Shown: piece by piece, positions 1 to 64,000 of the stretch
Layout: the number at the start of each line of letters is the position of its first letter
Numbering within the stretch: the stretch's first letter is position 1
From: Methanosarcinales archaeon
GTDB lineage: Archaea; Halobacteriota; UBA148; JAUWXC01
DNA length: 64,000 bases
Reading direction: 5' to 3'
Assembly: GCA_026016205.1 (NCBI GenBank)
Contig: CP061209.1
Span: 243,469 to 307,468 of the forward strand
The notes under the pieces: model-generated
Database searches by the model: none
What the model saw: only the letters and a program-made list of their open reading frames with translations
Told to the model about the DNA's origin: nothing
Translations under genes and position numbers: made by a program

Positions 1-738
<738 letters not shown>

Positions 739-912
739 GCATTGTCCTTCACCAGATGGGATTTTGTGTGCTTGGTAGCCGATTTTATAAAGGGTCCTGC
801 GATGTGACTGAACGCCTGAGTCGATAATACTGCGACCTTTAGTGGGCCATATGTCATTGTAAGTTTAATATGGGGGTTCCTCCTACATAGTGTAGCCCTT
901 CGACAACAATCA

Positions 913-1038
913 GCGGCTGTAGTCTAGTGGTTAGGACTTAAGCTTCCCAACAACCTCTTTAAAAAAGAGCTTGACCAGAAACCTCTTTTTGGGTTGTGGA
1001 AACAGCTTGAAGCCCGGGTTCGAATCCCGGCAGCCGCA
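913..1038 (+). tRNA. tRNA-Gly (anticodon CCC) with a 54-nt intron
   Basis: The acceptor stem pairs GCGGCTG (913-919) with CAGCCGC (1031-1037), discriminator A1038. D arm: GTCT/GGAC (922-925 with 934-937). Anticodon stem: TAAGC (939-943) pairs with GCTTG (1005-1009). Loop TT-CCC-A (944-949), so the anticodon is CCC at 946-948. T arm: CCGGG-TTCGAAT-CCCGG (1014-1030). The anticodon loop is interrupted after position 37 by an intron at about 950-1003; its ends pair (CAACAACC with GGTTGTGG), as expected for the bulge-helix-bulge cut by archaeal splicing endonuclease. No CCA is encoded. A possible TATA (TTTAATA) lies near 865. Confidence 0.93.
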
Positions 1039-1094
1039 TGATGAGTGGAGCGAGGAATGCGCTGTCGGCTAAGAAAATCTGAAGATTTTCGACT

Positions 1095-1105
1095 GGCAGC
1101 CGCAT
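1095..1105 (+). repeat. 11-bp copy of the tRNA-Gly 3' end
   Basis: The last bases of the tRNA and flank, GGCAGCCGCAT at 1029-1039, recur exactly at 1095-1105, 66 bp downstream. Both copies are preceded at short distance by TTCGA, so the second looks like a deleted T-loop/acceptor half. It could be a tRNA-duplication relic or the attachment-site scar of an element that used the tRNA 3' end. No integrase lies nearby. Confidence 0.5.
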
Positions 1106-1123
1106 ATGGTTGCACTTTTGACT

Positions 1124-1912
1124 TCATTTGGTAAAAAGTTCTCCGAAATGGGCGCCTTTTAATGCATCCTTGCACGAACACTTTCGATCTTCTGGAATTA
1201 ACGCTATACTCTTCGTCAGAAGACTCTTTAGTGTCTCTCCTCCGGATTTGGTCATCTCAACGATATCTTGGTAACTGATTTTGTCTGTAAAGCCAGCTGC
1301 GGGATTTGCAACTAACGCAATTGCTCCATAACAAATCTCAGCCTCCCTTGCGAGAATGCACTCCGGTACATTCGTCATCCCAATGACATCGCCTCCAAGA
1401 GATGCGAACATCTTGATTTCTGCGCTTGTTTCAAGTCTGGGCCCTTCGGTGCAGACATACGTGCCCTTCTCATGCACCTTTACCTTCAGCATCTCCGCTG
1501 CCATCATGACAGTTTTCCTAATCTCCGGGCAATAGGGGCGAGTCATGTCCACATGCATGGCATCGTCATAGAATGTGTAGGTCCTATTCTTGGTGAAATC
1601 GATGAACTGGTCCAGTAGAACGAAATCTCCCGGCCTCAGCTTTGCGCTTATGCCTCCAACAGATGTGGTTCCGATAATCCTTTCCACGCCCAACTTCTTC
1701 AGCGCAGCGATGTTAGCCCTGTAATTGATTTTGTGTGGCGGCAGTGCATGCCCTTTCCCATGCCTTGCCAGGAAAACGACCTCTTGACCTTCATATAATC
1801 CCATTTTTACTTTTGCTGTCCCATATTCCGTCTCGATGACATCATCATGGGGATTATTCAATATGTCAAGGTCGTAAATCCCGCTTCCGCCTATAATTGC
1901 AATTCTTTTCAT
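1124..1912 (-). CDS. mtnP: S-methyl-5'-thioadenosine phosphorylase
   Basis: Phosphorolysis of methylthioadenosine (from polyamine synthesis) to adenine and methylthioribose-1-phosphate. 262 residues, the usual size. The N-terminus has the nucleoside-phosphorylase opening IAIIGGSGIYDL, followed by phosphate-binding FLARHGKGHALPPHKINYRAN and the purine-site segment GGDVIGMTNVPECILARE. Its ATG overlaps the nrdD stop codon as ATGA, so the two are probably translated together. It fits with arginine decarboxylase, agmatinase and DHS elsewhere in the window, which imply spermidine use. Related paralogues (MTIP) act on 5'-methylthioinosine; the distinction cannot be made by eye. Confidence 0.92.
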   Translation of the reverse strand: MKRIAIIGGSGIYDLDILNNPHDDVIETEYGTAKVKMGLYEGQEVVFLARHGKGHALPPHKINYRANIAALKKLGVERIIGTTSVGGISAKLRPGDFVLLDQFIDFTKNRTYTFYDDAMHVDMTRPYCPEIRKTVMMAAEMLKVKVHEKGTYVCTEGPRLETSAEIKMFASLGGDVIGMTNVPECILAREAEICYGAIALVANPAAGFTDKISYQDIVEMTKSGGETLKSLLTKSIALIPEDRKCSCKDALKGAHFGELFTK

Positions 1913-3696
1913 ACAGCGTACCTCTTTCTATTCTCATATTCTTCCTGTTTCCCAGGATTCCAGTGGCTTGTGCGGCCATAATAACCTGTAACCCTAGATA
2001 TATAATCGATGATTTTTCCATTACAGGTTGGACATTGCTTGTTCTTGCCCCTTGACACATGCCCATTTTCACACACACTAAAATCCGGTGAGAAGGTGAA
2101 GTATGCCAGTTTCGTGTTTGATATGTTCCGGATGAATTCCTTCAGTCCATCAGGGTCAGGTCTGCTCTCCCCCATCCATATATGGCATATCGCGCCTCCC
2201 GTGAAATATGGGTGAAACTCGGCCTCGATTTTAATCTTATCGGTCAGGGGCATGTCAGAATGATACGGTACATGTGTGCTGTTTGTATAATACGCTATAT
2301 CATCAGAACCCTGGACGTACGCTTTCTTGGGAAAACGGGATTTATCGAGCATGGCAAATCGATGTGCCGTGCTCTCTGCCGGCGTTTGCTCAAACGTGTA
2401 TGCGATTCCATCATTCTTGGAAAACTCGTCAATTCTATCTAGCATGTGTTTTATGATATTTATGCCAAGTTCGGTCTGCGCGGCCAATGTCTCACCTGTT
2501 AAATTGTAGAGACATTCATTTAATCCTACCATACCAAATGTCAGCCTCCTATTCTTAAAATCATAGTAGGGCATTCCATCCTTGGTCTTCAACTTCAGCC
2601 ATGGGAGAAGCCCCCATTCATCCAACGATTTTTTGATTATCTTGTTGCTCTCGAGCAATCCAAGGCGCGCTATTTCCAGTTTCTCATCCAATAATTCAAA
2701 GAATCCTGATTCATTTTTCGTTTCAAGAGCAATCCTCGGTAAATTTAATGTGATAATCTTATTTGAACCGGTTCCCATGCCGCCGGCTGTCCATATGCCT
2801 CCCGCGTGGGCGACGAGCAATCTGCAGCACATCGCCTGTACGAAATTCTCGTCGAGGTAATCAGCAGCCAGGTTTAGGAAGTATGGCGCACCGGTTTGTA
2901 CAGCTGCCTTCATGGTAGCGTTCCATAACGGATCATCCCAGTCAAGGTCCTTGGTTATGGCAGTCGTCACAAGCGGGAACGTAAAAGGCGCGCCATCCGC
3001 GTCCCCTTCTCCCATCACCTTCATCGTGGCTTGGTAGATGGCTCGTGCCTCCTCTTCAAAATCTTCATACGTTTCGTCCAGTCGCTTTCCAGCCCAGACC
3101 GCAGGCTCCTTCTTGAGATATGGTGGGCATTTCACTCTCATGCCAATGTTGGTGAAGGCACTCTGTGAGCCAATTCTGTTGGACTCATTCATCTGAAAGC
3201 AAAATCCTTGCAGGACTTGTTCGGTTTGCTCCAAACTCAGGTCGTCGTAATGAAGGTGGGGTGCAAGCAGCCAGTTAAAGATATCCACTGCCTGGGCGCC
3301 GGCAAAAAACTGTTGGGCATGAAACATGAACGCCATCGTGTGATAGACGGCAGCCTCAAATCTTTTTGCTGGATTGCTTCGCACGTCTGGAAATCGTAAA
3401 CCATCGAGGAGAAACACGCGACCGTCATGTCCCGTACAATAAGGGCTAAACGGGCTGTGAAGGTCATGGATGTGGATGTGCCCATCTATGTGATTTTGCG
3501 CCACATTCTTGCTGTAGAGCTTTTCCAATGCGTATCTCTTTTTTGCCTGCGATGCAACGTGCAGGTCTATAAGCGAGGGGCTGACACGGGTGTTCGAGTT
3601 CTCCTTGGTTAGCCAGCTCCTTTTTGCTAATACGTCCTCTATCAATTCCGTCGTGTCGGCAAAATCAAGCCGGTCAACCGATTCTTTGGATGACAT
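1909..3696 (-). CDS. nrdD: anaerobic ribonucleoside-triphosphate reductase (class III, NrdD)
   Basis: Oxygen-sensitive glycyl-radical enzyme reducing NTPs to dNTPs, activated by the radical-SAM protein NrdG (not in this window). I place the start at the ATG at 3696 (MSSKESVDRLDF), giving 595 residues; the longer open frame upstream would run into the divergent pdaD gene. The C-terminus shows a zinc-ribbon CENG...CPTCNG and the glycyl-radical loop RVTGYYGRTSHWN. Active-site stretches such as NLAADYLDENFVQAMCCRLL are present. There is no N-terminal ATP-cone domain. It overlaps mtnP downstream by 4 bp. A TATA-like CATATAAA (3725-3732) sits about 30 bp upstream of the ATG. Confidence 0.93.
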   Translation of the reverse strand: MSSKESVDRLDFADTTELIEDVLAKRSWLTKENSNTRVSPSLIDLHVASQAKKRYALEKLYSKNVAQNHIDGHIHIHDLHSPFSPYCTGHDGRVFLLDGLRFPDVRSNPAKRFEAAVYHTMAFMFHAQQFFAGAQAVDIFNWLLAPHLHYDDLSLEQTEQVLQGFCFQMNESNRIGSQSAFTNIGMRVKCPPYLKKEPAVWAGKRLDETYEDFEEEARAIYQATMKVMGEGDADGAPFTFPLVTTAITKDLDWDDPLWNATMKAAVQTGAPYFLNLAADYLDENFVQAMCCRLLVAHAGGIWTAGGMGTGSNKIITLNLPRIALETKNESGFFELLDEKLEIARLGLLESNKIIKKSLDEWGLLPWLKLKTKDGMPYYDFKNRRLTFGMVGLNECLYNLTGETLAAQTELGINIIKHMLDRIDEFSKNDGIAYTFEQTPAESTAHRFAMLDKSRFPKKAYVQGSDDIAYYTNSTHVPYHSDMPLTDKIKIEAEFHPYFTGGAICHIWMGESRPDPDGLKEFIRNISNTKLAYFTFSPDFSVCENGHVSRGKNKQCPTCNGKIIDYISRVTGYYGRTSHWNPGKQEEYENRKRYAV

Positions 3697-3723
3697 GCGA
3701 ACCAAACAAACTATTAATTTTGA

Positions 3724-3768
3724 GCATATAAAACTGTTCACGGTATAACAACCTAATATTTTATATCC
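3724..3768. promoter_or_regulatory. divergent promoter region nrdD / pdaD
   Basis: The 94 bp between the two start codons hold two TATA-like boxes. TTTATATG read leftward (3726-3733) is about 30 bp from the nrdD ATG. TTTTATAT (3759-3766) is about 25 bp from the pdaD ATG at 3791. The spacing suggests nearly leaderless transcripts on both sides. Inferred from sequence only. Confidence 0.5.
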
Positions 3769-3790
3769 TAAAACCGTATCACGATATTGC

Positions 3791-4342
3791 ATGAATGCAT
3801 TGATACCAACGGGGATGTTTTTCACAAGAGGCGTTGGCAGGCATAGGGAGAAGTTGGCATCATTTGAACTTGCGCTAAGAAGTGCAGGCATAGAGAAATA
3901 CAATCTTGTTCTAGTTTCCAGCATTTACCCCCCTGGATGCAAAATAATCCCAAGGGCCAGGGGCTTAAGCGCATTAAAACCTGGCCAGGTGGTATTTTGT
4001 GTCATGGCGAAAAATGCCACAAACGAGCCAAATAGATTAATTGCCGCCTCCGTTGGATGTGCAGTTCCTGCAGATCCAAACGCCTATGGTTATCTGAGCG
4101 AGCACCACTCCTTTGGCGAGACGGAACATAAGGCAGGCGACTATGCCGAAGACCTGGCTGCATCAATGCTTGCGACCACTTTGGGCGTGGATTTTGACCC
4201 AGATACAAGCTACGACGAGCGAAAAGAGGTCTGGAAAATCAGCGGCAAAATAGTCAGAACGACAAATATGACCCAGTCCGCACTCGGGAACAAAAAGGGG
4301 TTATGGACGACTGTGCTGTCAGCTGCTGTGTTTTTGCTTTAA
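3791..4342 (+). CDS. pdaD: pyruvoyl-dependent arginine decarboxylase
   Basis: Makes agmatine from arginine, the first step of archaeal polyamine synthesis; agmatinase at 54.3 kb would follow. 183 residues. The proenzyme cleaves itself between two serines in VLVSSIYPPGC (about residues 43/44) to form the pyruvoyl group. Other family stretches seen: IPTGMFFTRGVGRHREKLASFE at the N-terminus (substrate loop) and AKNATNEPNRLIAASVGCA. The C-terminus ends by overlapping the convergent downstream gene by 4 bp. Confidence 0.93.
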   Translation: MNALIPTGMFFTRGVGRHREKLASFELALRSAGIEKYNLVLVSSIYPPGCKIIPRARGLSALKPGQVVFCVMAKNATNEPNRLIAASVGCAVPADPNAYGYLSEHHSFGETEHKAGDYAEDLAASMLATTLGVDFDPDTSYDERKEVWKISGKIVRTTNMTQSALGNKKGLWTTVLSAAVFLL

Positions 4343-4941
4343 CCGCTGGATCTGCACAGTTTATACCGTTCCATGAGTGTCTTGACTTTGTCGTAATTGG
4401 CGCCTTTTCGTATGACTTTCATATTCACTAAATCAACAACTGTAGACGGCATGCCATATTTGCACTCTCCGCCGTCAAGTATCAAATCTGCGGTGATTTG
4501 CACTTCGTCTGCTTTCCTTGGGGGCGCTGACCCTGAGATGTTGGCACTAGTTGATGTGATTGGTGACCCAAATGATTCAATCAATTGTATTGCGACAGGG
4601 TGTGCTGGCAGCCTTACTCCAACCAGTTTTGAATGTGCAGTTAACATATCGGGGACGTTCTCCTGCTTTCTAAGCAAGACTGTAACAGGTCCTGGTAGGA
4701 GCTGTCTTATTAGCTCCCCTGAGTCTATGTATGCAACCTGTTCCATCATCTCATAAGATGCAACTGCAAGGGATATAGGCTCGCTCAGCGCCCTCTTCTT
4801 GATGGCATAGGCCTTTTTAATCGCACGTTCTGAGATGGCATCGACACCCAGGCCATACAGGGTCTCAGTGGGATATACGACAACGCCACCGTTTCTAAGG
4901 ATGTCAGCAGCCCGCTCAATATCGTCCACGGCCTCTCGCAT
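4339..4941 (-). CDS. Sua5/YciO/YrdC-type threonylcarbamoyl-AMP synthase
   Basis: Expected to form L-threonylcarbamoyladenylate from threonine, bicarbonate and ATP for the t6A modification of ANN-decoding tRNAs. 200 residues, the YrdC core without the C-terminal Sua5 domain. Family signatures: GGVVVYPTETLYGLGVDA near the N-terminus, KKRALSEPISLAVAS, LLPGPVTVLL and the GVRLPAHPVA and SPITSTSANISG stretches. The start ATG lies in a short divergent space before the gene at 5012. The 3' ends of this gene and pdaD overlap tail to tail. Confidence 0.9.
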   Translation of the reverse strand: MREAVDDIERAADILRNGGVVVYPTETLYGLGVDAISERAIKKAYAIKKRALSEPISLAVASYEMMEQVAYIDSGELIRQLLPGPVTVLLRKQENVPDMLTAHSKLVGVRLPAHPVAIQLIESFGSPITSTSANISGSAPPRKADEVQITADLILDGGECKYGMPSTVVDLVNMKVIRKGANYDKVKTLMERYKLCRSSG

Positions 4942-5011
4942 GGTTGCCCTTACGCCTCTTATAGAAATATACTTACCTAATAAGCATCATCACAATTATG
5001 AAGGCGAAAAA

Positions 5012-5386
5012 ATGGAATCATTTGCTATAATTAGGGCGGATGATGACTCTAAATTAAAAACTGCTTTAGCCGATCTCGAGCGCCATGGTGGCCTAACATT
5101 TGTGGATGCGCCCAAGGAATTGAATCCAGATTTTGCGGACAGAATACTTCTCGACATTATGCAACTCAGAGAGGATGAACTGAGATGGGAGTGCAAGGTG
5201 GCTGCGATTGTGCCATTGCATGAAAGTGCTGGTGTTGCCATAGATACGTTAAAAAAGATTCACCCTCCTGCGCACATTATCATAGTCAGCTCGAGGTATT
5301 CCGTATTCAATGAACTGCTGGGTAGTGTTGACACCTTGCCGGCACTGGAAGGATACCGAAAACCACCATCTTACATAGACTTCTAG
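5012..5386 (+). CDS. conserved hypothetical, possibly methanogenesis marker 6 (DUF2102)
   Basis: 124 residues from the ATG at 5012 (MESFAIIRADD). The longer open frame upstream overlaps the divergent Sua5-like gene and is not believable. The protein looks soluble alpha/beta. It has an N-terminal strand, an acidic helix, VAAIVPLHESAGVAIDTLKK, a strand HIIIVSSRYSVFNELLG, and ends GYRKPPSYIDF. The C-terminal pattern (strand, then G-Y-R-K-P-P-x-Y-I-D) reminds me of small methanogenesis-marker proteins, but I cannot confirm the family. It converges with the MBF1-like gene with a 4-bp overlap. Confidence 0.55.
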   Translation: MESFAIIRADDDSKLKTALADLERHGGLTFVDAPKELNPDFADRILLDIMQLREDELRWECKVAAIVPLHESAGVAIDTLKKIHPPAHIIIVSSRYSVFNELLGSVDTLPALEGYRKPPSYIDF

Positions 5387-5832
5387 CGTTTACGTTTAAT
5401 CGTGGCGACATCGCCCAGCGTGAGCGTCTTGGGGGTGCTATGTGTTAACTCTATCTTTTCAATGTGCATTGTCAGTTTAATGTCCAGGAATTGCTCAAGT
5501 TTCTTCCTGACTCCTTCCTCGGGCATTATTTTGCCCCTTTCTATTCTCTTTATTAGTGATGCTTTTTCTTTGATGTTTACTGCCAGATCCTCTACGGTCA
5601 AATTCCGGGTCTGGCGTGCTTTGCGGATGACCTCTGGGTAGTTGGAAATAACCTCGTCTATGTTGTAGACGTTTCTTAGCCTGGGCATTCTAGCTCTGGC
5701 TTTTTTCGTCTCAACTGTAGTTATGGCCTCCCCATATCGTACACAATTGTTGCACACGCTTAGTTCAGACCTGTCTATTTTTATCCTATGGGGTATGCCT
5801 TTTATCTCGGTGCCGCATATCTCACAATTCAT
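5383..5832 (-). CDS. MBF1-type transcription factor (zinc ribbon + HTH)
   Basis: Archaeal multiprotein-bridging-factor-like protein, 149 residues from the ATG at 5832. Residues 1-30 form a zinc ribbon (CEICG...CNNC). The C-terminal half is a cro/XRE helix-turn-helix, PEVIRKARQTRNLTVEDLAVNIKEK, followed by a wing and a short C-terminal extension ending IKRKR. In eukaryotes MBF1 bridges activators and TBP; the archaeal form associates with ribosomes and possibly TBP. It is divergent from the PAN gene and the two share a 69-bp promoter space. Confidence 0.88.
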   Translation of the reverse strand: MNCEICGTEIKGIPHRIKIDRSELSVCNNCVRYGEAITTVETKKARARMPRLRNVYNIDEVISNYPEVIRKARQTRNLTVEDLAVNIKEKASLIKRIERGKIMPEEGVRKKLEQFLDIKLTMHIEKIELTHSTPKTLTLGDVATIKRKR

Positions 5833-5901
5833 ATAGGTCACACAAAACGCAATATATATACGTATATAGGGGAGTAATTTAAATAGCATTCGGAGGTCCA
5901 C

Positions 5902-7125
5902 ATGGCTGACATCTCAAGTGATGAATCAAGTTCAGACTTTTCAAAATACCTCCTCGATAAAGTCAGGCAGTTGGAGGAACGAAATCTCAGGCTTAAAGAG
6001 GAGTACAGCAGAGTAGAATCTGAAAAGCGGTCTGTGGAAAGCGAAAGATTAAGGTTCGAACGTGAACTCAGGAAGTTGAGAAGCGAGCTTGAGAGATTAA
6101 AGACGCCTCCATTAGTCATTGGGACTATTTTAGATGTTCTGGAAAACGGCAAGGTTGTGATTAAGAGCAGCACAGGACCGAGATTCATCGTCGGCTCATC
6201 ACAGTTCATAGATGGAGCAGATTTACAACCCGGCACAAGGGTTGCACTAAACCAGCAGACGCTTGCCGTTGTTGGCGTACTGTCTTCGCCTAAGGACCCA
6301 ACGGTTTATGGCATGGAAATAATCGAGTCCCCTTCTGTAGACTATGGCCAAATAGGCGGGCTCAAGGTGCAGATACAGGAGTTAAAGGAAACGGTCGAGC
6401 TGCCGCTGATAAAGCCGGAGATGTTTGCCAAGGTGGGAATTGAGCCTCCAAAGGGCGTTCTGCTTCACGGTCCTCCTGGTTCTGGAAAGACGCTGCTAGC
6501 CAAGGCAGTCGCACAGAGAACGAATGCTACGTTTATTAGAGTTGTAGGCTCCGAACTGGTGCAGAAGTACATTGGCGAGGGCGCACGACTTGTTCGCGAA
6601 TTGTTTGAGATGGCAAGGGAGAAATCTCCTTCCATCATCTTCGTTGATGAGCTGGATGCGATAGGTGCAAAGCGACTTGAGAGCGCCACATCCGGCGACA
6701 GAGAAGTACAGCGGACGCTCATGCAATTATTAGCTGAGATGGACGGTTTTGATGCGAGAGGAAATGTCAGGATTATAGGGGCGACCAATAGGTTGGACAT
6801 TCTCGACCCAGCGCTGCTTAGGCCAGGTCGATTCGATCGGTTGATTGAGGTGACTTTGCCTGATTCTGACGCAAGGGCGGAGATACTCAAGATTCACACC
6901 AAGGGCATGAATCTCGCAGACGATGTCAAGCTTGAACAAATGGCATCTATCACAGAGGGTCTAAGCGGTGCTGACCTGAAGGCAATCGCGATGGAAGCCG
7001 GCATGTTTGCGATTCGCTTAGGCAAAGACATAGTAACGATGAGCGACTTTGAAGAGGCGGTGAAGAAGGTTTTGACTACACAGAAGATGCAACCATCGCG
7101 TGATACTGGCGTGATGTTTGCTTGA
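5902..7125 (+). CDS. pan: proteasome-activating nucleotidase (PAN)
   Basis: Hexameric AAA+ unfoldase feeding the archaeal 20S proteasome. 407 residues with a strong Shine-Dalgarno (GGAGGT, 5892-5897). Order: N-terminal coiled coil (about 12-75), OB domain (about 80-150), AAA+ module with Walker A GPPGSGKT, Walker [12 protein letters not shown], and sensor/arginine fingers in LLRPGRFDR. Oddity: the C-terminus is GVMFA. Most PANs end with a HbYX motif (hydrophobic-Tyr-any) that opens the 20S gate; here Phe stands in the Tyr position. The frame reads cleanly to TGA, so this is not an obvious truncation. Confidence 0.95.
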
Positions 7126-7151
7126 GGCAAGCATATGAGTGCCAATGTAGC

Positions 7152-7766
7152 TTAACCCTGTTTTGACAGCGCGCGCCAGATATATGCAAATCGTTGGATA
7201 GCGGTTAGATGGCTTATAATCGCCACCGCAACTAACATCCACCCCAGGATTGGCATTCCATAGATTTCATTTACGTACACGACATTCGCAATGGCGGCGA
7301 GGAATATTATTACCAATCTATCAGCTCTGCCCAGAATGCCGCCGTAATACCGCTCTATATCGAGGGCTTGCGCCTGCGTCCCCATATAACTTGTCAGCAG
7401 GACGCCTGTTATGGCCACTACGCCAACCTGCCAGGGAGCGTAGCCCCCAAAAAAGATGCCGCATATGATGAAAATATCTGAATATCTGTCAAGCACATGG
7501 TCTAAAAAGTCGCCTCTTTTCGTCGCGCCGATCTGCGCTGCTACCGCGCCATCTGCCGCATCGAAGAATGCATTTAAAAATACCATCACTGCAGCAAGGA
7601 ATAGAAACGTCTTACTGGGCGTGTAGCAAAACAAAACGCCTGCCAGCACGGCAGATATGAGGGATGCAACTGACAGCATATCCGGAGTAACTCCTATACG
7701 CTCCAACGCTCCCGCAAGTGGTACCATCGCTTTTTCTGCCCTTGGCCTTAGTGAGTCTAGTGTCAA
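7152..7766 (-). CDS. CDP-alcohol phosphatidyltransferase (archaetidylinositol-phosphate synthase type)
   Basis: Integral membrane enzyme that attaches a polar head group to CDP-archaeol. 204 residues with about six hydrophobic segments. The family motif is present at roughly residues 69-95 as DAADGAVAAQ...GDFLDHVLDRYSD, carrying the aspartates that bind the divalent metals; the usual Arg after DGxxA is absent (DGAVAAQ). The start overlaps the stop of the adenylate-kinase-like gene by 4 bp. The head group is inferred; archaetidylinositol phosphate is the commonest product for this size class in archaea. Confidence 0.82.
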   Translation of the reverse strand: MTLDSLRPRAEKAMVPLAGALERIGVTPDMLSVASLISAVLAGVLFCYTPSKTFLFLAAVMVFLNAFFDAADGAVAAQIGATKRGDFLDHVLDRYSDIFIICGIFFGGYAPWQVGVVAITGVLLTSYMGTQAQALDIERYYGGILGRADRLVIIFLAAIANVVYVNEIYGMPILGWMLVAVAIISHLTAIQRFAYIWRALSKQG

Positions 7767-8290
7767 CCAAATACCTCCTCGCTCCAGTCCACGCTTCCAG
7801 GTTTGTATCTGTTCTTGTACTTCTCTGGGGCTTTGATAATATCTATGATGCGCTCTGCAACTTCCTCTATGTCTTTACTGGATGTGTCGATTTCATATAC
7901 GTTGTCACTTCTCTCGACTGCCTCTACCAAAATGACATCCAACGCCTCCGCCTCGACGTTCTCCTTGGCTTTAGCCTCGCTGAATCCCTTTTTGCCCAGT
8001 CGTTTCCTGAGTTCAGATGGTGATGCCCTCAGCACGATAACGATGTCGACGGGCAAATAATGCGCTAAATGTCCTTCGAATATGGTTATGCCCTCTATGT
8101 CTAAATGGGCTGCATGCTCTATTAGTGCGTCTATATCTACGATTTTGGCCTTTCGCTCTTTGTCCATTCCAGTATAGAGTTTCTCGTCCTCGATAAGTTC
8201 GTTCAGGTCAATAACAGGATAATATTTCTTAAGAATCCTGCAGACAGAAGTTTTACCGGTACCAGGCGTTCCGGTGATGGCTATTTTCAA
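7763..8290 (-). CDS. AK6/Fap7-type adenylate kinase (NMP kinase)
   Basis: 175 residues. P-loop GTPGTGKT at residues 7-14, the short lid with arginines (LRASPSELRKRLGKKGF), and the C-terminal tail with KPGSVDWSEEVF. The archaeal/eukaryotic AK6 family acts both as a broad adenylate kinase and in late maturation of the small ribosomal subunit. It sits in a translationally coupled run: its start overlaps the hisC stop by 4 bp and its stop overlaps the CDP-alcohol transferase start by 4 bp. Confidence 0.88.
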   Translation of the reverse strand: MKIAITGTPGTGKTSVCRILKKYYPVIDLNELIEDEKLYTGMDKERKAKIVDIDALIEHAAHLDIEGITIFEGHLAHYLPVDIVIVLRASPSELRKRLGKKGFSEAKAKENVEAEALDVILVEAVERSDNVYEIDTSSKDIEEVAERIIDIIKAPEKYKNRYKPGSVDWSEEVFG

Positions 8291-9363
8291 GGCGCGACCT
8301 CTCTTAACGCTCCTACAACACGCCGATTCTCATCGCTCGTGCCAACGCTCACGCGAATCAGGGATTTGCCAGCGCCCCTGACCGAGCTGCAATCCCGCAC
8401 GATAACGCCCTTTTTCATCAGGGCTTCGCACACCTTTTCAGCGCTCAATGGCGATACATCCACCAATACAAAGTTAGCCTGCGAGGGATACGTCTTGAAA
8501 GGAATATTCTTTATAAGATATGCTCTTCCCTTTTTTACGGTTTGTATCGTGGACTGAAGATGCTCTTTATCTTCCAATGCTGCTATTCCTGCAACTATTC
8601 CGATGTGATTGACACTAAAGGCAGGTAATACTTTCATATACTCCTTGAAAATCCAGGGAGGGACGATGCCATAGCCAACTCTCAGTCCTGCCAATCCGAA
8701 CGCCTTTGACATGGTGCGCGTGACCACGAGATTTTCACACTCCCTTACAAGTTCGATTGCTGACGAATCTGCAAATTCTACGTATGCTTCATCTACCAGG
8801 ACTACTGCATCTGTGGCATCTAACACCTGCAGCAGTTCTTTTTCGCCAATTACATTCCCCGTGGGATTATTGGGAGAGCACAGGAAGATCACCTTGGTCT
8901 TCTTGGTTATATTATCAATCAGCGCATCAACGTCTATATCAAAATTTGACTTTCTTGGCACAAATCGCGGAATCCCGCTGCACATCAGGGTGAAAAGCTC
9001 GTAATAGGAAAACGTGGGGGGTAAGATAATGGCTTCATCGCCCTTTTCAACAAATAATCGTGTTGTGATATCAATCACGCCATCCATACCATTTCCGGCT
9101 ACTATCTGCTCTGTTGGATAGCCAGTATATTTGGATAGCGCAGCCCTTAATTCGATGGCGTCAGCAGATGGATACATGCTGATGGCATCTGCGTACTCTC
9201 TTACTGCCTGAACTGCTTTTGGTGAGGGCCCCAGTGGGTTCTCGTTCGCCCCTAATTTGATAATATCTGCGGGCGATAATCCATACTGTTTTGTTACCTC
9301 TTCTGTAGTCTTGCTGGGCGCGTATTTATTGATTCCACTGATAGACTTCCTTATCTCAACCAA
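8287..9363 (-). CDS. hisC: histidinol-phosphate aminotransferase
   Basis: PLP aminotransferase making histidinol phosphate from imidazole-acetol phosphate. I choose the TTG at 9363 (358 residues, opening LVEIRKSISGINKYAP), because the longer open frame would extend deep into argD. Seen: LGANENPLGPSP (substrate loop), LCSPNNPTGN, VVLVDEAYVEF with the PLP aspartate, and the catalytic lysine in TRTMSKAFGLAGLRVGYG. The start overlaps the argD stop by 8 bp. hisG, hisA and hisB are far away at 60.5-62.7 kb, so the pathway is scattered. Confidence 0.93.
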   Translation of the reverse strand: MVEIRKSISGINKYAPSKTTEEVTKQYGLSPADIIKLGANENPLGPSPKAVQAVREYADAISMYPSADAIELRAALSKYTGYPTEQIVAGNGMDGVIDITTRLFVEKGDEAIILPPTFSYYELFTLMCSGIPRFVPRKSNFDIDVDALIDNITKKTKVIFLCSPNNPTGNVIGEKELLQVLDATDAVVLVDEAYVEFADSSAIELVRECENLVVTRTMSKAFGLAGLRVGYGIVPPWIFKEYMKVLPAFSVNHIGIVAGIAALEDKEHLQSTIQTVKKGRAYLIKNIPFKTYPSQANFVLVDVSPLSAEKVCEALMKKGVIVRDCSSVRGAGKSLIRVSVGTSDENRRVVGALREVAP

Positions 9364-10507
9364 GCACTTCCACCACCCTGTCGATTTGTTGCTCGGTGAT
9401 GACGAGTGGCGGCACGATTCTGATAATTCTATCTGAGATGCAGTTGAGCAGCACGCCTTTTTCTCTGGCCATATCAACGATTGCATTGCCGTCTATGCTC
9501 AGCTCTATCCCTATCATCAGCCCTTTACCTCTTATCTCCTTGATATGTTCCTGCCTTAAATTGCGCAGCTTTTGCATGAAATACGTCCCCAGTTTCCCCG
9601 CTCTTTCCACCAATTTTTCCTCTTCTATTGCAGAAATCGCTCCGAGGGAAGCTGCGCATGCCAGAGGGTCTCCACCAAAGGTTGAGCCATGGTCCCCAAC
9701 TTGGAAGTTTTTGGCTATGTCTTCCCTGGCACACATCGCACCCATGGGAAAACCACCGCCCAGCGCCTTTGCCATGGTCATTATATCCGGCTCTACGCCG
9801 TAATGCTCGTATGCGAACCATTTTCCAGTCCTGCCAAAACCTGTCTGCACCTCATCGAGGATGAGCAGAACGTCCTTCTCATCGCAGACATCTCTCACAG
9901 CCCTCAAATATCCCTCCGATGGTATGCGTATGCCGTTCTCGCCTTGAATTGGCTCTAATATGACGGCTGCAGTTTCATTGCTTATCGTATCCTGTATCGC
10001 ATCAACATCATTGTACGGCACAAACCTGGCACCGGGAATCAGTGGCTCAAATGGTTTCCTGTATTTCTCCTTGTAGGTGATGCTCAGCGCTCCAAGAGTC
10101 CTGCCATGGAAGGAGCCTTCCGCGGCGATAAACTCCTTTTTACCAGATGCCTTCCTGGCGAGTTTTAGCGCTGCCTCGACCGCTTCCGTTCCAGAATTGC
10201 AGAAGAACACCCTGTCAATTGGCGTTAGCTCTACTATTTTTTCTGCCAGTTGGGCCTGCGGCTCATTGTAGTACAAATTAGAAATATGTATCAAATGTTC
10301 TGCCTGCTCCTTAATCGCAGAGACCACCCTTGGGTGGCAGTGGCCAACGTTGTTGACAGCGATGCCAGCTATACAGTCTATGTACTCCTTGCCATTGACG
10401 TCTTTTACGATTGCCCCTTTTCCTTCTTTCAACACGATGGGCTGGCGCGTGTATGTCTGCATCACATACCTTGCGCACTTCTCCATTACATCCTTCTCGC
10501 TCATCAT
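9356..10507 (-). CDS. argD: acetylornithine/acetyl-lysine aminotransferase
   Basis: Class III PLP aminotransferase of arginine synthesis (possibly also lysine). 383 residues, full length. Motifs: VFFCNSGTEAVEAALKLAR, GSFHGRTLGAL, LILDEVQTGFGRTGK with the PLP aspartate, and catalytic Lys in TMAKALGGGFPMGA. It overlaps hisC at its 3' end and follows guaA-B with a 3-bp gap, so it belongs to one leftward operon (guaA-B, argD, hisC, AK6, CDP-alcohol transferase). Confidence 0.92.
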   Translation of the reverse strand: MMSEKDVMEKCARYVMQTYTRQPIVLKEGKGAIVKDVNGKEYIDCIAGIAVNNVGHCHPRVVSAIKEQAEHLIHISNLYYNEPQAQLAEKIVELTPIDRVFFCNSGTEAVEAALKLARKASGKKEFIAAEGSFHGRTLGALSITYKEKYRKPFEPLIPGARFVPYNDVDAIQDTISNETAAVILEPIQGENGIRIPSEGYLRAVRDVCDEKDVLLILDEVQTGFGRTGKWFAYEHYGVEPDIMTMAKALGGGFPMGAMCAREDIAKNFQVGDHGSTFGGDPLACAASLGAISAIEEEKLVERAGKLGTYFMQKLRNLRQEHIKEIRGKGLMIGIELSIDGNAIVDMAREKGVLLNCISDRIIRIVPPLVITEQQIDRVVEVLG

Positions 10508-10510
10508 CTC

Positions 10511-11425
10511 TCACTCAAACTCTATGGTGGCGGGTGGTTTTGGCGTTATGTCATATACGACCCTTGCCACATCAGGAATCTCGTTGGTAATCCTGGATGC
10601 TATGTGCTTCAGTTTTTTCCAGGGCAGCACCATTGGCGTAGCCGTCATGCCATCTCTAGATTCTATCGCCCTAACCGCGACAATCCAGCCATGGATGCGC
10701 TTGTCTCCTTTCACACCTGTCCCTCTCTCAAGCACAGCGGCAAATGTCTGCCAGGGACGGAACTCGTCTACTATCTCATCCTCTACGATGGCGTTTGCCT
10801 CTCTCACTACTTTCAACTTCTCTTTGGTTACCTCGCCAATTATCCTGACTGCCAATCCGGGTCCTGGAAATGGCATCCTTTCGCATATCTCCTTTGGCAG
10901 GTCCAAAGCTCTTGCTACCTCTCGCACCTCATCCTTGTATAAATCGCGTAGCGGCTCTATGATGGCATCAAATCCTATCTTTACAGGCAATCCTCCTACA
11001 TTATGGTGCGACTTTATTCCGCCCTCGGACTCAATCCTGTCGGGATAGATGGTCCCCTGGATGAGGTAGCGCACGTTCTCCTTTCGTGCTGCATCCTCAA
11101 ATACCCTGATAAACGTCTCACCTATGATTTTTCGCTTCTTTTCCGGATCTCTCACACCCTTCAGCGCGCCCAAAAATCGCTCGCTCGCCTCTATGAAGTG
11201 CGGATTCATATGCCCAAACGTTTTCTTGATCCGCTCAACTTCGCCCTTGCGCATCAGTCCTGTGTCGACGAAGATGGGAATCAATCTGTCTCCGATGGCT
11301 CTGTGCGCCAGTACTGCGCATACTGAACTATCCACCCCACCAGAGAGAGCGATGATGGCTTTGTCCTTGACACTTTGTCCAATCTCTTCAATGCCCAATT
11401 CTATAAATCGCTCAACGTTTACCAT
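10511..11425 (-). CDS. guaAB: GMP synthase subunit B (ATP pyrophosphatase subunit)
   Basis: Adenylates XMP and transfers ammonia to give GMP. In archaea the glutaminase subunit is a separate protein, not seen in this window. 304 residues. PP-loop [18 protein letters not shown] near the N-terminus, [27 protein letters not shown], and the C-terminal dimerisation domain ending [12 protein letters not shown], which is the usual GuaA tail. First gene of the leftward operon; the region 11426-11486 upstream is AT-rich with a TATA-like AAAATATATG. Confidence 0.94.
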
Positions 11426-11486
11426 TTAATATGACCCCAAACACAGCGTAAATATGCGTCAATCATCTTAAAATATATGTATTAAA

Positions 11487-12365
11487 TCATCTGGAAATGA
11501 CCTGACAACCGTCTTCTTCCACTATAAGTGTGTGTTCTGCCTGCGAAATCAGTCCTCCAGCATCCTCTTTGAGGGCAGGGTAAGAATGAAGAATCCCCGC
11601 CGCCTCCAACTGGTTCAACATGAAATCTAATTTATTTTGGCACAACCACCTTTTCGCAAATGGAAGTCCTTTGTATTCATCGAGATCCTTTAGTAATTTC
11701 CTTGCAGCAGGCAATCGCACTGGTTTTAGCCTATCTACTCTATATATCTCGGCTCCCCCTCTCTCAGATACGTGTCCTGCGCCATTTGTCGCAAATGGTT
11801 CAATCGCGATGACATCTCCTGCTTTAAGACGCACACCCTGTTCAACGTGCCTGTTTGGAATGGATGGGGCTGCGTGCTGCACGTATCTATCGAGCCCATG
11901 CCCAGTGAGATTTGCCACGGGCTTGTAACCAAATTCATTTATGGTTTTTTCAATAATGGCGCCTATCTCCACAGTACTGGTGCCTGCGCGGATTATGCCA
12001 ATGGCATTCTCTAGAGCAACCTCGGATGCTTTCACCAACTTGGGATTTCCGCTTAAATCAACGGTTATGGCTGTATCGGCAATGTAGCCATCTATGTGCA
12101 CACCTATGTCGAGTTTTACCATATCATCTTCGAAGACCGAAGTATCATTGGCTGAAGGAGTTGCATGTGCTGCTATATCGTTTCGTGAAATGTTGCACGG
12201 GAATGCGGGCATGCCCCCCTTCTCCTTGATGCGCGTTTCCGCAAATTCTGCGACCTTCAGCAGTGAAACGCCCGGTTTCACCATCTTCACTGCCTCTGTC
12301 CTGACCTCGGCCAGAATCTTGCCCGCTTTGCAATACTTTTCGACTACATCTTCGCCCATCATCAT
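11487..12365 (-). CDS. map: methionine aminopeptidase type II
   Basis: Removes N-terminal Met from nascent proteins. 292 residues, M24 fold. Metal ligands are visible: D in [22 protein letters not shown] (two Asp), the His in [20 protein letters not shown], and Glu in [12 protein letters not shown] and the C-terminal [10 protein letters not shown]. The type II insertion lies in the second half (about 190-250). The gene begins with three successive ATG codons at 12357-12365; any could be the start. The first overlaps the pepQ stop, so the two M24 peptidases are coupled. Confidence 0.93.
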
Positions 12366-13471
12366 ATCACCAACTGCTTTGGAAATTTCGTGAGATTTTT
12401 ACAACCCTTGGCGCTGACAAGGACCATATCCTCTATTCTAACCCCTCCTATCCTGGGGTCGTATAATCCAGGCTCCACGGTAACGACGTTGCCCGCCTTC
12501 AGCGCCTCACCTCCTATGCTTAAAGAAGGCCCTTCGTGAATCTCGATGCCGACACCATGTCCCGTGGAATGAATGAACCCTGTTTTTGCCCCTTTCCTCT
12601 CAGTGCTGTATCCGCGTTCTTCAAACAAATCACACACCACGTTATGCACGTCTTCACCCGTAACGCCCGCCTTGATGGTATCGAATGCAACATTTTGAGC
12701 ATCTAACACCGCCTGATACATGTCGACGATTTCCGCCGAAGCATCGCCTCTCAGTACGGTCCTGCTCATGTCTGCATGGTAGCGTTCCTTTCTGTGATAT
12801 GGAAATATGTCAATGACAATCGGCGCATCTTTTTTCAACATTCCATGGCCTGTGCAATGAGGGTTGCTTGCCTGCTTGCCACATGCCACAATGGTGTCAT
12901 TGGTTGTGCATTGTTCATCCACCAATGCATGCTCTATAATGCATCTCACTCTCTCTGATGTAATATCCAGAGAATCTCCTCTTATTTCTGCGCTTTTGAT
13001 GGCGTCTATTGCCGCCTTCATCGCTTTTTCACAGGCGCACTGTGTCTTGATGATGCACTCTATTTCAGTTTTACTCTTGACCTCTCTAACCTTCTCAAGG
13101 TTTTCTGTTAGGGTTATGCCGATGCCTTTTTTCTGCAGTCCTTCTGCGAGAAAGAATGGAAAGTTGGCTGGCACTTTTATCTGCTCTATTTTCTCCTCAC
13201 ACAGAATCCTATATAACAACTCACAGCGAACCTTCCTTGGGTCCTGGTATTTTTTAACCAATTCCTTGATGCCATAGTCAGTAGTAGGTCTGACGTCCTT
13301 GACTCTTGACTCCTTCTTTGCGCGCTCAACTTCCATCTGGGAGAGTACGATAAACTCCTTTTTGCCCCTTCTTATGTAGGTGAGCGTGCTTGGCGTTAGA
13401 AATCTCGTGAAATAATAGAGGCTAGCGTCATGCATGCTGTTTCCTACGAGGAGTAGTGCATTGGGGTTCAT
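12362..13471 (-). CDS. pepQ: Xaa-Pro aminopeptidase/dipeptidase (M24B)
   Basis: 369 residues. The N-terminal creatinase-like domain (1-135) is followed by the pita-bread M24 domain. Metal-binding stretches: [21 protein letters not shown], the [16 protein letters not shown] histidines and the late glutamates [20 protein letters not shown]. It probably releases proline-containing dipeptides or N-terminal residues before proline. Immediately followed by map with a 4-bp overlap. The pairing of two M24 peptidases suggests a peptide-processing unit. Confidence 0.88.
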
Positions 13472-13558
13472 AACATCGATTGCATCTTAGTGTCATAATG
13501 CATTATGAAGGTTATCACGAAAAAGTTAATAGGTGCTTGCGAGATAAACTATGATGCC

Positions 13559-14212
13559 ATGAGGAAGATAATTGCAGTTCTGATTGTTTTGACAATTCTT
13601 ACTGCTACTACTGGCTGTTTAGAGCCCAAGGAAGCAGCTCCTGCAAGGGTAAGTGAAGCCGCGCTTGCACAGGTTGGATGGGTACAAGAAGGCGATGTGC
13701 AGAAGCAAACATTGGAAACGAACGTGTCAGAAGTCACGATTAAGGCCAATATAGCAACGGTAGTCTACAAGGACAGGGCTTTGGAGGATAAGATAGCACA
13801 CGATACGGGCGGATTGATATCGGGTGTATCATCTTATCTGATGACCATCCGGCTAGTGTTGCCATTGGGCATCAGCCCGCCAGCCGACCTAGTATTTAAC
13901 CTGGGAGAGGAACAGTTCCTGCAAAAGGCGCGAGAAACCGTTCCTGATATGCAACAGGCGGGAACCAGAACGATATCAATTGCCGGCGGCCACACAACAG
14001 ACGCCAGGATTTATGAAGGAACCATCAACTATGAGGGCGGCTCCGTGGGGGTAAGAGGTATCTTGGCGATGTGGGATGCCAATGGATCGACCATCGTAGT
14101 AGGCGCGGTGACTCCAGTTGAAGACCTTACATATCAGGGAATCACAATCGTTCAGATTGATGGAGAAGCAGAGTTCAACGAGGCAATCGCGCTGATTCAA
14201 AGTGTAACGTAA
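13559..14212 (+). CDS. putative secreted lipoprotein of unknown function
   Basis: 217 residues from the ATG at 13559 (MRKIIAVLIVLTILTATTGC); the longer open frame begins 54 bp earlier without a recognisable signal. The N-terminus is a classic lipoprotein signal with lipobox TATTGC, so it is probably lipid-anchored outside the membrane. The rest is a mixed alpha/beta domain with several Gly-rich strands (VGVRGILAMWDANGSTIVVGAV). It resembles the archaeal DUF6517 lipoproteins in length and layout; not confirmed. No operon partner: it converges with the gene at 14219. Confidence 0.72.
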   Translation: MRKIIAVLIVLTILTATTGCLEPKEAAPARVSEAALAQVGWVQEGDVQKQTLETNVSEVTIKANIATVVYKDRALEDKIAHDTGGLISGVSSYLMTIRLVLPLGISPPADLVFNLGEEQFLQKARETVPDMQQAGTRTISIAGGHTTDARIYEGTINYEGGSVGVRGILAMWDANGSTIVVGAVTPVEDLTYQGITIVQIDGEAEFNEAIALIQSVT

Positions 14213-14218
14213 TAACTC

Positions 14219-14623
14219 TTATTTACCTTTTAACAAAACTCTTGCACTCGTCAACTTTTCGATCTCGTCAATCAGGTCAGTAACGATGCCCTCGCCTAAA
14301 TGTTCTGGAAGAACCTGGAGGAATTTTATAACGCACGAATTTCCCCTCAGTTCGCCGAATATGAAGCCGACCACTTCGCCCTTTTTTTCTGCGACCAAAC
14401 ACGTTTTAGGATTTTGTTTGGATAAGCGCACGACATCATCTTTCGTTATCAGCCCTCTGGACGTCGGAGGAAATTCTCTTTCGATGTCCAGGACGGTTTC
14501 TAAATCCTTTTCCAGCCTTTCAGCCATGCCTAGCGCCATATATGTTTTTCCCGAATGTTCTGGGCCGCAAATATGTATTATGTTTCCTGGCATGCTATCA
14601 GTTAAAGATAATATTTCCCTCAT
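14219..14623 (-). CDS. P-loop / GNAT chimera-like protein
   Basis: 134 residues. Residues 12-45 look like the start of a RecA/RadB-type ATPase, with a Walker A motif CGPEHSGKTYMAL. From about residue 48 the sequence is instead GNAT-like: VAEKKGEVVGFIFGE followed by the acetyl-CoA binding pattern LQVLPEHLGEGIVTDLIDEIEKL. There is no room for the rest of either fold: no Walker B, and the GNAT N-terminus is missing. It may be a fusion left after a deletion, or a genuine small protein. Function not assigned. Confidence 0.6.
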   Translation of the reverse strand: MREILSLTDSMPGNIIHICGPEHSGKTYMALGMAERLEKDLETVLDIEREFPPTSRGLITKDDVVRLSKQNPKTCLVAEKKGEVVGFIFGELRGNSCVIKFLQVLPEHLGEGIVTDLIDEIEKLTSARVLLKGK

Positions 14624-14846
14624 GCTTAAAAGTATTGTGAGGGCTGTTTTGGCACCTCCTATCTCTCTAAAAATAGGATCTAAAAATGCGCCATATGAAA
14701 TGTCCCGTTGGCTTAACCAACTGACAATAATGGCAGGAAGGTAACCGCGCCATAGTTAACGCCTTAAGTGAGCCAGATAATCAGCCACCTTCACTACAGT
14801 TTCACTGACTTCATCGGCTGCATATTTACCAGATTCTCACCATAAA

Positions 14847-14933
14847 TTACAATCCAAACAGAATGGTAAGCGAAACTACGACGGTCATAACTACAGCCGC
14901 GGTTTCATGAATTATTACGAGCGGATCACTCAT
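14847..14933 (-). CDS. 28-residue single-span membrane peptide
   Basis: Small gene: ATG at 14933, stop TAA at 14847-14849, product MSDPLVIIHETAA then VVMTVVVSLTILFGL. It is preceded by a near-perfect Shine-Dalgarno, GGAGGTGA, about 8 bases before the ATG. The last 18 residues form one hydrophobic helix. It lies 26 bp downstream of the 63-residue gene on the same strand and is probably co-transcribed. Function unknown. The Shine-Dalgarno and composition argue for a real gene. Confidence 0.6.
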   Translation of the reverse strand: MSDPLVIIHETAAVVMTVVVSLTILFGL

Positions 14934-14959
14934 CGACTTTCACCTCCTTTCTATATTTT

Positions 14960-15151
14960 CTATTCATTAGCAGACGGCAGGATTTCCGACTCCGTCTCCT
15001 TCAGGGTCACACTCCACTTGTTAGATTCGGTACGCTCCCAGATCACCTGATACTTTTTTTCATCAGGGTCTAAATCCAATAAAACGATCCGGGGAACCGT
15101 GGATGCAAAGCTTGTTTTGCCCCTCTGCCACAATTTTGTTTTGAATTTCAT
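14960..15151 (-). CDS. 63-residue conserved-looking protein, AbrB-like
   Basis: Product begins MKFKTKLWQRGKTSFAST and continues VPRIVLLDLDPDEKKYQVIWE. It resembles small archaeal proteins with a swapped-hairpin AbrB-like strand pattern (K-x-W-x-R-G-x-x-S followed by P-x-x-V-x-L-x-L-D). A Shine-Dalgarno (AAGGAG) sits 9-14 bases before the ATG. The 15160-15280 stretch upstream is very AT-rich. Followed by the 28-residue membrane peptide. Could be a DNA-binding regulator or antitoxin; not proven. Confidence 0.6.
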   Translation of the reverse strand: MKFKTKLWQRGKTSFASTVPRIVLLDLDPDEKKYQVIWERTESNKWSVTLKETESEILPSANE

Positions 15152-15282
15152 GCTTGTATTACTCCTTGTATTATCTTACGTGTTATTTTTTGCCTTACTC
15201 TATGTATTGTTTTATGTATTGCCTCTATAAATAAGTTTCGCTAGATTTAGATTTAACATATTCCTAAACAAACTCGCCAGTC

Positions 15283-15993
15283 TTATGGCCGGGTGATAAA
15301 ATCTGGATTTACAGGTGCCTTTACTATCTTTGGAAGTTTGCCCCACATTCCTATGTGGTCATCTTTGATCAGGATGGCGCCTTCTATGCCATCCACGCTC
15401 TTTATGACGTCGAATGCCCTTTCTGTCTCCTTCTTTGAGTTTCCGACGACTGTATTGCCAAGCGCCGTCGCAGCGGCATCTGCGAGCGATGCACTTTTGG
15501 CTATAACCGTAGCTGCATCCACATTACCGAAACTGATTGAAGGCCCTACCCTGCCTGAAGAGGTACATATCCCTTTTGATTCATGCGCTTCCACCTGAAA
15601 GGCCAGGTGCTTAGCAGCCGATCCGCCAGCGTATATTCCGACTAATACGGGCTTATCGGTGAACAATGCTATATCTCCGCCATTGTCCACTATTACATGC
15701 TTTGCGCCTTTCTCCAGCGCTGCCTCTACAGCCAGTTCTGCTATGGTGCCGGCTACTGCGGCCATTGGACCGACGCCCACTGCGTTCCCTGCCAAGAACA
15801 ACCTTTTCACGATTTCTGGCCTTTCCTCTGGCATAGGATGTGGTTCCATCGTAACTCTAAAAAATGGGTCGAATGTGATGTACCGTTCGAGTTGCCTTCT
15901 GTGCTCCATAATCGCCTGCCGGGCAGCTTCAATATACGGAGCATCAGAAATGATTGTTACGACGGTTTCCTTTAACTGAAATCTGCTTTTCAT
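15283..15993 (-). CDS. UPF0280 family protein of the homocysteine synthesis operon
   Basis: 236 residues, COG2122/DUF375, ApbE-like fold. Family stretches: NAVGVGPMAAVAGTIAELA, HVIVDNGGDIAL and GICTSSGRVGPSISFGNVDAATVIA. In Methanosarcina, genes of this type cluster with a DUF39 protein and a NIL-ferredoxin needed to make homocysteine from aspartate semialdehyde and sulfide. The same three genes are adjacent here on one strand (order of transcription DUF39, ferredoxin, UPF0280). Its exact catalytic role in that route is unclear. Confidence 0.87.
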   Translation of the reverse strand: MKSRFQLKETVVTIISDAPYIEAARQAIMEHRRQLERYITFDPFFRVTMEPHPMPEERPEIVKRLFLAGNAVGVGPMAAVAGTIAELAVEAALEKGAKHVIVDNGGDIALFTDKPVLVGIYAGGSAAKHLAFQVEAHESKGICTSSGRVGPSISFGNVDAATVIAKSASLADAAATALGNTVVGNSKKETERAFDVIKSVDGIEGAILIKDDHIGMWGKLPKIVKAPVNPDFITRP

Positions 15994-15996
15994 AAA

Positions 15997-16383
15997 TTAT
16001 CTAGATAATTTAAGGGCGTTGTGCGGACAGGCCGTTATACACGCTCCGCACTGGATGCACTCCTTGTGGTCCATGGAAACGCTGCCATCGGCTTCATACC
16101 TGAACACGTTGGTTGGGCAGACTGAAATACACACGCCACAATGTATACACTCCTCGTCTGTGCGAACGATTGGTTTTTCCAGAGTGATGATGTCAACTCC
16201 ACGTGATTTAAACGATTTAATGACCTTTTTTGCATCTTCATCAGGAACGTTTATGATTAACTCGCCGCCGGTAATGTCTATAGTCGCTTTGTTGATGTTC
16301 ACCAAGGCACCAGTTTCTAATATGACTTCTGCGATCAGTGGTTTTTTTATTATCTGGGAGTTGAAACACAATATTATCTTCAT
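15997..16383 (-). CDS. NIL domain plus two 4Fe-4S clusters ferredoxin
   Basis: 128 residues. Residues 1-72 form a NIL domain (substrate-binding-like ferredoxin fold). Residues 79-119 carry two clusters: Cys 79, 82, 85, 89 (CIHCGVCISVCP) and Cys 109, 112, 115, 119 (CIQCGACITACP). It is the electron or sulfur-handling partner in the sulfide-dependent homocysteine route. The start overlaps the stop of the DUF39 gene by 4 bp, and its stop lies 3 bp before the UPF0280 start. Confidence 0.92.
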   Translation of the reverse strand: MKIILCFNSQIIKKPLIAEVILETGALVNINKATIDITGGELIINVPDEDAKKVIKSFKSRGVDIITLEKPIVRTDEECIHCGVCISVCPTNVFRYEADGSVSMDHKECIQCGACITACPHNALKLSR

Positions 16384-17885
16384 TTATGCCCCCCTCCTGT
16401 AAGCAATTTGCTCAGGTCCTCACTGGTGATAATGCCGATGACCTTTCGCTTGGCATCAATTACCGGCAACGCCGAGATATTGTGTTGTTCTAATTTACGG
16501 GCAGCTATGTCTATGGGGTCTCTTGGATTAACTGCAACAACCTTGCGCGTCATAATCTGTTCCACCCTGCCTCGCTTAGCAAGGGCGACAGCCTTCGACA
16601 CGTCCCAGGTGGTGATGATGCCCATTAACCTGCCATCATCGGATACCACTGGGAGATGGTTGAATTGCCCCTTTATAATTCTCTTCGCCGCCTCTTCGAT
16701 GCTTATATCTGGTTTTATGGTACCGATGCCAGCTGTCATGACATCCTTGACAAGCAGCAGCCCGCCCGTTTGCCTCATCGGTTTAACTCTTGGTTTAGTA
16801 GATAGCCCCTCTATGGGCGTGGTTAACATGAATTCTCCCTTTAAAACCCAGTCTTTGAGCGACTCTGCGACTTTTCTGGCCACATACAAACTCGAGATGG
16901 CGGACGTTCTAACTTCTTTGCCATTAATCTCTATACAACCGGATTTCAACTCTTCGTATGTGACTTCTCCGAGTACGGGCTTCTCTCTTCTCTGCACCCC
17001 ATAATCTAAAACTTCGGTTTTAATCTCTGCATCGCTTATCCCTGTGCACAAAGCAATATCTTCGTTGAGAATTGGTATCGGAATACCAAGGCCCACATAG
17101 AGTGTTGTGCCGTATTTGTGGAATGAGGCACCTTTAACGAATTCAGAATTCATCTCTTTTAAATTGCCTTTGACCATCAGGGTTCCCATGTTGTTTTTCG
17201 GGTCATGCTGTGTACCCTCGCCTATTATGTATCCTTGAGCGCCGCACAAAAAGATGCGCGTTCCCATGCCAATCGTGGCATATGTCGGGTCATTGGAGAG
17301 TGGTGATAGAGCTCCGGACCCTGTGTATATCACATTGCCCAGATCCGGGAGCAGGGGGCCCATATATGTGTGCATGGTTTGGTCGGATGTGTTGGTTGCT
17401 GCATTATATCTTTGATATGCATTTCTTGGATTGATCATAATTGCTTGATTTAGGTCTTCTATTGTAAGCATCGTCTCGACATTCTTTAAGGGGTAACAGT
17501 CAGTTCCACTTCCAGTGGTGCGCAGTACAACGGATTTCCCGGACACCAACTCCTCTATCACGTGCCCGCCGCCATATTCCATTCCTCGCGATTCAGATAC
17601 CTGTGTGGCGCCGATATATGCATCCACTGCTGCCAGGCCTGTATATGCCTCTACATCATTCAGCCGGAGTTTTTGCATTTTTATTGGCGGGTCCGCGTGT
17701 CCAAAATTGAGTATTGCGCCCGAAGAGCACATCGCGCCGAACGTACCAGTGGTGACAACATCTACCTCTTTGGCTGCGCCTTCTGGACCAAGTGTCTCCA
17801 CTATCGCTGTCATTTCCTCGGCGGTGACAACATGGACGCTGCCATCCCTGATTTTCTGGTTGATTTCCTCGACGGTTTTGCCCAT
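16380..17885 (-). CDS. DUF39 homocysteine biosynthesis protein fused to a CBS pair
   Basis: 501 residues. Residues 1 to about 370 are the COG1900/DUF39 domain, with conserved cysteines (GAMCSSGAILN; GSGTDCYPL; FLCGAQGYIIGEGTQHDP), proposed to insert sulfide into aspartate semialdehyde for homocysteine. Residues about 378-500 are a tandem CBS module (VMTAGIGTIKPDISIEEAAKRI..., QIMTRKVVAVNPRDPIDIAARKL), usually a sensor of adenosyl compounds. The fusion suggests that SAM or adenylate levels tune homocysteine production. First gene of the three-gene operon. Confidence 0.92.
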   Translation of the reverse strand: MGKTVEEINQKIRDGSVHVVTAEEMTAIVETLGPEGAAKEVDVVTTGTFGAMCSSGAILNFGHADPPIKMQKLRLNDVEAYTGLAAVDAYIGATQVSESRGMEYGGGHVIEELVSGKSVVLRTTGSGTDCYPLKNVETMLTIEDLNQAIMINPRNAYQRYNAATNTSDQTMHTYMGPLLPDLGNVIYTGSGALSPLSNDPTYATIGMGTRIFLCGAQGYIIGEGTQHDPKNNMGTLMVKGNLKEMNSEFVKGASFHKYGTTLYVGLGIPIPILNEDIALCTGISDAEIKTEVLDYGVQRREKPVLGEVTYEELKSGCIEINGKEVRTSAISSLYVARKVAESLKDWVLKGEFMLTTPIEGLSTKPRVKPMRQTGGLLLVKDVMTAGIGTIKPDISIEEAAKRIIKGQFNHLPVVSDDGRLMGIITTWDVSKAVALAKRGRVEQIMTRKVVAVNPRDPIDIAARKLEQHNISALPVIDAKRKVIGIITSEDLSKLLTGGGHK

Positions 17886-17939
17886 ATAATAAGTAATAAT
17901 TTTGTATGTTATTTATAACAAATGGTAACAGGGCATAGG

Positions 17940-19286
17940 TCATTCCTTCGTAATCTCTCTGATTGTCAATCCGCCGCCAATCATAATTACAGATATTATT
18001 GCGGCAGCCAGAACTGTCCCGTCATATGAGGATGCCTCGATTTCAATCACCTGGTCCGAGTCTAAATTTACGCTCATTGTATGCCTGCCTGTTGAAATTG
18101 TATACTCTCCTGGTGCCAGTCCGATGAATGTAACATCTTCATCAGTAATGGAATATATGATAACATCCTCCCTCTGCAGTGTTATCTCTGTGGGTGAGTC
18201 CGCGATGACGCGCAGATTGGCGTATTTTTTAACGGGAATAGTACCTCCATCTGAGTGTAGCAGCACTTCCGTAACGTCTAGTATACTGAGCAGCGTCGGT
18301 GCAATGTCCTCTTGACCATGTCTTTCGTTGATTACGCCGATTTGCACATTTGGGCCGCTTATTATCAGCGGTATTCGCCGGCTCTCCACGGCATCTACAT
18401 ATGTGCCCGAGGCATGCCCTCCTACATACCTGCCATTCTCCGTCTTTCTGAAACTCATCCCATGGTCTGCGGTTATGATAAGCGTCAAATCATTCTCGAA
18501 ACAGGTGCAGTAAAGATTGCATATGTCTCCATCCAGCACTTCGACCAAATTCACATACTGTTCCGGTCCCCTGTAATGGCCGGCCACATCTACTGCGCCA
18601 ACATTCACGGTGAGCAGGAATTTCTGGTTTGGATAGTGGCTGCACATATGGCGCACAATTGCATCTGATGTATCAATCCCCCACCTGTTATAGGCACCAT
18701 ATCTTTCGATTCCCTCTTTACCCTCTAAATAACCTGGAAGACTATTTTGCCATTCCTTCATCAACTCAATCACATCTGCCGGCACTTGGGCATTAATCTC
18801 CAGGTCTGCGGTCGGCGTTTTGAGCGAGTTGGAACTATCGAAGAGGATAATATCCTGTTTGGCCCTAAGAGCCTCAAAATCGCCCTTTTGCATTACTGCA
18901 ATGCACAGGTAATCGTGCTTATGTGCGGAGTCAAAAATCGTCGCATCATCGAATCCCACTATCGATGGGTTCGCATGCGAGTAGCCTGTGGCAAGTACAG
19001 AGTGCCCGGGTGTAGTTTTCGGCTGGGGCGCTGTGACATCTAAAACACGCACACCGCCATCGGCGATTAATATGATGTTGTCGGCTTCAGCTTTCATCAA
19101 TTCATTTCCATCTAAATCATGTGGCACAAACTCAGGGTAAAAATAAGATGAGCCCAGGCCATCCACAACTAGCAGGATTGCCCCATTGGTACTGGGTACG
19201 GGATTGATGACGATGTCGGTAGCACCAGCTATCGGAAGTATGAGACATACGATCAATAACACTAATATTATTCGGCGCGTTTGCAC
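17940..19286 (-). CDS. secreted alkaline-phosphatase-superfamily hydrolase
   Basis: 448 residues with an N-terminal signal (RRIILVLLIVCLILPIAGA) and a C-terminal membrane span (VLAAAIISVIMIGGGLTI), so anchored and facing outward. The metal-binding core is recognisable: ILLVVDGLGSSYF, nucleophile region KTTPGHSVLATGYSH, LIITADHGMSFR and VGGHASGTYVDAVESRRIPLIISG. The class covers sulfatases, phosphodiesterases and phosphoglycerate mutase-like enzymes, and I cannot decide the substrate. Encoded alone on its transcript, upstream of the DUF39 operon. Confidence 0.8.
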   Translation of the reverse strand: MQTRRIILVLLIVCLILPIAGATDIVINPVPSTNGAILLVVDGLGSSYFYPEFVPHDLDGNELMKAEADNIILIADGGVRVLDVTAPQPKTTPGHSVLATGYSHANPSIVGFDDATIFDSAHKHDYLCIAVMQKGDFEALRAKQDIILFDSSNSLKTPTADLEINAQVPADVIELMKEWQNSLPGYLEGKEGIERYGAYNRWGIDTSDAIVRHMCSHYPNQKFLLTVNVGAVDVAGHYRGPEQYVNLVEVLDGDICNLYCTCFENDLTLIITADHGMSFRKTENGRYVGGHASGTYVDAVESRRIPLIISGPNVQIGVINERHGQEDIAPTLLSILDVTEVLLHSDGGTIPVKKYANLRVIADSPTEITLQREDVIIYSITDEDVTFIGLAPGEYTISTGRHTMSVNLDSDQVIEIEASSYDGTVLAAAIISVIMIGGGLTIREITKE

Positions 19287-19342
19287 ACGGGCGGTTTAGT
19301 CTCGTTTGTATAAATAATTGAGTAACAAAGATTAAGAGAGGC

Positions 19343-19690
19343 CTATTCTCTTAGTTTTTTGGCTAGAGCCTCCAAACTGTCTGCCAGTTTAAGCTTTGCC
19401 TCTTTCCCTTTCTCTCCCAAATCAGAGGCGAGTTTCACATATTCTTCTCCCTTTCCCGTTTCGCTGAGTCTGGATGCCACATCTGATGCTACGCCGAGTG
19501 CCAGCGCCGACAGCGAAATGGCAAGGTCCTCAAATTTCCTGAGGGGCTCTTCTAAACTCTTGCCGACCGGCTCTTTTATCGCCTTCGCTTCTACTTCTCG
19601 CAGTGCTGCCTCTACGTCCTTGAATTTTTGGTCGACGTAATTTTTCAATTCATCCAACTTCATTTCTTTCGGACTTTTTTCTTCTGCCAT
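19343..19690 (-). CDS. small helical/coiled-coil protein of unknown function
   Basis: 115 residues from the ATG at 19690 (MAEEKSPKEMKLDELKNYVD). A TTG five codons upstream is an alternative. Almost entirely charged heptad-like helix with a central hydrophobic patch LAISLSALALGVASDVASRL. No cysteines, no signal peptide. It might be a cytoplasmic scaffold. It is divergent from the DUF89 gene with 57 bp between starts. Confidence 0.65.
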   Translation of the reverse strand: MAEEKSPKEMKLDELKNYVDQKFKDVEAALREVEAKAIKEPVGKSLEEPLRKFEDLAISLSALALGVASDVASRLSETGKGEEYVKLASDLGEKGKEAKLKLADSLEALAKKLRE

Positions 19691-19747
19691 ATCAATCCCA
19701 AACAATCTTTATGTCCTATTACATTAAAACTTCGGTGCGGTGATTTA

Positions 19748-20611
19748 TTGAAAGCACACCCGAGATGTGCGCCCTGCCTGCTGGCCAGGGTGCATTATGA
19801 AGCAGCATTGTCTACAGATGACCCGGAACTTCAACAGAGGGCTATTCAAGCAGGCATTCGGTGGTTGAATGAGAGTTTTTCCATAAACACGCCAGCTACC
19901 TATATCTCAACCGAAATACACAGGAGGGCATACGAGGTTCTTGGCGATGAGGACCCATATGTTACAAAGAAGAAAATGAGCAATGAAATCGCGCTGAAAT
20001 TGCTTCCAATGGCGGAGGAAATGGTAACGTCAACCAAAGATGATGCATTTCGTAGAAGTGTCATCGCATCCATTGCTGGAAATACGTTTGACTTTGGCGT
20101 GCTCGGATTTGAGCCCGAAGAACAATTTGATGCCTATTTCATGGATATGTTCAAAAAAGGGCTGGACGTTGACGATACGGATAAGATGAAGGAGCTCTTG
20201 GATGACGTTCTATATCTTACAGATAACTGTGGAGAAATCGTCTTTGATGGACTGGTGCTGGACCAGATTAAGAGACTGGGTGGAAAGGTGACATTAGTGG
20301 TCAAGGGCGCTCCCATACTCACAGACGCCACGCTGAAGGATGCAGAGGAGACCGGGGTCGGCAAAAAGGCGGACCGGGTATTAACTACGGGCTCGAATGC
20401 CATAGGCGTTGACCTGAACGAGGCGCCAGATGAATTGACGAAAGCGCTGAAAAACGCCTCGCTGATTGTCAGCAAGGGCATGGCGAATTACGAAGCGCTG
20501 TCAGAATACGATTTTGGGCCGATTGCATATCTTCTTCGGGCAAAGTGCGAGCCCATAGCTGCATCTCTAGGCATAAAAAAGGGCTGGAATGTGGCAATCC
20601 TGCATATGTAA
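19748..20611 (+). CDS. DUF89 family metal-dependent phosphatase (damage-control type)
   Basis: 287 residues from a TTG at 19748 (LKAHPRCAPCLLARVHYEA) preceded by GGTGA. The upstream extension in the open frame is poor and overlaps the divergent gene. N-terminal CxxC (CAPC), then the catalytic metal site LYLTDNCGEIVFDGLVLD and a conserved loop TTGSNAIGVDL. Members hydrolyse damaged or excess phosphometabolites (for example sugar or nucleotide phosphates). The natural substrate here is unknown. Confidence 0.85.
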   Translation: MKAHPRCAPCLLARVHYEAALSTDDPELQQRAIQAGIRWLNESFSINTPATYISTEIHRRAYEVLGDEDPYVTKKKMSNEIALKLLPMAEEMVTSTKDDAFRRSVIASIAGNTFDFGVLGFEPEEQFDAYFMDMFKKGLDVDDTDKMKELLDDVLYLTDNCGEIVFDGLVLDQIKRLGGKVTLVVKGAPILTDATLKDAEETGVGKKADRVLTTGSNAIGVDLNEAPDELTKALKNASLIVSKGMANYEALSEYDFGPIAYLLRAKCEPIAASLGIKKGWNVAILHM

Positions 20612-20683
20612 TTGAAGAATCCGATGAGTTTATGAAAACCAACATCAATACCCTTTAACGGATAACATATCTGAGGGATGTGA

Positions 20684-21697
20684 ATGGCTAAGGTGGCAAT
20701 AAATGGTTATGGCACTATAGGTAAAAGGATAGCGGATGCCGTGGCGGCGCAGGATGACATGCAAGTTGTAGGGGTCACAAAGACAAAGCCTGACTTTGAG
20801 GCGCGTATGGCAATTGAAAAAGGATATGAGTTATATGCGGCGATTCCTGAAAAGCAAGGCGATTTCAAAAAGGCAGGTGTCAGCATCGCTGGAACGATTC
20901 ACGATTTGTTGAAAAAGGCAGACATCGTTGTTGATTGTGCACCCGGCGGCATTGGGGCTGAGCATAAGCCGATGTATGAAAAGGCGGGAGTGAAAGCGAT
21001 TTTTGAGGGTGGCGAGAAGCACGAGGTTGCAGGATTCTCGTTCAATGCAATATGTAATTATGGCAAGGCCATAGGGCGGGATTTTGTCAGAGTGGTATCC
21101 TGTAACACTACCGGCATCTGCAGAGTTCTTTACCCATTGGACAGGGCATTTGGCGTGGAGAAGACAAGAGTGGTTCTGGTCAGGCGCGCAACAGACCCTG
21201 GCGACATCAAGAAAGGCCCCATTAATGCCATTGTTCCAGACCCCGTGAAATTACCATCGCATCACGGGCCTGACGTGCAGACAGTTCTGCCGCACATAAA
21301 CATCACGACGCTTGCCATAAAGGTGCCGACAACAATAATGCACCTGCATATGCTGAATATGAAGCTTAAGAACACCCCTGGGCCAGATGAGGTGCGGGAT
21401 GTGTTGGCGAAAGCTCCCAGAATCCGATTTGTAAAAGCCTCGGACGGACTGACATCAACCGCGTCCATCATCGAGTTGGGCAGAGATTTAGGAAGGCCGA
21501 GATATGATATGTGGGAGAACTGCATCTGGGAAGATTCAATCTGCATAGACGATGGCGAGCTGTACTTCTTCCAGGCAATCCACCAGGAGTCGGATGCGAT
21601 ACCGGAGAACATTGATGCGATCAGGGCGATGATGGAACTGGAGAACGATGCACAAAAATCGATTCAAAAGACAAACAAAGCGATGGGCATGTTATGA
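20684..21697 (+). CDS. gap: glyceraldehyde-3-phosphate dehydrogenase, archaeal class II
   Basis: NAD(P)-dependent oxidative phosphorylation of GAP in central carbon flow. 337 residues. Rossmann opening VAINGYGTIGKRIADAV, catalytic cysteine in VVSCNTTGICRVL, and archaeal-specific LVRRATDPGDIKKGPINAIVPDP. First of a tightly packed rightward run: its stop overlaps the next start (ATGA), and that gene in turn overlaps acylphosphatase. Confidence 0.96.
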   Translation: MAKVAINGYGTIGKRIADAVAAQDDMQVVGVTKTKPDFEARMAIEKGYELYAAIPEKQGDFKKAGVSIAGTIHDLLKKADIVVDCAPGGIGAEHKPMYEKAGVKAIFEGGEKHEVAGFSFNAICNYGKAIGRDFVRVVSCNTTGICRVLYPLDRAFGVEKTRVVLVRRATDPGDIKKGPINAIVPDPVKLPSHHGPDVQTVLPHINITTLAIKVPTTIMHLHMLNMKLKNTPGPDEVRDVLAKAPRIRFVKASDGLTSTASIIELGRDLGRPRYDMWENCIWEDSICIDDGELYFFQAIHQESDAIPENIDAIRAMMELENDAQKSIQKTNKAMGML

Positions 21698-22143
21698 AAA
21701 TCTCGGTAGTTGCGCACTGCCTGCTTAACCCAACCCTGCGGGTTGGTAATGGCGCCAAGTTTGAGGCTAGAGATACTGCGTTCAAGGTTAATGGACCAGT
21801 GATACAGTTGCCATGCCCGGAAACGATATACCTCGGGCTGAGCCGCTGGGAGGTAACAAAAAATCAGCTGGACATTCCAATGTACAGGGAGTTTTGTCGC
21901 AATTTATTCAAGCCATACGCTGACATGATACAGCAACTGGTCGAGAAAGGCGCAGACATTGAAATCATCGGGGCGGCAAAAAGCCCTTCCTGTGGTGCTG
22001 AACTCACGAGCATGGGCTACCCTGGCGGGAAGCTTGCATCATACAAACATGAGCACGTGTGTGGCAAAGGCATCTTTTTTGAAGAGATAGAAGCAGAGCT
22101 AAGTCGGAGGGGCATTCACCCAAGGTTTATGGATTTTAAATGA
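21694..22143 (+). CDS. TudS/DUF523-like three-cysteine protein
   Basis: 149 residues. Three widely spaced conserved cysteines lie in SVVAHCLLNPTLRVG, VIQLPCPETIYLGL and AAKSPSCGAELTSMGYPGG. The same triad binds a [4Fe-4S] cluster in the thiouracil desulfidase (TudS/DUF523) family, where the free iron takes the sulfur of thiolated nucleobases. That makes an Fe-S desulfidase or sulfur-transfer role likely but unproven. Start overlaps the gap stop; stop overlaps the acylphosphatase start. Confidence 0.72.
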   Translation: MKISVVAHCLLNPTLRVGNGAKFEARDTAFKVNGPVIQLPCPETIYLGLSRWEVTKNQLDIPMYREFCRNLFKPYADMIQQLVEKGADIEIIGAAKSPSCGAELTSMGYPGGKLASYKHEHVCGKGIFFEEIEAELSRRGIHPRFMDFK

Positions 22144-22418
22144 CTAAAATACGCGCTGAAATCCTCATCTCAGGCGAGGTACAAATGGTGGGCTTTCGCT
22201 CCTTTACGGCGCGGCACGCGTCTGCTTTGGGCTTGAAGGGATATGTTAAAAATCTGGATGACGGGCGTGTCGAAGTTGTTGTAGAGGGGGTAGAAAGCAG
22301 GGTTGAGGACTTAGTCTTGTTGCTGCGAGAAGGGCCGCATATGACGCGTGTTACGGATGTGCAGGTCATGGAGAAGCCATATACTGGTGAATTTGACCGT
22401 TTTGATATTAGGTTTTAA
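22140..22418 (+). CDS. acyP: acylphosphatase
   Basis: 92 residues, the usual length. Fold and active site: phosphate loop GEVQMVGFRSF with the catalytic Arg and catalytic Asn in GYVKNLDDGRVEVV. The loop normally reads G-x-V-Q-G-V-G-F-R; here a Met replaces the first loop glycine, which may affect turnover. Cleaves acyl phosphates such as 1,3-bisphosphoglycerate, in keeping with its coupling to gap two genes upstream. Confidence 0.9.
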   Translation: MTKIRAEILISGEVQMVGFRSFTARHASALGLKGYVKNLDDGRVEVVVEGVESRVEDLVLLLREGPHMTRVTDVQVMEKPYTGEFDRFDIRF

Positions 22419-22451
22419 TATATGTGCTGAATAAAACATAATGGGCGTGTC

Positions 22452-22727
22452 ATGAAATCAAAGGTATATACTATTGCTTCAGGCAAGGGCGGTACAGGAA
22501 AAACGACGACCGTGGTAAATCTCGGTGTCGCACTTGCAACACTATATTCTCGCCATCTTGGGGAGCCAAAAGTCATCATGGTGGATGCAGATATCGGCAT
22601 GGCTAATATGGGTTTAGTGCTTGGATTAGAAGAGTGCATGCCTACGTTGCATGAGGTGTTCGCTGGCAAAGGCGGACATATATGGGGACATCGCCGTCGA
22701 AGCAAGATACATTGTAAGGGACATTGA
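22452..22727 (+). pseudogene. MinD/ParA-type ATPase, truncated after about 75 residues
   Basis: Starts normally (ATG 22452) with the deviant Walker [19 protein letters not shown] and the Walker A' stretch [21 protein letters not shown]. MinD homology stops at HEVFAGKG, after which the frame runs into unrelated residues and ends at 91 codons instead of about 260. At the same point a secretion-system F (GspF/TadB) sequence begins in another frame. This looks like a deletion that joined the 5' part of a MinD gene to the 3' part of a GspF gene, or an assembly join. Confidence 0.75.
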
Positions 22728-23112
22728 CCTCTTCGGGCGTGATTTGAATACTGCAGTAAAGAACGTCGCTGCGACCACACCATCCCTGCGATTTCAGGAG
22801 TTTCTGTATGGCGTGATTACGACGAGCACGTCTGGTGGCGAGCTTGAGCCCTATTTTAGAATCAAGGCAGAGGTGTATGCAAACGAGAACAGGTTAGCCC
22901 AAAAAGAGTTTATTGAAACCCTGGGATTAATAGGCGAGATGTACGTGGCGGCGTTTGTAGCAGGTCCCCTGCTCCTCATCATTATGTTATCCGTCATGTT
23001 AATGTTGAGTGGGGGCGCTCCCAGGCCCTTATATCTAATTACATATTTCCTCATCCCATTAGGGGGGGCAGTCACAATATTGGCAACCAAGATGACCACT
23101 CCGAGGGCGTGA
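22651..23112 (+). pseudogene. GspF/TadB-like secretion protein, N-terminus missing
   Basis: Homology to the type II secretion F domain begins at [16 protein letters not shown] (about 22670) and continues through LRFQEFLYGVITTSTSGGELEPYF to a two-span C-terminus (FVAGPLLLIIMLSVMLML, YLITYFLIPLGGAV). The roughly 150 N-terminal residues expected are absent. The ATG at 22651 lies within the MinD reading region and has no evident ribosome site. The next gene, an intact GspF paralogue, follows after 1 bp, as in archaeal Tad/pilus operons with two F proteins. Confidence 0.7.
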
Positions 23113-23113
23113 T

Positions 23114-23986
23114 ATGATGAATTTCAATCTTACTAAAAAAATAAAGGCGATTCCTACGGAAAAGCCCATCTATGCGATGATTCTTAGCGTGCCCGCTGCC
23201 ATGATATTCCTTCTCTTTGGCCTGCACATGTATGGAGGCACACCCCTCGTCGATGATGTAGTCATTTTTGCTGTGCTAATTGCAGTAGCACCGCCCGGTT
23301 TTGCACAATATTACCGGTATATGCGCATAAAGCAAATTGAAGAAAGCTTTCCAAATTTCATACGGGATTTAGCCGAGATTAAACGCTCCGGCATGACACT
23401 TCCCAGGGGCTTAAGGGCTGTAGCAAGGGGCGAATACGGCGCCCTGACTCGCGAGGTAAAGAAGATGGATGCGCTGGTGTCATGGGGCATTCCATTCGAG
23501 GAGGCGCTACAAGAGTTTGCCAAAAGGGTAAAAACGCCGTTAATCAGGCGAACGGTTTCGTTGATTATCCAGGCAGAGAGAGCAGGGGCAAACGTTCCCG
23601 CTATCCTGGAGGTGGCTGCAAAAGATGCCAGGGATATCAAAGCCATGGACGATGAGCGGCGCGGCAGCATGACCATATACGTTGCGATATGTTATCTGGC
23701 ATCCTTTGTCTTTCTTTTTGTCATCATGATTCTATCAGCGTTTTTCCTGCCGGTCATGTCCGAGGCAGGAGCAGCTATCGGAGAGACAGGGGGATTTTTC
23801 CTCATGGCATTTGATCCAATACTATACGAGAGGTTATTCTTCCACACGGCAATCATTCAAGCCTTCGTATCAGGGCTCGTTGCCGGTCAGATGGGGGAAG
23901 GAGAAATTACTGCTGGCTTAAAACATTCTGTGATTCTTATGCTCTTGGTATACACTGCCTTTGCGCTCATGCAATACGTCGGATAA
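23114..23986 (+). CDS. type II/Tad secretion system F protein (GspF, TadC-like)
   Basis: 290 residues. Two N-terminal spans (about 19-65), a cytosolic helical F domain (ESFPNFIRDLAEIKRSGMTL, GVPFEEAL-like SWGIPFEEALQEF, IIQAERAGANVPAILE), and three C-terminal spans. It is the inner-membrane platform of archaeal type IV-pilus-like machines and works with a VirB11/FlaI-type ATPase, which is not visible and may have been lost in the deletion upstream. Converges with hisS, overlapping by 20 bp. Confidence 0.85.
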   Translation: MMNFNLTKKIKAIPTEKPIYAMILSVPAAMIFLLFGLHMYGGTPLVDDVVIFAVLIAVAPPGFAQYYRYMRIKQIEESFPNFIRDLAEIKRSGMTLPRGLRAVARGEYGALTREVKKMDALVSWGIPFEEALQEFAKRVKTPLIRRTVSLIIQAERAGANVPAILEVAAKDARDIKAMDDERRGSMTIYVAICYLASFVFLFVIMILSAFFLPVMSEAGAAIGETGGFFLMAFDPILYERLFFHTAIIQAFVSGLVAGQMGEGEITAGLKHSVILMLLVYTAFALMQYVG

Positions 23987-25181
23987 CCTCATCGAGCGCC
24001 AACAACTCCTGCTCTCCGGTTTCCATGTCTTTGAGTGTTACCTTTCCTGCCTGCAATTCCTTTGGGCCCACGATGACTGCATAGGAAGCGCCAATTGCAT
24101 TGGCATAGGATATCTGGGCGGTAACGCTCCGCTCCATCACGTCGACGTGTGTTGGCACATGCCTTCGCAGGGAGTTTGCAATCTTAAGAGCCTCCTTTCT
24201 CGTCTCGTCTCTTGTTATAACGACGACCTTTTTTTGAGGTGCCATCTTGATATCAAGCGCCTCGATGACCCTATCAAAACCGAAGGCGAAGCCCGTAGAT
24301 GGCACATCCTTTCCATCCAGCAGATGTGCCAGGCGATATGCCCCTCCACCGCATATTTGATTTTGTGCACCCAGATTTTTTGCATATATCTCGAATACCA
24401 TGCCGGTATAATATTCCAGGCCCCTGGCAATGCCGAAGTCAACACTGTACTGCACTCCCAGTACGTCCAGTGTGTTTAACATATCCTCGAACTGTCTTAA
24501 TTCCGGGATATCCCCAACGATTTCGCGTGCATCGCTGGTGCTCTTGCTCTTTATCAGGGAGAGAAGCGCATCTTTTTGTGCGGCATCAGATTCTTTCAGA
24601 AGTTTTGTCAACCCTTGCACGTCCTTTTTATCGATGCACCTCATGGCTGCGCGTTGCACTCCCGGTGCCAGCGAGCGCACAAGTATTCTCAGCACTCCCA
24701 GATGCCCAATACGCAGGTCCCCATCGAGACATATCTCATCTAATATGGCAGATGCAAGTGCGATGACCTCAGCATCCGCCTCTGGTTTATTGCTGCCAAT
24801 CAGCTCCGCTCCAAAGTGCCAGAACTCCCTGAACCGAGCTTTTTGAGGTCTCTCGTACCTGAAGCAATTTCCAAAATAGTAAAATCTCAGCGGCTTTGGT
24901 GCTGCTTGAAGTTTGTTCACATACATCCTAACTATGGGCGCGGTCAATTCAGGGCGAAGTGCCAGATCTCTTCCGCCTTTATCCTTGAACGCATAAATCT
25001 CCTCTACAATGGCCTCGCCGGACTTGATGGTGAACAACTCCAGGTCCTCAAAGGTCGGTGTTTGAACCTCTTGATATCCCCAGCGCTCCACAATCTCTCG
25101 CATCTGGCATTCGATAAAGCGCCTCTTTGCCATATCAATGGGTAAAAAATCGCGTGTTCCCCTCGGTCTCTGGACCTTCAT
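23967..25181 (-). CDS. hisS: histidyl-tRNA synthetase
   Basis: Class II synthetase, 404 residues. Motif 1 region RGTRDFLPIDMAKRRFIECQM; motif 2 FRYERPQKARFREFWHFGAE; HisA-specific box ARGLEYYTGMVFEIYA; motif 3 GGGAYRLAHLLDGKDVPSTGFAFGFDR. C-terminal anticodon-binding domain from about 310. The 3' end overlaps the convergent secretion gene by 20 bp. Upstream, a TATA-like ACGTATATATC lies in the space shared with larB. Confidence 0.96.
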   Translation of the reverse strand: MKVQRPRGTRDFLPIDMAKRRFIECQMREIVERWGYQEVQTPTFEDLELFTIKSGEAIVEEIYAFKDKGGRDLALRPELTAPIVRMYVNKLQAAPKPLRFYYFGNCFRYERPQKARFREFWHFGAELIGSNKPEADAEVIALASAILDEICLDGDLRIGHLGVLRILVRSLAPGVQRAAMRCIDKKDVQGLTKLLKESDAAQKDALLSLIKSKSTSDAREIVGDIPELRQFEDMLNTLDVLGVQYSVDFGIARGLEYYTGMVFEIYAKNLGAQNQICGGGAYRLAHLLDGKDVPSTGFAFGFDRVIEALDIKMAPQKKVVVITRDETRKEALKIANSLRRHVPTHVDVMERSVTAQISYANAIGASYAVIVGPKELQAGKVTLKDMETGEQELLALDEVIRRIA

Positions 25182-25274
25182 TTTATTTCATCACTCCAGC
25201 AAGGCACTATTTATAACTACGTATATATCATTTAATACTTCTTCCAAAGAACATATTAGTGAGTCGCGTATAGT

Positions 25275-26042
25275 ATGGATAGAATGCATCTAAGAGAACT
25301 ACTCAACAAGGTAAAAAAAGGCGGCATGAGCGCAGATGAGGCAGAGAAGCAGATACGATTCTATGGGTACCAGAGCGTTGGCGACATCGCAAAACTTGAC
25401 GCAAACAGGATGGCACGGGTTGGCGTGCCTGAGGTGATTCTGGCAGAGGGGAAGAGGATAGAAGACCTCACAGACATAGCCCTGGCTCAATTGAAGTCAG
25501 AGGGCAGGGCGATTATCACAAGGGTGTCGGACGGGCAGCTGGAGGCGCTGCGAAAGGCATCCAGGGTGGAGTGGCATCCACATGCAAGGATAGCGATTCT
25601 CAGGAAAAAGAAGAAATCCTCCACAGGGGGCGCTGTCGGCATCATCGCTGCAGGAACTGCGGATATTCCGATTGCCGAGGAGGCAAAAATCATCGCAGAG
25701 GAGATGGGCTGCAGGGTCATTAGTGCATACGATGTGGGCGTTGCGGGCATTCACCGGCTCTTTCCTGAGTTAAGCAAGATGGTCGATGCCGGTGTGGACG
25801 CACTCGTGGTTGCGGCAGGCAGGGAAGGAGCGCTGCCGGCAGTGGTGGCAGGTCTTGTAGATGTTCCCGTGATTGGGCTTCCTATTTCAACAGGGTATGG
25901 TGCTGGCGGCAATGGTGAAGCCGCTTTACTGTCAATGCTACAGTCATGTTCGGTGCTTTCGGTGGTGAACATCGATGCCGGTTTTGTCGCCGGGGCATTC
26001 GCTGCAAAAATTGCTAACATGGCAAAAGGGGGCAGGAAATGA
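25275..26042 (+). CDS. larB: nickel-pincer cofactor biosynthesis protein LarB
   Basis: Carboxylates and hydrolyses nicotinic acid adenine dinucleotide to start the nickel-pincer nucleotide used by lactate racemase-type enzymes. 255 residues. N-terminal helical part to about 105, then an AIR-carboxylase-like core: [72 protein letters not shown]. LarC and LarE are not in the window. Ends overlapping the dCMP deaminase start. Confidence 0.9.
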
Positions 26043-26479
26043 GGCCGTCAGTGGACGAGTATTTCATGGAAATTGCATCGGTGGTGGCAAAAAGGTCCAC
26101 GTGTTTAAGGAATCAGGTTGGGGCGGTAATTGTAAGAGACAAACGAATCATCGCAACCGGATACAATGGCGCGCCCAAGGGGTTGCCACATTGCCTGGAC
26201 ATTGGGTGCATCAGGGAGCAAAATAATATCCCCTCAGGCGAGCGCCATGAGCTGTGCAGGGCGGTTCATGCCGAGCAGAATGCGATTCTGCAGGCAGCCA
26301 TTCACGGCGTGAGCACTGAGAACGCGACCATGTACTGCACGCACCAGCCGTGCATTCTATGCGCCAAGATGATGATAAACGCAGGAATAAAGAAAGTCGT
26401 GTACGCGAATCAATATCCAGACACGGAAGCCCTGGAATTCCTAAAACAGGCCAACGTCGACGTCGTGAAGTTCGGCTAG
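26039..26479 (+). CDS. deoxycytidylate (dCMP) deaminase
   Basis: Zinc deaminase converting dCMP to dUMP for dTMP synthesis. 146 residues. Zinc/catalytic motif [11 protein letters not shown] (His and Glu) and [13 protein letters not shown] (two Cys), with the extra zinc-type insertion [12 protein letters not shown] and [10 protein letters not shown]. Start overlaps larB by 4 bp. The family includes ComE-like proteins, but the insertion pattern favours a dCMP deaminase. Confidence 0.92.
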
Positions 26480-26578
26480 GGCAAAACTAGATTTAGATTT
26501 AACGGTTCATACAAATTTAGTAAAAAGACAAAATACATTTAAAGCAAGAATTCGTATTCTGTCCGGGGAGATTGTCGA

Positions 26579-27145
26579 ATGAACAAAGCAGATTTCATCA
26601 TCTACAAAAAAGAAGACATCCCCAAAATACCCAGAGACGCGAAGGCAGTACACATCGGCTACAAGATGAGCATCGAGGACATCGGCGAGATCATACGAAC
26701 GAGAAAAAACGTGAAGGCGATACAGTTCCCGCCCAGCATCGCGGATCAGCTGCACCCGTTCGTGGGCACCATGCTCGACATACAGGGCATCAAGAAGCTG
26801 GCGGGCTATGCAGACCGGTATGACTCAAAGCTCGTAAGCGAAGCGCGACAGCTCCGCCGGAAGGGATGGAAATATGAAAAGATTGCCAGGCGCATCAGGT
26901 GCAGGTCCGAAGGCGAGCTCAGATCTGCCATTCAGGAAGCATCGAACAAACCCGGATCAGAGGGCGCCATGCTGAAGCTTGCAGACTTCCCCTACAACCT
27001 CACAGGGCGCACCAATCAGAATATCAAATACAAGAAGGAGCTGTCCCTCGACGCAATAGTGTTACGTAAGAACAAGGTAGCCAAAACGGAGAAGACGTTC
27101 TATTATCACTGCGGCCTGAAGGCGAACAAGGGGCATGCCTGTTGA
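26579..27145 (+). CDS. DUF1699-like protein with C-terminal extension
   Basis: 188 residues. The first 85 or so (VHIGYKMSIEDIGEIIRTRK, VKAIQFPPSIADQLHPFVGT, LDIQGIKKLAG) recall the Methanosarcina DUF1699 pattern: a leucine-rich-like strand-helix unit, then a P-P-S-Y segment and LexQGI. The remainder is basic and helix-turn-helix-like (RQLRRKGWKYEKIARRIRC). A TATA-like CATTTAAA lies near 26537. It opens a four-gene rightward accessory cluster to 28062. Confidence 0.6.
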   Translation: MNKADFIIYKKEDIPKIPRDAKAVHIGYKMSIEDIGEIIRTRKNVKAIQFPPSIADQLHPFVGTMLDIQGIKKLAGYADRYDSKLVSEARQLRRKGWKYEKIARRIRCRSEGELRSAIQEASNKPGSEGAMLKLADFPYNLTGRTNQNIKYKKELSLDAIVLRKNKVAKTEKTFYYHCGLKANKGHAC

Positions 27146-27468
27146 AGACTGGCATCTGCGCTTTGATGAGTTCAGGTTCCACCTTGACAAGGACCCATCA
27201 TGGAGGTCTGGAGCGCGGCATCAATGCGATTCAGTTCACGGGCAGAGATGAGTTCTTCTCACCCGGAGAGAAGGCGCCAAAGACTGATGCCAATCCCAAC
27301 CTGAAAATCCCAGCGTTCGTGGAAGTGACAGATCGGGGACAGTTTGAATTGATAGAGAAGGCGCCACTGTTCCTGCACGTCAGATTCCTAACCGGCAAAC
27401 TGAAGGGCAGGTGGACGTTCCGGAGAAGCGATCCGAAGTCGCGCATGTGGATCTGCAAGAAGGAGTGA
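27136..27468 (+). pseudogene. frameshifted accessory gene, possible LigD-phosphoesterase-like tail
   Basis: An ATG at 27136 opens a protein-like stretch (MPVEDWHLRFDEFRFHLDKD then PSWRSGARH) that hits a TGA at 27250. A second frame, open from 27142, carries protein-like sequence from about 27220 (INAIQFTGRDEFFSPGEKAP) to the end (FLTGKLKGRWTFRRSD, WICKKE). Joining the two by one frameshift near 27210-27225 gives a plausible 110-residue protein. The tail G-K-L-K-G-R-W-x-x-x-R resembles the end of LigD 3'-phosphoesterase domains. That is a weak resemblance. Confidence 0.45.
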
Positions 27469-27475
27469 GGCTCGC

Positions 27476-27610
27476 ATGGATGAAGTTGTACTCGGAATCT
27501 GTTCTGAGTGCGCGAATTACGCCATTACCAAATGCAGCAAAGGTTACAAGCTGGACCAGCTCGGCCACGTCATCAGCTGCAAGGACTTCAAGAAGAGGCA
27601 TGCAGCATGA
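27476..27610 (+). CDS. 44-residue Cys-rich small protein
   Basis: ATG at 27476, TGA at 27608-27610. The product begins MDEVVLGICSECANYAIT and has four cysteines (C-x2-C, then C, then C in VISCKDF), suggesting a small zinc site. It lies 7 bp after the upstream gene, and its stop overlaps the next ATG (ATGA), so it is very likely translated as part of the cluster. Function unknown. Confidence 0.6.
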   Translation: MDEVVLGICSECANYAITKCSKGYKLDQLGHVISCKDFKKRHAA

Positions 27611-28062
27611 AGGCGACTGATAAACCCAGCTTCTGCACTGAAGCTAACTGTGAATGCATCTGGCATACGCTCTTTGAACCGGATGACTGGAAGGACGGCT
27701 ACTCCTTCGAGTGCATAGGCCGGATGAAAGAGCCGGTCGAGTTCAAATATAAGAAAGCGGTCCACGTCAACACCCACTACCACTGCATCTGGACGCCGTT
27801 AAAGGGCTGGGTGAAATTCGATGTCACCATTGAGGACATCTGGTATTCTGCACGTGTTATCACCAACTTCCTCAAATCCGAAGACCCAAAGGAATGCGCG
27901 AAGTGCGGAATCCATACGAGGATGATTCGCTTCACCAGGTGCCCACATTGCAGCAAACTTGCATGTGAGATATGCGCTCCTTCGGTGAGCATTCGTATAA
28001 AAGACCAAACCTGCATCTACTGTGGAAAGTCACTGGTTATAGACACCAGAAAGAAGGCCTAA
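27607..28062 (+). CDS. double zinc-ribbon protein of accessory cluster
   Basis: 151 residues from the ATG at 27607 (MKATDKPSFCTEANCECIW). About 12 cysteines. A C-terminal pair of ribbons CAKCGIHTRMIRFTRCPHC and CEICAPS...CIYCGKS suggests a treble-clef or nucleic-acid-binding role. The central part is aromatic and has two HYHCIW/EFKYKK-type segments. No family recognised. Last gene of the 26.6-28.1 kb cluster, which looks virus- or plasmid-like in gene size and novelty. Confidence 0.6.
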   Translation: MKATDKPSFCTEANCECIWHTLFEPDDWKDGYSFECIGRMKEPVEFKYKKAVHVNTHYHCIWTPLKGWVKFDVTIEDIWYSARVITNFLKSEDPKECAKCGIHTRMIRFTRCPHCSKLACEICAPSVSIRIKDQTCIYCGKSLVIDTRKKA

Positions 28063-28511
28063 ACACTTAGGAGTAACGTGCCTAAAGCATTTTTATAATC
28101 AACTCTATTATGCGCAGCAGTGCAAATTCACTGCTATCCAGCAGACTTATCAATTTAAGCAATTTCAATAACCAGTTTACGTTTTCATCAGTTTTGATAA
28201 GTGGTTTGGACTATTCGCGCCTCGCAGGGCGCGGGCTCTGTGCAGAACATTATCACGATATTGTCTTTGTTTTTAATACAGGCAAAAAGGTTTTATACTC
28301 TATAACGATTATATTCCATAACGATCACAGCGAGTTAATAACCCCATAAGGGGGAGTCGTGAGGATATTGAGGGACAAGTTGGGCACCAAGTATGGCAGT
28401 GTTACATGGGGAAAGCGTTGGGTATTTTAAAGACATATGGAGTGTAGAAAATCATATGAGACACACGGCGGTGAAGTTTGTAGGGCCGCATCAGCTTGCT
28501 GAGGTGGAATC
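28063..28511. other. 449-bp non-coding stretch before the hydrogenase operon
   Basis: No convincing gene. It holds a GC-rich hairpin (GCGCC...GGCGC, about 28216-28232), an AT-rich block with a TATA-like TTTTATAC (28291-28298), and a purine-rich 28340-28500 stretch leading to the Shine-Dalgarno GAGGTGG before 28512. If the TATA is used, the hydrogenase mRNA would have a leader of about 190 nt, unusually long for an archaeon. Confidence 0.5.
28291..28325 (+). promoter_or_regulatory. putative hydrogenase promoter with direct repeats
   Basis: TATA-like TTTTATAC (28291-28298) is followed by the octamer ATAACGAT twice, at 28302-28309 and 28318-28325, spaced 16 bp centre to centre. The repeats lie between TATA and the expected transcription start, the position where archaeal repressors commonly act. 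Inference from position and repetition only. Confidence 0.4.
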
Positions 28512-28988
28512 TTGAAAGCCGTTATTTTGTGTTGTGGAAATCCATTGGCAGCCGATGATGGTTTTGGCATCTCTGTTTTCGATGAACTTAAGAAAAAAGA
28601 GCTACCTGAAAACGTGCAGCTGATATGCGCTGGAACCGCCGGTCTTGATTTATTGTTTTATATAGAAGGTTTAGATAAGGTAGTCATTGTCGATGCCATA
28701 AGATCTGGCAGAGAGATCGGGACAATACAACGTTTTACTCGTGACCATTTTCCTGAACCGAGTTTGGTCCGTTTTTCTCTGCATGAACTCGGCCTGATTG
28801 ATGTAATAAAGGCTGGCGATATGACAATGCAAACAAATATGCCAAAAGATATCGTCATAATCGGGGTTGAAATTGAGAAGGTAAATCAGATTAGGTGGCA
28901 CGTCGGGCTTACGCCAAAAGTGAGTCAGGCGATACCCAGCGTAGTAGAGATGACGTTAAAAGAGGTATTTGGAGGAGTAGTAAAATGA
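28512..28988 (+). CDS. vhoD: hydrogenase maturation endopeptidase (HyaD/HycI/VhoD family)
   Basis: Nickel-dependent check protease that trims the C-terminus of the large subunit. 158 residues from a TTG (28512) with GAGGTGG before it. Family stretches: LCCGNPLAADDGFGISV (first metal Asp), VIVDAIRSG (second Asp) and HELGLIDV (His). It precedes the structural genes and overlaps the small-subunit start by 4 bp. Its target sequence is visible in the large subunit at 30151: DPCIACAVH then a 15-residue tail. Confidence 0.9.
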   Translation: MKAVILCCGNPLAADDGFGISVFDELKKKELPENVQLICAGTAGLDLLFYIEGLDKVVIVDAIRSGREIGTIQRFTRDHFPEPSLVRFSLHELGLIDVIKAGDMTMQTNMPKDIVIIGVEIEKVNQIRWHVGLTPKVSQAIPSVVEMTLKEVFGGVVK

Positions 28989-30145
28989 ACATGGAGGAGA
29001 GATCAATGGGGGATATTGAAGGAAAAAGTTCGGCGGAGCTGAAAAATCTCGACATACTGAAACTGGACAGAAGGACGTTCATGAAGACAGTTGGGGCACT
29101 GGGCGCATCCGCTTTTATGGGAACATACGCAGCAGATATCGCAAAAGCAATCGCAGAAACCGATCGAAATATTGTATGGCTGCAGGGTGCGGAATGCACG
29201 GGATGCAGCGTTTCGCTTTTGAACGCAGAATATCCGGACGTTCTTCAAGCGGTGACGGACTTAAAGGTCGCCATCCAGTACCACGAGACCTTAATGCCGC
29301 AGCAAGGTCTTTTCGTTGATGGAGTCCCAGTGGAGGATGCAGCGTTAAACGCCAACTATGCACTGGAGCATTTCCTAGACAGCGGCAAGCCATTCGTTCT
29401 TGTAGTGGAAGGGGCAATCCCCTTGGGTCCTGACGGAACCGGAAACTATTGTAAAATAGGAGATGAATCGTTCCTGCACATTACACAGAAAGCGGCCGAA
29501 AAAGCGCTAATCACAGTAGCAGCTGGAACCTGTGCAGCATACGGAGGCATTCCTGCGACACCGCCAAACCCGACGGACGCAGTAGGTCTGCAATTCCTTA
29601 AGACAACTAAAGGGGGCGCCCTCGGAGCGGGATACGTATCTCAGGCAGGGTTGCCAGTGATCAACATCCCCGGTTGCCCATCCCATCCAGACTGGGTGTT
29701 GCTGACATTGACGGCGGCGCTTCTTGACCTGATTCCTACAGACTTCCTTGACGAATTTCAAAGACCGAAGATGTTCTTCAATCCAGACTACACGATACAC
29801 GAGAACTGTCCGCGAAGAGGATTCTACGATATGGGCAAGTTGGATACCGAATACGCCGGAGGCAAGTGTCTCTGGAAACTCGGCTGCAGAGCGATGCTGT
29901 CGCACGCAGACTGTCCAACGCGGTTGTGGAATAGCGGGACAAGCATGTGCACGCAAGTAGGCGGTCCATGCATAGGTTGCGTTGAGCCGACGTTCCCGGA
30001 GGGATCGCTTGCAGTGGAAGTCGAGGGGATACCGGCGCTTGTCGGCGTTGACATAAACACGGCAGCCTTAACGGCGACGGGCGCAGCAGCAGTAGGCGTG
30101 GGAGCGCATGCGCTGCGCAGAATAGTACCATCTAAGGAGGATTGA
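28985..30145 (+). CDS. vhoG: [NiFe] hydrogenase small subunit, Tat-exported, membrane-anchored
   Basis: 386 residues from 28985 (SD GGAGGAG); a second ATG at 29008 with its own GGAGGAGAG is an alternative. Twin-arginine signal LDRRTFMKTVGALGASAFMG (about 28-47). The iron-sulfur cluster ligands are present: AECTGCSVSLLN, AAGTCAAYGG, NIPGCPSHPDWV for the proximal cluster; the C-terminal ENCPRRGFYD, GKCLWKLGCRA and GGPCIGCVEP for medial and distal. A hydrophobic C-terminal helix (about 353-380) anchors it. Group 1 uptake type facing outward, passing electrons to the cytochrome b at 31752. Confidence 0.94.
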   Translation: MNMEERSMGDIEGKSSAELKNLDILKLDRRTFMKTVGALGASAFMGTYAADIAKAIAETDRNIVWLQGAECTGCSVSLLNAEYPDVLQAVTDLKVAIQYHETLMPQQGLFVDGVPVEDAALNANYALEHFLDSGKPFVLVVEGAIPLGPDGTGNYCKIGDESFLHITQKAAEKALITVAAGTCAAYGGIPATPPNPTDAVGLQFLKTTKGGALGAGYVSQAGLPVINIPGCPSHPDWVLLTLTAALLDLIPTDFLDEFQRPKMFFNPDYTIHENCPRRGFYDMGKLDTEYAGGKCLWKLGCRAMLSHADCPTRLWNSGTSMCTQVGGPCIGCVEPTFPEGSLAVEVEGIPALVGVDINTAALTATGAAAVGVGAHALRRIVPSKED

Positions 30146-30150
30146 GTAAA

Positions 30151-31743
30151 ATGCAAAAAGTAGTTATTGATCCGCTAACGAGGATCGAGGGACACCTCAG
30201 ATTCGAGGCGGATGTTACGGATGGAAAGGTAACGGAGGCATACAGCTCCGGTCAGTTATTCAGGGGCTTCGAGGTAATCCTGCAAGGCAGACACCCATAC
30301 GATGCGTATCATTTCACACAGCGAATATGTGGAGTCTGTCCTGTTGCACATGCAACGGCATCCATTCGCGCCTTGGACATGGCCTATGGCCTGTCAACCA
30401 CAGACATACCACAGAATGCCAGATTGATCCGCAATATAGTCATCGCCGCGAATACTATCATGAGCCATGCAACGCACTTCTATGCGCTCTGGGCACCGGA
30501 TTTGGTGAATCCGCTATATAAGCAAGTGTTAACGGATGCGGGCGCACCGGAGGTATACGATGAGCTGGCAGCAAGATTCACACCATTTACAGGGACATCC
30601 TGGATTGGTGCGGTCCAGGCGAGGAAGATTCTGCACGAGATTATCGCCGTTCTCGGCGGCAAAATGCCCCATCACATGACGTTCGTGCCAGGCGGAGTTA
30701 CCGTCACACCCACGACAGGCGACATCGCAAAGATATACGCGATGTGGCTGCAGGGAAAGACCTTCGTCGAGAGCCAGGTGCTTGGCTGCTCCGTTGAACG
30801 CTGGCTACAGAATAAATCTCTGAGCGATGTGCTGGCGTGGTTGAACGAAAGCCCGGCGCACGCAAACAGCGATCTCGGACTCCTGATTAGATACGGTGGA
30901 CCGGTAGAGGATGTCAATCTCGGGCTTCACACATACGGAGGATACAGCGGCAATGAGCCAATCGGACTGCTATCATTCGGCGTGTTCTACGACGGAGATG
31001 GCTGGGGATGGCTCCAGTCAGGATTCACAGACGCGGTGACGCTTGTCAAAGAAGCGTTTGATCCGAACAAGATCACGGAGCAGATTCAGCACTCATGGTA
31101 CGAGGGATACGAGGGCGGCAAGCATCCCTATGATGGCGTAACCACTCCAAACTATGCGCCTGGGACAGAGAAGTATTCATTCATAAAGGCACCGAGATAC
31201 GACAACAAGCCGGCCGAGGTAGGGCCTCTGGCGGTAATGGTCAACGACGGGGATCCGCTTGTGGTAGATCTCGCGAAGAACTTGGGAGTAAACGTCTATA
31301 CGAGGACGCTGGCCAGACTACATGAAACGGTGCGGGTGTTTGCCAAGATACCCGAGTGGTCGCTCGAGTTAATCGACAACCTGAACCAGGGCCATGGTGC
31401 GAAAGCATCTGACTTCTGCAATAACACTCCGGTTCCGGAAACAGGAGACGGTTACGGGCTGACAGAAGCACCGAGAGGCGCACTTGGACACTGGATTAAA
31501 ATCAGAGACGGCAAGATTGCCAACTATCAGGCAGTAGTTCCGACGACGTGGAACTGCTCTCCGAAGGGCTCAAATGGATACAGAGGGCCCGCGGAGCAGG
31601 CAGCCCTTGACACGCCAGTCCCAGATGTGGGCAATCCGGTCCAGCTCGGGTCAGTAGTCAGGTCGTTCGATCCCTGCATCGCCTGTGCAGTGCACACGAT
31701 TGACAGGAAGACCAACGAGACATACGAGCTCAGGATAGTGTAG
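30151..31743 (+). CDS. vhoA: [NiFe] hydrogenase large (catalytic) subunit
   Basis: 530 residues. I choose the ATG at 30151, 10 bases after AAGGAGG; the TTG at 30142 is too close to that site. Ligand motifs: L1 RICGVCPVAHATA and L2 DPCIACAVH, giving the four cysteines of the NiFe centre. The 15-residue tail after the last His (TIDRKTNETYELRIV) should be cleaved by the maturation protease. N-terminal DPLTRIEGHLRFEAD is the family hallmark. Forms the catalytic heterodimer with the small subunit and is exported with it. Confidence 0.96.
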   Translation: MQKVVIDPLTRIEGHLRFEADVTDGKVTEAYSSGQLFRGFEVILQGRHPYDAYHFTQRICGVCPVAHATASIRALDMAYGLSTTDIPQNARLIRNIVIAANTIMSHATHFYALWAPDLVNPLYKQVLTDAGAPEVYDELAARFTPFTGTSWIGAVQARKILHEIIAVLGGKMPHHMTFVPGGVTVTPTTGDIAKIYAMWLQGKTFVESQVLGCSVERWLQNKSLSDVLAWLNESPAHANSDLGLLIRYGGPVEDVNLGLHTYGGYSGNEPIGLLSFGVFYDGDGWGWLQSGFTDAVTLVKEAFDPNKITEQIQHSWYEGYEGGKHPYDGVTTPNYAPGTEKYSFIKAPRYDNKPAEVGPLAVMVNDGDPLVVDLAKNLGVNVYTRTLARLHETVRVFAKIPEWSLELIDNLNQGHGAKASDFCNNTPVPETGDGYGLTEAPRGALGHWIKIRDGKIANYQAVVPTTWNCSPKGSNGYRGPAEQAALDTPVPDVGNPVQLGSVVRSFDPCIACAVHTIDRKTNETYELRIV

Positions 31744-31751
31744 GTGACATC

Positions 31752-32501
31752 ATGGCAAAGCAACTAGTAGAAAGATGGAACAAGCCGATGATGGCCATGC
31801 ACTGGCTCCACATGGTCACGTGCCTGATACTGATCGTCACCGGCTTCCGCATCTACCTGGGGTGGGGACTCCCATCCACTTTTTCACAGGCAAGAGCGTT
31901 ACATATGGTCGCAGTGACAGGATTCTTGGTATCATGGTTCATTCTGTTACCGTATGCCATGGGTCTGGAGGCCCTAGAGGGTATCAAACATCTCGGCGCT
32001 AAGCAGGGCATCAAACATTTCATGAAGGCGAATCTATTCACTGGGGATGATGTACATAGACTGAAGGCTGCAATGCTCAACTTCTGTGGAAAGCAGAAGG
32101 AATACCCAGCGCTCACGATATACAATAAAAAGACGGGACTCTATGAGAACAAGAGCCATCCGGTGACAAAAATCCTCATACCGCTAGAGGGGGTAGCTGT
32201 TTTTCTCATTGCAATAACCGGATTCGTCTTGTATGATCTCAACTGGACGGTCTTAGGCATTAACATGGGCAGCATCATACTGGGCATCGCGACATCCATA
32301 GGCGCAGTATTCGGATACAGTGCAATGACGCTCTGCAGGGCGCTACACCTGGGAATGATGTATCTCTTCATTCTGGACCTTTTCATACACGTTGGTATAT
32401 TGCAGGCAGATCCAAAAGTCAAGCAGGCATGGAAAGCGATGTTCTTCACTGGCAAGGAAGATATCAGTGCTTCACCGTACGCAAAAGTCATAAAAAAATA
32501 G
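31752..32501 (+). CDS. vhoC: hydrogenase cytochrome b subunit
   Basis: 249 residues, four to five membrane spans. Candidate heme-ligand histidines lie in MMAMHWLHMVTCLIL, ARALHMVAVTGFLVS and LCRALHLGMMYLFILDLFIHVG. A cytoplasmic loop (about 70-135) is long and charged. In methanogens with cytochromes this subunit passes electrons from H2 to methanophenazine. It lies 8 bp after the large subunit, completing a G-A-C order. Confidence 0.92.
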   Translation: MAKQLVERWNKPMMAMHWLHMVTCLILIVTGFRIYLGWGLPSTFSQARALHMVAVTGFLVSWFILLPYAMGLEALEGIKHLGAKQGIKHFMKANLFTGDDVHRLKAAMLNFCGKQKEYPALTIYNKKTGLYENKSHPVTKILIPLEGVAVFLIAITGFVLYDLNWTVLGINMGSIILGIATSIGAVFGYSAMTLCRALHLGMMYLFILDLFIHVGILQADPKVKQAWKAMFFTGKEDISASPYAKVIKK

Positions 32502-32511
32502 GAGGTTGGAC

Positions 32512-32600
32512 GGAGCAGATAACGCTGTTACTCTCCGCCCGCCCCCACGATGGACGCTGGGCGCACATTGCACGAGCGAAGCAGTTTCACTATCTGCTCC
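32512..32600. repeat. 10-bp perfect inverted repeat after the hydrogenase genes
   Basis: GGAGCAGATA (32512-32521) and its exact complement TATCTGCTCC (32591-32600) flank a 69-bp C-rich segment. It sits in the 184-bp gap between the cytochrome b gene and the anchored protein at 32686. In RNA it could form a closed loop domain, acting as a processing or stability element. No T-run follows, so it is not a simple terminator. Confidence 0.5.
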
Positions 32601-32685
32601 TCCCCCCAGCGGTCCGTGAAAGGGGACATGAAAAAGAGAAGGGGACTGACGTGACAGAACGCTATAATTGAAAGAGGAAATTAAC

Positions 32686-33099
32686 ATGAGAAAGGGGTTG
32701 ATGGTATTCGTAACACTGGCCGTTGTGGTGACGTTTCTGGTAGGCGCAGGCGTCGGACACATGATGCATGAGCCCAAGAAGACAACCGTTACTGAATTTA
32801 AGTACATCACGGAATACCAGCGACACGAGATAGAGCAGATTGCACACGACGTTGCAACCGAGCGAGAATACGAGTATGGCGTGTATGACTGCGAGGAGTT
32901 TTCTCGCGAGCTGGTCAGGCGACTGGAGACGAGGGGGTACGATGCGGAATACATCGCCGGATATTACGGTTCGGCAGATCAACACGGTCCACATACGTGG
33001 GACAAGGTGTCGATTTATATCGAGGCGACCAATGGGCGCATAATACCGCCAGAGGAGTTTGAAAAGAATTATTTGATTTTTACTACTTTACCACGTTAG
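32686..33099 (+). CDS. membrane-anchored transglutaminase-like protein
   Basis: 137 residues from the ATG at 32686 (AGAGG before it). N-terminal signal anchor LMVFVTLAVVVTFLVGAGVG, then an outward domain. It has a Cys-led helix YDCEEFSRELVRRLETRGYDAEYI, a His in GPHTWDKVSIYIEATNG (H, then the Asp/Glu position) and a final PPEEFEKNYLIF. This order matches transglutaminase-like cysteine hydrolases (Cys-His-Asp). Its place between the hydrogenase structural and hyp genes suggests a role with the exported enzyme, but it may be a passenger. Confidence 0.65.
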   Translation: MRKGLMVFVTLAVVVTFLVGAGVGHMMHEPKKTTVTEFKYITEYQRHEIEQIAHDVATEREYEYGVYDCEEFSRELVRRLETRGYDAEYIAGYYGSADQHGPHTWDKVSIYIEATNGRIIPPEEFEKNYLIFTTLPR

Positions 33100-33123
33100 A
33101 GATATGAAAAGGGGATATCGCTG

Positions 33124-33204
33124 ATGAAAAAGAGCTTGGAGGATTTTCTTATGTTAATAACAACTCTGTCCGGGTTATTGTGTCTATTGTGGATATTAGT
33201 GTGA
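33124..33204 (+). CDS. possible 26-residue membrane peptide
   Basis: ATG at 33124, stop at 33202-33204; product MKKSLEDFLMLITTLSG then LLCLLWILV: a charged start and one hydrophobic helix. The ribosome site upstream is poor (GGGGAT). It lies between the anchored protein and hypC in the same orientation. Listed as possible only. Confidence 0.35.
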   Translation: MKKSLEDFLMLITTLSGLLCLLWILV

Positions 33205-33241
33205 GTATGTATGTTATAAATAAATTGGTGGAGGTTGTGCG

Positions 33242-33511
33242 ATGTGCCTTGCAATACCCGGAAAAATAATAAAAATAAGTGACGACAAAAAAGCAGCGAC
33301 TGTTGACTTCGGCGGAGTTAAACAGGAGGTACGGTTAGACCTTCTTTATGGAGTAGATGATTTTATGATTGGCAATTATGTGTTGGTGCATGTAGGCTAT
33401 GCCATCCAACTCATGTCCCAGCAAGAAGGGAAGGAAACTCTGAAACTATTCTCTGAATATGCGGATGCGCTGGAAAAAGAGCTTCAGGGGGAATCCGAGC
33501 ATGGAATTTAG
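33242..33511 (+). CDS. hypC: hydrogenase maturation chaperone HypC
   Basis: 89 residues. Starts MCLAIPGKIIKI with the essential N-terminal Cys2 that carries the Fe(CN)2CO unit with HypD. Strong Shine-Dalgarno GTGGAGG before the ATG. It begins the hypC-D-A-B-E-F run and its 3' end overlaps hypD by 11 bp. Confidence 0.95.
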   Translation: MCLAIPGKIIKISDDKKAATVDFGGVKQEVRLDLLYGVDDFMIGNYVLVHVGYAIQLMSQQEGKETLKLFSEYADALEKELQGESEHGI

Positions 33512-34571
33512 GGACAAGGTGCTTGGAAAAAAGGTCGTCAGATTGATTCATTCGTTAATGCCGGATCGTGCCGTGAGGATAATCCATGTTTGCGGGACGC
33601 ATGAGCAGACTATTACAAAGTATGGGCTGCGGACACTCCTTCCGAAAAACTTGGAATTATTGAGCGGACCGGGATGTCCGGTCTGTGTCACGCCCGCAAA
33701 AGATATTGATGAGGCGATTTTCCTTGCAAAAAATTGCGCAACATTGGTCACCTACGGTGACATGATGCGCGTTCCAGGCTCTGACATGAGTTTGGACGAG
33801 GCGAGATCGGACGGTGCGGATGTGAAGGTTGCATACAGCGTAAACGATGCGGTGCGGATGGCATCCAATACGAAGAAGGATGTTGTCTTTTTCGGCATCG
33901 GGTTTGAGACTACCGCGCCGTCAAATGCTGCCGTGCTTTGCAATCGCCCGCCAGATAATTTCAGCATCCTGCTGTCTCACAAGCTGGTTCCGCCCGCTAT
34001 GGAAGCGCTTGTTGGTGATGGTGATGTGAGTTTTGATGGAGTCATAGCTCCGGGACATGTCTCGACGATCATCGGGACCGTGCCATATGAGAGTTTTGCA
34101 GAGAGGGGCATTCCTGTCATAGTCACGGGATTTGAACCCCTGGATGTTCTCTTTGCCGTGTTGATGATATTGAAACAGATGAAGGAGGGGCAATCAAGGG
34201 TGGAAAACGAATACTCGAGGGTGGTGTTCGCGAATGGAAATATAAAGGCGCAAACGCTCATGATTGAGGCGTTTGATGTGGCGGATGCATATTGGCGCGG
34301 CATAGGTGAGGTCGCCAATTCCGGGCTGGCAATAAAACCGATGTTCAGCCAGTTTGACGCGAGGGAGAAATACGATATCGCTATTGGCGAGGTACAGGAT
34401 TTACATCCGGGATGCAGTTGTGGACTTGTGTTGACTGCCAAGGCTACGCCAGAGGATTGCAAGTTGTTTGGAAAAGTGTGCACGCCGGAGAAGCCGTATG
34501 GGCCGTGCATGGTGAGCAAAGAGGGAACGTGTCATAATTGGTGGAAATACGGACGTTACGGTCTGGAGTAA
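33501..34571 (+). CDS. hypD: hydrogenase maturation protein HypD
   Basis: 356 residues from the ATG at 33501 (MEFRDKVLGKKVV). Scaffold for assembling Fe(CN)2CO. Motifs: VCGTHEQTITKYGLR, SGPGCPVCVTP, GIGFETTAPSNA, IAPGHVSTIIG, and the C-terminal [4Fe-4S] cysteines in DLHPGCSCGLVL, CKLFGKVCTPEKPYGPCMVSKEGTC. Overlaps hypC and precedes hypA by 2 bp. Confidence 0.96.
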   Translation: MEFRDKVLGKKVVRLIHSLMPDRAVRIIHVCGTHEQTITKYGLRTLLPKNLELLSGPGCPVCVTPAKDIDEAIFLAKNCATLVTYGDMMRVPGSDMSLDEARSDGADVKVAYSVNDAVRMASNTKKDVVFFGIGFETTAPSNAAVLCNRPPDNFSILLSHKLVPPAMEALVGDGDVSFDGVIAPGHVSTIIGTVPYESFAERGIPVIVTGFEPLDVLFAVLMILKQMKEGQSRVENEYSRVVFANGNIKAQTLMIEAFDVADAYWRGIGEVANSGLAIKPMFSQFDAREKYDIAIGEVQDLHPGCSCGLVLTAKATPEDCKLFGKVCTPEKPYGPCMVSKEGTCHNWWKYGRYGLE

Positions 34572-34573
34572 GA

Positions 34574-34954
34574 ATGCACGAATACAGTGTGGCAATGGGG
34601 GTGTACGAGGTTGTGTTAAATGTGGCACTGAAGAATAATGCTGCCAGGGTTATCTCGGTAGATCTGGAGCTGGGCGAACTGACTCATATCAATCCAGTGC
34701 AGTTGAGTTTTTGTTTCGAGGCTGTGGCCAAGGGAAGCCTATTAGAACGGACGGATTTGAACGTCATAAAAGTGGCTCCGGAGATCAGGTGTAAATGTGG
34801 ATACGAAGGCAGCATCAACACGGAGCAACAGACCTTTTACGACTTGATACTCAATCTGCGCTGCCCTAAATGTGGGAATCCTGCACCTGAACTGACATCA
34901 GGCCGAGAGATAAACGTTAGAGATATTAAAATGGAGGTAGATGGAAATGCATGA
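34574..34954 (+). CDS. hypA: nickel-insertion protein HypA
   Basis: 126 residues from ATG 34574. N-terminal MHEYSVAMGV with the nickel-binding His2, and a zinc site of two CxxC pairs (RCKCGYEG...RCPKCGN). Delivers Ni to the large subunit together with HypB. The C-terminus ends in INVRDIKMEVDGNA and overlaps the hypB start. Confidence 0.94.
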   Translation: MHEYSVAMGVYEVVLNVALKNNAARVISVDLELGELTHINPVQLSFCFEAVAKGSLLERTDLNVIKVAPEIRCKCGYEGSINTEQQTFYDLILNLRCPKCGNPAPELTSGREINVRDIKMEVDGNA

Positions 34955-35609
34955 CATTCGCGTAGAAGTTGGATTCGATATATTACAGGCAAATGAAGCG
35001 CTTGCAGAGAAAAATCGTGCCCTATTAGATGATTTTGGTGTTACCGCCTTTAATATCATGGGTGCGATTGGTTCTGGAAAGACGACGCTGATAGAATTGG
35101 CTGCTGATAGGCTCGGCGACAGGCATGGAATAGGGGCGATCGCAGGAGACATCGTTGCAGACATTGATGCCGAGCGCTTTAAGCGGCACAATGTGCCAAC
35201 GGTCCCCCTGAATACTGGAAAGGAATGTCATCTTGACGCCCATCTGGTCGAACACGCCCTGGAACGGCTGCCGTTGGATGACCTGGACATTTTGTTCATA
35301 GAAAACGTTGGAAATCTGATCTGCCCAACTGATTATTCGCTTGGAGAGCATCATCGCGTGGTCATTGTTAGCGTGAGCGAGGGCGATGACATAGTGGAAA
35401 AACATCCGATGATATTTAAGACCTGCAGCCTGGCGATTGTAAACAAGGTGGACATTGCGAAGGCAGTGAATGCCGATGCAGATAAGATGGTCGATGATGT
35501 GCTCAGGATTAATCCGCGGATTAAGGCACTGAAGACGAGCAAGACCACAGGCGAAGGCGTTGACGATTGGATTAAATTCATCGAGGGGAATATGAATGTC
35601 CATAGGTAA
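34947..35609 (+). CDS. hypB: nickel-insertion GTPase HypB
   Basis: 220 residues from the ATG at 34947, 8 bases after GGAGGT; the ATG at 34941 is too close to that site. SIMIBI GTPase: P-loop GAIGSGKTTLIE, switch DIVADIDAERF, metal site TGKECHLDAHLV (Cys-His), IENVGNLICP, and base motif VNKVDIAK. It lacks the His-rich N-terminal nickel store seen in some bacteria. Confidence 0.95.
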   Translation: MHDIRVEVGFDILQANEALAEKNRALLDDFGVTAFNIMGAIGSGKTTLIELAADRLGDRHGIGAIAGDIVADIDAERFKRHNVPTVPLNTGKECHLDAHLVEHALERLPLDDLDILFIENVGNLICPTDYSLGEHHRVVIVSVSEGDDIVEKHPMIFKTCSLAIVNKVDIAKAVNADADKMVDDVLRINPRIKALKTSKTTGEGVDDWIKFIEGNMNVHR

Positions 35610-36633
35610 AGCCAAGCTGACTGAAAAAAACGTAACTCTCGCACATGGCGCCGGCGGAGAGATCATGCAAAGGTTGATTGGTGAAATTATCGTAAAGAAT
35701 ATATCTAACAACAAGGCCGGCAGCGTTGGCCTGCTCGATCTTGATGATGGCGCGACTATCTCGATTGGAGACTCCGAGATCGTATTTACCACTGATAGCT
35801 ATGTGATTAAACCGCTGTTCTTCCCCGGCGGAAATATAGGAAAAGTTGCTGCAGCGGGAACCATAAATGATCTAGCAGTTATGGGCGCCCGCCCCATCGC
35901 ATTGTCAAGCAGCATCATCGTAGAAGAGGGTTTTTCGCTTGACGATCTGGTTAAGATAATTAAATCCATGGATGAAACAGCCAAAGAGGTGGGAGCGGCA
36001 ATCATCACCGGCGATACCAAGGTGATGGAGAAGGGAGCATTGGACGGCCTGGTAATCAACACCGCCGGCATTGGCATCGCAAACCAAATGACACGCGACT
36101 CTGGTTTGAATGTCGGCGATAAGATCATCGTCACAGGAACGATAGGAGATCACGGCACGTCGCTTTTGTCGTTCAGAGAGGGGTTTAGTTTTGAGACAGG
36201 GCTCGAATCCGATAGCGCACCACTGTGGAATACGATCAAGGCAGCGCTGGATGTGGGCGGAATCACTGCGATGAAGGACCCTACCAGGGGCGGGCTCGCA
36301 GCTGCATTAAATGAAATGGCCAGTAAAAGCGGTGCTGGGATATCGGTCAAGGAGGAACAAATTCCTCTGAAAGAAGCGGTCAAAGCGGCATCAGAGATGC
36401 TCGGGATTGATCCGCTGGAAGTGGCAAACGAGGGCAAGGCGATTATCGGCGTGCGGCCAGAGACTGCTGGTGCAGTTCTTGATGCCGTTAGAGGCACGAC
36501 GTATGGGAAGGATGCGCAGATAATCGGGGAAGTTATCGGAGAGCACGAAGGGAAAGTAATCTTAGAAACTGCGCTTGGTGGCAAGAGGTACATTGAAACG
36601 CCCATAGGGGACCCAGTTCCAAGGGTGTGCTGA
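35596..36633 (+). CDS. hypE: hydrogenase maturation protein HypE
   Basis: 345 residues; ATP-dependent dehydration of the C-terminal thiocarboxamide to thiocyanate, the CN donor. PurM-like: LAHGAGGEIMQRLI at the start, FTTDSYVIKPLFFPGGNIGKVA, KDPTRGGLAAALNEMA. It ends PRVC, the C-terminal cysteine that is carbamoylated by HypF. It overlaps hypB by 14 bp with its own GAGGGG site. Confidence 0.96.
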   Translation: MSIGKAKLTEKNVTLAHGAGGEIMQRLIGEIIVKNISNNKAGSVGLLDLDDGATISIGDSEIVFTTDSYVIKPLFFPGGNIGKVAAAGTINDLAVMGARPIALSSSIIVEEGFSLDDLVKIIKSMDETAKEVGAAIITGDTKVMEKGALDGLVINTAGIGIANQMTRDSGLNVGDKIIVTGTIGDHGTSLLSFREGFSFETGLESDSAPLWNTIKAALDVGGITAMKDPTRGGLAAALNEMASKSGAGISVKEEQIPLKEAVKAASEMLGIDPLEVANEGKAIIGVRPETAGAVLDAVRGTTYGKDAQIIGEVIGEHEGKVILETALGGKRYIETPIGDPVPRVC

Positions 36634-36642
36634 GGTGGGGGT

Positions 36643-38961
36643 TTGAAGAACTCTAAATGCGAAAAGCTTCTTATTTATGGAATTATCCAAGGTGTCGGAT
36701 TCCGTCCATTTGTCTATAGGCTCGCCCATGAATATGGGCTGAGTGGGTATGTTCTTAACTTTGGAAATGGCGTGGAGGTCCTGATCGAAGGGGATGACAG
36801 GCAAATAGATGGGTTTCTGCATGACTTGAGGATGAAAAAGCCGTTGCTGTCCAGGATAGATCACATCGAGATTGAAACGGTGCCCAGAAGAAATTTTAAC
36901 GACTTCACGATAAGAAGGAGTGAAAATAGCGATACAATCGGGTCTTCGATAATTCCTCCGGATATCTGCATCTGCGATGAGTGTCTCGATGAGATGTTCG
37001 ATCCAAATAACCGCAGATATTTCTATCCTTTTACGGTGTGCACCAACTGCGGCCCAAGGTACACATCGGTTTCATACTTACCATACGACAGGGAGAACAC
37101 GACGATGGGTGACTTTCCTCTCTGTGAGTCGTGCAACGAGGAGTACACCTCGCCGATGGATAGGAGATATCATGCACAACCGACTTGCTGCAGCGATTGC
37201 GGACCGAAAACGATGCTGTATGACGGTGAGAGAAAATTGATCTGGGAAAGCGACAGGTATGCTGCAATCGGCTGGGCGTTAAAGCTTCTCAATAGGGGGA
37301 AAATTATCGCTATCAAAGGAGTCGGCGGAATCCACATAGCAGCAAAGGTCACCGATGACGCCCCCCTGTTAAGACTGCGAGAGAAACTAGGGAGGGAGCA
37401 GCAGCCGTTCGCGGTGATGACGCGGGATTTGCTCACGGCAAGGGATTTCGCACTGATCAATCAAACCGAGGAGGATCTTCTGACCAGTTACAGAAGGCCG
37501 ATAGTCGTATTGGAGAAAAGCGATGAATACCATCTCTCAGAACTCGTTGCACCAGGGCTGCACACCATCGGCGTGATGCTGCCATACACAGGCCTCCATC
37601 ATTTGTTGTTCAGAACACTCGAAGAGCAGACGTGCGTGATGACCAGCGCGAACCTGCCAGGAAGGCCGATGGCAAAGAGCAATGCAGAGGCCTTTGAAAA
37701 ACTAGATGGAATCGTGGATTATTATCTGCTCCATAATAGAAGAATCGCAAACCGGACCGATGATACCGTTGTGAGGGTTGTTGGCAGCAGAACGAACTTC
37801 ATGCGAAGGTCGCGGGGCTATGTCCCTGAGCCAATCGTCCTGCCGTTCTCCACAGAGGCGGATGCACTCGGAGTCGGCGCAGAGCGGAATGTTACTCTAA
37901 GCATCGTGCACGGCGATAGGATATTTATGTCCCAGTATATCGGAAACACGAAAAAAATAGGGACGCTTCAATATCACAACGAGGTTGCGGAACATCTGAA
38001 GAAGTTGACGGGCATATCGCCCGATACATACGGTTGTGACCTTCATCCCTGGTTCAATACGACGCGTTATGCTATGGAAAATGCAGACACCGTAAAGGTG
38101 CAGCACCACCATGCACATCTCGTCTCACTTATGGCGGATAATGAATTGCCCATCGACTCCAAGATCATGGGCATCGCCATCGACGGCGTTGGCTATGGTC
38201 CAGATGGCAGTATCTGGGGAGGGGAGGTAATAATGGCAGGCTATGATGGTTTTACGCGATGCGCGAGCCTTGAAACCCAGCCAATGCCTGGCGGCGATCT
38301 CGCTACGTATTATCCTTCCCGCATGGTCCTGGGAATCCTCAGCAAGGTCTTAGATGATGATGAACTCATAAAGGTGGGCCTGCAATTCAAACATGAAAAA
38401 GAAAAACAGATCATCATCGAGCAGCTGAGACGAGATGTTAATGTAGTGGACACGACAAGTACAGGGCGCGTCCTGGATGCCATTTCCGCACTTTTAGGCA
38501 TCGCATATTACAGGAGTTATGAGGGCGAGCCTGCGATAAAATTGGAGAGTGCCGCCAGGGGCGGGAAGTGTGTGCCCGATATCCCGATAAAATTCAAAAC
38601 GGAGGATGGGCGAAAAGTGCTCGATACCACGCAGATTGTGCTGAGCGTTTACGAAAATCTGAATGCACATTCAAAAGCAGATATTGCATTTTCTGTAGAA
38701 GATGCCATTGCAAGTGGTCTTGCCGAACTCGCCATAGATGCTGCCAAAAAGGCAGGAATAGAGACGATTGGAATCAGCGGCGGAGTCGCATATAATGCAC
38801 ACATAATCACAAAAATACAGGAGGCCGTTGAAGGGCACGATTTTAGATTTATCAGACACGACAAGGTGCCTGCCGGCGATGGCGGAATATCCCTCGGGCA
38901 GGCAATCGTGGCGAGTTTCATAGTAAATAGGACTGAGAGCTATGGAGGGGGAGGCAAGTGA
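36643..38961 (+). CDS. hypF: carbamoyltransferase HypF
   Basis: 772 residues from a TTG preceded by GAGGTGG. Order: acylphosphatase domain (GIIQGVGFRPFVYRLA, about 13-95), two zinc fingers (CICDECLDEMFD...CTNCGPRY; CESCNEEY...CSDCGP), YrdC domain (about 195-385), and Kae1-like domain with HHHAHLVSLM and the metal/ATP loop ISGGVAYN. Makes carbamoyl-AMP and transfers it to HypE. The last codons include the sequence repeated at 39512, after a possible mobile insertion. Confidence 0.96.
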   Translation: MKNSKCEKLLIYGIIQGVGFRPFVYRLAHEYGLSGYVLNFGNGVEVLIEGDDRQIDGFLHDLRMKKPLLSRIDHIEIETVPRRNFNDFTIRRSENSDTIGSSIIPPDICICDECLDEMFDPNNRRYFYPFTVCTNCGPRYTSVSYLPYDRENTTMGDFPLCESCNEEYTSPMDRRYHAQPTCCSDCGPKTMLYDGERKLIWESDRYAAIGWALKLLNRGKIIAIKGVGGIHIAAKVTDDAPLLRLREKLGREQQPFAVMTRDLLTARDFALINQTEEDLLTSYRRPIVVLEKSDEYHLSELVAPGLHTIGVMLPYTGLHHLLFRTLEEQTCVMTSANLPGRPMAKSNAEAFEKLDGIVDYYLLHNRRIANRTDDTVVRVVGSRTNFMRRSRGYVPEPIVLPFSTEADALGVGAERNVTLSIVHGDRIFMSQYIGNTKKIGTLQYHNEVAEHLKKLTGISPDTYGCDLHPWFNTTRYAMENADTVKVQHHHAHLVSLMADNELPIDSKIMGIAIDGVGYGPDGSIWGGEVIMAGYDGFTRCASLETQPMPGGDLATYYPSRMVLGILSKVLDDDELIKVGLQFKHEKEKQIIIEQLRRDVNVVDTTSTGRVLDAISALLGIAYYRSYEGEPAIKLESAARGGKCVPDIPIKFKTEDGRKVLDTTQIVLSVYENLNAHSKADIAFSVEDAIASGLAELAIDAAKKAGIETIGISGGVAYNAHIITKIQEAVEGHDFRFIRHDKVPAGDGGISLGQAIVASFIVNRTESYGGGGK

Positions 38962-39534
38962 TATGAGAAAAATATCGGGTGATTTGACGCTGAGCAAGGA
39001 CATGCTGTTCAGGGAAGGTATTGAGGTCGAGGGAGATATCCTGGGTGAGTATGATCTCACCGTGTTTGGGGATATCGAGGCACGGAACATCGAGGTGCGA
39101 AACATCAAGGCACATAACATCAAGGCACGCGACGCCAAGGTATGGGACATCGATGCACATGATATCGAGGTATGGGACATCGAGGCATATAACATCGAGG
39201 CACGCGACATCAAGGCATTGGACATCGAGGCACGCGACATCAAGGCAGGGAATATCGAGGCACGGAACATCGAGGCGCACAACATTGAGGCACGGAACAT
39301 CAAGGCACGCGACATCGATGCACATGACATCAAGGCAGTGGATATCAACTACTATTCGTTTTGCATCGTACATACTAGCATCCACTGCAACAACATTGCT
39401 GGGAGGAGAGAGAACGCGTTTCATCGTGCACTTGACGGAATCGTAATAATTGGAGAGGGGGAGTGACACAGCCAGAAAAGCGTTGTGGATTTACTCGAGC
39501 TAGGCGATTGCGGCGAGTTTCATAGTAAATAGGA
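38910..39534 (+). repeat. 23-bp direct repeat of the hypF 3' end, flanking a 580-bp insert
   Basis: The 23 bases at 38910-38932 (in hypF codons ASFIVNR) recur exactly at 39512-39534, just before the Tas-like gene; weaker similarity extends about 10 bp further left. Between the copies lies only the repeat-protein gene 38963-39466. This is the layout of an insertion into, or duplication of, the hypF 3' end. The downstream copy could read as a vestige of a second hypF tail ending in a stop. Confidence 0.75.
38963..39466 (+). CDS. five-residue-repeat beta-solenoid protein
   Basis: 167 residues from the ATG at 38963, after GGAGGGGGAGG. A 40-residue N-terminal cap (ISGDLTLSKDMLFREGIEVE) leads into about 18 tandem five-residue repeats of the form [N/D]-I-[E/K]-A-x (about residues 45-130), then a cap ending ALDGIVIIGEGE. 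The DNA shows a matching 15-bp tandem repeat (GACATCGAGGCACGC type). Such proteins probably form a right-handed solenoid as in bactofilin or pentapeptide proteins. No function known. It overlaps hypF's end in the longer frame. Confidence 0.75.
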   Translation: MRKISGDLTLSKDMLFREGIEVEGDILGEYDLTVFGDIEARNIEVRNIKAHNIKARDAKVWDIDAHDIEVWDIEAYNIEARDIKALDIEARDIKAGNIEARNIEAHNIEARNIKARDIDAHDIKAVDINYYSFCIVHTSIHCNNIAGRRENAFHRALDGIVIIGEGE

Positions 39535-39542
39535 GATAGAAA

Positions 39543-40385
39543 ATGACAGAAACAACTGAAGAATTGAAGCTCATGGTGAGCACCTACTACGCGTTCCAGA
39601 AGGAACGCATACAGACGGGCAACAGGATCAAGGCGCTCGAGAGGACAGGCGTCGCGAAGTCGCGGGCTGTAGATTTGCATGAGCACCTAGACGAGGAGCT
39701 TAAAAGAATTGAAAAGTGGATAGTAGATAAGGTGGAGGACCAGCTCGAGGGCGTGGACATCTACAATGCCTGGCTCAGACACGTCCCAGGCGTGGGTCCC
39801 ATGCTGGCGGCCGGCCTGATCTCAGTGATAGATCCGATATCCGAGGTCGAGAAGCCGTCGAGCCTGTGGAAGTATTCCGGTCAGGATGTCGTGGACGGGA
39901 AAGCCCCAAAAAGGGTGAGAGGTCAAAAAGTGACGTGGAACCCGTTCGCAAGGACGCTGTGCTGGAAGTTGGGTGACAGTTTCGTGAAGGCCGGTGGTTA
40001 CTACAGGAAGGTCTATGACAGGGCGAGGGTGCGAGAGGATAACAGGGCGCCGTTCAAGGTCCCCGTCGAAGATGCACAGGGTTACCTACTCGCCGAGAAA
40101 ATCGGAAATATCAAGAAGGGTGAGCTGATCGGCAAGGAGAACTTCAGCAAGTTCAAGAAGCAGGCGAAGGGCATGGACGATGTGCTCGTGACGCTGACCG
40201 ATCTCCACAAGTTCAACAGGGCCAAGAGGAAGGCCGTGAAGCTCTTTATCGCGCACCTCTGGGCGATCTGGAGGGACCTCGATGGCCTACCGACCAGGGT
40301 GCCGTATGTGGTGGAGAAGCTGGGGCACAAATTAATTCCTCCTCCTACAGTGGAGCAGCTGAAGAAGGTGCCTGAGAAGCCATAG
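39543..40385 (+). CDS. Tas-like protein: Nop/IS110-type RNA-binding fold, no nuclease domain
   Basis: 280 residues. Residues 1-75 are a long charged coiled coil. Residues 78-160 hold a helix-hairpin-helix-like HVPGVGPMLAAGLISVID, then PSSLWKYSGQDVVDGKAPKR and WNPFARTLCWKLGDSFV, matching IS110-type Transposase_20 and also the Nop domain of box C/D RNP proteins. Residues 162-222 are a lysine-rich insertion; 226-260 (RKAVKLFIAHLWAIWRDLDG, LPTRVPYVVEKLGHK) complete the fold. There is no N-terminal DEDD catalytic domain, RuvC or HNH, so it is unlikely to be an active transposase. The guide-like array starts inside its stop region on the same strand, which points to a TIGR-associated (TasA-type) protein. 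An orphan IS110 fragment is the main alternative. Confidence 0.8.
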   Translation: MTETTEELKLMVSTYYAFQKERIQTGNRIKALERTGVAKSRAVDLHEHLDEELKRIEKWIVDKVEDQLEGVDIYNAWLRHVPGVGPMLAAGLISVIDPISEVEKPSSLWKYSGQDVVDGKAPKRVRGQKVTWNPFARTLCWKLGDSFVKAGGYYRKVYDRARVREDNRAPFKVPVEDAQGYLLAEKIGNIKKGELIGKENFSKFKKQAKGMDDVLVTLTDLHKFNRAKRKAVKLFIAHLWAIWRDLDGLPTRVPYVVEKLGHKLIPPPTVEQLKKVPEKP

Positions 40386-40884
40386 GGCTACGAAGTCCAA
40401 TAAATTGGTGCGAGCCGTTGAAGATATGAAAACCATAATAGATGTGTGAGCTACACTAATAACGAATCCCATTAAAAAATTGCGAGCTATGTTATCTCTG
40501 AACTCCACTATGTGCGAAGCCATACAACATATTGAAATCCACCATCAGGTCGCGAGCCACGATATTAGTGAAACCTAGAAAAGATTTGCGAGCAAAAAAA
40601 GACTGAAACCCAAAAATGTCATGCGAAGCCATGATATGACATGAAATCCATGAGAATATCGCGAGCTAATAAGTACATGAAACCTATAAATGATGTGCGA
40701 ACCAGAGAACATATGAAGCCCAAAACTCTTTGCGAGCCATAATTATGATGAAATCCATTAATAACTCGTGAGCTATCAGAAGCAGGAAGCCAAAAATAAG
40801 CGGGCGAGCCATAGTACCCGTGAGATCCAGAGAAGATTTGCGAGCCAACTAAGCCAATGAAACCCAAAATAAGCGTGTGATGCC
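40374..40884 (+). repeat. TIGR-like dual-spacer guide array, 14 units of ~36 nt
   Basis: Motif A (consensus GYGAGCY, longer form GCGAAGCC) starts at 40374, 40410, 40446, 40482, 40514, 40552, 40588, 40623, 40661, 40697, 40732, 40768, 40804, 40840 and 40877: steps of 36, 36, 36, 32, 38, 36, 35, 38, 36, 35, 36, 36, 36, 37. Motif B (consensus T-GAAAYCCA) lies midway in each unit at 40392, 40428, 40464, 40500, 40534, 40570, 40605, 40643, 40679, 40715, 40750, 40786, 40822 and 40859. A-to-B spacers are 10-12 nt, mostly 11; B-to-A spacers are 10 nt except 6 and 9. Spacers are unrelated apart from two near-duplicates. Both motifs carry a GA step as in box C/D kink-turns. It resembles no CRISPR. Confidence 0.9.
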
Positions 40885-41013
40885 AAGGACCGTTGCTTAC
40901 AGCCCCTATAAACGATTCTCCTGCCTTTACGGAGGTGCTGTCGCGTAACTCCTCCCTCCCTATTAGGGTGAAAATTAATATTTGAGTACAACGATTATCA
41001 GGATAGGGGTTTT
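40885..41013. other. 129-bp flank after the array
   Basis: Non-coding by eye. Contains a hairpin CTCC...GGAG (about 40918-40934) and an AT-rich stretch AAAATTAATATTTG (40971-40984), which would be TATA-like for a leftward transcript across the array. It may therefore be an array terminator, or a leader if the array is transcribed from the minus strand. Confidence 0.35.
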
Positions 41014-42279
41014 TTGTGGTTGGTTGGAGGTGGCAGAGATTCAGAGTATCGAAAACAGGACTGCCGCTATTACGAAAATGATGCCACAGACTGCGGCCAC
41101 AAGTCCGATTATTACCAGGATATCGCTGATGTAGAGGAGTGCCTAGCGCTCTCCAAGTTCAAGATGAAGCGCGTCATAGGAACTCCCGACTTCTTCGGGA
41201 CCGAGTTCTCCAAGCGCTGGGAGCGCTCCGACCAGCATGAATGGGTTTGCAGCTGTGAAAAATGCGGCCATTCGGCGCCCCTGACTTTCGACTTCATCCG
41301 GAAGGCAGATTCGTTCTATTACGGCTGCCCTGAATGCGGCGCGCTCATAGATACGCTTGAAGGCTCCTGGCAGCCACAGAATCCGGACGGAGCCACCAGG
41401 GGTTATCATGTCACTCAACTCATGGCCTCATGGATAAGCGCTGATGAGATAATGAAGAAGAAGACCAATTATTCGCCGTCCAAGTTCGCCAATGAAGTTC
41501 TGGGCATCGAGTTCGAGGGAGCGAAGCGCCCTATCTCGCCGACCAAGCTGCTTAACTGCTGCGTCACAGACGTTGCAGGGTGGCGCTCTGCATTCGAGCG
41601 CATCTCCATCGGCGTTGACTGGGGCAACGTCTCCCATTACGTTGTACTCGGCCTGTCAGAAGGGGCCTATTACATCGTGGACTTCGGCATCTGGAACGAC
41701 CCGGATGTTGCAGCTCACGCCAATCATTTACTCGCGCTTGTGCGCGCCCGGTATCTGGACCGGAAACCCCCTATCGTGATGGACTCCGGATACGGCAAGG
41801 CGCAGAATCAGATCGTATTCAGGGCGTTCCCACGGTGGGCATGGGCATGTTTCTACGGAAGCAATACCTTGCTGAAGCCTCAATTCGAGACAATCAGAAG
41901 CGTAAGTGGCGCGCCCCTAGATCCTTCGGATTATCAATATCACGTCCACATTCATCACGGATCTCTCTGTGAGGAAGTTACAGCTCTCCTGGATGGAGGC
42001 AAGGTGAAGTTCTGGCGAGGGGCGGATGCGCTGGACAGCACGTCAGCGCTTCGGTCATTCATCGACAACCTAGCCCTCGTGGATGTCAATGTAGTGGAGA
42101 CCACCATGGGCACCAGGCGCAGGTGGGTTACGACACCGGCCCATTACTTCTCGGCGCTTCTGTTTGCCTATGTAGGGCTGCAGAAAGAGAAGGACGAGGA
42201 TTGGAGAAACGTCCACTCAATGTTGAACAGGGGGGGCCAGGAGAGGGATGAATACGAAATCCCTCCCATTGGGCCGTGA
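41014..42279 (+). pseudogene. phage terminase large subunit (GpA-type), ATPase part missing
   Basis: The open frame of 421 codons starts at a TTG; convincing terminase homology begins only at about 41150 (LSKFKMKRVIGTPDFFGTEF). Present: zinc ribbon (CSCEKCGH...CPECGALI, about residues 88-120 of the frame), linker YHVTQLMASWISADEIM, and the RNase H-like nuclease domain with ISIGVDWGNVSHYVVLG, IVMDSGYGKAQ and a C-terminal HYFSALLFAYVGL. The N-terminal packaging ATPase (Walker A/B, about 200 residues) is absent. So this is a 5'-deleted remnant of a head-tail virus or provirus. Confidence 0.75.
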
Positions 42280-42291
42280 AAAAGGAGCCCT

Positions 42292-42372
42292 ATGGTATCA
42301 ATTCCAATCAGATATCACGCCCAGAAGGCGGTAGTGTGGAAAATAGCGGTTGTCAGCCGAGGATTGCACTGA
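42292..42372 (+). pseudogene. 26-codon fragment after terminase, possibly the start of the next virion gene
   Basis: ATG at 42292, 5 bases after AAAGGAG, opens MVSIPIRYHAQKAVVWKIAVVS and stops at 42370-42372. A good ribosome site and immediate position after a terminase suggest the beginning of a portal or other virion gene that has been cut off. Too short to assign. Confidence 0.35.
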
Positions 42373-42569
42373 ACAATGCGTCCACCTTGGTATCCAGAGA
42401 CAAACACTTCGAGCGAGTGAAGGGATTATCGGTGGAAAAATGGTAAAATGTTCGCGTTGATGTCTGGGTATGAGTAAAATGAGAGTGATTCATAACAACT
42501 TGTTATTTTAATACAAAGTGCTATCATCGACAGATACTTTTATTATGGAGACACTAAAGTTGTTCTTGT

Positions 42570-42758
42570 ATGGCAATAGCAGCTAAAACCGAGAGGAACA
42601 TGATTACGATTCCAAGAGAGGAATACGAGGATATGAAAGAGACTCTGGAAATCCTCAGCAATCCAAAAGTGGCGAAGAGAATCATGGAGTCTATTGACCA
42701 AGCTAAAAAGGGCAAAACTATCTCCGAGAGATTATTTGCTCAGAAATTTGGTGTATGA
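42570..42758 (+). CDS. small antitoxin-like protein (RelB/Phd type)
   Basis: 62 residues, MAIAAKTERNMITIPREEYE then DMKETLEILSNPKVAKRIMESI. The second half matches the toxin-neutralising helix of RelB/YefM-type antitoxins (E-x-L-E-I-L-S-N-P, followed by a K-G-K-x-x-x-E-R loop). A TATA-like TTTTATTATG lies about 30 bp upstream. Its stop overlaps an ATG (ATGA) for a second frame that dies after seven codons, as though the toxin gene had been broken. Confidence 0.65.
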   Translation: MAIAAKTERNMITIPREEYEDMKETLEILSNPKVAKRIMESIDQAKKGKTISERLFAQKFGV

Positions 42759-42844
42759 TATTTGAAATATCTTTCTGAAAAGGCGCCCGAGTCAAGGCGA
42801 GGAGAATCACGAATGATGAGCCTTGAAATATATATTTTTGTGTG
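42755..42844 (+). pseudogene. possible remnant of the paired RelE-type toxin
   Basis: ATG at 42755 reads MIFEISF then TGA. One base later another frame continues S-E-K-A-P-E-S for 24 codons to 42844. RelE-family toxins often begin like M-x-Y-E-I-x-F-S-E-K-A, so a frameshifted and truncated toxin is plausible. The match is short, so this remains tentative. Confidence 0.3.
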
Positions 42845-43007
42845 ACTAAATCACTCATTATTTTTTGACCATTAACGTATCGCGGATAAAAAACGTTGCA
42901 GAAGGTAATTTGGGCGAAGGTAGTGAGCCATATATGCTGTGTTAGGCGACCCGAAGGGCGAGCCACGATAGTGGCGAAGCGTTTTACTTACGTCTTCAAA
43001 TCATGGA

Positions 43008-45080
43008 TTAGTCTTCAACTACATTTACCTCAAAGTTCTGTATAATGGATTGCACACCTTTAGCATCTAACACCAGTTTTAAAGTGTATTTCCCAGGTTC
43101 GATGCCAAGTGTTTGTAAATCCACTTTTGCGCTTGCTGTCGCTCCTTTCGGAACATCTCCAAAAGCGAGAGCTTCGGAAAGGACTTTTAACTTAGGTAGC
43201 TCGGAAATCACAGTACCCGTCACGCTTTGAGCCTCTGCGCTTCCAACGTTTTTAATAGTTAGGTTTACAAATGCTCTTTCATCTATTTCAAACCGCTTCT
43301 CCATTAATTCGGTTTTAATGTGTATCGGATATGGACCTACAACTAGGCCTCCTAAAACCATGTTTTTTACCATAACATTGTCGAGAGATATGAGTAAGGT
43401 TGAGATGTCTGTTTTAAGACTGTTAACAGCGTCAATGGATTGGTTGCTGACCTTACTTAGCTCATTAATTGGTGTTTCCATAATCTGGATTAAAGGCCAT
43501 TCCAATAAAGGTTCAAATAATGCACCGTCTACTTTAACAAATAGAGCTAGTTCTGCCTTTCTTTTCGCTTCATAGAGCCTAAGTAAGGGGACTTCAACAG
43601 AGTCTGCAAGCATAGGCACGTCGGCAGCGCCCAAATCTCTTAGCGTGTTAATTTCGTGTTCTTCTAACTCTTTTGCAAAGACATCACCGATACCCTCTAT
43701 GCTGATTATTGGTAGATCTGCAAGGGGTTCTTGAGGGAAAAGTTCATAAAATACCGAAATAGGCGGCGACGGCTTGCTAGTGTTTCCAGTAGTGTCGGTT
43801 GATGTTGCGGTTATAGTATTTATCCCTTCATCTAGCACTATTTCTAGGGCAAAGGACCCATCAGTAGTTGCTGGAGTTATGCCCCTGGAGATATCATTCA
43901 CGAAAACCTCGATGGTTGAGTTTGGCTCAGCAGCTCCTGTTACAGTTATTGGCGTCTTATTCGTTATGGGTTTTAAGGGATTAAGCGTTGGAGGGGAAGG
44001 TGGCACGGTATCCAAAACAACTGTTACAGGTTGGGATTCTTCACTAACATTGCCGGTTGCATCGATTGCCTTTGCCGTAATAGCGTTATCTCCTTCGCCC
44101 AAATTCACATTTCCTATGTTGAATTTCCCCGAAGCGTCTGTGGAAGTGCTTCCTTGAACGACGCCGTTTACGAATGCCTGCAGTCTGGAATTCGGCTCTG
44201 CGGTGCCGCTCACAGTGATTGGGGTGGTCTTTGTGGGCGTTGAAGGTTGATCTATTATGGGTGGAGATGGTGGTGTTGTATCAATACCAAAAGGTCTCAT
44301 TAATGGATAGTTGTCCACACCTAAATGAGGTATCTTAGTATCTCCAATACCATCATTGTTTATATCTTCGCCCGTGTAGTCGCTCCAATAGTTGCCTGCC
44401 CCAGCACCGTTATCCCAAATGTTGTTGCCTCTCGCCCGTGTCTGATAGGTATTACTGATAAAATTATTATGATATATTTTGTAATCCTCAGAATTATAGA
44501 AACTTACACCCATTAGATTGTCTTGAATGACATTGTTGCATATTGTATTGCCTCTTGTTATTATACTATCACCCGGAACATACACGGAGGATATGGCGTT
44601 AGAATGGTTGGATAAAGTATTATAACTTATAATGTTGTCGTTTGCAGAATAACTTAAAAAAATCCCTCCAGCTTGGTTATTTTTTACGACATTATTTTTT
44701 ACGACATTATTGCTAGAAAAGTGTACATAGATGCCATACCAATTATCCTCTACAATACAATTTTTTATTGTATTATTATTTGCGTTAGCTATCATAATAC
44801 CCGCAAAAGGAGAGCCTTTTTGGATCGTAAACTCACTGATTTCTACATCTCGTGTACGATCGATACGTATCGTACCTTTTATGAAGACGCTGTTCTTGTT
44901 TTCCCCCACTAACTTGAGTGGCTTATTCACTCTTGCGCCTTCATACATCCCAGCCGCTACATTTACAGTATCTCCAGCCTTTGCAGCATCAATCCCTTTT
45001 TGAATCTTACTGTAAGGATGCGCATCGCTTCCGCCCTCAACTCCAGATGTGTTTTTAATATCCACATATATCACTGCCAT
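43008..45080 (-). CDS. NosD-like beta-helix protein with Ig-like, helix-hairpin-helix and CARDB-like domains
   Basis: 690 residues. About 1-265: right-handed parallel beta-helix (DUF1565/NosD type, with IYHNNFISNTYQTRARGNN). About 275-445: two Ig-like repeats, each with TTPITVSGTAEPNSRLQAFV or KTPITVTGAAEPNSTIEVF and DTTPPSPP linkers. About 455-540: helix-hairpin-helix/DUF4332-like SIEGIGDVFAKELEEHEINT. About 590-690: CARDB-like domain on intrinsic bulk secretion-protein lines. No signal peptide or membrane span, odd for this surface-type architecture. It follows the HhH/UDG-like gene by 46 bp and shares that HhH type. Confidence 0.8.
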   Translation of the reverse strand: MAVIYVDIKNTSGVEGGSDAHPYSKIQKGIDAAKAGDTVNVAAGMYEGARVNKPLKLVGENKNSVFIKGTIRIDRTRDVEISEFTIQKGSPFAGIMIANANNNTIKNCIVEDNWYGIYVHFSSNNVVKNNVVKNNQAGGIFLSYSANDNIISYNTLSNHSNAISSVYVPGDSIITRGNTICNNVIQDNLMGVSFYNSEDYKIYHNNFISNTYQTRARGNNIWDNGAGAGNYWSDYTGEDINNDGIGDTKIPHLGVDNYPLMRPFGIDTTPPSPPIIDQPSTPTKTTPITVSGTAEPNSRLQAFVNGVVQGSTSTDASGKFNIGNVNLGEGDNAITAKAIDATGNVSEESQPVTVVLDTVPPSPPTLNPLKPITNKTPITVTGAAEPNSTIEVFVNDISRGITPATTDGSFALEIVLDEGINTITATSTDTTGNTSKPSPPISVFYELFPQEPLADLPIISIEGIGDVFAKELEEHEINTLRDLGAADVPMLADSVEVPLLRLYEAKRKAELALFVKVDGALFEPLLEWPLIQIMETPINELSKVSNQSIDAVNSLKTDISTLLISLDNVMVKNMVLGGLVVGPYPIHIKTELMEKRFEIDERAFVNLTIKNVGSAEAQSVTGTVISELPKLKVLSEALAFGDVPKGATASAKVDLQTLGIEPGKYTLKLVLDAKGVQSIIQNFEVNVVED

Positions 45081-45126
45081 TGTCCATCACCCCCTATATA
45101 TCACCTACGCGTTACCTCCAGTGCAT

Positions 45127-46644
45127 CTATTGAGCCGAGCTTTCCAATTCATCAACGAGGATCTTTCTTTCATCTGATATTTCCGTGATCGGCCTGGTGT
45201 CTTCTTTTTCGAAATACCCTTTGTACCTGCACCTTCCCATGAAATAGATATCATTATCGCAGAATTTACAGCTTCCCTTTGTCCTTTTGAAGTGTTTGAT
45301 GTCCTCATCATACATCAGGTTCCCATTGAGATATTCCTCGTAGATTGCATCCACTATCTTGTTCCGGGCGTCCAGCTCAAGGTACAAACCGAAAGCACCT
45401 GTGGGGTGCGGGGAAAAGATGACCCTTATCGTTTCCCCCCCAATTCTCATCGTATAGTTGTTTTTGCTTAGGACGTCACGGTAGGTCTCCGTAGGATCTG
45501 GAATATTATTCTCATCGAACGCACCGTAAAAGTTTGCGACGAAGCTTTTCATAATCGCTTTTCCGAAGAGGATTACTACCTTTGGCATGCTCTGTACGAA
45601 CTGTTTGAGGAAGAAGCTCCGCTTGTGGTAGCACTCTCCGATTATTCCCTTTTCAGTCTCTCTGTCCATGTTCCAGCGTGGTGAGTGGCAGGCCACAAAA
45701 TTATAATAGGATACATCCTCTCCCAAAGAGAGCTCGCTATCGGTTATACCCATTCTCTCCTGCAGGGCATGGAGTATCTTTTCGTATTCCCTGTACATGG
45801 ACACGTATGCCTTTACCAAGGGGATGGGCTGGTTCTCCTCAAACTCCGCAGTGCCGTTGGTGAGGTGTTCATCATAATATTCCCTTTCTATGGTGTGTTT
45901 GAATGTCGTCCTGTGCCTGAAATGCCTTGCATACTGCTGAACGTCATCAAAATATGGGTAGATCCTCCGGGGCTGCGTCACCGCTCGTAGATTTGGATTC
46001 AGTCCCACCGACATTATGGGTGACTTTCTGCACCCGGAGAGAAGTTCTGGTATTTGATATCTTTCCCCCACGTAGATGGAATCTATTTCGCCCGTCTCCA
46101 CCAAGGGCCACATATCCTCGACAGCAATATCGTATGCATGGAAGGGGCCGTATTCGAAGAACCACTGGCAGGGGTGATTTGATCTTTCATAACAATAACG
46201 CATTCCCCGGCATGTCATCGTCTCCCAGACTATCTTTACCTCGTCAGGGGTTTTGGAGAGTCTATCTTCGAACAATATTTGAGGGACCCTATCCTGCCAC
46301 CCCTTGATTTCTTCAAGCGTTGCGGTGTTCGGGATAGTGCCCTTCTGCTGCAATTCCGTAATTCCTGCAAAAATCTGCTCAGGGTCGGCATCTACCAGTT
46401 TCGCGAGATCGGTTATTCCTATTTTCACCAGAGCCTCTGAAAACTGGGAGTCGATGCCCTCAACTCGCTGAAGTACGGCCATGGACTGCCATGCTTTGAG
46501 CGATCTTATAGAAATGCCAGTTTGCTCATGAACCTTGTCCACGTTCATGTACCGCAGGTCATCTAAGGTTCTGATCTCCGCTTCCGCGAGTCTTTTCTCA
46601 TATCCCGGTCCAATTCCTTCAATCTTGTCTCTGAGCTCTCCCAT
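45127..46644 (-). CDS. HhH (DUF4332-like) plus uracil-DNA-glycosylase-superfamily-like protein
   Basis: 505 residues. About 1-135: helix-hairpin-helix units (IEGIGPGYEKRLAEAEIRTL, VEGIDSQFSEALVKIGITDL). About 140-160: clustered cysteines (CRGMRYCYERSNHPC), a possible metal or Fe-S site. About 290-440: a UDG-like order, YYNFVACHSPRWNMDRETEK, CYHKRSFFLKQFVQSMPKVVIL, FGKAIMK and the late IFSPHPTGA motif, where UDGs have HPS. About 455-485: a C-x2-C...C ribbon (CKFCDNDIYFMGRC). It may be a nucleic-acid-acting enzyme of a defence or accessory module; function unproven. Confidence 0.65.
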   Translation of the reverse strand: MGELRDKIEGIGPGYEKRLAEAEIRTLDDLRYMNVDKVHEQTGISIRSLKAWQSMAVLQRVEGIDSQFSEALVKIGITDLAKLVDADPEQIFAGITELQQKGTIPNTATLEEIKGWQDRVPQILFEDRLSKTPDEVKIVWETMTCRGMRYCYERSNHPCQWFFEYGPFHAYDIAVEDMWPLVETGEIDSIYVGERYQIPELLSGCRKSPIMSVGLNPNLRAVTQPRRIYPYFDDVQQYARHFRHRTTFKHTIEREYYDEHLTNGTAEFEENQPIPLVKAYVSMYREYEKILHALQERMGITDSELSLGEDVSYYNFVACHSPRWNMDRETEKGIIGECYHKRSFFLKQFVQSMPKVVILFGKAIMKSFVANFYGAFDENNIPDPTETYRDVLSKNNYTMRIGGETIRVIFSPHPTGAFGLYLELDARNKIVDAIYEEYLNGNLMYDEDIKHFKRTKGSCKFCDNDIYFMGRCRYKGYFEKEDTRPITEISDERKILVDELESSAQ

Positions 46645-46787
46645 GATACGCGACCTCTCGCATTAACCCTAAACCTCTTCCAGCAGTCTGAGTACTTCTC
46701 CCTCAACATTCCGTTAAGTCAACCAGGTTTGCCCATTCCAGAGTCGGTCGGTATTCCAGTTGGTTTCTCTTCGCGTTCGATTTAGAT

Positions 46788-47036
46788 TTACCTACGTTCG
46801 ACCGTAATTCGCTCTACAACCTCTGCTTTCTTTGCTCCTGCTAGGATTTTGTTGACCGCTTTTTCCACAGCATCTACACTGCTCTGTGGTGAATAGTTCA
46901 GTTTTGCTCCATCTATACGCACTTCTATTTTGGATGTCTCCTTTATTCTTGTTTCACACGCCACTTTACACACCTCCCGTAATTTGTTCCTTAGAGTCGA
47001 TATAACTCGTTTAATAATTCTGATAACCTTCCACAT
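46788..47036 (-). CDS. 82-residue hypothetical protein
   Basis: From the ATG at 47036 (MWKVIRIIKRVISTLRNKLR); a TTG at 47051 is an alternative start. Basic amphipathic N-terminus, then VRIDGAKLNYSPQSSVDAV and a helical tail. It starts within 20 bp of the stop of the 203-residue membrane protein and is read from the same transcript. No family recognised. Confidence 0.5.
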   Translation of the reverse strand: MWKVIRIIKRVISTLRNKLREVCKVACETRIKETSKIEVRIDGAKLNYSPQSSVDAVEKAVNKILAGAKKAEVVERITVERR

Positions 47037-47052
47037 CTCCTCATCTCCCAAG

Positions 47053-47664
47053 TTATTTCTTTGCTGTCTCCTCTATTCTTGCTATCAAATCATGCAATGG
47101 CTTTGTTCCGCTTCCGACAAGCATTCCGGTCAGGAAAAAATCCAACCTTGGGGGAATAGTCGGTTGCGGGATAATTACTTTAGCAGTTGCTGTTATGGTT
47201 TCGTTAACAGCTGGCACACCGCTTTTTACCAAGGCTACCACTGCTGAGATCAGCCCTATCTGCAATTTCCAACACAAAACCCAGCCGAGAATAGATGCAG
47301 CAAACCACAGTCCAAAAGTCCTTTTAGCCTTGTCCATCCTTATTTCACTTACTAAGGCATCGATTTTCCCTTCTATTTTGTCAATTTCGTCTGTTGACGC
47401 CCCTTCTTTCTTCACCATCTCGTCGATCTTCTTCTGGTAGTCCTTGATCTTCCTCTCGTTCATACTGATTTTAGTTTTATCTCCTAAAAGGAATCTGAAT
47501 AGGTCAGATATGGGGCATATCATGCGGTTCAGGGCTTTGCACAAGGCAATATCCTGCGGCTCTGGTTTTTTACACAAGGCCGGTAACTCACTAATGGGCT
47601 CCAAAACTCTTTCGATAATCTGAGCTAATATGTAAAACGTTGCAAATATGCTTATTTCGCTCAA
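47053..47664 (-). CDS. membrane protein with central coiled coil, unknown function
   Basis: 203 residues. N-terminal amphipathic region with a Cys pair, a charged coiled coil (about 75-112, SMNERKIKDYQKKIDEMVKK), two membrane spans (about 119-160, TFGLWFAASILGWVLCWKLQ) and a third near FFLTGMLVGSGT. No family recognised; the layout is holin- or small-effector-like. Its promoter region carries three phased palindromes (47749-47800) also present before the halocin-like gene. Confidence 0.6.
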   Translation of the reverse strand: MSEISIFATFYILAQIIERVLEPISELPALCKKPEPQDIALCKALNRMICPISDLFRFLLGDKTKISMNERKIKDYQKKIDEMVKKEGASTDEIDKIEGKIDALVSEIRMDKAKRTFGLWFAASILGWVLCWKLQIGLISAVVALVKSGVPAVNETITATAKVIIPQPTIPPRLDFFLTGMLVGSGTKPLHDLIARIEETAKK

Positions 47665-47748
47665 TCAGGAGACCTCCAATTGATCCAAACTCCCTTGGAA
47701 ATGGGTATCATATATTACATTAACAATCCCCTATACATTTATTATTAT

Positions 47749-47800
47749 GATTAATATTAATCAGAATGATTAAAATTAATCGAAGTGATTCATCCAATTC
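47749..47800. promoter_or_regulatory. three phased 14-bp palindromes (operator), copy 1
   Basis: Palindrome 1 GATTAATATTAATC (47749-47762) is perfect. Palindrome 2 GATTAAAATTAATC starts at 47768 with one mismatch. A degenerate third starts at 47787. Spacing is exactly 19 bp start to start. Next to them, CTATACATTTATTATTATGA (47731-47750) is nearly identical to the sequence at the second site. They lie 85-135 bp upstream of the 203-residue membrane-protein gene on the minus strand. Confidence 0.65.
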
Positions 47801-47846
47801 AACTTTAATTTATATCTAACTTACCGAGGCTGCCGAATATTGCACT

Positions 47847-48122
47847 TTAGGGATATGTTTTGAGAAAATTGAAGATCAGTGCAGATGCAACAATAATTGC
47901 GATGCCAATGAGGGATGCTTTGGGATTCTCACCAAGATGTTTGAGCGGGTTAAGTGACATTTCACGTATGCCTGTTGTATAAAGTAACAGGATTCCAATT
48001 ATGAGGGACGTGCCGCTCCACGCTGACCAAATGGCAAACTCCTTTTGCCCGAACAGAATTAAAAATGGGATGGGCGTATAGAACACTAACGCATCCAGGA
48101 TGATCCACCATTTGAGTTTCAT
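47847..48122 (-). CDS. 91-residue three-span membrane protein
   Basis: Hydrophobic: spans about 4-24, 31-50 and 68-88 (WWIILDALVFYTPIPFLIL, LIIGILLLYTTG, LIGIAIIVASALIFNF). No motif recognised. It follows the 142-residue membrane protein with a 17-bp gap. Confidence 0.6.
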   Translation of the reverse strand: MKLKWWIILDALVFYTPIPFLILFGQKEFAIWSAWSGTSLIIGILLLYTTGIREMSLNPLKHLGENPKASLIGIAIIVASALIFNFLKTYP

Positions 48123-48139
48123 ATTCTAACGCCATCCTT

Positions 48140-48568
48140 TTATGTTTCCAACTTATCTGGGGCATATTTTCCCACGGCTTTGATGAATCCTTCTGGATCT
48201 CCAACAAGTATCCAGCCAGGACTCGAAAGAAGGCCCCATTTGCCATATTTAAAGCAGACCACTCTTCCCCGGACTTTTATCCTCGCTATTTTTTCAAATG
48301 AATACAAAATTCCTGCTTGAAGCAGAACAGATCCTTTGAACACTATGCCGTATTCTTTAACTACAAGCCTGCCGAATATAGTGTTCAACCAGAACATGAT
48401 GGCGAAAAAGCAGACGATGCTGGAGATTGCAAATATGGCTCCTCCCATCTCGTCATACAGCGATATCGCACCATACGTCAGTCCAATCCCGAAGATGGTG
48501 AATAATGCACCACATACAGGCATCCAGATGCTACACGCCCATCCTTTGTGTTCTTTTCGTTCGGTCAT
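48140..48568 (-). CDS. membrane protein with bacterial-PH-like C-terminal domain
   Basis: 142 residues. Two spans (about 12-35, 45-65: WMPVCGALFTIFGIGLTYG, AIFAISSIVCFFAIMFW), then a soluble half with a run of beta strands (LVVKEYGIVFKGSVLLQAGI, IARIKVRGRVVCFKYG) ending PEGFIKAVGKYAPDK. This layout matches small two-TM proteins with a PH-like domain (bPH2 type). Same strand and probable transcript as the 91-residue protein. Confidence 0.6.
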   Translation of the reverse strand: MTERKEHKGWACSIWMPVCGALFTIFGIGLTYGAISLYDEMGGAIFAISSIVCFFAIMFWLNTIFGRLVVKEYGIVFKGSVLLQAGILYSFEKIARIKVRGRVVCFKYGKWGLLSSPGWILVGDPEGFIKAVGKYAPDKLET

Positions 48569-48636
48569 GTATCCCCTTTACACCTGTGAAAATATAAAAC
48601 TGCCTGGACGTGCCATCATCCAAGCAGCCTTTTGGT

Positions 48637-49380
48637 TTAGCTACACAGTGCTGTACAGTATAGCGCTAAAAATGCGCTACTTGCTAGGCAGGTTACGCAT
48701 GCGGGAAGAACGCCGGATATGCATAGGTAACAAGATGTCCCGCCAGCAGCACAATAAAACCAATATTCTGCGCAAGTCATCGCTATGCAGAGCATTATGC
48801 AATCCCAGTAACCGCCCGCCTCTGCGGTATTAACAACCCCATCCACTACGGAGTAGATGACGATGTGTGGTTCAGGTGGATCTCCGTGCTCACTGTAGGC
48901 TATGGCAGCTGCGGCACAAGCGCCCTCCGCCTTTGTGAATAAGAGTATTGCCCCTTCACTTTCATCACCGCTTTTGGCTTTAAATGGAATTCTAACTGTG
49001 GTTTCGATATGGACGGTCTCGTCTCCTTCAAACGCTGTTAACTGAGTTACTTCGGCGTTATTGACACATGGGGTGTGCCCATCCTCGATCAACGCTTTGC
49101 GCAACAGGTGTATGTCTTTGTTTTTCAGCGCTTCGCTAATGGCCTTGTTCTTCTCTCTGCCCTCCAGTTCTACAACGCTGACACTTCGATTGTGGATCTC
49201 TGTAGCTAAATGGCAACTCGTGCAGTCCGTATCGACGTTATCGACAAAGTGTTCATCGTGGCAGCTGCTACAGTCTGGCTCACAGCCCACGCATCCATCT
49301 GCGGCTACTGCTGGCACAAATGCCATGCTGATGAACAGCATTGCAGCGAACACTGCTCCCAATTTCAATATTCTTTTCAT
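48637..49380 (-). CDS. halocin-C8-like precursor with CxxCH motifs
   Basis: 247 residues. Signal peptide (1-27, LGAVFAAMLFISMAFVPAVA). Residues 30-57 hold two heme-type CxxCH motifs (CSSCH 37-41, CTSCH 53-57). Residues 65-175: a soluble propeptide-like domain. Residues about 190-247: a Cys-rich, Gly/Ala-rich hydrophobic tail (YWDCIMLCIAMTC, CYLCISGVLPACVTCLASSA) resembling the mature part of halocin C8 peptides. The propeptide may act as immunity protein, as in HalC8. Operator palindromes lie 66-117 bp upstream. Confidence 0.65.
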   Translation of the reverse strand: MKRILKLGAVFAAMLFISMAFVPAVAADGCVGCEPDCSSCHDEHFVDNVDTDCTSCHLATEIHNRSVSVVELEGREKNKAISEALKNKDIHLLRKALIEDGHTPCVNNAEVTQLTAFEGDETVHIETTVRIPFKAKSGDESEGAILLFTKAEGACAAAAIAYSEHGDPPEPHIVIYSVVDGVVNTAEAGGYWDCIMLCIAMTCAEYWFYCAAGGTSCYLCISGVLPACVTCLASSAFLALYCTALCS

Positions 49381-49445
49381 GTTTCGTTTACTCCTTCTTG
49401 TAGTTTCTCAAAATATTGCAACACCCTCTATACATTTGTTATTAT

Positions 49446-49497
49446 GACTAATATTAGTCGAGATGGTCAAAGTTAGTCGAGGTGATGAACATTCATC
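49446..49497. promoter_or_regulatory. three phased 14-bp palindromes (operator), copy 2
   Basis: GACTAATATTAGTC (49446-49459) is a perfect palindrome. GGTCAAAGTTAGTC starts at 49465 and GATGAACATTCATC at 49484, again exactly 19 bp apart. Compared with copy 1 at 47749, both arms change together (GATTAAT to GACTAAT), preserving symmetry. The cluster lies between the halocin-like gene (leftward, start 49380) and ubiA (rightward, start 49538), so one repressor could act on both. Confidence 0.7.
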
Positions 49498-49537
49498 ATC
49501 GGAATGAATATTAATGTGTTAAGAAACAAATAACATA

Positions 49538-50407
49538 ATGCACAAATGCAAAGCCAGGGATATTTTTTATTTCTTAATATACAGTTCAGTTTATCTATCG
49601 TTCTCTGGCAGTTCCATGATCTATGTTTCTTACATGATACAGGGAGTCCAACCTGATTTAAAATTGTTCCTGGTGGCATTTCTCATGACATTCGCCGTCT
49701 ATAACATCAACCGGATGACTGACGAGGAGGAGGATTCTATCAGTCATTCAGAGCGATATGCTTTCACGCAGAAATATGGAACATTTTTGCTGTCATCCGC
49801 TTTACTTGGATATCTCCTTGCTATTCTGCTGGCGATGTCAAAGGGCGTTGATACTGCACTCGTTTCACTGATCCCTTTATTCTGCGGGATTTTATATAGC
49901 GTTAAGTGGGCTCCAAAGGGGTTCAAATACAGAAGATTGAAGGAAATACCTTTTGCCAAGAACATCGTCATTGCATTTGCATGGGCAACAACCATGACTA
50001 TACTCCCATGCACTATATCCAACGTTGTGACCATCAGGACTTGGATTACCTACATATTCCTTTTTGTCAGCGTGTTCGTTAACTGCATCGTCTTTGATAT
50101 GAGGGACGCTGAAGGTGATGCGATCTCTGGGATAAAGACGATACCGGCAGTGATCGGACTGGAAAAGACTGAAAAGCTTCTTATACAGCTTAATCTGCTC
50201 GTAGGACTGCTTATTTTCGTTCTAACTCTTAGAAATTTGCTCCCTACAATCACGTACTGGCTGTGCCTTGCCACGATATACACTCACCTCTATGTCGTCT
50301 CATTTGTTAAAGGAGGAAATGCAGGTTTTCTCTGCGATGTGATCGCCGACGGTCAACCCATGGCAACCGGCATCTTAGTCTATACTGGGAACAAACTGAT
50401 AGGCTGA
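49538..50407 (+). CDS. UbiA-type prenyltransferase
   Basis: Membrane prenyl transferase, 289 residues, about eight spans. The two Asp-rich motifs are YNINRMTDEEED (N-x-x-x-x-x-D type) at about 56-67 and VFDMRDAEGDAISG at about 180-193, which bind Mg-prenyl-diphosphate. The substrate could be a quinone ring, heme or digeranylgeranylglycerol phosphate; its position beside a halocin-like gene suggests a secondary metabolite or lipid. Divergent from the operator palindromes. Confidence 0.75.
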   Translation: MHKCKARDIFYFLIYSSVYLSFSGSSMIYVSYMIQGVQPDLKLFLVAFLMTFAVYNINRMTDEEEDSISHSERYAFTQKYGTFLLSSALLGYLLAILLAMSKGVDTALVSLIPLFCGILYSVKWAPKGFKYRRLKEIPFAKNIVIAFAWATTMTILPCTISNVVTIRTWITYIFLFVSVFVNCIVFDMRDAEGDAISGIKTIPAVIGLEKTEKLLIQLNLLVGLLIFVLTLRNLLPTITYWLCLATIYTHLYVVSFVKGGNAGFLCDVIADGQPMATGILVYTGNKLIG

Positions 50408-50472
50408 TTTTTTTCAGAAGTAGATTATTTGGATAAAGCTTATCATAAATTGGGGCATATATCCTAATCGAG

Positions 50473-51312
50473 ATGAAATCTGAAGACGCAGAGGTTCTTG
50501 AGGCATACAAGGACATTAGAGAGTGCGTTCAATCTATCCTCAGGTCCAGACTACAAACCCAAATTTTGTTATCCTTATGCAGGGGCATAAAAACTCTTGG
50601 TCAGCTCAGAGAGGTAACTGGTAGCAGTTCTCAAGCCATAATCCCCAAGATCAGGAAATTGGAGTCCCTACACCTCGTGGAAGGAGAAAATAGGGAGTAC
50701 AGGTTGACACCCGTAGGCAAAGTAGTGTCTTCTGGGATCGACGACATCATTAGAACGATCGGAACGTTTAGACGACACGATGATTTCTGGGCCAATCATT
50801 ACATTGAGGCAATCCCAAAGCCATTATTGAAAGATATCAGTGATTTACTCGACTCAGAGATTGTTATTGATGCCAATGCAGATATATTCAGATCATACGC
50901 CAATTTCTTACAAATCTTGAAGGATGCTGATAGAATATGGGGCGTATCCTCCGTCACGACTCCTGGATTTACTGAAGCCATTGTTGGGCGGGTGCGTGAG
51001 GGAATAGATGTAGATCTCGTGGTGAGTCGAGATATAGCAGAACAACTAGCCCTCCAGGAACCCTATAAGGAATGCCTCAGAGCATTGGCTGGTTATCCAA
51101 ACTTTAGGCTGAGGGCTACAGATAAAGAGATGAAGCTAGGAGTCACGGTAACGGACAAGTGCCTGTCATTGGGATTGTACAAGAAAGATGAGATTACCTA
51201 TGATCGCAGCATGGACCTCATCAGCTGCGATGAAAAGGCCATTAGATGGGGAGAAAGACTATTTAATTACTATAAAGAGAGATCGAGAATTATCGATGCG
51301 AATGCATTGTAG
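50473..51312 (+). CDS. ArsR-type regulator with DUF1724 domain
   Basis: 279 residues. Winged HTH at about 28-75 (ILLSLCRGIKTLGQLREVTG, SSQAIIPKIRKLESLHLVEG), then the archaeal DUF1724 ligand/dimer domain (about 110-270, GVSSVTTPGFTEAIV, ALAGYPNFRLRATDKEMKLGVTVTDKCLSLGLY). This family is a large methanogen transcription-factor group. It lies 66 bp after ubiA and is the best local candidate for binding the 14-bp palindromes. Confidence 0.85.
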   Translation: MKSEDAEVLEAYKDIRECVQSILRSRLQTQILLSLCRGIKTLGQLREVTGSSSQAIIPKIRKLESLHLVEGENREYRLTPVGKVVSSGIDDIIRTIGTFRRHDDFWANHYIEAIPKPLLKDISDLLDSEIVIDANADIFRSYANFLQILKDADRIWGVSSVTTPGFTEAIVGRVREGIDVDLVVSRDIAEQLALQEPYKECLRALAGYPNFRLRATDKEMKLGVTVTDKCLSLGLYKKDEITYDRSMDLISCDEKAIRWGERLFNYYKERSRIIDANAL

Positions 51313-51423
51313 CAATCAATCTGTCTTGCCGCATCTCCTGTAGAAATACACAAAATTAAAACTCAGATAACTTTTTATCCTCCATCCCCCTTTGCAACCT
51401 TGCTGACGCCTAGGAGGGATGCA

Positions 51424-51759
51424 GTGCAGATGAATAAATGGAAAATCGGTGCAATACTCGGGGCAATTTGGGGTTTGCTTGGAGCTATATTCCTTTCTAC
51501 AGTAGTGTGGCAATGGGGATCCGTTATATCCAAAGACACCACACCGTCATATATAAAAACTATATACTGTCCTGGTAAACTTGTATTTGCCCCAATTTTT
51601 GTGTGTATCGTAGTGACATTTATTCCGTTGCATATTTTCTTTCAATATATGGAATTCCCAAGCCCCCTTTCCAATTCACTTATGCTAATTCTATTTCCAA
51701 TCTATGGTGCCTTAATCGGTGCAGGAATTGGATATTTAATCGATAAATACAGGAGATAA
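51424..51759 (+). CDS. 111-residue three-span membrane protein
   Basis: Start either the GTG at 51424, 5 bases after AGGAGGG, or the ATG at 51430. Spans: WKIGAILGAIWGLLGAIFLS, LVFAPIFVCIVVTFIPLHIF and SLMLILFPIYGALIGAGIGY. No family recognised. It begins a run of three small membrane genes to 52253. Confidence 0.6.
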   Translation: MQMNKWKIGAILGAIWGLLGAIFLSTVVWQWGSVISKDTTPSYIKTIYCPGKLVFAPIFVCIVVTFIPLHIFFQYMEFPSPLSNSLMLILFPIYGALIGAGIGYLIDKYRR

Positions 51760-51783
51760 TTATGATGAAGAGGTGCAACTAAA

Positions 51784-51936
51784 ATGAGGAACTATGTATT
51801 TGTTATGATTTTGTTGGGAATATTGTTGGCCTTTTTTGGTAATTTAAAGAGAAAAGAAACTTATGGAAAACTTCTGTTAGGCGTAGGAACAACGATTACG
51901 ATATTAGGATGGATATTATTTTATTTGGGCTATTAA
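51784..51936 (+). CDS. 50-residue two-span membrane protein
   Basis: ATG at 51784 with GAGGTG about 8 bases before; product begins MRNYVFVMILLGILLAFFGN, then a basic loop LKRKETYGK, then a second span LLLGVGTTITILGWILFYLG. Hairpin topology, same strand as its neighbours. Function unknown. Confidence 0.55.
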   Translation: MRNYVFVMILLGILLAFFGNLKRKETYGKLLLGVGTTITILGWILFYLGY

Positions 51937-52004
51937 TTTACCTTTGAGGTGATTAAATAAAAAATAGAATGAAGGAGACTATCTAAAATAGTCGAGGGTA
52001 AAAG

Positions 52005-52253
52005 ATGAACATTGTTGCAATTCCACTTCTCTGCGCTATCCTATTATTTCTAGTTCTAACGACGAGGGTGAAGTTGTCTCGGCAAAGAAAGGCCATCATA
52101 TTTTGTCTTTTGAGCTGTGCATTTTTCTTAACAGTTATTCTCCTGCTTTTTCCAGACGTACCTCATCCAGCAGAAATAGTATTATTAATAGCACTTTTGC
52201 TGGGGATCTCAGGCGGTATTAGAAGTGGTTTTAGGCCACTTTCAACTCACTAA
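52005..52253 (+). CDS. 82-residue membrane protein
   Basis: Three hydrophobic segments (AIPLLCAILLFLVLTT, AIIFCLLSCAFFLTVILLLF, EIVLLIALLLGISGG). No family recognised. Its 3' end overlaps the convergent NAD kinase gene by 12 bp. Confidence 0.5.
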   Translation: MNIVAIPLLCAILLFLVLTTRVKLSRQRKAIIFCLLSCAFFLTVILLLFPDVPHPAEIVLLIALLLGISGGIRSGFRPLSTH

Positions 52254-53060
52254 CTTATCCCTCACCTTTGCGTAGAAACCCCTATCGGTCTTGACGAAGA
52301 GCGCTGGCGCCTTTGCCTTGGTGAACCTGATATCATCCTTCTTTGTGACCGTTTGCTTGTACTGTCCATCGACGACGAGCAGCGCTTCCTTGCCGGCTCT
52401 CAATAACTCCACGGTTATCTCGCTGTTCGCTGGCACGACCCATGGCCTGGCTGAAAGTTTGAACGGCGCCAGGGGAACGACCACAAACGCATCCACTTTC
52501 GCATCAACGATGGGACCACCAGCACTCATGGCATATGCAGTCGAGCCTGTAGGCGTTGCCAGTATCAGGCCATCCGCCCTCATCGTTTCGACTTCCTTTC
52601 CATCGACCAGAACCCTGAACTGAAGAATCTTTGCAGGCATGGATGTGACGATTGCCGCCTCGTTGGTCGCAGATGGCAGTACATCCTCATTAACACGCAC
52701 AGCAAGTCGTGCTCTTTGCTCCACTTCAAACCCGTCAAGCACCTTTTTGACTGCATCTCTGGCATTCTCCGGGTTCACATCCGCAAGAAATCCGATTTCA
52801 CCCATATCGATGCCGAGGATTGGCGTTGGTTTCCTCAGCAACTGGAGAGACCGTAATATGGTGCCATCTCCCCCTATGGTGACGAGTACATCCACGTCCA
52901 TCTCTGCTATAGGGATTGATTTATGCCCGCCAATCTTGGTCCCCGTCCTCGGGTCCAGGACGATTTTCACGCCATCCTGTATCTCATTTATAATCTCTTT
53001 TACCATCTTCACGTCGCCGGCTTCACATCGCGAGACGATTCCAAGTGTCTTCGGCTTCAT
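52242..53060 (-). CDS. nadK: NAD(+) kinase
   Basis: Phosphorylates NAD to NADP. 272 residues from the ATG at 53060, which overlaps the IMPase stop as ATGA; a GTG three codons earlier is the alternative. Motifs: VLVTIGGDGTILRSLQLL (GGDGT), LGIDMGEIGFLADV, the conserved ADGLILATPTGSTAYAMSAGGP, and a C-terminal beta region. In some archaea NadK and IMPase are fused; here they are separate but coupled. Confidence 0.94.
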   Translation of the reverse strand: MKPKTLGIVSRCEAGDVKMVKEIINEIQDGVKIVLDPRTGTKIGGHKSIPIAEMDVDVLVTIGGDGTILRSLQLLRKPTPILGIDMGEIGFLADVNPENARDAVKKVLDGFEVEQRARLAVRVNEDVLPSATNEAAIVTSMPAKILQFRVLVDGKEVETMRADGLILATPTGSTAYAMSAGGPIVDAKVDAFVVVPLAPFKLSARPWVVPANSEITVELLRAGKEALLVVDGQYKQTVTKKDDIRFTKAKAPALFVKTDRGFYAKVRDKLVS

Positions 53061-53842
53061 TTGTTCCACTCCCTCAGCTTGACAAGCAGGTCATCATGGA
53101 TGCGCCCATTAGATGCCACGATTTTGACCCTTTCTTTTATCATAAGCGGATTGCTCAACACTCCACCAAAATCATCTGTCACTACTCCACCCGCCTCCTC
53201 GACGATGAGTTTCCCGGCCGCCACATCACTTATCCGCAGCCTGTTTCGTGCGTCCACGAATGCATCTAACTTTCCAGCCGCCACATAGCATAATTCCAGT
53301 GCTGCGCTGCCCAGAAGTCTTACCTTCTTGCCGTTTTGATTCAAAAAGTTCCGTTCTGCAAATGCACACCCATATATGGAAGCACAATATGGGTCCGCCT
53401 CTTTCCTGGTGGACACGCGAATCTTTTTTCCGTTTAACAATGCGCCCCTGTCCCTTTCTGCGGCATACACGTCTCCAGTTACCAGGTTTTTCACATAGCC
53501 ATAATATATCTGCGAAAGGTCGGTCTTGCCAATTGCGATTGAAACCGAGTAGAATGGTATGCCCCTGAGGGCGTTATACGTGCCATCCAGTGGGTCAAGC
53601 ACGATGGTAAATTCAGGATTGCTCCCAAACACGACCTCCCCCATCTCTTCACTCACCAGCCTGACCGATCGCCCGTCATTCTTCAGGACACGGAGGGCAG
53701 CTCTCTCGGCTACATCATCTATCCTGGCGGTCGGCGTGCCATCTGCCCCCATATACAGAATCTTCCCGCCATCGTCAGCGCCAATGTATCCACGAATGGC
53801 ATTTTCAATCGAGTTCGCGATATCTTCGCAGAGTTTTCTCAT
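53057..53842 (-). CDS. suhB: inositol-1-monophosphatase / fructose-1,6-bisphosphatase family
   Basis: 261 residues, Mg-dependent. Metal motifs: SEEMGEVV, FTIVLDPLDGTYNALRGIPF (D-P-L-D-G-T), and RISDVAAGKLIVEEAGG. Archaeal members act on both inositol phosphate and FBP. Inositol phosphate would tie in with the CDP-alcohol transferase at 7.2 kb. Coupled to nadK. The 53843-53926 stretch upstream is shared with aIF5A. Confidence 0.92.
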   Translation of the reverse strand: MRKLCEDIANSIENAIRGYIGADDGGKILYMGADGTPTARIDDVAERAALRVLKNDGRSVRLVSEEMGEVVFGSNPEFTIVLDPLDGTYNALRGIPFYSVSIAIGKTDLSQIYYGYVKNLVTGDVYAAERDRGALLNGKKIRVSTRKEADPYCASIYGCAFAERNFLNQNGKKVRLLGSAALELCYVAAGKLDAFVDARNRLRISDVAAGKLIVEEAGGVVTDDFGGVLSNPLMIKERVKIVASNGRIHDDLLVKLREWNK

Positions 53843-53926
53843 TGCATTATCTTATGTTATCGAAATACATTTAAATTGTGGTGTCTGTATTCAAGGTATC
53901 TACAATAATATATTGGAGGATTTTTG

Positions 53927-54313
53927 ATGAAAGAACAAACCGAAGTCAAGGCTCTCAAAGAAGGGCGTTATGTGGTTATAGATGGTGAACCCTGCACCAT
54001 CGTTAGCATTGCTACATCCAAGCCAGGCAAACACGGCTCTGCCAAGGCGAGGATAGACACCATCGGCGTATTTGACGGGCAGAAACGGTCCATCGTGCAG
54101 CCTGTTAGCGCAAAGATATATGTGCCCATCCTTAAACGGAAAACTGCGCAGGTGCTATCTTTCTCTGGAAAAAACGTCGTGCAACTGATGTCCATGGACG
54201 ATTATTCTACGTTTGAACTCGCCATTCCAAGTGAGCTGAGGGCTAAACTAAAAGAGGGGCAGACACTCACCTATATTGAGTGCATGGGAAAGAAGAAAAT
54301 AGATATGCGGTGA
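53927..54313 (+). CDS. eif5a: translation initiation factor 5A (aIF5A, hypusinated)
   Basis: 128 residues from ATG 53927 (GGAGGA before it). The hypusine loop is SKPGKHGSAKARID; the middle Lys of PGKHG is the target. C-terminal OB fold ends VQLMSMDDYSTFELAI...MGKKKIDMR. Assists peptide bond formation at proline stretches. Followed after 6 bp by agmatinase and then DHS, so substrate, polyamine source and modifying enzyme are co-located. Confidence 0.96.
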   Translation: MKEQTEVKALKEGRYVVIDGEPCTIVSIATSKPGKHGSAKARIDTIGVFDGQKRSIVQPVSAKIYVPILKRKTAQVLSFSGKNVVQLMSMDDYSTFELAIPSELRAKLKEGQTLTYIECMGKKKIDMR

Positions 54314-54319
54314 TGGTTT

Positions 54320-55198
54320 TTGTTCACCAAGCTCACCTTTGCAGATGCTAACGCCAGCTATGAAAATGCAGAGTTCGTACTATTTGGGGCACCCTTTGAC
54401 GGAACGTCGTGCTTCAGGTCTGGCTCAAGAGGAGCGCCGTTAGCCATAAGGAAGGCATCCTATAATTTCGAGTTATACTACCCTGAGTATGATATTGACC
54501 TCGAAGATATATCATTTTGTGACCTCGGAGATATCGACGTAAGTACACTGGTTGACGAAACGCTTGCTTCTATCCAATCTGAAATGAAGCGCATCATCGG
54601 CGATGGCAAGACCCCTATCATGATTGGGGGTGAACACTCCCTTACATGTGCGTGTGTCAGGGCATTTAGTGATGTAAATGTAGTTGTGCTGGACGCACAC
54701 CTCGACCTAAGGGATGAGTATGCTGGTACAAGGCAGAGTCATGCCTGTGTTTCACGGCGAATACTCGATAGGGTTGGTGTTGAAAGTTATGCCTCGCTTG
54801 GGATCAGGAGCGGTGCCAGGGAGGAGTACGATTTTGCAAAGCAAAATGAGGTCAGATTCTACAGTGCAACGCAGGTACAGTCAGAAGGCGTCGTTAACAT
54901 TACACAGGACCTCATTAAATATCTGGGCAAAGGCAAAATTTATCTATCAATAGATATGGACGTGATAGACCCTGCATACGCGCCAGCCGTGGGAACACCT
55001 GAGCCTTTTGGGCTGATTCCGGCTGATGTCAGGTACATCATTCAGGCACTTGCGCCACGCGTTGTTGGATTTGATCTGGTTGAGATATCGCCTGATTATG
55101 ACCATGGGCAAACGTCTTTGTTAGGGGCGAAACTGATTAGGGAGTTTATTGCAGTAAAAGGGAGTCTTGAAAATGGACAAACTACGACGACCGGTTAA
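54320..55198 (+). CDS. speB: agmatinase (agmatine ureohydrolase)
   Basis: Converts agmatine (from PdaD at 3.8 kb) to putrescine and urea. 292 residues from a TTG. Binuclear Mn site: IGGEHSLTCA, VVVLDAHLDLRDEYAG, SIDMDVIDPAYAPAVGTPEPFGL. The 3' end overlaps DHS by 26 bp. In some archaea this family makes spermidine from aminopropylagmatine, so the exact substrate is uncertain. Confidence 0.92.
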   Translation: MFTKLTFADANASYENAEFVLFGAPFDGTSCFRSGSRGAPLAIRKASYNFELYYPEYDIDLEDISFCDLGDIDVSTLVDETLASIQSEMKRIIGDGKTPIMIGGEHSLTCACVRAFSDVNVVVLDAHLDLRDEYAGTRQSHACVSRRILDRVGVESYASLGIRSGAREEYDFAKQNEVRFYSATQVQSEGVVNITQDLIKYLGKGKIYLSIDMDVIDPAYAPAVGTPEPFGLIPADVRYIIQALAPRVVGFDLVEISPDYDHGQTSLLGAKLIREFIAVKGSLENGQTTTTG

Positions 55199-56105
55199 AC
55201 AGATGGATATTAGAGCCAAGATGACCGTTGATGAGTTAGTTAAAGAGATGGGCGGTGCAGCGTTTGGCGCGGGAAGACTGGCAGAAGCGCTTGACGTTTA
55301 CGAGGCAATGTTGCGCGATGATACGACGAAGTTTTTCGGACTCGCCGGAGCCATGGTGCCTGCAGGAATGCGCAAAATCATTATAGATCTAATCGCGGAT
55401 GGCTACATTGATGTGCTTGTCACCACCGGCGCAAACCTCGTACACGATTTGATAGAGGTATGGGGAGGACATCATTACAGGGGCACGAGTGTCGCAGATG
55501 ACATTGAATTGCGTCGTCAGCAAATCAACAGGATATTCGACGTGTTCTTGCCAGAGGGACATTTTAGCACATTTGAAAAGAAGCTTTTGGACGTTTTTGC
55601 TGCGATAGATGCAAAAGACATGAGCATTAGGGAACTGCTGACAGAAATCGGGCATAGGGTAGGTGCAGACTCAATTATAGGCGTTGCAGCGAGAAAGAAT
55701 GTCCCAATCTTTTGCCCTGCCATCGCAGACTCTGTCATTGGATTGCAGGCGTGGTTGCACACACAGACGCATAAATTGAACGTTGACACCTTTAAGGACC
55801 TGCACGAGTTTATGGATATTTGCTATAACGCCAATAGGACCGGGGCGTTATTCGTCGGCGGAGGAGTTCCCAAGAACTTTATACTCCAGTCTATGATTGT
55901 AACACCAAAAGGCGGGTTTGACTATGCGATACAGCTCACCATGGACAGGCCAGAAACCGGCGGTCTTTCCGGTGCGACGTTAGATGAGGCTAAGTCATGG
56001 GGCAAGGTTGGCGAGGAGGCAAGGGCAGTCACAGTCTATGCTGACGCGACGATAACGCTGCCAATTCTCGTTGCCGCCGTTCGTGAACGTCTGGAGAGGA
56101 AATGA
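55173..56105 (+). CDS. dys: deoxyhypusine synthase
   Basis: Transfers the aminobutyl group of spermidine to aIF5A Lys. 310 residues from ATG 55173. NAD site: VTTGANLVHDLIE; active site loop GGGVPKNFILQ with the catalytic Lys; QLTMDRPETGGLSGATLDEAKSWGK. It overlaps agmatinase and its stop overlaps the JAMM gene. The four-gene cluster is a polyamine/hypusine unit. Confidence 0.94.
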   Translation: MDKLRRPVKQMDIRAKMTVDELVKEMGGAAFGAGRLAEALDVYEAMLRDDTTKFFGLAGAMVPAGMRKIIIDLIADGYIDVLVTTGANLVHDLIEVWGGHHYRGTSVADDIELRRQQINRIFDVFLPEGHFSTFEKKLLDVFAAIDAKDMSIRELLTEIGHRVGADSIIGVAARKNVPIFCPAIADSVIGLQAWLHTQTHKLNVDTFKDLHEFMDICYNANRTGALFVGGGVPKNFILQSMIVTPKGGFDYAIQLTMDRPETGGLSGATLDEAKSWGKVGEEARAVTVYADATITLPILVAAVRERLERK

Positions 56106-56509
56106 AGATTAAAGGAATAGCAAGGGATGCGTTGCAATTTATACTGGAAGCCAGCAGGTCTTCGTATCCGAAAGAATTTGCCGGTATGTTGAGGGCCAAT
56201 GACAACATTATCAGTGATGTACTCCTGCTGCCGGGTACGCAGTCATCCGAGGTTAGTGCAGTTATGCGATTGTACATGATGCCCATGAGTGTGGGCAGCA
56301 TCGGCTCTGTTCACAGCCACCCATCTTCAAATATAACCCCGTCGAAAGAGGATTTGATAATGTTCGGGCGCACTGGCGATTACCATATAATTGCGGGCCA
56401 TCCTTATACAGAGCAGAGCTGGGCATGTTACGACGCGGCAGGGAGGAAAAGACATTTACCGGTGTTAGATATATCAATCAAGGACGATTTAGGTGCTTGG
56501 GGGGATTAG
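56102..56509 (+). CDS. JAMM/MPN+ metalloprotease (JAB1 family)
   Basis: 135 residues. Zinc motif E in EFAGMLRAN, then GSVHSHPSSNITPSKEDL (H-x-H...S...D), the JAMM signature. Such archaeal enzymes remove ubiquitin-like SAMP proteins from targets and work alongside PAN and the proteasome. It starts inside the DHS stop (ATGA) and ends at the RibL start. Confidence 0.9.
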   Translation: MKIKGIARDALQFILEASRSSYPKEFAGMLRANDNIISDVLLLPGTQSSEVSAVMRLYMMPMSVGSIGSVHSHPSSNITPSKEDLIMFGRTGDYHIIAGHPYTEQSWACYDAAGRKRHLPVLDISIKDDLGAWGD

Positions 56510-56929
56510 ATGAGAAAGGTGCTTGCCACAGGAACATTTGAGATACTACATCCCGGGCATCTTGCGTACCTGAAAAAAGCAAGGGAGCTGGGCGACGAAC
56601 TCATCGTAATCATTGCCAGGGACTCAATGATCAAGCACAAGCGAAAGCCGGTCATCCCTGAAAAACAGCGATTAGCGATGGTGCGGGCGCTTAAAATCGT
56701 GGATAAAGCCCTCTTGGGTAGTACAAAGGACATTTTTGAGCCCGTGAAAAATATCAAGCCTGATTTTATAGTCTTGGGTCACGACCAGCAGTTTGATGAG
56801 GATGCGCTGACGGCAGAGTTGCGCAAAAGGGGGTTAATGGCGCAGGTGGTACGCATAGAATATGTAAATACATCTCCACTATGTAGCAGTGCCAAGATTA
56901 TAAAAAAAATTATAGATAAATCTAAATGA
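56510..56929 (+). CDS. ribL: FAD synthase (archaeal RibL-type cytidylyltransferase)
   Basis: Adenylyl or cytidylyl transfer to FMN. 139 residues. Nucleotidyltransferase motif ATGTFEILHPGHLAYLKKA (H-x-G-H type), and late DFIVLGHDQQFDED and VVRIEYVNTSPLCSSAKIIKKI. The archaeal RibL enzymes use this short fold. Starts right at the JAMM stop. Confidence 0.9.
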   Translation: MRKVLATGTFEILHPGHLAYLKKARELGDELIVIIARDSMIKHKRKPVIPEKQRLAMVRALKIVDKALLGSTKDIFEPVKNIKPDFIVLGHDQQFDEDALTAELRKRGLMAQVVRIEYVNTSPLCSSAKIIKKIIDKSK

Positions 56930-56936
56930 CTAAGTG

Positions 56937-57362
56937 CTACGGAACCTTTTTCTTGGCATCTCCCTCTGTGACCACCAAAACTGGGCACCTTGCCAGGTTG
57001 ATTACATCCTGGGCTGTGCTCTGATGAACGAACCGGTACATCTTGTTAAATCTATAATGTCCCATGATGGTCATGTCGTATCCTTTGGCTGCATCGACGA
57101 CTTTTTGGGGCAATTCATCCGCTCCGCCATCGAAATCTATTAATTTGCCAGTAGTTTTTATGCCCTCTTTGCGATACGTTTCAACATATTCCTCTAACGC
57201 TCTCCGTTTCGTGTCTACGATCTTCTTGGTGTCATCCTTCAGGGTATAAACGACGATATGTACGCTTGCATCCAATCGCTTTGCCATCTCAATCGATGTT
57301 TCGACGAGTTCCCCGCTCTCCTTTAAGGGATTTATCGGAACCAGTATCTTCTTCACCATCAC
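56937..57362 (-). CDS. universal stress protein (UspA family)
   Basis: 141 residues, Rossmann-like. KKILVPINPLKESGELVETS, then the ATP-binding loop GHYRFNKMYRFVHQSTAQDVIN and CPVLVVTEGDA. The usual G-x2-G-x9-G(S/T) loop is altered (GHYRFNK...), so nucleotide binding is uncertain. Overlaps the roadblock gene start by 4 bp. Confidence 0.88.
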   Translation of the reverse strand: MMVKKILVPINPLKESGELVETSIEMAKRLDASVHIVVYTLKDDTKKIVDTKRRALEEYVETYRKEGIKTTGKLIDFDGGADELPQKVVDAAKGYDMTIMGHYRFNKMYRFVHQSTAQDVINLARCPVLVVTEGDAKKKVP

Positions 57363-57721
57363 AACATCCCCTTGAGCTTATCAGTCGCCCTCTCCATTTC
57401 GACGAGAATCAGCCCCAATCCTGCCTCCGGAGATGTCAGAACCACCAGCAACACCTTCGGACCCGCTCCTGTTGTGATGACCTTTCCCTTCTTCGACTCG
57501 ATGATGAGCCTGTCTGGAATGCCCTTCTTCAACTCTGCTACCGCAGTCTCGGCTGCACCCAGCATGGTTGCGCTCATTGCAGCAAACGTCTCGGCATGAA
57601 CGCTTTCAGGAATATCAGATGCCATCAGCAGCCCATCTCGTGATACAATCGCAGAGGCTTCTATGTCACCGGTACGCCTCAAATCAGTCAGCACCTTTTC
57701 CAAATCCGCTATGGTTGTCAT
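57359..57721 (-). CDS. roadblock/LC7 domain protein
   Basis: 120 residues, typical size. ASAIVSRDGLLMASDIPESV, AAMSATMLGAAETAVAEL and ITTGAGPKVLLVVLTSPEAGLGLILVEM match the Roadblock/MglB fold that works with small Ras-like GTPases or as a dimeric scaffold. No GTPase in this window; the coupled partner is the universal stress protein. Confidence 0.9.
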   Translation of the reverse strand: MTTIADLEKVLTDLRRTGDIEASAIVSRDGLLMASDIPESVHAETFAAMSATMLGAAETAVAELKKGIPDRLIIESKKGKVITTGAGPKVLLVVLTSPEAGLGLILVEMERATDKLKGML

Positions 57722-57784
57722 GAATCCCCTATTAAGAATAACGGTGGTTGTTATTTACTAATACTACTTAAGATTATATCTTTA

Positions 57785-59017
57785 TTATGTTCCATGCTCC
57801 CACCCAGATACGTATCTTTTTTGCTCTTCGCTCATTTCATCGATTTGAACGCCCATGAATTTCAACTTCAGGCGTGCAACTAACTCGTCGATATCTTGCG
57901 GGACGCTATAAACTCCATTTTCGAGCCCTCCTCCGTGCTCAATGATGTACTTCACACACAGCGCCTGATTGGCAAAACTCATGTCCATGACTTCGACGGG
58001 ATGGCCATCGCCTGTTGCAAGATTGACCAATCTCCCCTTTCCAAGAACGTAGAGTTTCTTGCCATCCAGCACGTATTCATCGATGTTTGTCCGAATCTCT
58101 CTGATATTAGTTGCCATCTCCTTGAGTTGGTTCAGGTTAATTTCCACATTGAAATGGCCTGCATTTGCCAATATCGCCCCACTTTTCATGAGCTTGAAAT
58201 GCTCTTTTGTGATGATGTCTATATTGCCAGTAGTAGTGAGGAAAATATCACCGATTTTTGCACTCTCTTCCATCGGCATTACCCTGTACCCATCCATTCT
58301 TGCTTCTAAGGCCCTAACAGGGTCGACCTCGGTTACTATCACATTTGCACCGTGCCCTTTAGCCCTCATCGCAACTCCCCTGCCGCACCACCCGTATCCT
58401 GCTATGACGACATTCTTGCCTGCGATTAATAAATTCGTCGTCCTGATAATTCCATCCAACGCTGACTGGCCAGTGCCATACCGGTTGTCGAACAGGTATT
58501 TCGTCTTGGCATCGTTTACTGCAATTACCGGAAATTTCAGTGCACCATCAGCATGCATCGCCTTCAGGCGGTGTACACCGGTCGTCGTTTCTTCGCATGC
58601 ACCGATTATTTCTGGAATTAATTCTTTGCGGTCGGCATGAATCCTGAAAATGAGGTCAGCGCCATCATCGATGGTGACATCCGGTCTGTAATTTAGCACT
58701 GCATCGATGGCACGATAATATTCCTCTGTAGAACAGCCGTGTTTTGCATAGCATTGTATGCCCCTCTTGTGTAGCGCTAAGGCAACATCATCCTGCGTGC
58801 TCAGGGGATTGCAGCCTGTGATGGCGACTTTTGCACCTCCTTCTGCCAGGGTCTCAGCCAGGACGGCGGTCTTTGCCTCCACGTGAAGCGCCATTCCAAT
58901 GGTGTGTCCTTTAAGGGGCTTGTCTTTATCAAATTGTTTCCGTATCTCTCCGAGAACGGGCATATGCTCTCTTGCCCACTCTATCTTTAGGTCGCCTTGT
59001 CTGGTATCACTCTTCAT
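57785..59017 (-). CDS. ahcY: S-adenosylhomocysteine hydrolase
   Basis: Cleaves SAH to homocysteine and adenosine. 410 residues. TAVLAETLAEGGAKVAITGCNPLSTQ at the substrate domain, catalytic Lys/Asp in KFPVIAVNDAKTKYLFDNRYG, NAD site VIAGYGWCGRGVAMRAKG, and the C-terminal NLATGDGHPVEVMD. Coupled by an 11-bp overlap to a 50-residue membrane peptide upstream, and close to dadD. Confidence 0.95.
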   Translation of the reverse strand: MKSDTRQGDLKIEWAREHMPVLGEIRKQFDKDKPLKGHTIGMALHVEAKTAVLAETLAEGGAKVAITGCNPLSTQDDVALALHKRGIQCYAKHGCSTEEYYRAIDAVLNYRPDVTIDDGADLIFRIHADRKELIPEIIGACEETTTGVHRLKAMHADGALKFPVIAVNDAKTKYLFDNRYGTGQSALDGIIRTTNLLIAGKNVVIAGYGWCGRGVAMRAKGHGANVIVTEVDPVRALEARMDGYRVMPMEESAKIGDIFLTTTGNIDIITKEHFKLMKSGAILANAGHFNVEINLNQLKEMATNIREIRTNIDEYVLDGKKLYVLGKGRLVNLATGDGHPVEVMDMSFANQALCVKYIIEHGGGLENGVYSVPQDIDELVARLKLKFMGVQIDEMSEEQKRYVSGWEHGT

Positions 59018-59159
59018 GTTTCGTCTCTTCCTTTACAGATTCAATTGCCTCAATCAGTTTCAACACCGCGACTATCACAGCCAAAGCAGAGATTATGATT
59101 GAAACCAGCGAATTTACCTTTTTGCACAATATGGTTGTGCGTTCAACGAATGTTAACAT
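59007..59159 (-). CDS. 50-residue membrane peptide upstream of ahcY
   Basis: ATG at 59159, stop at 59007-59009 inside ahcY. Product MLTFVERTTILCKK, then a hydrophobic span SLVSIIISALAVIVAVLKLI, then an acidic tail SVKEETKHEE. A Shine-Dalgarno AGGTGGT sits 5 bases before the ATG. The 11-bp overlap with ahcY suggests translational coupling. Function unknown; could be a regulator or leader peptide. Confidence 0.6.
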   Translation of the reverse strand: MLTFVERTTILCKKVNSLVSIIISALAVIVAVLKLIEAIESVKEETKHEE

Positions 59160-59207
59160 CTAACCACCTTTAAGGAAATATGATGGCAGTATATAAAACC
59201 TAAGCGC

Positions 59208-60479
59208 TCAGCGACCCATCAGGTCTTTTGCTCTTTTCTCTGCTCTGGCTATTACCTCCGCCTCGTCGAATATCTTGACCTGGTAATCCTCCATCAATAT
59301 TTTTCCATCGACGATGGTCGTGGATACATCGCTGCCTTTAGCGCAGTAGACCATATGCGAAATCAAGTCATGTCTCGGTGTCAGATGGGGCTTGTTCATG
59401 TCCACGATGATGATATCGGCTTTTTTGCCCTCTGCGATAACGCCCGTATCGAGTCCTGCAGAGCGAGCACCATCCACTGTTGCCATCTCCAGCGCCTTTT
59501 GCGCTGGTATTGCGGTAGGGTCGAGTTTATGAACCTTGTGGAGCAATGCCGCCATCTTCATCTCATAAAACATGTCAAGGGTGTTGTTTGATGCGCATCC
59601 ATCAGTTCCCAATCCGACGGTAATCCCTGCCTCGAGTAGCTCGGGAACCGGCGCAATACCAGATGCGAGTTTCATGTTGCTGGTTGGATTGTGCGCTATC
59701 TTGACGTCGTTCTTCTTCAGAATCTGAATATCCTCTGGCGAGAGCCAGATACAGTGCGCAGCCAGGACATCAGGTCCAAGGAAATTGAGGCTGTCCAGCA
59801 ATTTAACAGAACTCATGCTACACTGCGCCTTTATTTGTTCTACCTCTGCTTTTGTCTCAGATACGTGGATGTGGATTCCTACCTTGTCTTCGTCGGCATA
59901 CTCCCTTACGCACATCAAAAACTCTGAAGAGCACGTGTTGGGTGCGTGCGGACCGTACATCGCAGTTATCCTGCCATTAGAGGTGCCGTTCCACTTCTTG
60001 ACGAACTCCCTGCCGATCTTGAGTTCCTTCTCACCTTTCTCTTCATCTCCCAACTCAATCATGCCATAGGATAATACACCCCTGAGCCCGGATTTTTCCA
60101 CTGCTTTGGCAGTTCCATTCATCCTGATGTACATGTCTGCAAAGGCAGTTGTGCCTGATTTTATCATTTCAAGGCAGCCAAGCAACGTCCCAGCATACAC
60201 GTCATCCTCTGTCAGTTTGGCTTCAATCGGCCATATGTATTCGGTGAGCCACTCCTTCAATGGAAGGTCGTCCGCGTAACCCCTGAATAGAGTCATGCCA
60301 AGGTGTGTGTGTGCATTAATCAATCCAGGCATCACGATGTTGCCCTTTGCATCTATCACATGTTCAGCAGCCTCTTTTTCGCCAATGCTCGTGATAATCC
60401 CGTCTTCGATTAACAATGTCCCTTCAACAAAACCCTTCGACGTCAGGATGCGTCCATTTTTGATTGATATGCCTGCCAT
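59208..60479 (-). CDS. dadD: 5'-deoxyadenosine / SAH / MTA deaminase
   Basis: Amidohydrolase, 423 residues. Metal motifs GLINAHTHLGMTLFRGYADD (H-x-H), HIHVSETKAEVEQ, LAAHCIWLSPEDI, and GTDGCASNNTLDMFYEM. Methanocaldococcus DadD deaminates 5'-deoxyadenosine, SAH and MTA. It sits next to ahcY, with mtnP elsewhere, forming a set for SAM by-product clearance. Divergent from hisG with an 83-bp shared promoter. Confidence 0.9.
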   Translation of the reverse strand: MAGISIKNGRILTSKGFVEGTLLIEDGIITSIGEKEAAEHVIDAKGNIVMPGLINAHTHLGMTLFRGYADDLPLKEWLTEYIWPIEAKLTEDDVYAGTLLGCLEMIKSGTTAFADMYIRMNGTAKAVEKSGLRGVLSYGMIELGDEEKGEKELKIGREFVKKWNGTSNGRITAMYGPHAPNTCSSEFLMCVREYADEDKVGIHIHVSETKAEVEQIKAQCSMSSVKLLDSLNFLGPDVLAAHCIWLSPEDIQILKKNDVKIAHNPTSNMKLASGIAPVPELLEAGITVGLGTDGCASNNTLDMFYEMKMAALLHKVHKLDPTAIPAQKALEMATVDGARSAGLDTGVIAEGKKADIIIVDMNKPHLTPRHDLISHMVYCAKGSDVSTTIVDGKILMEDYQVKIFDEAEVIARAEKRAKDLMGR

Positions 60480-60494
60480 GCAAACCCTACTTAG

Positions 60495-60530
60495 CTATAG
60501 TGTAAGATTATATAAAGATAACAAAACTTC
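60495..60530. promoter_or_regulatory. divergent promoter dadD / hisG
   Basis: The 83-bp space between the starts has the TATA-like TTATATAAAG (60508-60517), which read in either direction lies 30-50 bp from a start codon. Probably shared by both genes. Confidence 0.4.
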
Positions 60531-60562
60531 ATATGTGATTAATTGGTTACATTGAGAATAAT

Positions 60563-61417
60563 ATGAAAATCGCACTGCCTAACAAGGGACGGCTGTACGA
60601 GCCGTGTATGCAATTGTTCGAACGGGCTGGACTTCGCCCTATCGATGCAGGCATGAGAAGACTCTTTGCAAAAACGCTCGATCCGGAGATAGACATCCTG
60701 TTTGCACGGGCGCAGGACATTCCTGAGTACGTGCAGGACGGTGCTGCCGACCTGGGCGTAACTGGTTATGATTTAATCATGGAGGCAAAAGCTAACGTAG
60801 AGATATTGCTCGACCTCGAATTTGGGGTGGCGGAGCTGGTGCTGGCTGCGCCAAATAGCTCTAAAATCAAGGATGCCGGCGATTTAAGGGGCAAAAGAGT
60901 TGCAACCCAGTTCCCAAATCTTACCACCCAATTCTTCAAGGAGAAGGGGATTGACGTTAAAATCGTGGAAGTGTCTGGCGCCACCGAGATAACACCTCAT
61001 GTTGGCATTGCAGAAGCCATCATTGATTTAACGAGCTCAGGCACGACGTTAGCGGTTAATCAACTGCAGATAATTGAGCGCGTATTATTGACTTCGGCCA
61101 GGTTAATCGTCAACAAGGAAAGCCTGAAGAAAAATAAAGCGAAGATAGGGGAAATTCAAACAGCTCTGGAAAGCGTAATTCAGGCGGAAGGCAAACGATA
61201 CATCATGATGAATGTGCCAAAAGCAGTGCTCGAGAAAGTAAAGAAAGTAATGCCTGGACTGGCAGGACCGACGGTGATGCAGGTGGAATCTGGCGCGTCA
61301 ACAGTGGCGGTGCATGCGGTTGTTAATGAAGGCGATGTGTTCGCTATAATAAATGCACTTAAGGGGGCTGGTGCAAAGGATATTCTAGTTGTGCCAATAG
61401 AGAGGATGGTGCGGTGA
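60563..61417 (+). CDS. hisG: ATP phosphoribosyltransferase (long form)
   Basis: First step of histidine synthesis. 284 residues, including the C-terminal regulatory ACT-like domain (about 205-284, QVESGASTVAVHAVVNEGD), so feedback by histidine is possible. IALPNKGRLYEPCMQLFERAG, DLGVTGYDLIMEA, and PRPP loop DLTSSGTTLAVNQL are present. Its stop overlaps hisA (GTG start). Confidence 0.94.
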   Translation: MKIALPNKGRLYEPCMQLFERAGLRPIDAGMRRLFAKTLDPEIDILFARAQDIPEYVQDGAADLGVTGYDLIMEAKANVEILLDLEFGVAELVLAAPNSSKIKDAGDLRGKRVATQFPNLTTQFFKEKGIDVKIVEVSGATEITPHVGIAEAIIDLTSSGTTLAVNQLQIIERVLLTSARLIVNKESLKKNKAKIGEIQTALESVIQAEGKRYIMMNVPKAVLEKVKKVMPGLAGPTVMQVESGASTVAVHAVVNEGDVFAIINALKGAGAKDILVVPIERMVR

Positions 61418-62136
61418 GATTCGAGGTGATCCCCGCCGTCGACCTAAAGGGTGGCAAGTGCGTGCAACTCGTTCAGGGCATACCCGGTACGGAGACGATT
61501 TCCCTGGATGACCCAGTGGGCGTGGCCAAGTGCTGGGTTGGAGAGGGTGCCAAACGTCTGCATCTAGTGGATTTAGATGGTGCATTCGAGGGACAACGAA
61601 AAAATGCACATCTGGTCAAACAAATCGTGGAAGTGTGCGCTATACCCATCCAGGTTGGAGGGGGGATACGCTCCTATGAGGATGCGGCAAGCCTTCTCGA
61701 CATGGGCGTTGACAGAATCATCATGGGAACTGCAGCGATGAATGACCCGACACTTGTCAAAAGGCTGATAGGTGAATTTGGAGGGGAGCGCATTATGGTC
61801 GCTCTGGATACGAGAAACAACGAGGTCGTAATCGAAGGATGGAAGAGGGGTGCGGGTGTGAACCCGATAACATTTGGCACTCAAATGGAAGAGTTGGGTG
61901 TTGGCTCCATACTCTTCACCAATGTAAATGTCGAGGGATTACTGCGCGGGGTAGACTTAGAGCCAATCAGGGCGCTGGTTCAAGCTGTGCGCATCCCGGT
62001 CGTCGCGTCTGGAGGCGTTGCATCCCTGGACGATTTGACGACCATCAGGGACGCTGGCGCGGCTGGTGCAGTCGTGGGGACCGCGCTTTATAAGGGTAAT
62101 TTTACGTTGAGGGAAACAATAGAGGTGGTGAAATGA
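61414..62136 (+). CDS. hisA: ProFAR isomerase
   Basis: 240 residues, beta/alpha barrel, from a GTG at 61414. FEVIPAVDLKGGKCVQLVQG (Asp catalytic), VDLDGAFEG, IPIQVGGGIRSYEDA, TRNNEVVIEGWKRG and ASGGVASLDDL. Coupled to hisG and to hisB by short overlaps, forming a compact hisGAB operon. Confidence 0.95.
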   Translation: MRFEVIPAVDLKGGKCVQLVQGIPGTETISLDDPVGVAKCWVGEGAKRLHLVDLDGAFEGQRKNAHLVKQIVEVCAIPIQVGGGIRSYEDAASLLDMGVDRIIMGTAAMNDPTLVKRLIGEFGGERIMVALDTRNNEVVIEGWKRGAGVNPITFGTQMEELGVGSILFTNVNVEGLLRGVDLEPIRALVQAVRIPVVASGGVASLDDLTTIRDAGAAGAVVGTALYKGNFTLRETIEVVK

Positions 62137-62708
62137 GAACTGCTGAGGTGGAAAGGCGGACAAAAGAAACGGACATCAAAGTATCTTTGAATCTAGATGG
62201 AAAAGGAAATTATGAGATAGACACGAGTATAAAATTCTTTGACCACCTGCTTTCAAGTTTTGCCAAGCACGGATTATTTGATTTGAACATACGGGCATCT
62301 GGAGACAACGAACATCACATCATTGAAGACGTTGCAATCTCACTCGGGGATGCTTTTAAGAAAGCCTTGAAGGACAAAGCGGGTATAAGGCGGTTTGGGT
62401 ATGCCATTATTCCCATGGATGATGTGCTTATGTTGGCTTCAGTGGACATAGGTGGCAGAAGTCACTGCGTTTTGGACATACACTTCAAGAGAAAGAGCAT
62501 TGAAGGCCTGAGCGTTGAGATGATTCCTCACTTCCTTGAAACCCTCGTTTCCGAGTGCAGGATAAACCTCCACGCAAAACTGCTGGACGGAAAGAACGAC
62601 CACCACAAGAGCGAGGCGCTGTTCAAGGCGCTGGCAGTAGCCTTGGATAATGCCACTCAAATAGACCCACGAAGAAAGGGCGTGCCCAGTACGAAAGGGA
62701 TGCTGTGA
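62133..62708 (+). CDS. hisB: imidazoleglycerol-phosphate dehydratase
   Basis: 191 residues. Mn motifs DTSIKFFDHLLSSFAKHG, DNEHHIIEDVAISLGDA and LLDGKNDHHKSEALFKALAVAL with the paired HHxxE. The final residues GVPSTKGML are normal. Ends 10 bp before the tail of the convergent HEPN remnant. Confidence 0.95.
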   Translation: MRTAEVERRTKETDIKVSLNLDGKGNYEIDTSIKFFDHLLSSFAKHGLFDLNIRASGDNEHHIIEDVAISLGDAFKKALKDKAGIRRFGYAIIPMDDVLMLASVDIGGRSHCVLDIHFKRKSIEGLSVEMIPHFLETLVSECRINLHAKLLDGKNDHHKSEALFKALAVALDNATQIDPRRKGVPSTKGML

Positions 62709-62717
62709 TGTTCTACA

Positions 62718-63076
62718 CTACGATTTCACTATCTCCCTTGTCCTTCTAATCGCCTCTTTTGCATCCTCCATTGCAAGCTCTGCATCCTTCATGGTCAGCG
62801 CAAGGGGTCATCGTAGGTATCTCTGTGGATCCTCCTTAAATCGTTATAAATGCCCAGAAGCATCATCTCAGATGGGTAAGAGCGTAGGAATAATTCGCCA
62901 ATTCGCTTATGATCAAAAATCTTTTGCGTTCCTTTCTCTTCTAGCAGGGCTTGGATGCATTCTGATATTGCAAGCCAGCATTGAGAGATCATACTGGCAG
63001 GGCATCCTCCATGCTGGCGAAGTCTAATGGCATCGTCTAAGTATGCCTCGGCCGCTTTGATATATCTATTCTCCAT
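62718..63076 (-). pseudogene. HEPN-domain protein with a frameshift near its end
   Basis: The frame gives 93 residues (MENRYIKAAEAYLDDAIRLR ... HRDTYDDPLR) and stops at 62795-62797. The expected C-terminal helix of the HEPN fold continues in the next frame, LTMKDAELAMEDAKEAI then RRTREIVKS, stopping at 62718-62720. A single base lost around 62797-62805 explains it. HEPN proteins pair with MNT nucleotidyltransferases as toxin and antitoxin; the partner overlaps directly upstream. The shortened form could still fold, so inactivation is likely but not certain. Confidence 0.75.
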
Positions 63077-63605
63077 ACAATATCTTTCCCTTCAGCAGAA
63101 ACCTCCTAGAACTGTCAACATCCTTCTTGGGAATCACCTCTAGATGGATGTCCCTGCTTATCATTTTCTCAAGTTCAGACAAAATATTGATGATTTTCTT
63201 GTAAGTAGCATATTTTGATAATTTCGATATAACAGAGATGTCTATATCGCTGTTTGGTCTGGCCGTTCCCTTGTAAGTACTTCCAAACCAGACGATCTTT
63301 TCGATATACTCCTTCGGCAATCTTTCTGCTATGAACCTCGCTGTTATTTCCTCCTCCCTCTTCATAGTAGAGGTGATAAGAGCAGCTGCTGGGTGTTTCC
63401 TGTTTATCCTTATCCTCCAGTTTTTCATGCTTTTGTCAATTGAAATAACACCAAGTTTTTCTAATTCAAGCACCCCTTCATAAATCACTTTTTTAGACAT
63501 GCCACATAGCTCAGCTAACTTTGAAACTGATTCGACATCATTTTCAGCTAAAGATTTGAGTATTCTGATCTTGGATCTATTGCCTAAGACATTTTCTAAT
63601 ATCAT
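63066..63605 (-). CDS. HTH-fused MNT nucleotidyltransferase (antitoxin type)
   Basis: 179 residues. N-terminal winged HTH (about 8-60, KIRILKSLAENDVESVSKLA, CGMSKKVIYEGVLELEKLGV), then a minimal nucleotidyltransferase core (about 95-179) with IVWFGSTYKGTARPNSDIDI, the GSxxxG...SDxD catalytic signature. MNT antitoxins add AMP to their HEPN toxin partner. The HTH allows autoregulation; a palindrome sits just before the start codon. Overlaps the HEPN gene by 11 bp. Confidence 0.85.
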   Translation of the reverse strand: MILENVLGNRSKIRILKSLAENDVESVSKLAELCGMSKKVIYEGVLELEKLGVISIDKSMKNWRIRINRKHPAAALITSTMKREEEITARFIAERLPKEYIEKIVWFGSTYKGTARPNSDIDISVISKLSKYATYKKIINILSELEKMISRDIHLEVIPKKDVDSSRRFLLKGKILYGE

Positions 63606-63606
63606 C

Positions 63607-63622
63607 GTTTACTTTAGTAAAC
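63607..63622. promoter_or_regulatory. 16-bp palindrome at the MNT start (auto-operator)
   Basis: GTTTACTTTAGTAAAC: 7-bp arms, 2-bp centre. It lies 1-17 bases before the ATG of the HTH-MNT gene and just downstream of the TATA-like ATTTATAC (minus strand, about 63630-63637). An HTH-protein dimer here would block transcription. Confidence 0.6.
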
Positions 63623-63690
63623 AAAATAGTATAAATATGTTTTGAAACAAAGTTATATGTCAAATCGCACCTACTAAGAAGTGAGTTTCA

Positions 63691-64000
63691 ATGAGCAAAA
63701 GAGTTCTCGTAACGACTGCATGGCCCTATGCCAATGGTCCACTGCACTTAGGGCATCTGGCTGGCTCTTATCTGCCGGCAGACATCTTTGCCAGGTATAA
63801 CCGGATGGTCGGAAACGAGACACTGATGGTATCGGGAACAGATGAACACGGCACACCGATATCAGTGCAGGCAGACAAAGAGGGATGCCCGCCAAAAGAA
63901 ATTGTCGACAAATATCACAAGGTCATCAAGCGCTCGCTGGAAGACATCGGTTGCTCATACGATTTGTTCACACGGACAACGACGGACAATCATCGCAAAA
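63691..64000 (+). CDS. metG: methionyl-tRNA synthetase, 3' end outside window
   Basis: Starts ATG 63691: [21 protein letters not shown] contains the HIGH-class signature ([20 protein letters not shown]), then [15 protein letters not shown]. About 103 codons are visible; the zinc-knuckle domain, KMSKS loop and anticodon domain lie beyond base 64000. Divergent from the MNT gene. Confidence 0.95.

What the first reader, a model, noticed from the sequence alone, without database searches (positions are those of the whole stretch)
40374..40884. Regular 36-nt array of two alternating motifs with two variable spacers per unit: a TIGR-like guide RNA array
Seen directly: 14 units plus a terminal half unit, step 36 nt (range 32-38). 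Each has GCGAGCC-type motif A, an 11-nt variable segment (10-12), GAAAYCCA-type motif B, and a 10-nt variable segment. A-to-B spacers: atagggctac, gttgaagatat, acactaataac, atgttatctct, atacaacatatt, acgatattagt, aaaaaagact, atgatatgacat, aataagtacat, agagaacatat, ataattatgat, atcagaagcag, atagtacccgt, aactaagccaat. The only constancy within units is at the motifs. The dual-spacer 36-nt architecture, GA steps like box C/D kink-turns and a Nop-like gene directly upstream match what is known of TIGR-Tas systems. I infer that the array encodes dual-guide RNAs; the motif sequences and this archaeal, virus-adjacent setting may be new.
Basis: partly seen in the sequence, partly recalled or inferred. 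Interest (0 to 1): 0.97.

Follow-up and report, generated by a model that had tools for sequence, protein, structure and literature searches.

The report
Archaeal TIGR-TasA dual-guide RNA array
This is a genuine TIGR-Tas locus (an array of 36-base dual-guide RNAs plus its RNA-binding TasA protein) sitting beside a broken virus gene in an archaeal chromosome; the system was described in 2025, so it is a new example of a known thing.

Summary
The gene upstream (39543-40385) is a Nop-domain Tas protein without a nuclease domain (TasA). It scores 179 bits against NCBI's TIGR-Tas model (cut-off 100), matches solved TasR (E 7e-32) and TasH, and its model's best PDB matches are TasH and TasR. The same repeats at the same spacing occur in 58 stretches of 51 viral contigs; 44 of those stretches also encode a relative of this protein, and a wrong-spacing control found none. 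The claim that motifs or setting may be new therefore fails: TIGR-Tas is published, archaeal viruses included. No other Tas was found in 394 genomes of the phylum, and the locus abuts a truncated terminase, so it was probably brought in by a virus. No natural target exceeded controls. A by-product bears on how arrays change: identical single spacers recur within viral arrays with a different partner, and one near-identical pair of viral arrays differs by a replaced spacer.

The parts
39543..40385 (+). tasA: nuclease-less Nop-domain TIGR-associated protein, 280 aa
   Evidence: NCBIfam NF052498 TIGR_Tas_endo 179 bits, cut-off 100; phmmer PDB 9mty TasR E 7e-32 and TasH E 4e-16; Foldseek best 11 hits all TasH/TasR; alignment to TasR starts at TasR residue 113, so the N-terminal RuvC is absent
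40373..40885 (+). TIGR array: 14 units (edge repeat 9-10 nt, spacer A, loop repeat 9 nt, spacer B) plus a terminal edge repeat; the first edge repeat overlaps the last codons of tasA
40373..40382 (+). first edge repeat (TGAGAAGCCA), inside the tasA reading frame just before its stop codon
   Evidence: the closest relative L108 also overlaps its array with the tas stop codon
40876..40885 (+). terminal edge repeat (TGTGATGCCA), after which the array ends
41014..42279 (+). 5'-truncated terminase large subunit (PHROG 675, profile positions 170-560 of 576), remnant of an integrated viral element
   Evidence: 83% identical over 377 aa to an intact copy at C1:196571-198166 of the same genome

Best explanation
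A TIGR-TasA system of the published dual-repeat type, carried into an archaeal chromosome by a tailed virus and left beside a terminase remnant. Shown here: array anatomy, protein family, pairing of the two in many viral contigs, viral-remnant context. Inferred from Faure et al. 2025: the array is transcribed with or just after tasA, cut by a host RNase within the edge repeats into 36-nt tigRNAs, and held by a TasA dimer that grips the UG and CCA boxes of the edge and loop repeats. Spacer A then pairs with one DNA strand and spacer B with the other at an 18-20 bp site reading 5'-A-rc(B)-3'. Having no nuclease, TasA would bind and bend or block the target rather than cut it. The most likely use is interference between mobile elements by blocking transcription or replication; whether it still acts in this host is unknown.
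For: Exact 9-9-9-9 unit with UG...CCA boxes and 18-nt steps. TIGR-Tas NCBIfam model far above cut-off. Sequence match to solved TasR and TasH and fold match to the same. The repeat pattern is found in 58 viral stretches from 51 contigs, 44 of them with a relative of this protein nearby; 587 full units parsed, 515 exactly 36 nt. Wrong-spacing control 0. The closest relative, L108 (38% identity), is in a viral contig with a PHROG 675 terminase and a portal gene. The window terminase fragment is of the same PHROG. No other Tas found in 394 genomes of the phylum. Archaeal host markers: proteasome-activating nucleotidase and archaeal GAPDH.
Against: No RNA data. No natural target above control in the own genome or in 1.8 Mb of fetched DNA. 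No terminator-like site just after the array. Unit lengths are somewhat less regular than in viral arrays (8 of 14 are 36 nt versus 515 of 587), although the two sets were parsed differently and the same-parser comparison (7 of 10) is not significant.
Confidence: 0.95

Rival explanations
1. A genuine TIGR-TasA locus by descent, but a dead viral relic: no longer expressed or without remaining targets.
For: Beside a truncated terminase; another decayed terminase fragment of the same kind elsewhere in the genome. One unit has a 5-nt spacer B and six units depart from 36 nt. No target found.
Against: tasA is an intact 280-aa frame that keeps all 12 columns invariant in the six-protein alignment. 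Repeats deviate from the consensus about as little as in viral arrays (window segments 0.37 and 0.57 mismatches per motif, viral mean 0.40).
Confidence: 0.35
2. An array of ordinary archaeal box C/D guide RNAs for ribosomal RNA methylation, with a Nop5-like protein.
For: Nop-domain ancestry is shared; both RNA kinds carry two guide stretches per unit.
Against: The array has only one RUGAUGA box C match and two CUGA box D matches, none at unit period. No relevant Rfam family matched the stretch. The protein matches TIGR-Tas models and TasR/TasH structures.
Confidence: 0.01
3. An IS110-type transposase with its bridge RNA, or a CRISPR-like array.
For: Weak IS110 matches: Pfam Transposase_20 E 1e-3, below cut-off; NCBIfam IS110 26.7 bits, cut-off 140. 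Tandem array form.
Against: No N-terminal recombinase domain ahead of the Nop domain. The array is a 36-nt unit with two 9-nt repeats and two 9-nt spacers, unlike a bridge RNA or CRISPR repeats of 25-36 nt.
Confidence: 0.01
4. A chance or coding repeat, for example tandem codons of a protein.
For: Nearby ORF 38942-39466 does carry a 15-nt coding repeat.
Against: The array step is 18/36 nt with variable spacers; shuffles give 0.36 matches versus 9, and the same pattern with wrong spacing gives 0 viral matches versus 58.
Confidence: 0.005

Closest known systems
TIGR-TasA / TasR dual-repeat systems (Faure et al. 2025, PMC12045711)
   Same: Two alternating short repeats with UG and CCA boxes, 9-nt spacers, 36-nt unit, adjacent Nop-domain protein, association with viruses including archaeal ones
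   Different: No nuclease domain (as in published TasA); own spacers; chromosomal copy in a small archaeal genome next to a terminase remnant; unit lengths 32-38
TIGR arrays with the same repeats in IMG/VR viral contigs (L091-L148), closest Tas L108
   Same: Same edge and loop repeats and 9-nt spacing; Tas 38% identical; same terminase family (PHROG 675) in the L108 contig; array overlaps the tas stop codon in L108
   Different: Different spacers; L108 has arrays on both sides of tas; viral rather than chromosomal
Salicola phage CGphi29 TasH (PDB 21kl, 9vzx and others)
   Same: Nop-domain core, 27.5% identity; fold match
   Different: TasH carries an HNH nuclease that the window protein lacks
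IS110 RNA-guided transposases (IS621, PDB 8wt6)
   Same: Distant fold similarity of the RNA-binding domain
   Different: No recombinase domain, no bridge RNA; family score far below cut-off

Membership tests
TIGR-Tas (dual-repeat type) | Nop-domain Tas protein of the TIGR family | tested here: met
   NF052498 179 bits versus cut-off 100; TasR and TasH matches by sequence and fold
TIGR-Tas (dual-repeat type) | Two alternating 8-12-nt repeats with about 9-nt spacers, 36-nt unit | tested here: met
   14 units, 9-9-9-9 layout
TIGR-Tas (dual-repeat type) | UG and CCA boxes in both edge and loop repeats, as reported for TasR | tested here: met
   Edge UGCGAGCCA and loop UGAAACCCA, with CUA, CAA or CCG variants
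TIGR-Tas (dual-repeat type) | Array adjacent to the tas gene | tested here: met
   Array starts within the last codons of tasA
TIGR-Tas (dual-repeat type) | Typical truncated terminal edge repeats followed by a rho-independent terminator | tested here: inconclusive
   First and last edge repeats are variants rather than clear truncations; no terminator-like site just after the array. This is a typical, not obligatory, feature, and archaeal terminators differ
TIGR-Tas (dual-repeat type) | Processing into 36-nt tigRNAs bound by Tas | not testable with these tools
   Needs small-RNA sequencing
TIGR-Tas (dual-repeat type) | Tandem-spacer DNA targeting, one spacer per strand | tested here: inconclusive
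   No target above mismatched-pair control in own genome or fetched loci; biochemistry not testable
TasA subtype | Nop domain without RuvC or HNH nuclease | tested here: met
   280 aa; alignment to TasR begins at TasR residue 113 and to TasH at residue 68; no nuclease domain family in Pfam or NCBIfam beyond the Tas model itself
Archaeal box C/D sRNA | RUGAUGA and CUGA boxes per guide | tested here: not met
   One and two sporadic matches in 513 nt
IS110 transposase | Score above IS110 family cut-off, with an N-terminal recombinase domain | tested here: not met
   26.7 bits versus cut-off 140; no N-terminal domain present
CRISPR array | Single repeat of about 25-36 nt with spacers of similar size | tested here: not met
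   Repeats are 9 nt and of two kinds

The most novel reading that the evidence does not exclude
TIGR arrays change by turning over half units: a single 9-nt spacer is copied or replaced within an array while its partner stays. In viral arrays with these repeats, identical spacers recur within an array in the same half (5 A-A, 3 B-B, 0 A-B in 2,420 unit pairs) with a different partner, versus 0 A-A and 0 B-B in 105,357 between-array pairs. Two near-identical 12-unit viral arrays (L133, L141) differ by one replaced spacer B, plus a point change. The window array shows the same (spacer B12 contains B14, with different A spacers). This would be a first handle on how TIGR arrays are built, which the discoverers call an enigma.
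Probability: 0.35. Interest if true: 0.6.

Novelty: new member of a known kind. Interest (0 to 1): 0.36.

Why it matters
It adds a chromosomal archaeal TasA locus to a system known since 2025, and shows that its repeat class is common among uncultivated viruses (51 contigs). That gives a ready set of loci for studying natural targets and array change. The half-unit recurrence makes the open question of how TIGR arrays gain and lose guides testable by comparing closely related viruses.

Tried and rejected
Own-genome target search: for all units, A followed by rc(B) and the reverse order, gaps 0-2, up to 3 mismatches; the counts equal those of mismatched A/B pairs. The same search for 541 distinct units from window and viral arrays against 1.8 Mb of fetched DNA was also null. 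Exact searches of two window units in all viral contigs gave 1 and 5 hits in contigs without the window's terminase or Tas, roughly what I would expect by chance. Complementarity or similarity between paired A and B spacers: none beyond control. A second TIGR array in the own genome: none. Rfam: no relevant match. Direct genome-contig searches found no named relative, so the host could not be named. The six-sequence alignment was too divergent for pattern-based scanning. Synteny with same-genus genomes was uninformative because the fetched loci are short. Array decay measured by unit length is not robust to the parsing method. The AlphaFold model rests on 3 sequences and has low confidence (pLDDT 58), so the fold match only supports the sequence result.

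Full report
Observation. The array is real. With the conserved outer bases counted into the motifs, its unit is edge repeat UGCGAGCCA (9 nt), spacer A (9 nt), loop repeat UGAAACCCA (9 nt), spacer B (9 nt); motif starts step by 18 nt. There are 14 units and a terminal edge repeat at 40373-40885. Unit lengths are 36 nt in 8 of 14 and 32-38 in the rest, from a few 10-nt edge repeats and 5-, 8- or 10-nt spacers. A degenerate edge-N9-loop pattern with up to two mismatches matches nine times in the window, all in the array, against 0.36 expected. Nothing else in the 987-kb genome comes near it.

Protein. The gene at 39543-40385 encodes 280 aa. It matches NCBIfam NF052498, 'TIGR-Tas system RNA-guided endonuclease', at 179 bits (cut-off 100), and IS110 only at 26.7 bits (cut-off 140). 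By sequence it matches the solved TasR (9mty, E 7e-32) and TasH (21kl, E 4e-16). An AlphaFold model of modest confidence (pLDDT 58) has as its best eleven PDB matches only TasH and TasR, followed by the IS621 and ISCro4 recombinases. The alignment to TasR starts at TasR residue 113, so the nuclease domain is missing: this is a TasA, despite the word endonuclease in the family name.

Known system. Faure et al. 2025 (PMC12045711) describe exactly this: alternating 8-12-nt edge and loop repeats, 9-nt spacers, 36-nt tigRNAs, UG and CCA boxes, a Nop-domain protein next to the array, in phages, archaeal viruses, proviruses and some cellular genomes. Every feature testable from sequence is met, apart from the terminator that they call typical.

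Relatives. A DNA pattern of three repeats at 9-nt spacing was scanned against viral contigs and returned 58 stretches from 51 contigs. The same motifs at 12/6 spacing returned none. Of the 58 stretches, found by repeats alone, 44 encode a tblastn relative of the window protein. A parser recovered 587 full units from them, 515 of exactly 36 nt. So this repeat class is common in viruses and the motif sequences are not new. The closest relative, L108 (38% identity), has arrays on both sides of its tas gene, an array overlapping the tas stop codon as in the window, and a PHROG 675 terminase and a portal gene in the contig.

Context. The host is an archaeon by its genes (proteasome-activating nucleotidase, archaeal GAPDH), with a 987-kb single-contig genome and no McrA match; no tool named it. 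Upstream is a hydrogenase and hyp gene cluster ending in hypF. Downstream is a terminase large-subunit gene (PHROG 675) that lacks its first 170 profile positions. An intact copy, 83% identical, lies at C1:196571-198166 of the same genome near an integrase, without a tas gene or array; a third fragment lies near C1:816-817 kb. No other Tas was found in 394 genomes of the phylum; the weaker matches are long IS110-like proteins or short fragments. Arrival with a virus, followed by loss of most viral genes, is the simplest history (inference).

Mechanism. Following the published biochemistry, the array would be transcribed and cut within edge repeats into 36-nt tigRNAs. A TasA dimer would use spacer A on one DNA strand and spacer B on the other. 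From the published 8-nt 3' overhangs and the C-5 rule, I derive that the target reads 5'-A-rc(B)-3' with a 0-2 bp gap. TasA cannot cut, so it would act by binding, bending or blocking. Interference between mobile elements is the likeliest use; an aid to integration, or a dead relic, remain open.

Targets. Neither order of spacer pairs matched the own genome beyond mismatched A/B controls, and 541 distinct units from all arrays gave no excess against 1.8 Mb of fetched DNA. Two exact scans of viral contigs gave hits consistent with chance. The natural targets remain unknown, as in the paper.

Array change. In the viral arrays, exact recurrence of a 9-nt spacer within an array is far above the between-array rate (8 within 4,840 same-half comparisons; 0 A-A, 0 B-B and 2 A-B between arrays over 105,357 unit pairs), always in the same half; exact whole-unit duplicates were removed before this count, so the partner differs in each case. 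Arrays L133 and L141 are identical in 10 of 12 units; in one unit spacer A is kept while spacer B is replaced by a sequence of different length, and in another one base differs. In the window, spacer B12 contains the whole of B14 while A12 and A14 differ. This suggests that halves of units turn over separately. It was found after the fact and in few cases, so it is offered as a lead.

Verdict.

Noticed in passing
L091-L148 (viral contigs); L133 and L141 in particular: Single spacers recur within TIGR arrays in the same half with a different partner; one near-identical pair of arrays differs by one replaced spacer B.
   Followed up: partly
38893-38932 and 39494-39534: A 41-nt direct repeat (88%) of the hypF 3' end recurs just before the tasA start, flanking the 38942-39466 ORF; possibly an insertion or recombination scar.
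   Followed up: no
39056-39350, in ORF 38942-39466: 15-nt tandem coding repeat giving a pentapeptide/decapeptide-like protein of unknown role.
   Followed up: no
own genome C1:193401-198214 (L011): Integrated element with a tyrosine integrase and an intact terminase, 83% identical to the window's fragment; a third fragment near C1:816-817 kb; no PHROG 156 portal in the genome.
   Followed up: partly
L022 9299-9414 and 11346-12075: A viral contig with TIGR-like arrays of a different repeat type (GAGCGAGCCG / GAGCGCRCCG, 18-nt steps) on both sides of its Tas gene.
   Followed up: no
L151 7631-7651: Exact 19-nt match with a 2-nt gap to window unit 5 (A then rc(B)) in a viral contig that seems to encode a thermosome-like protein; about one hit is expected by chance.
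   Followed up: partly
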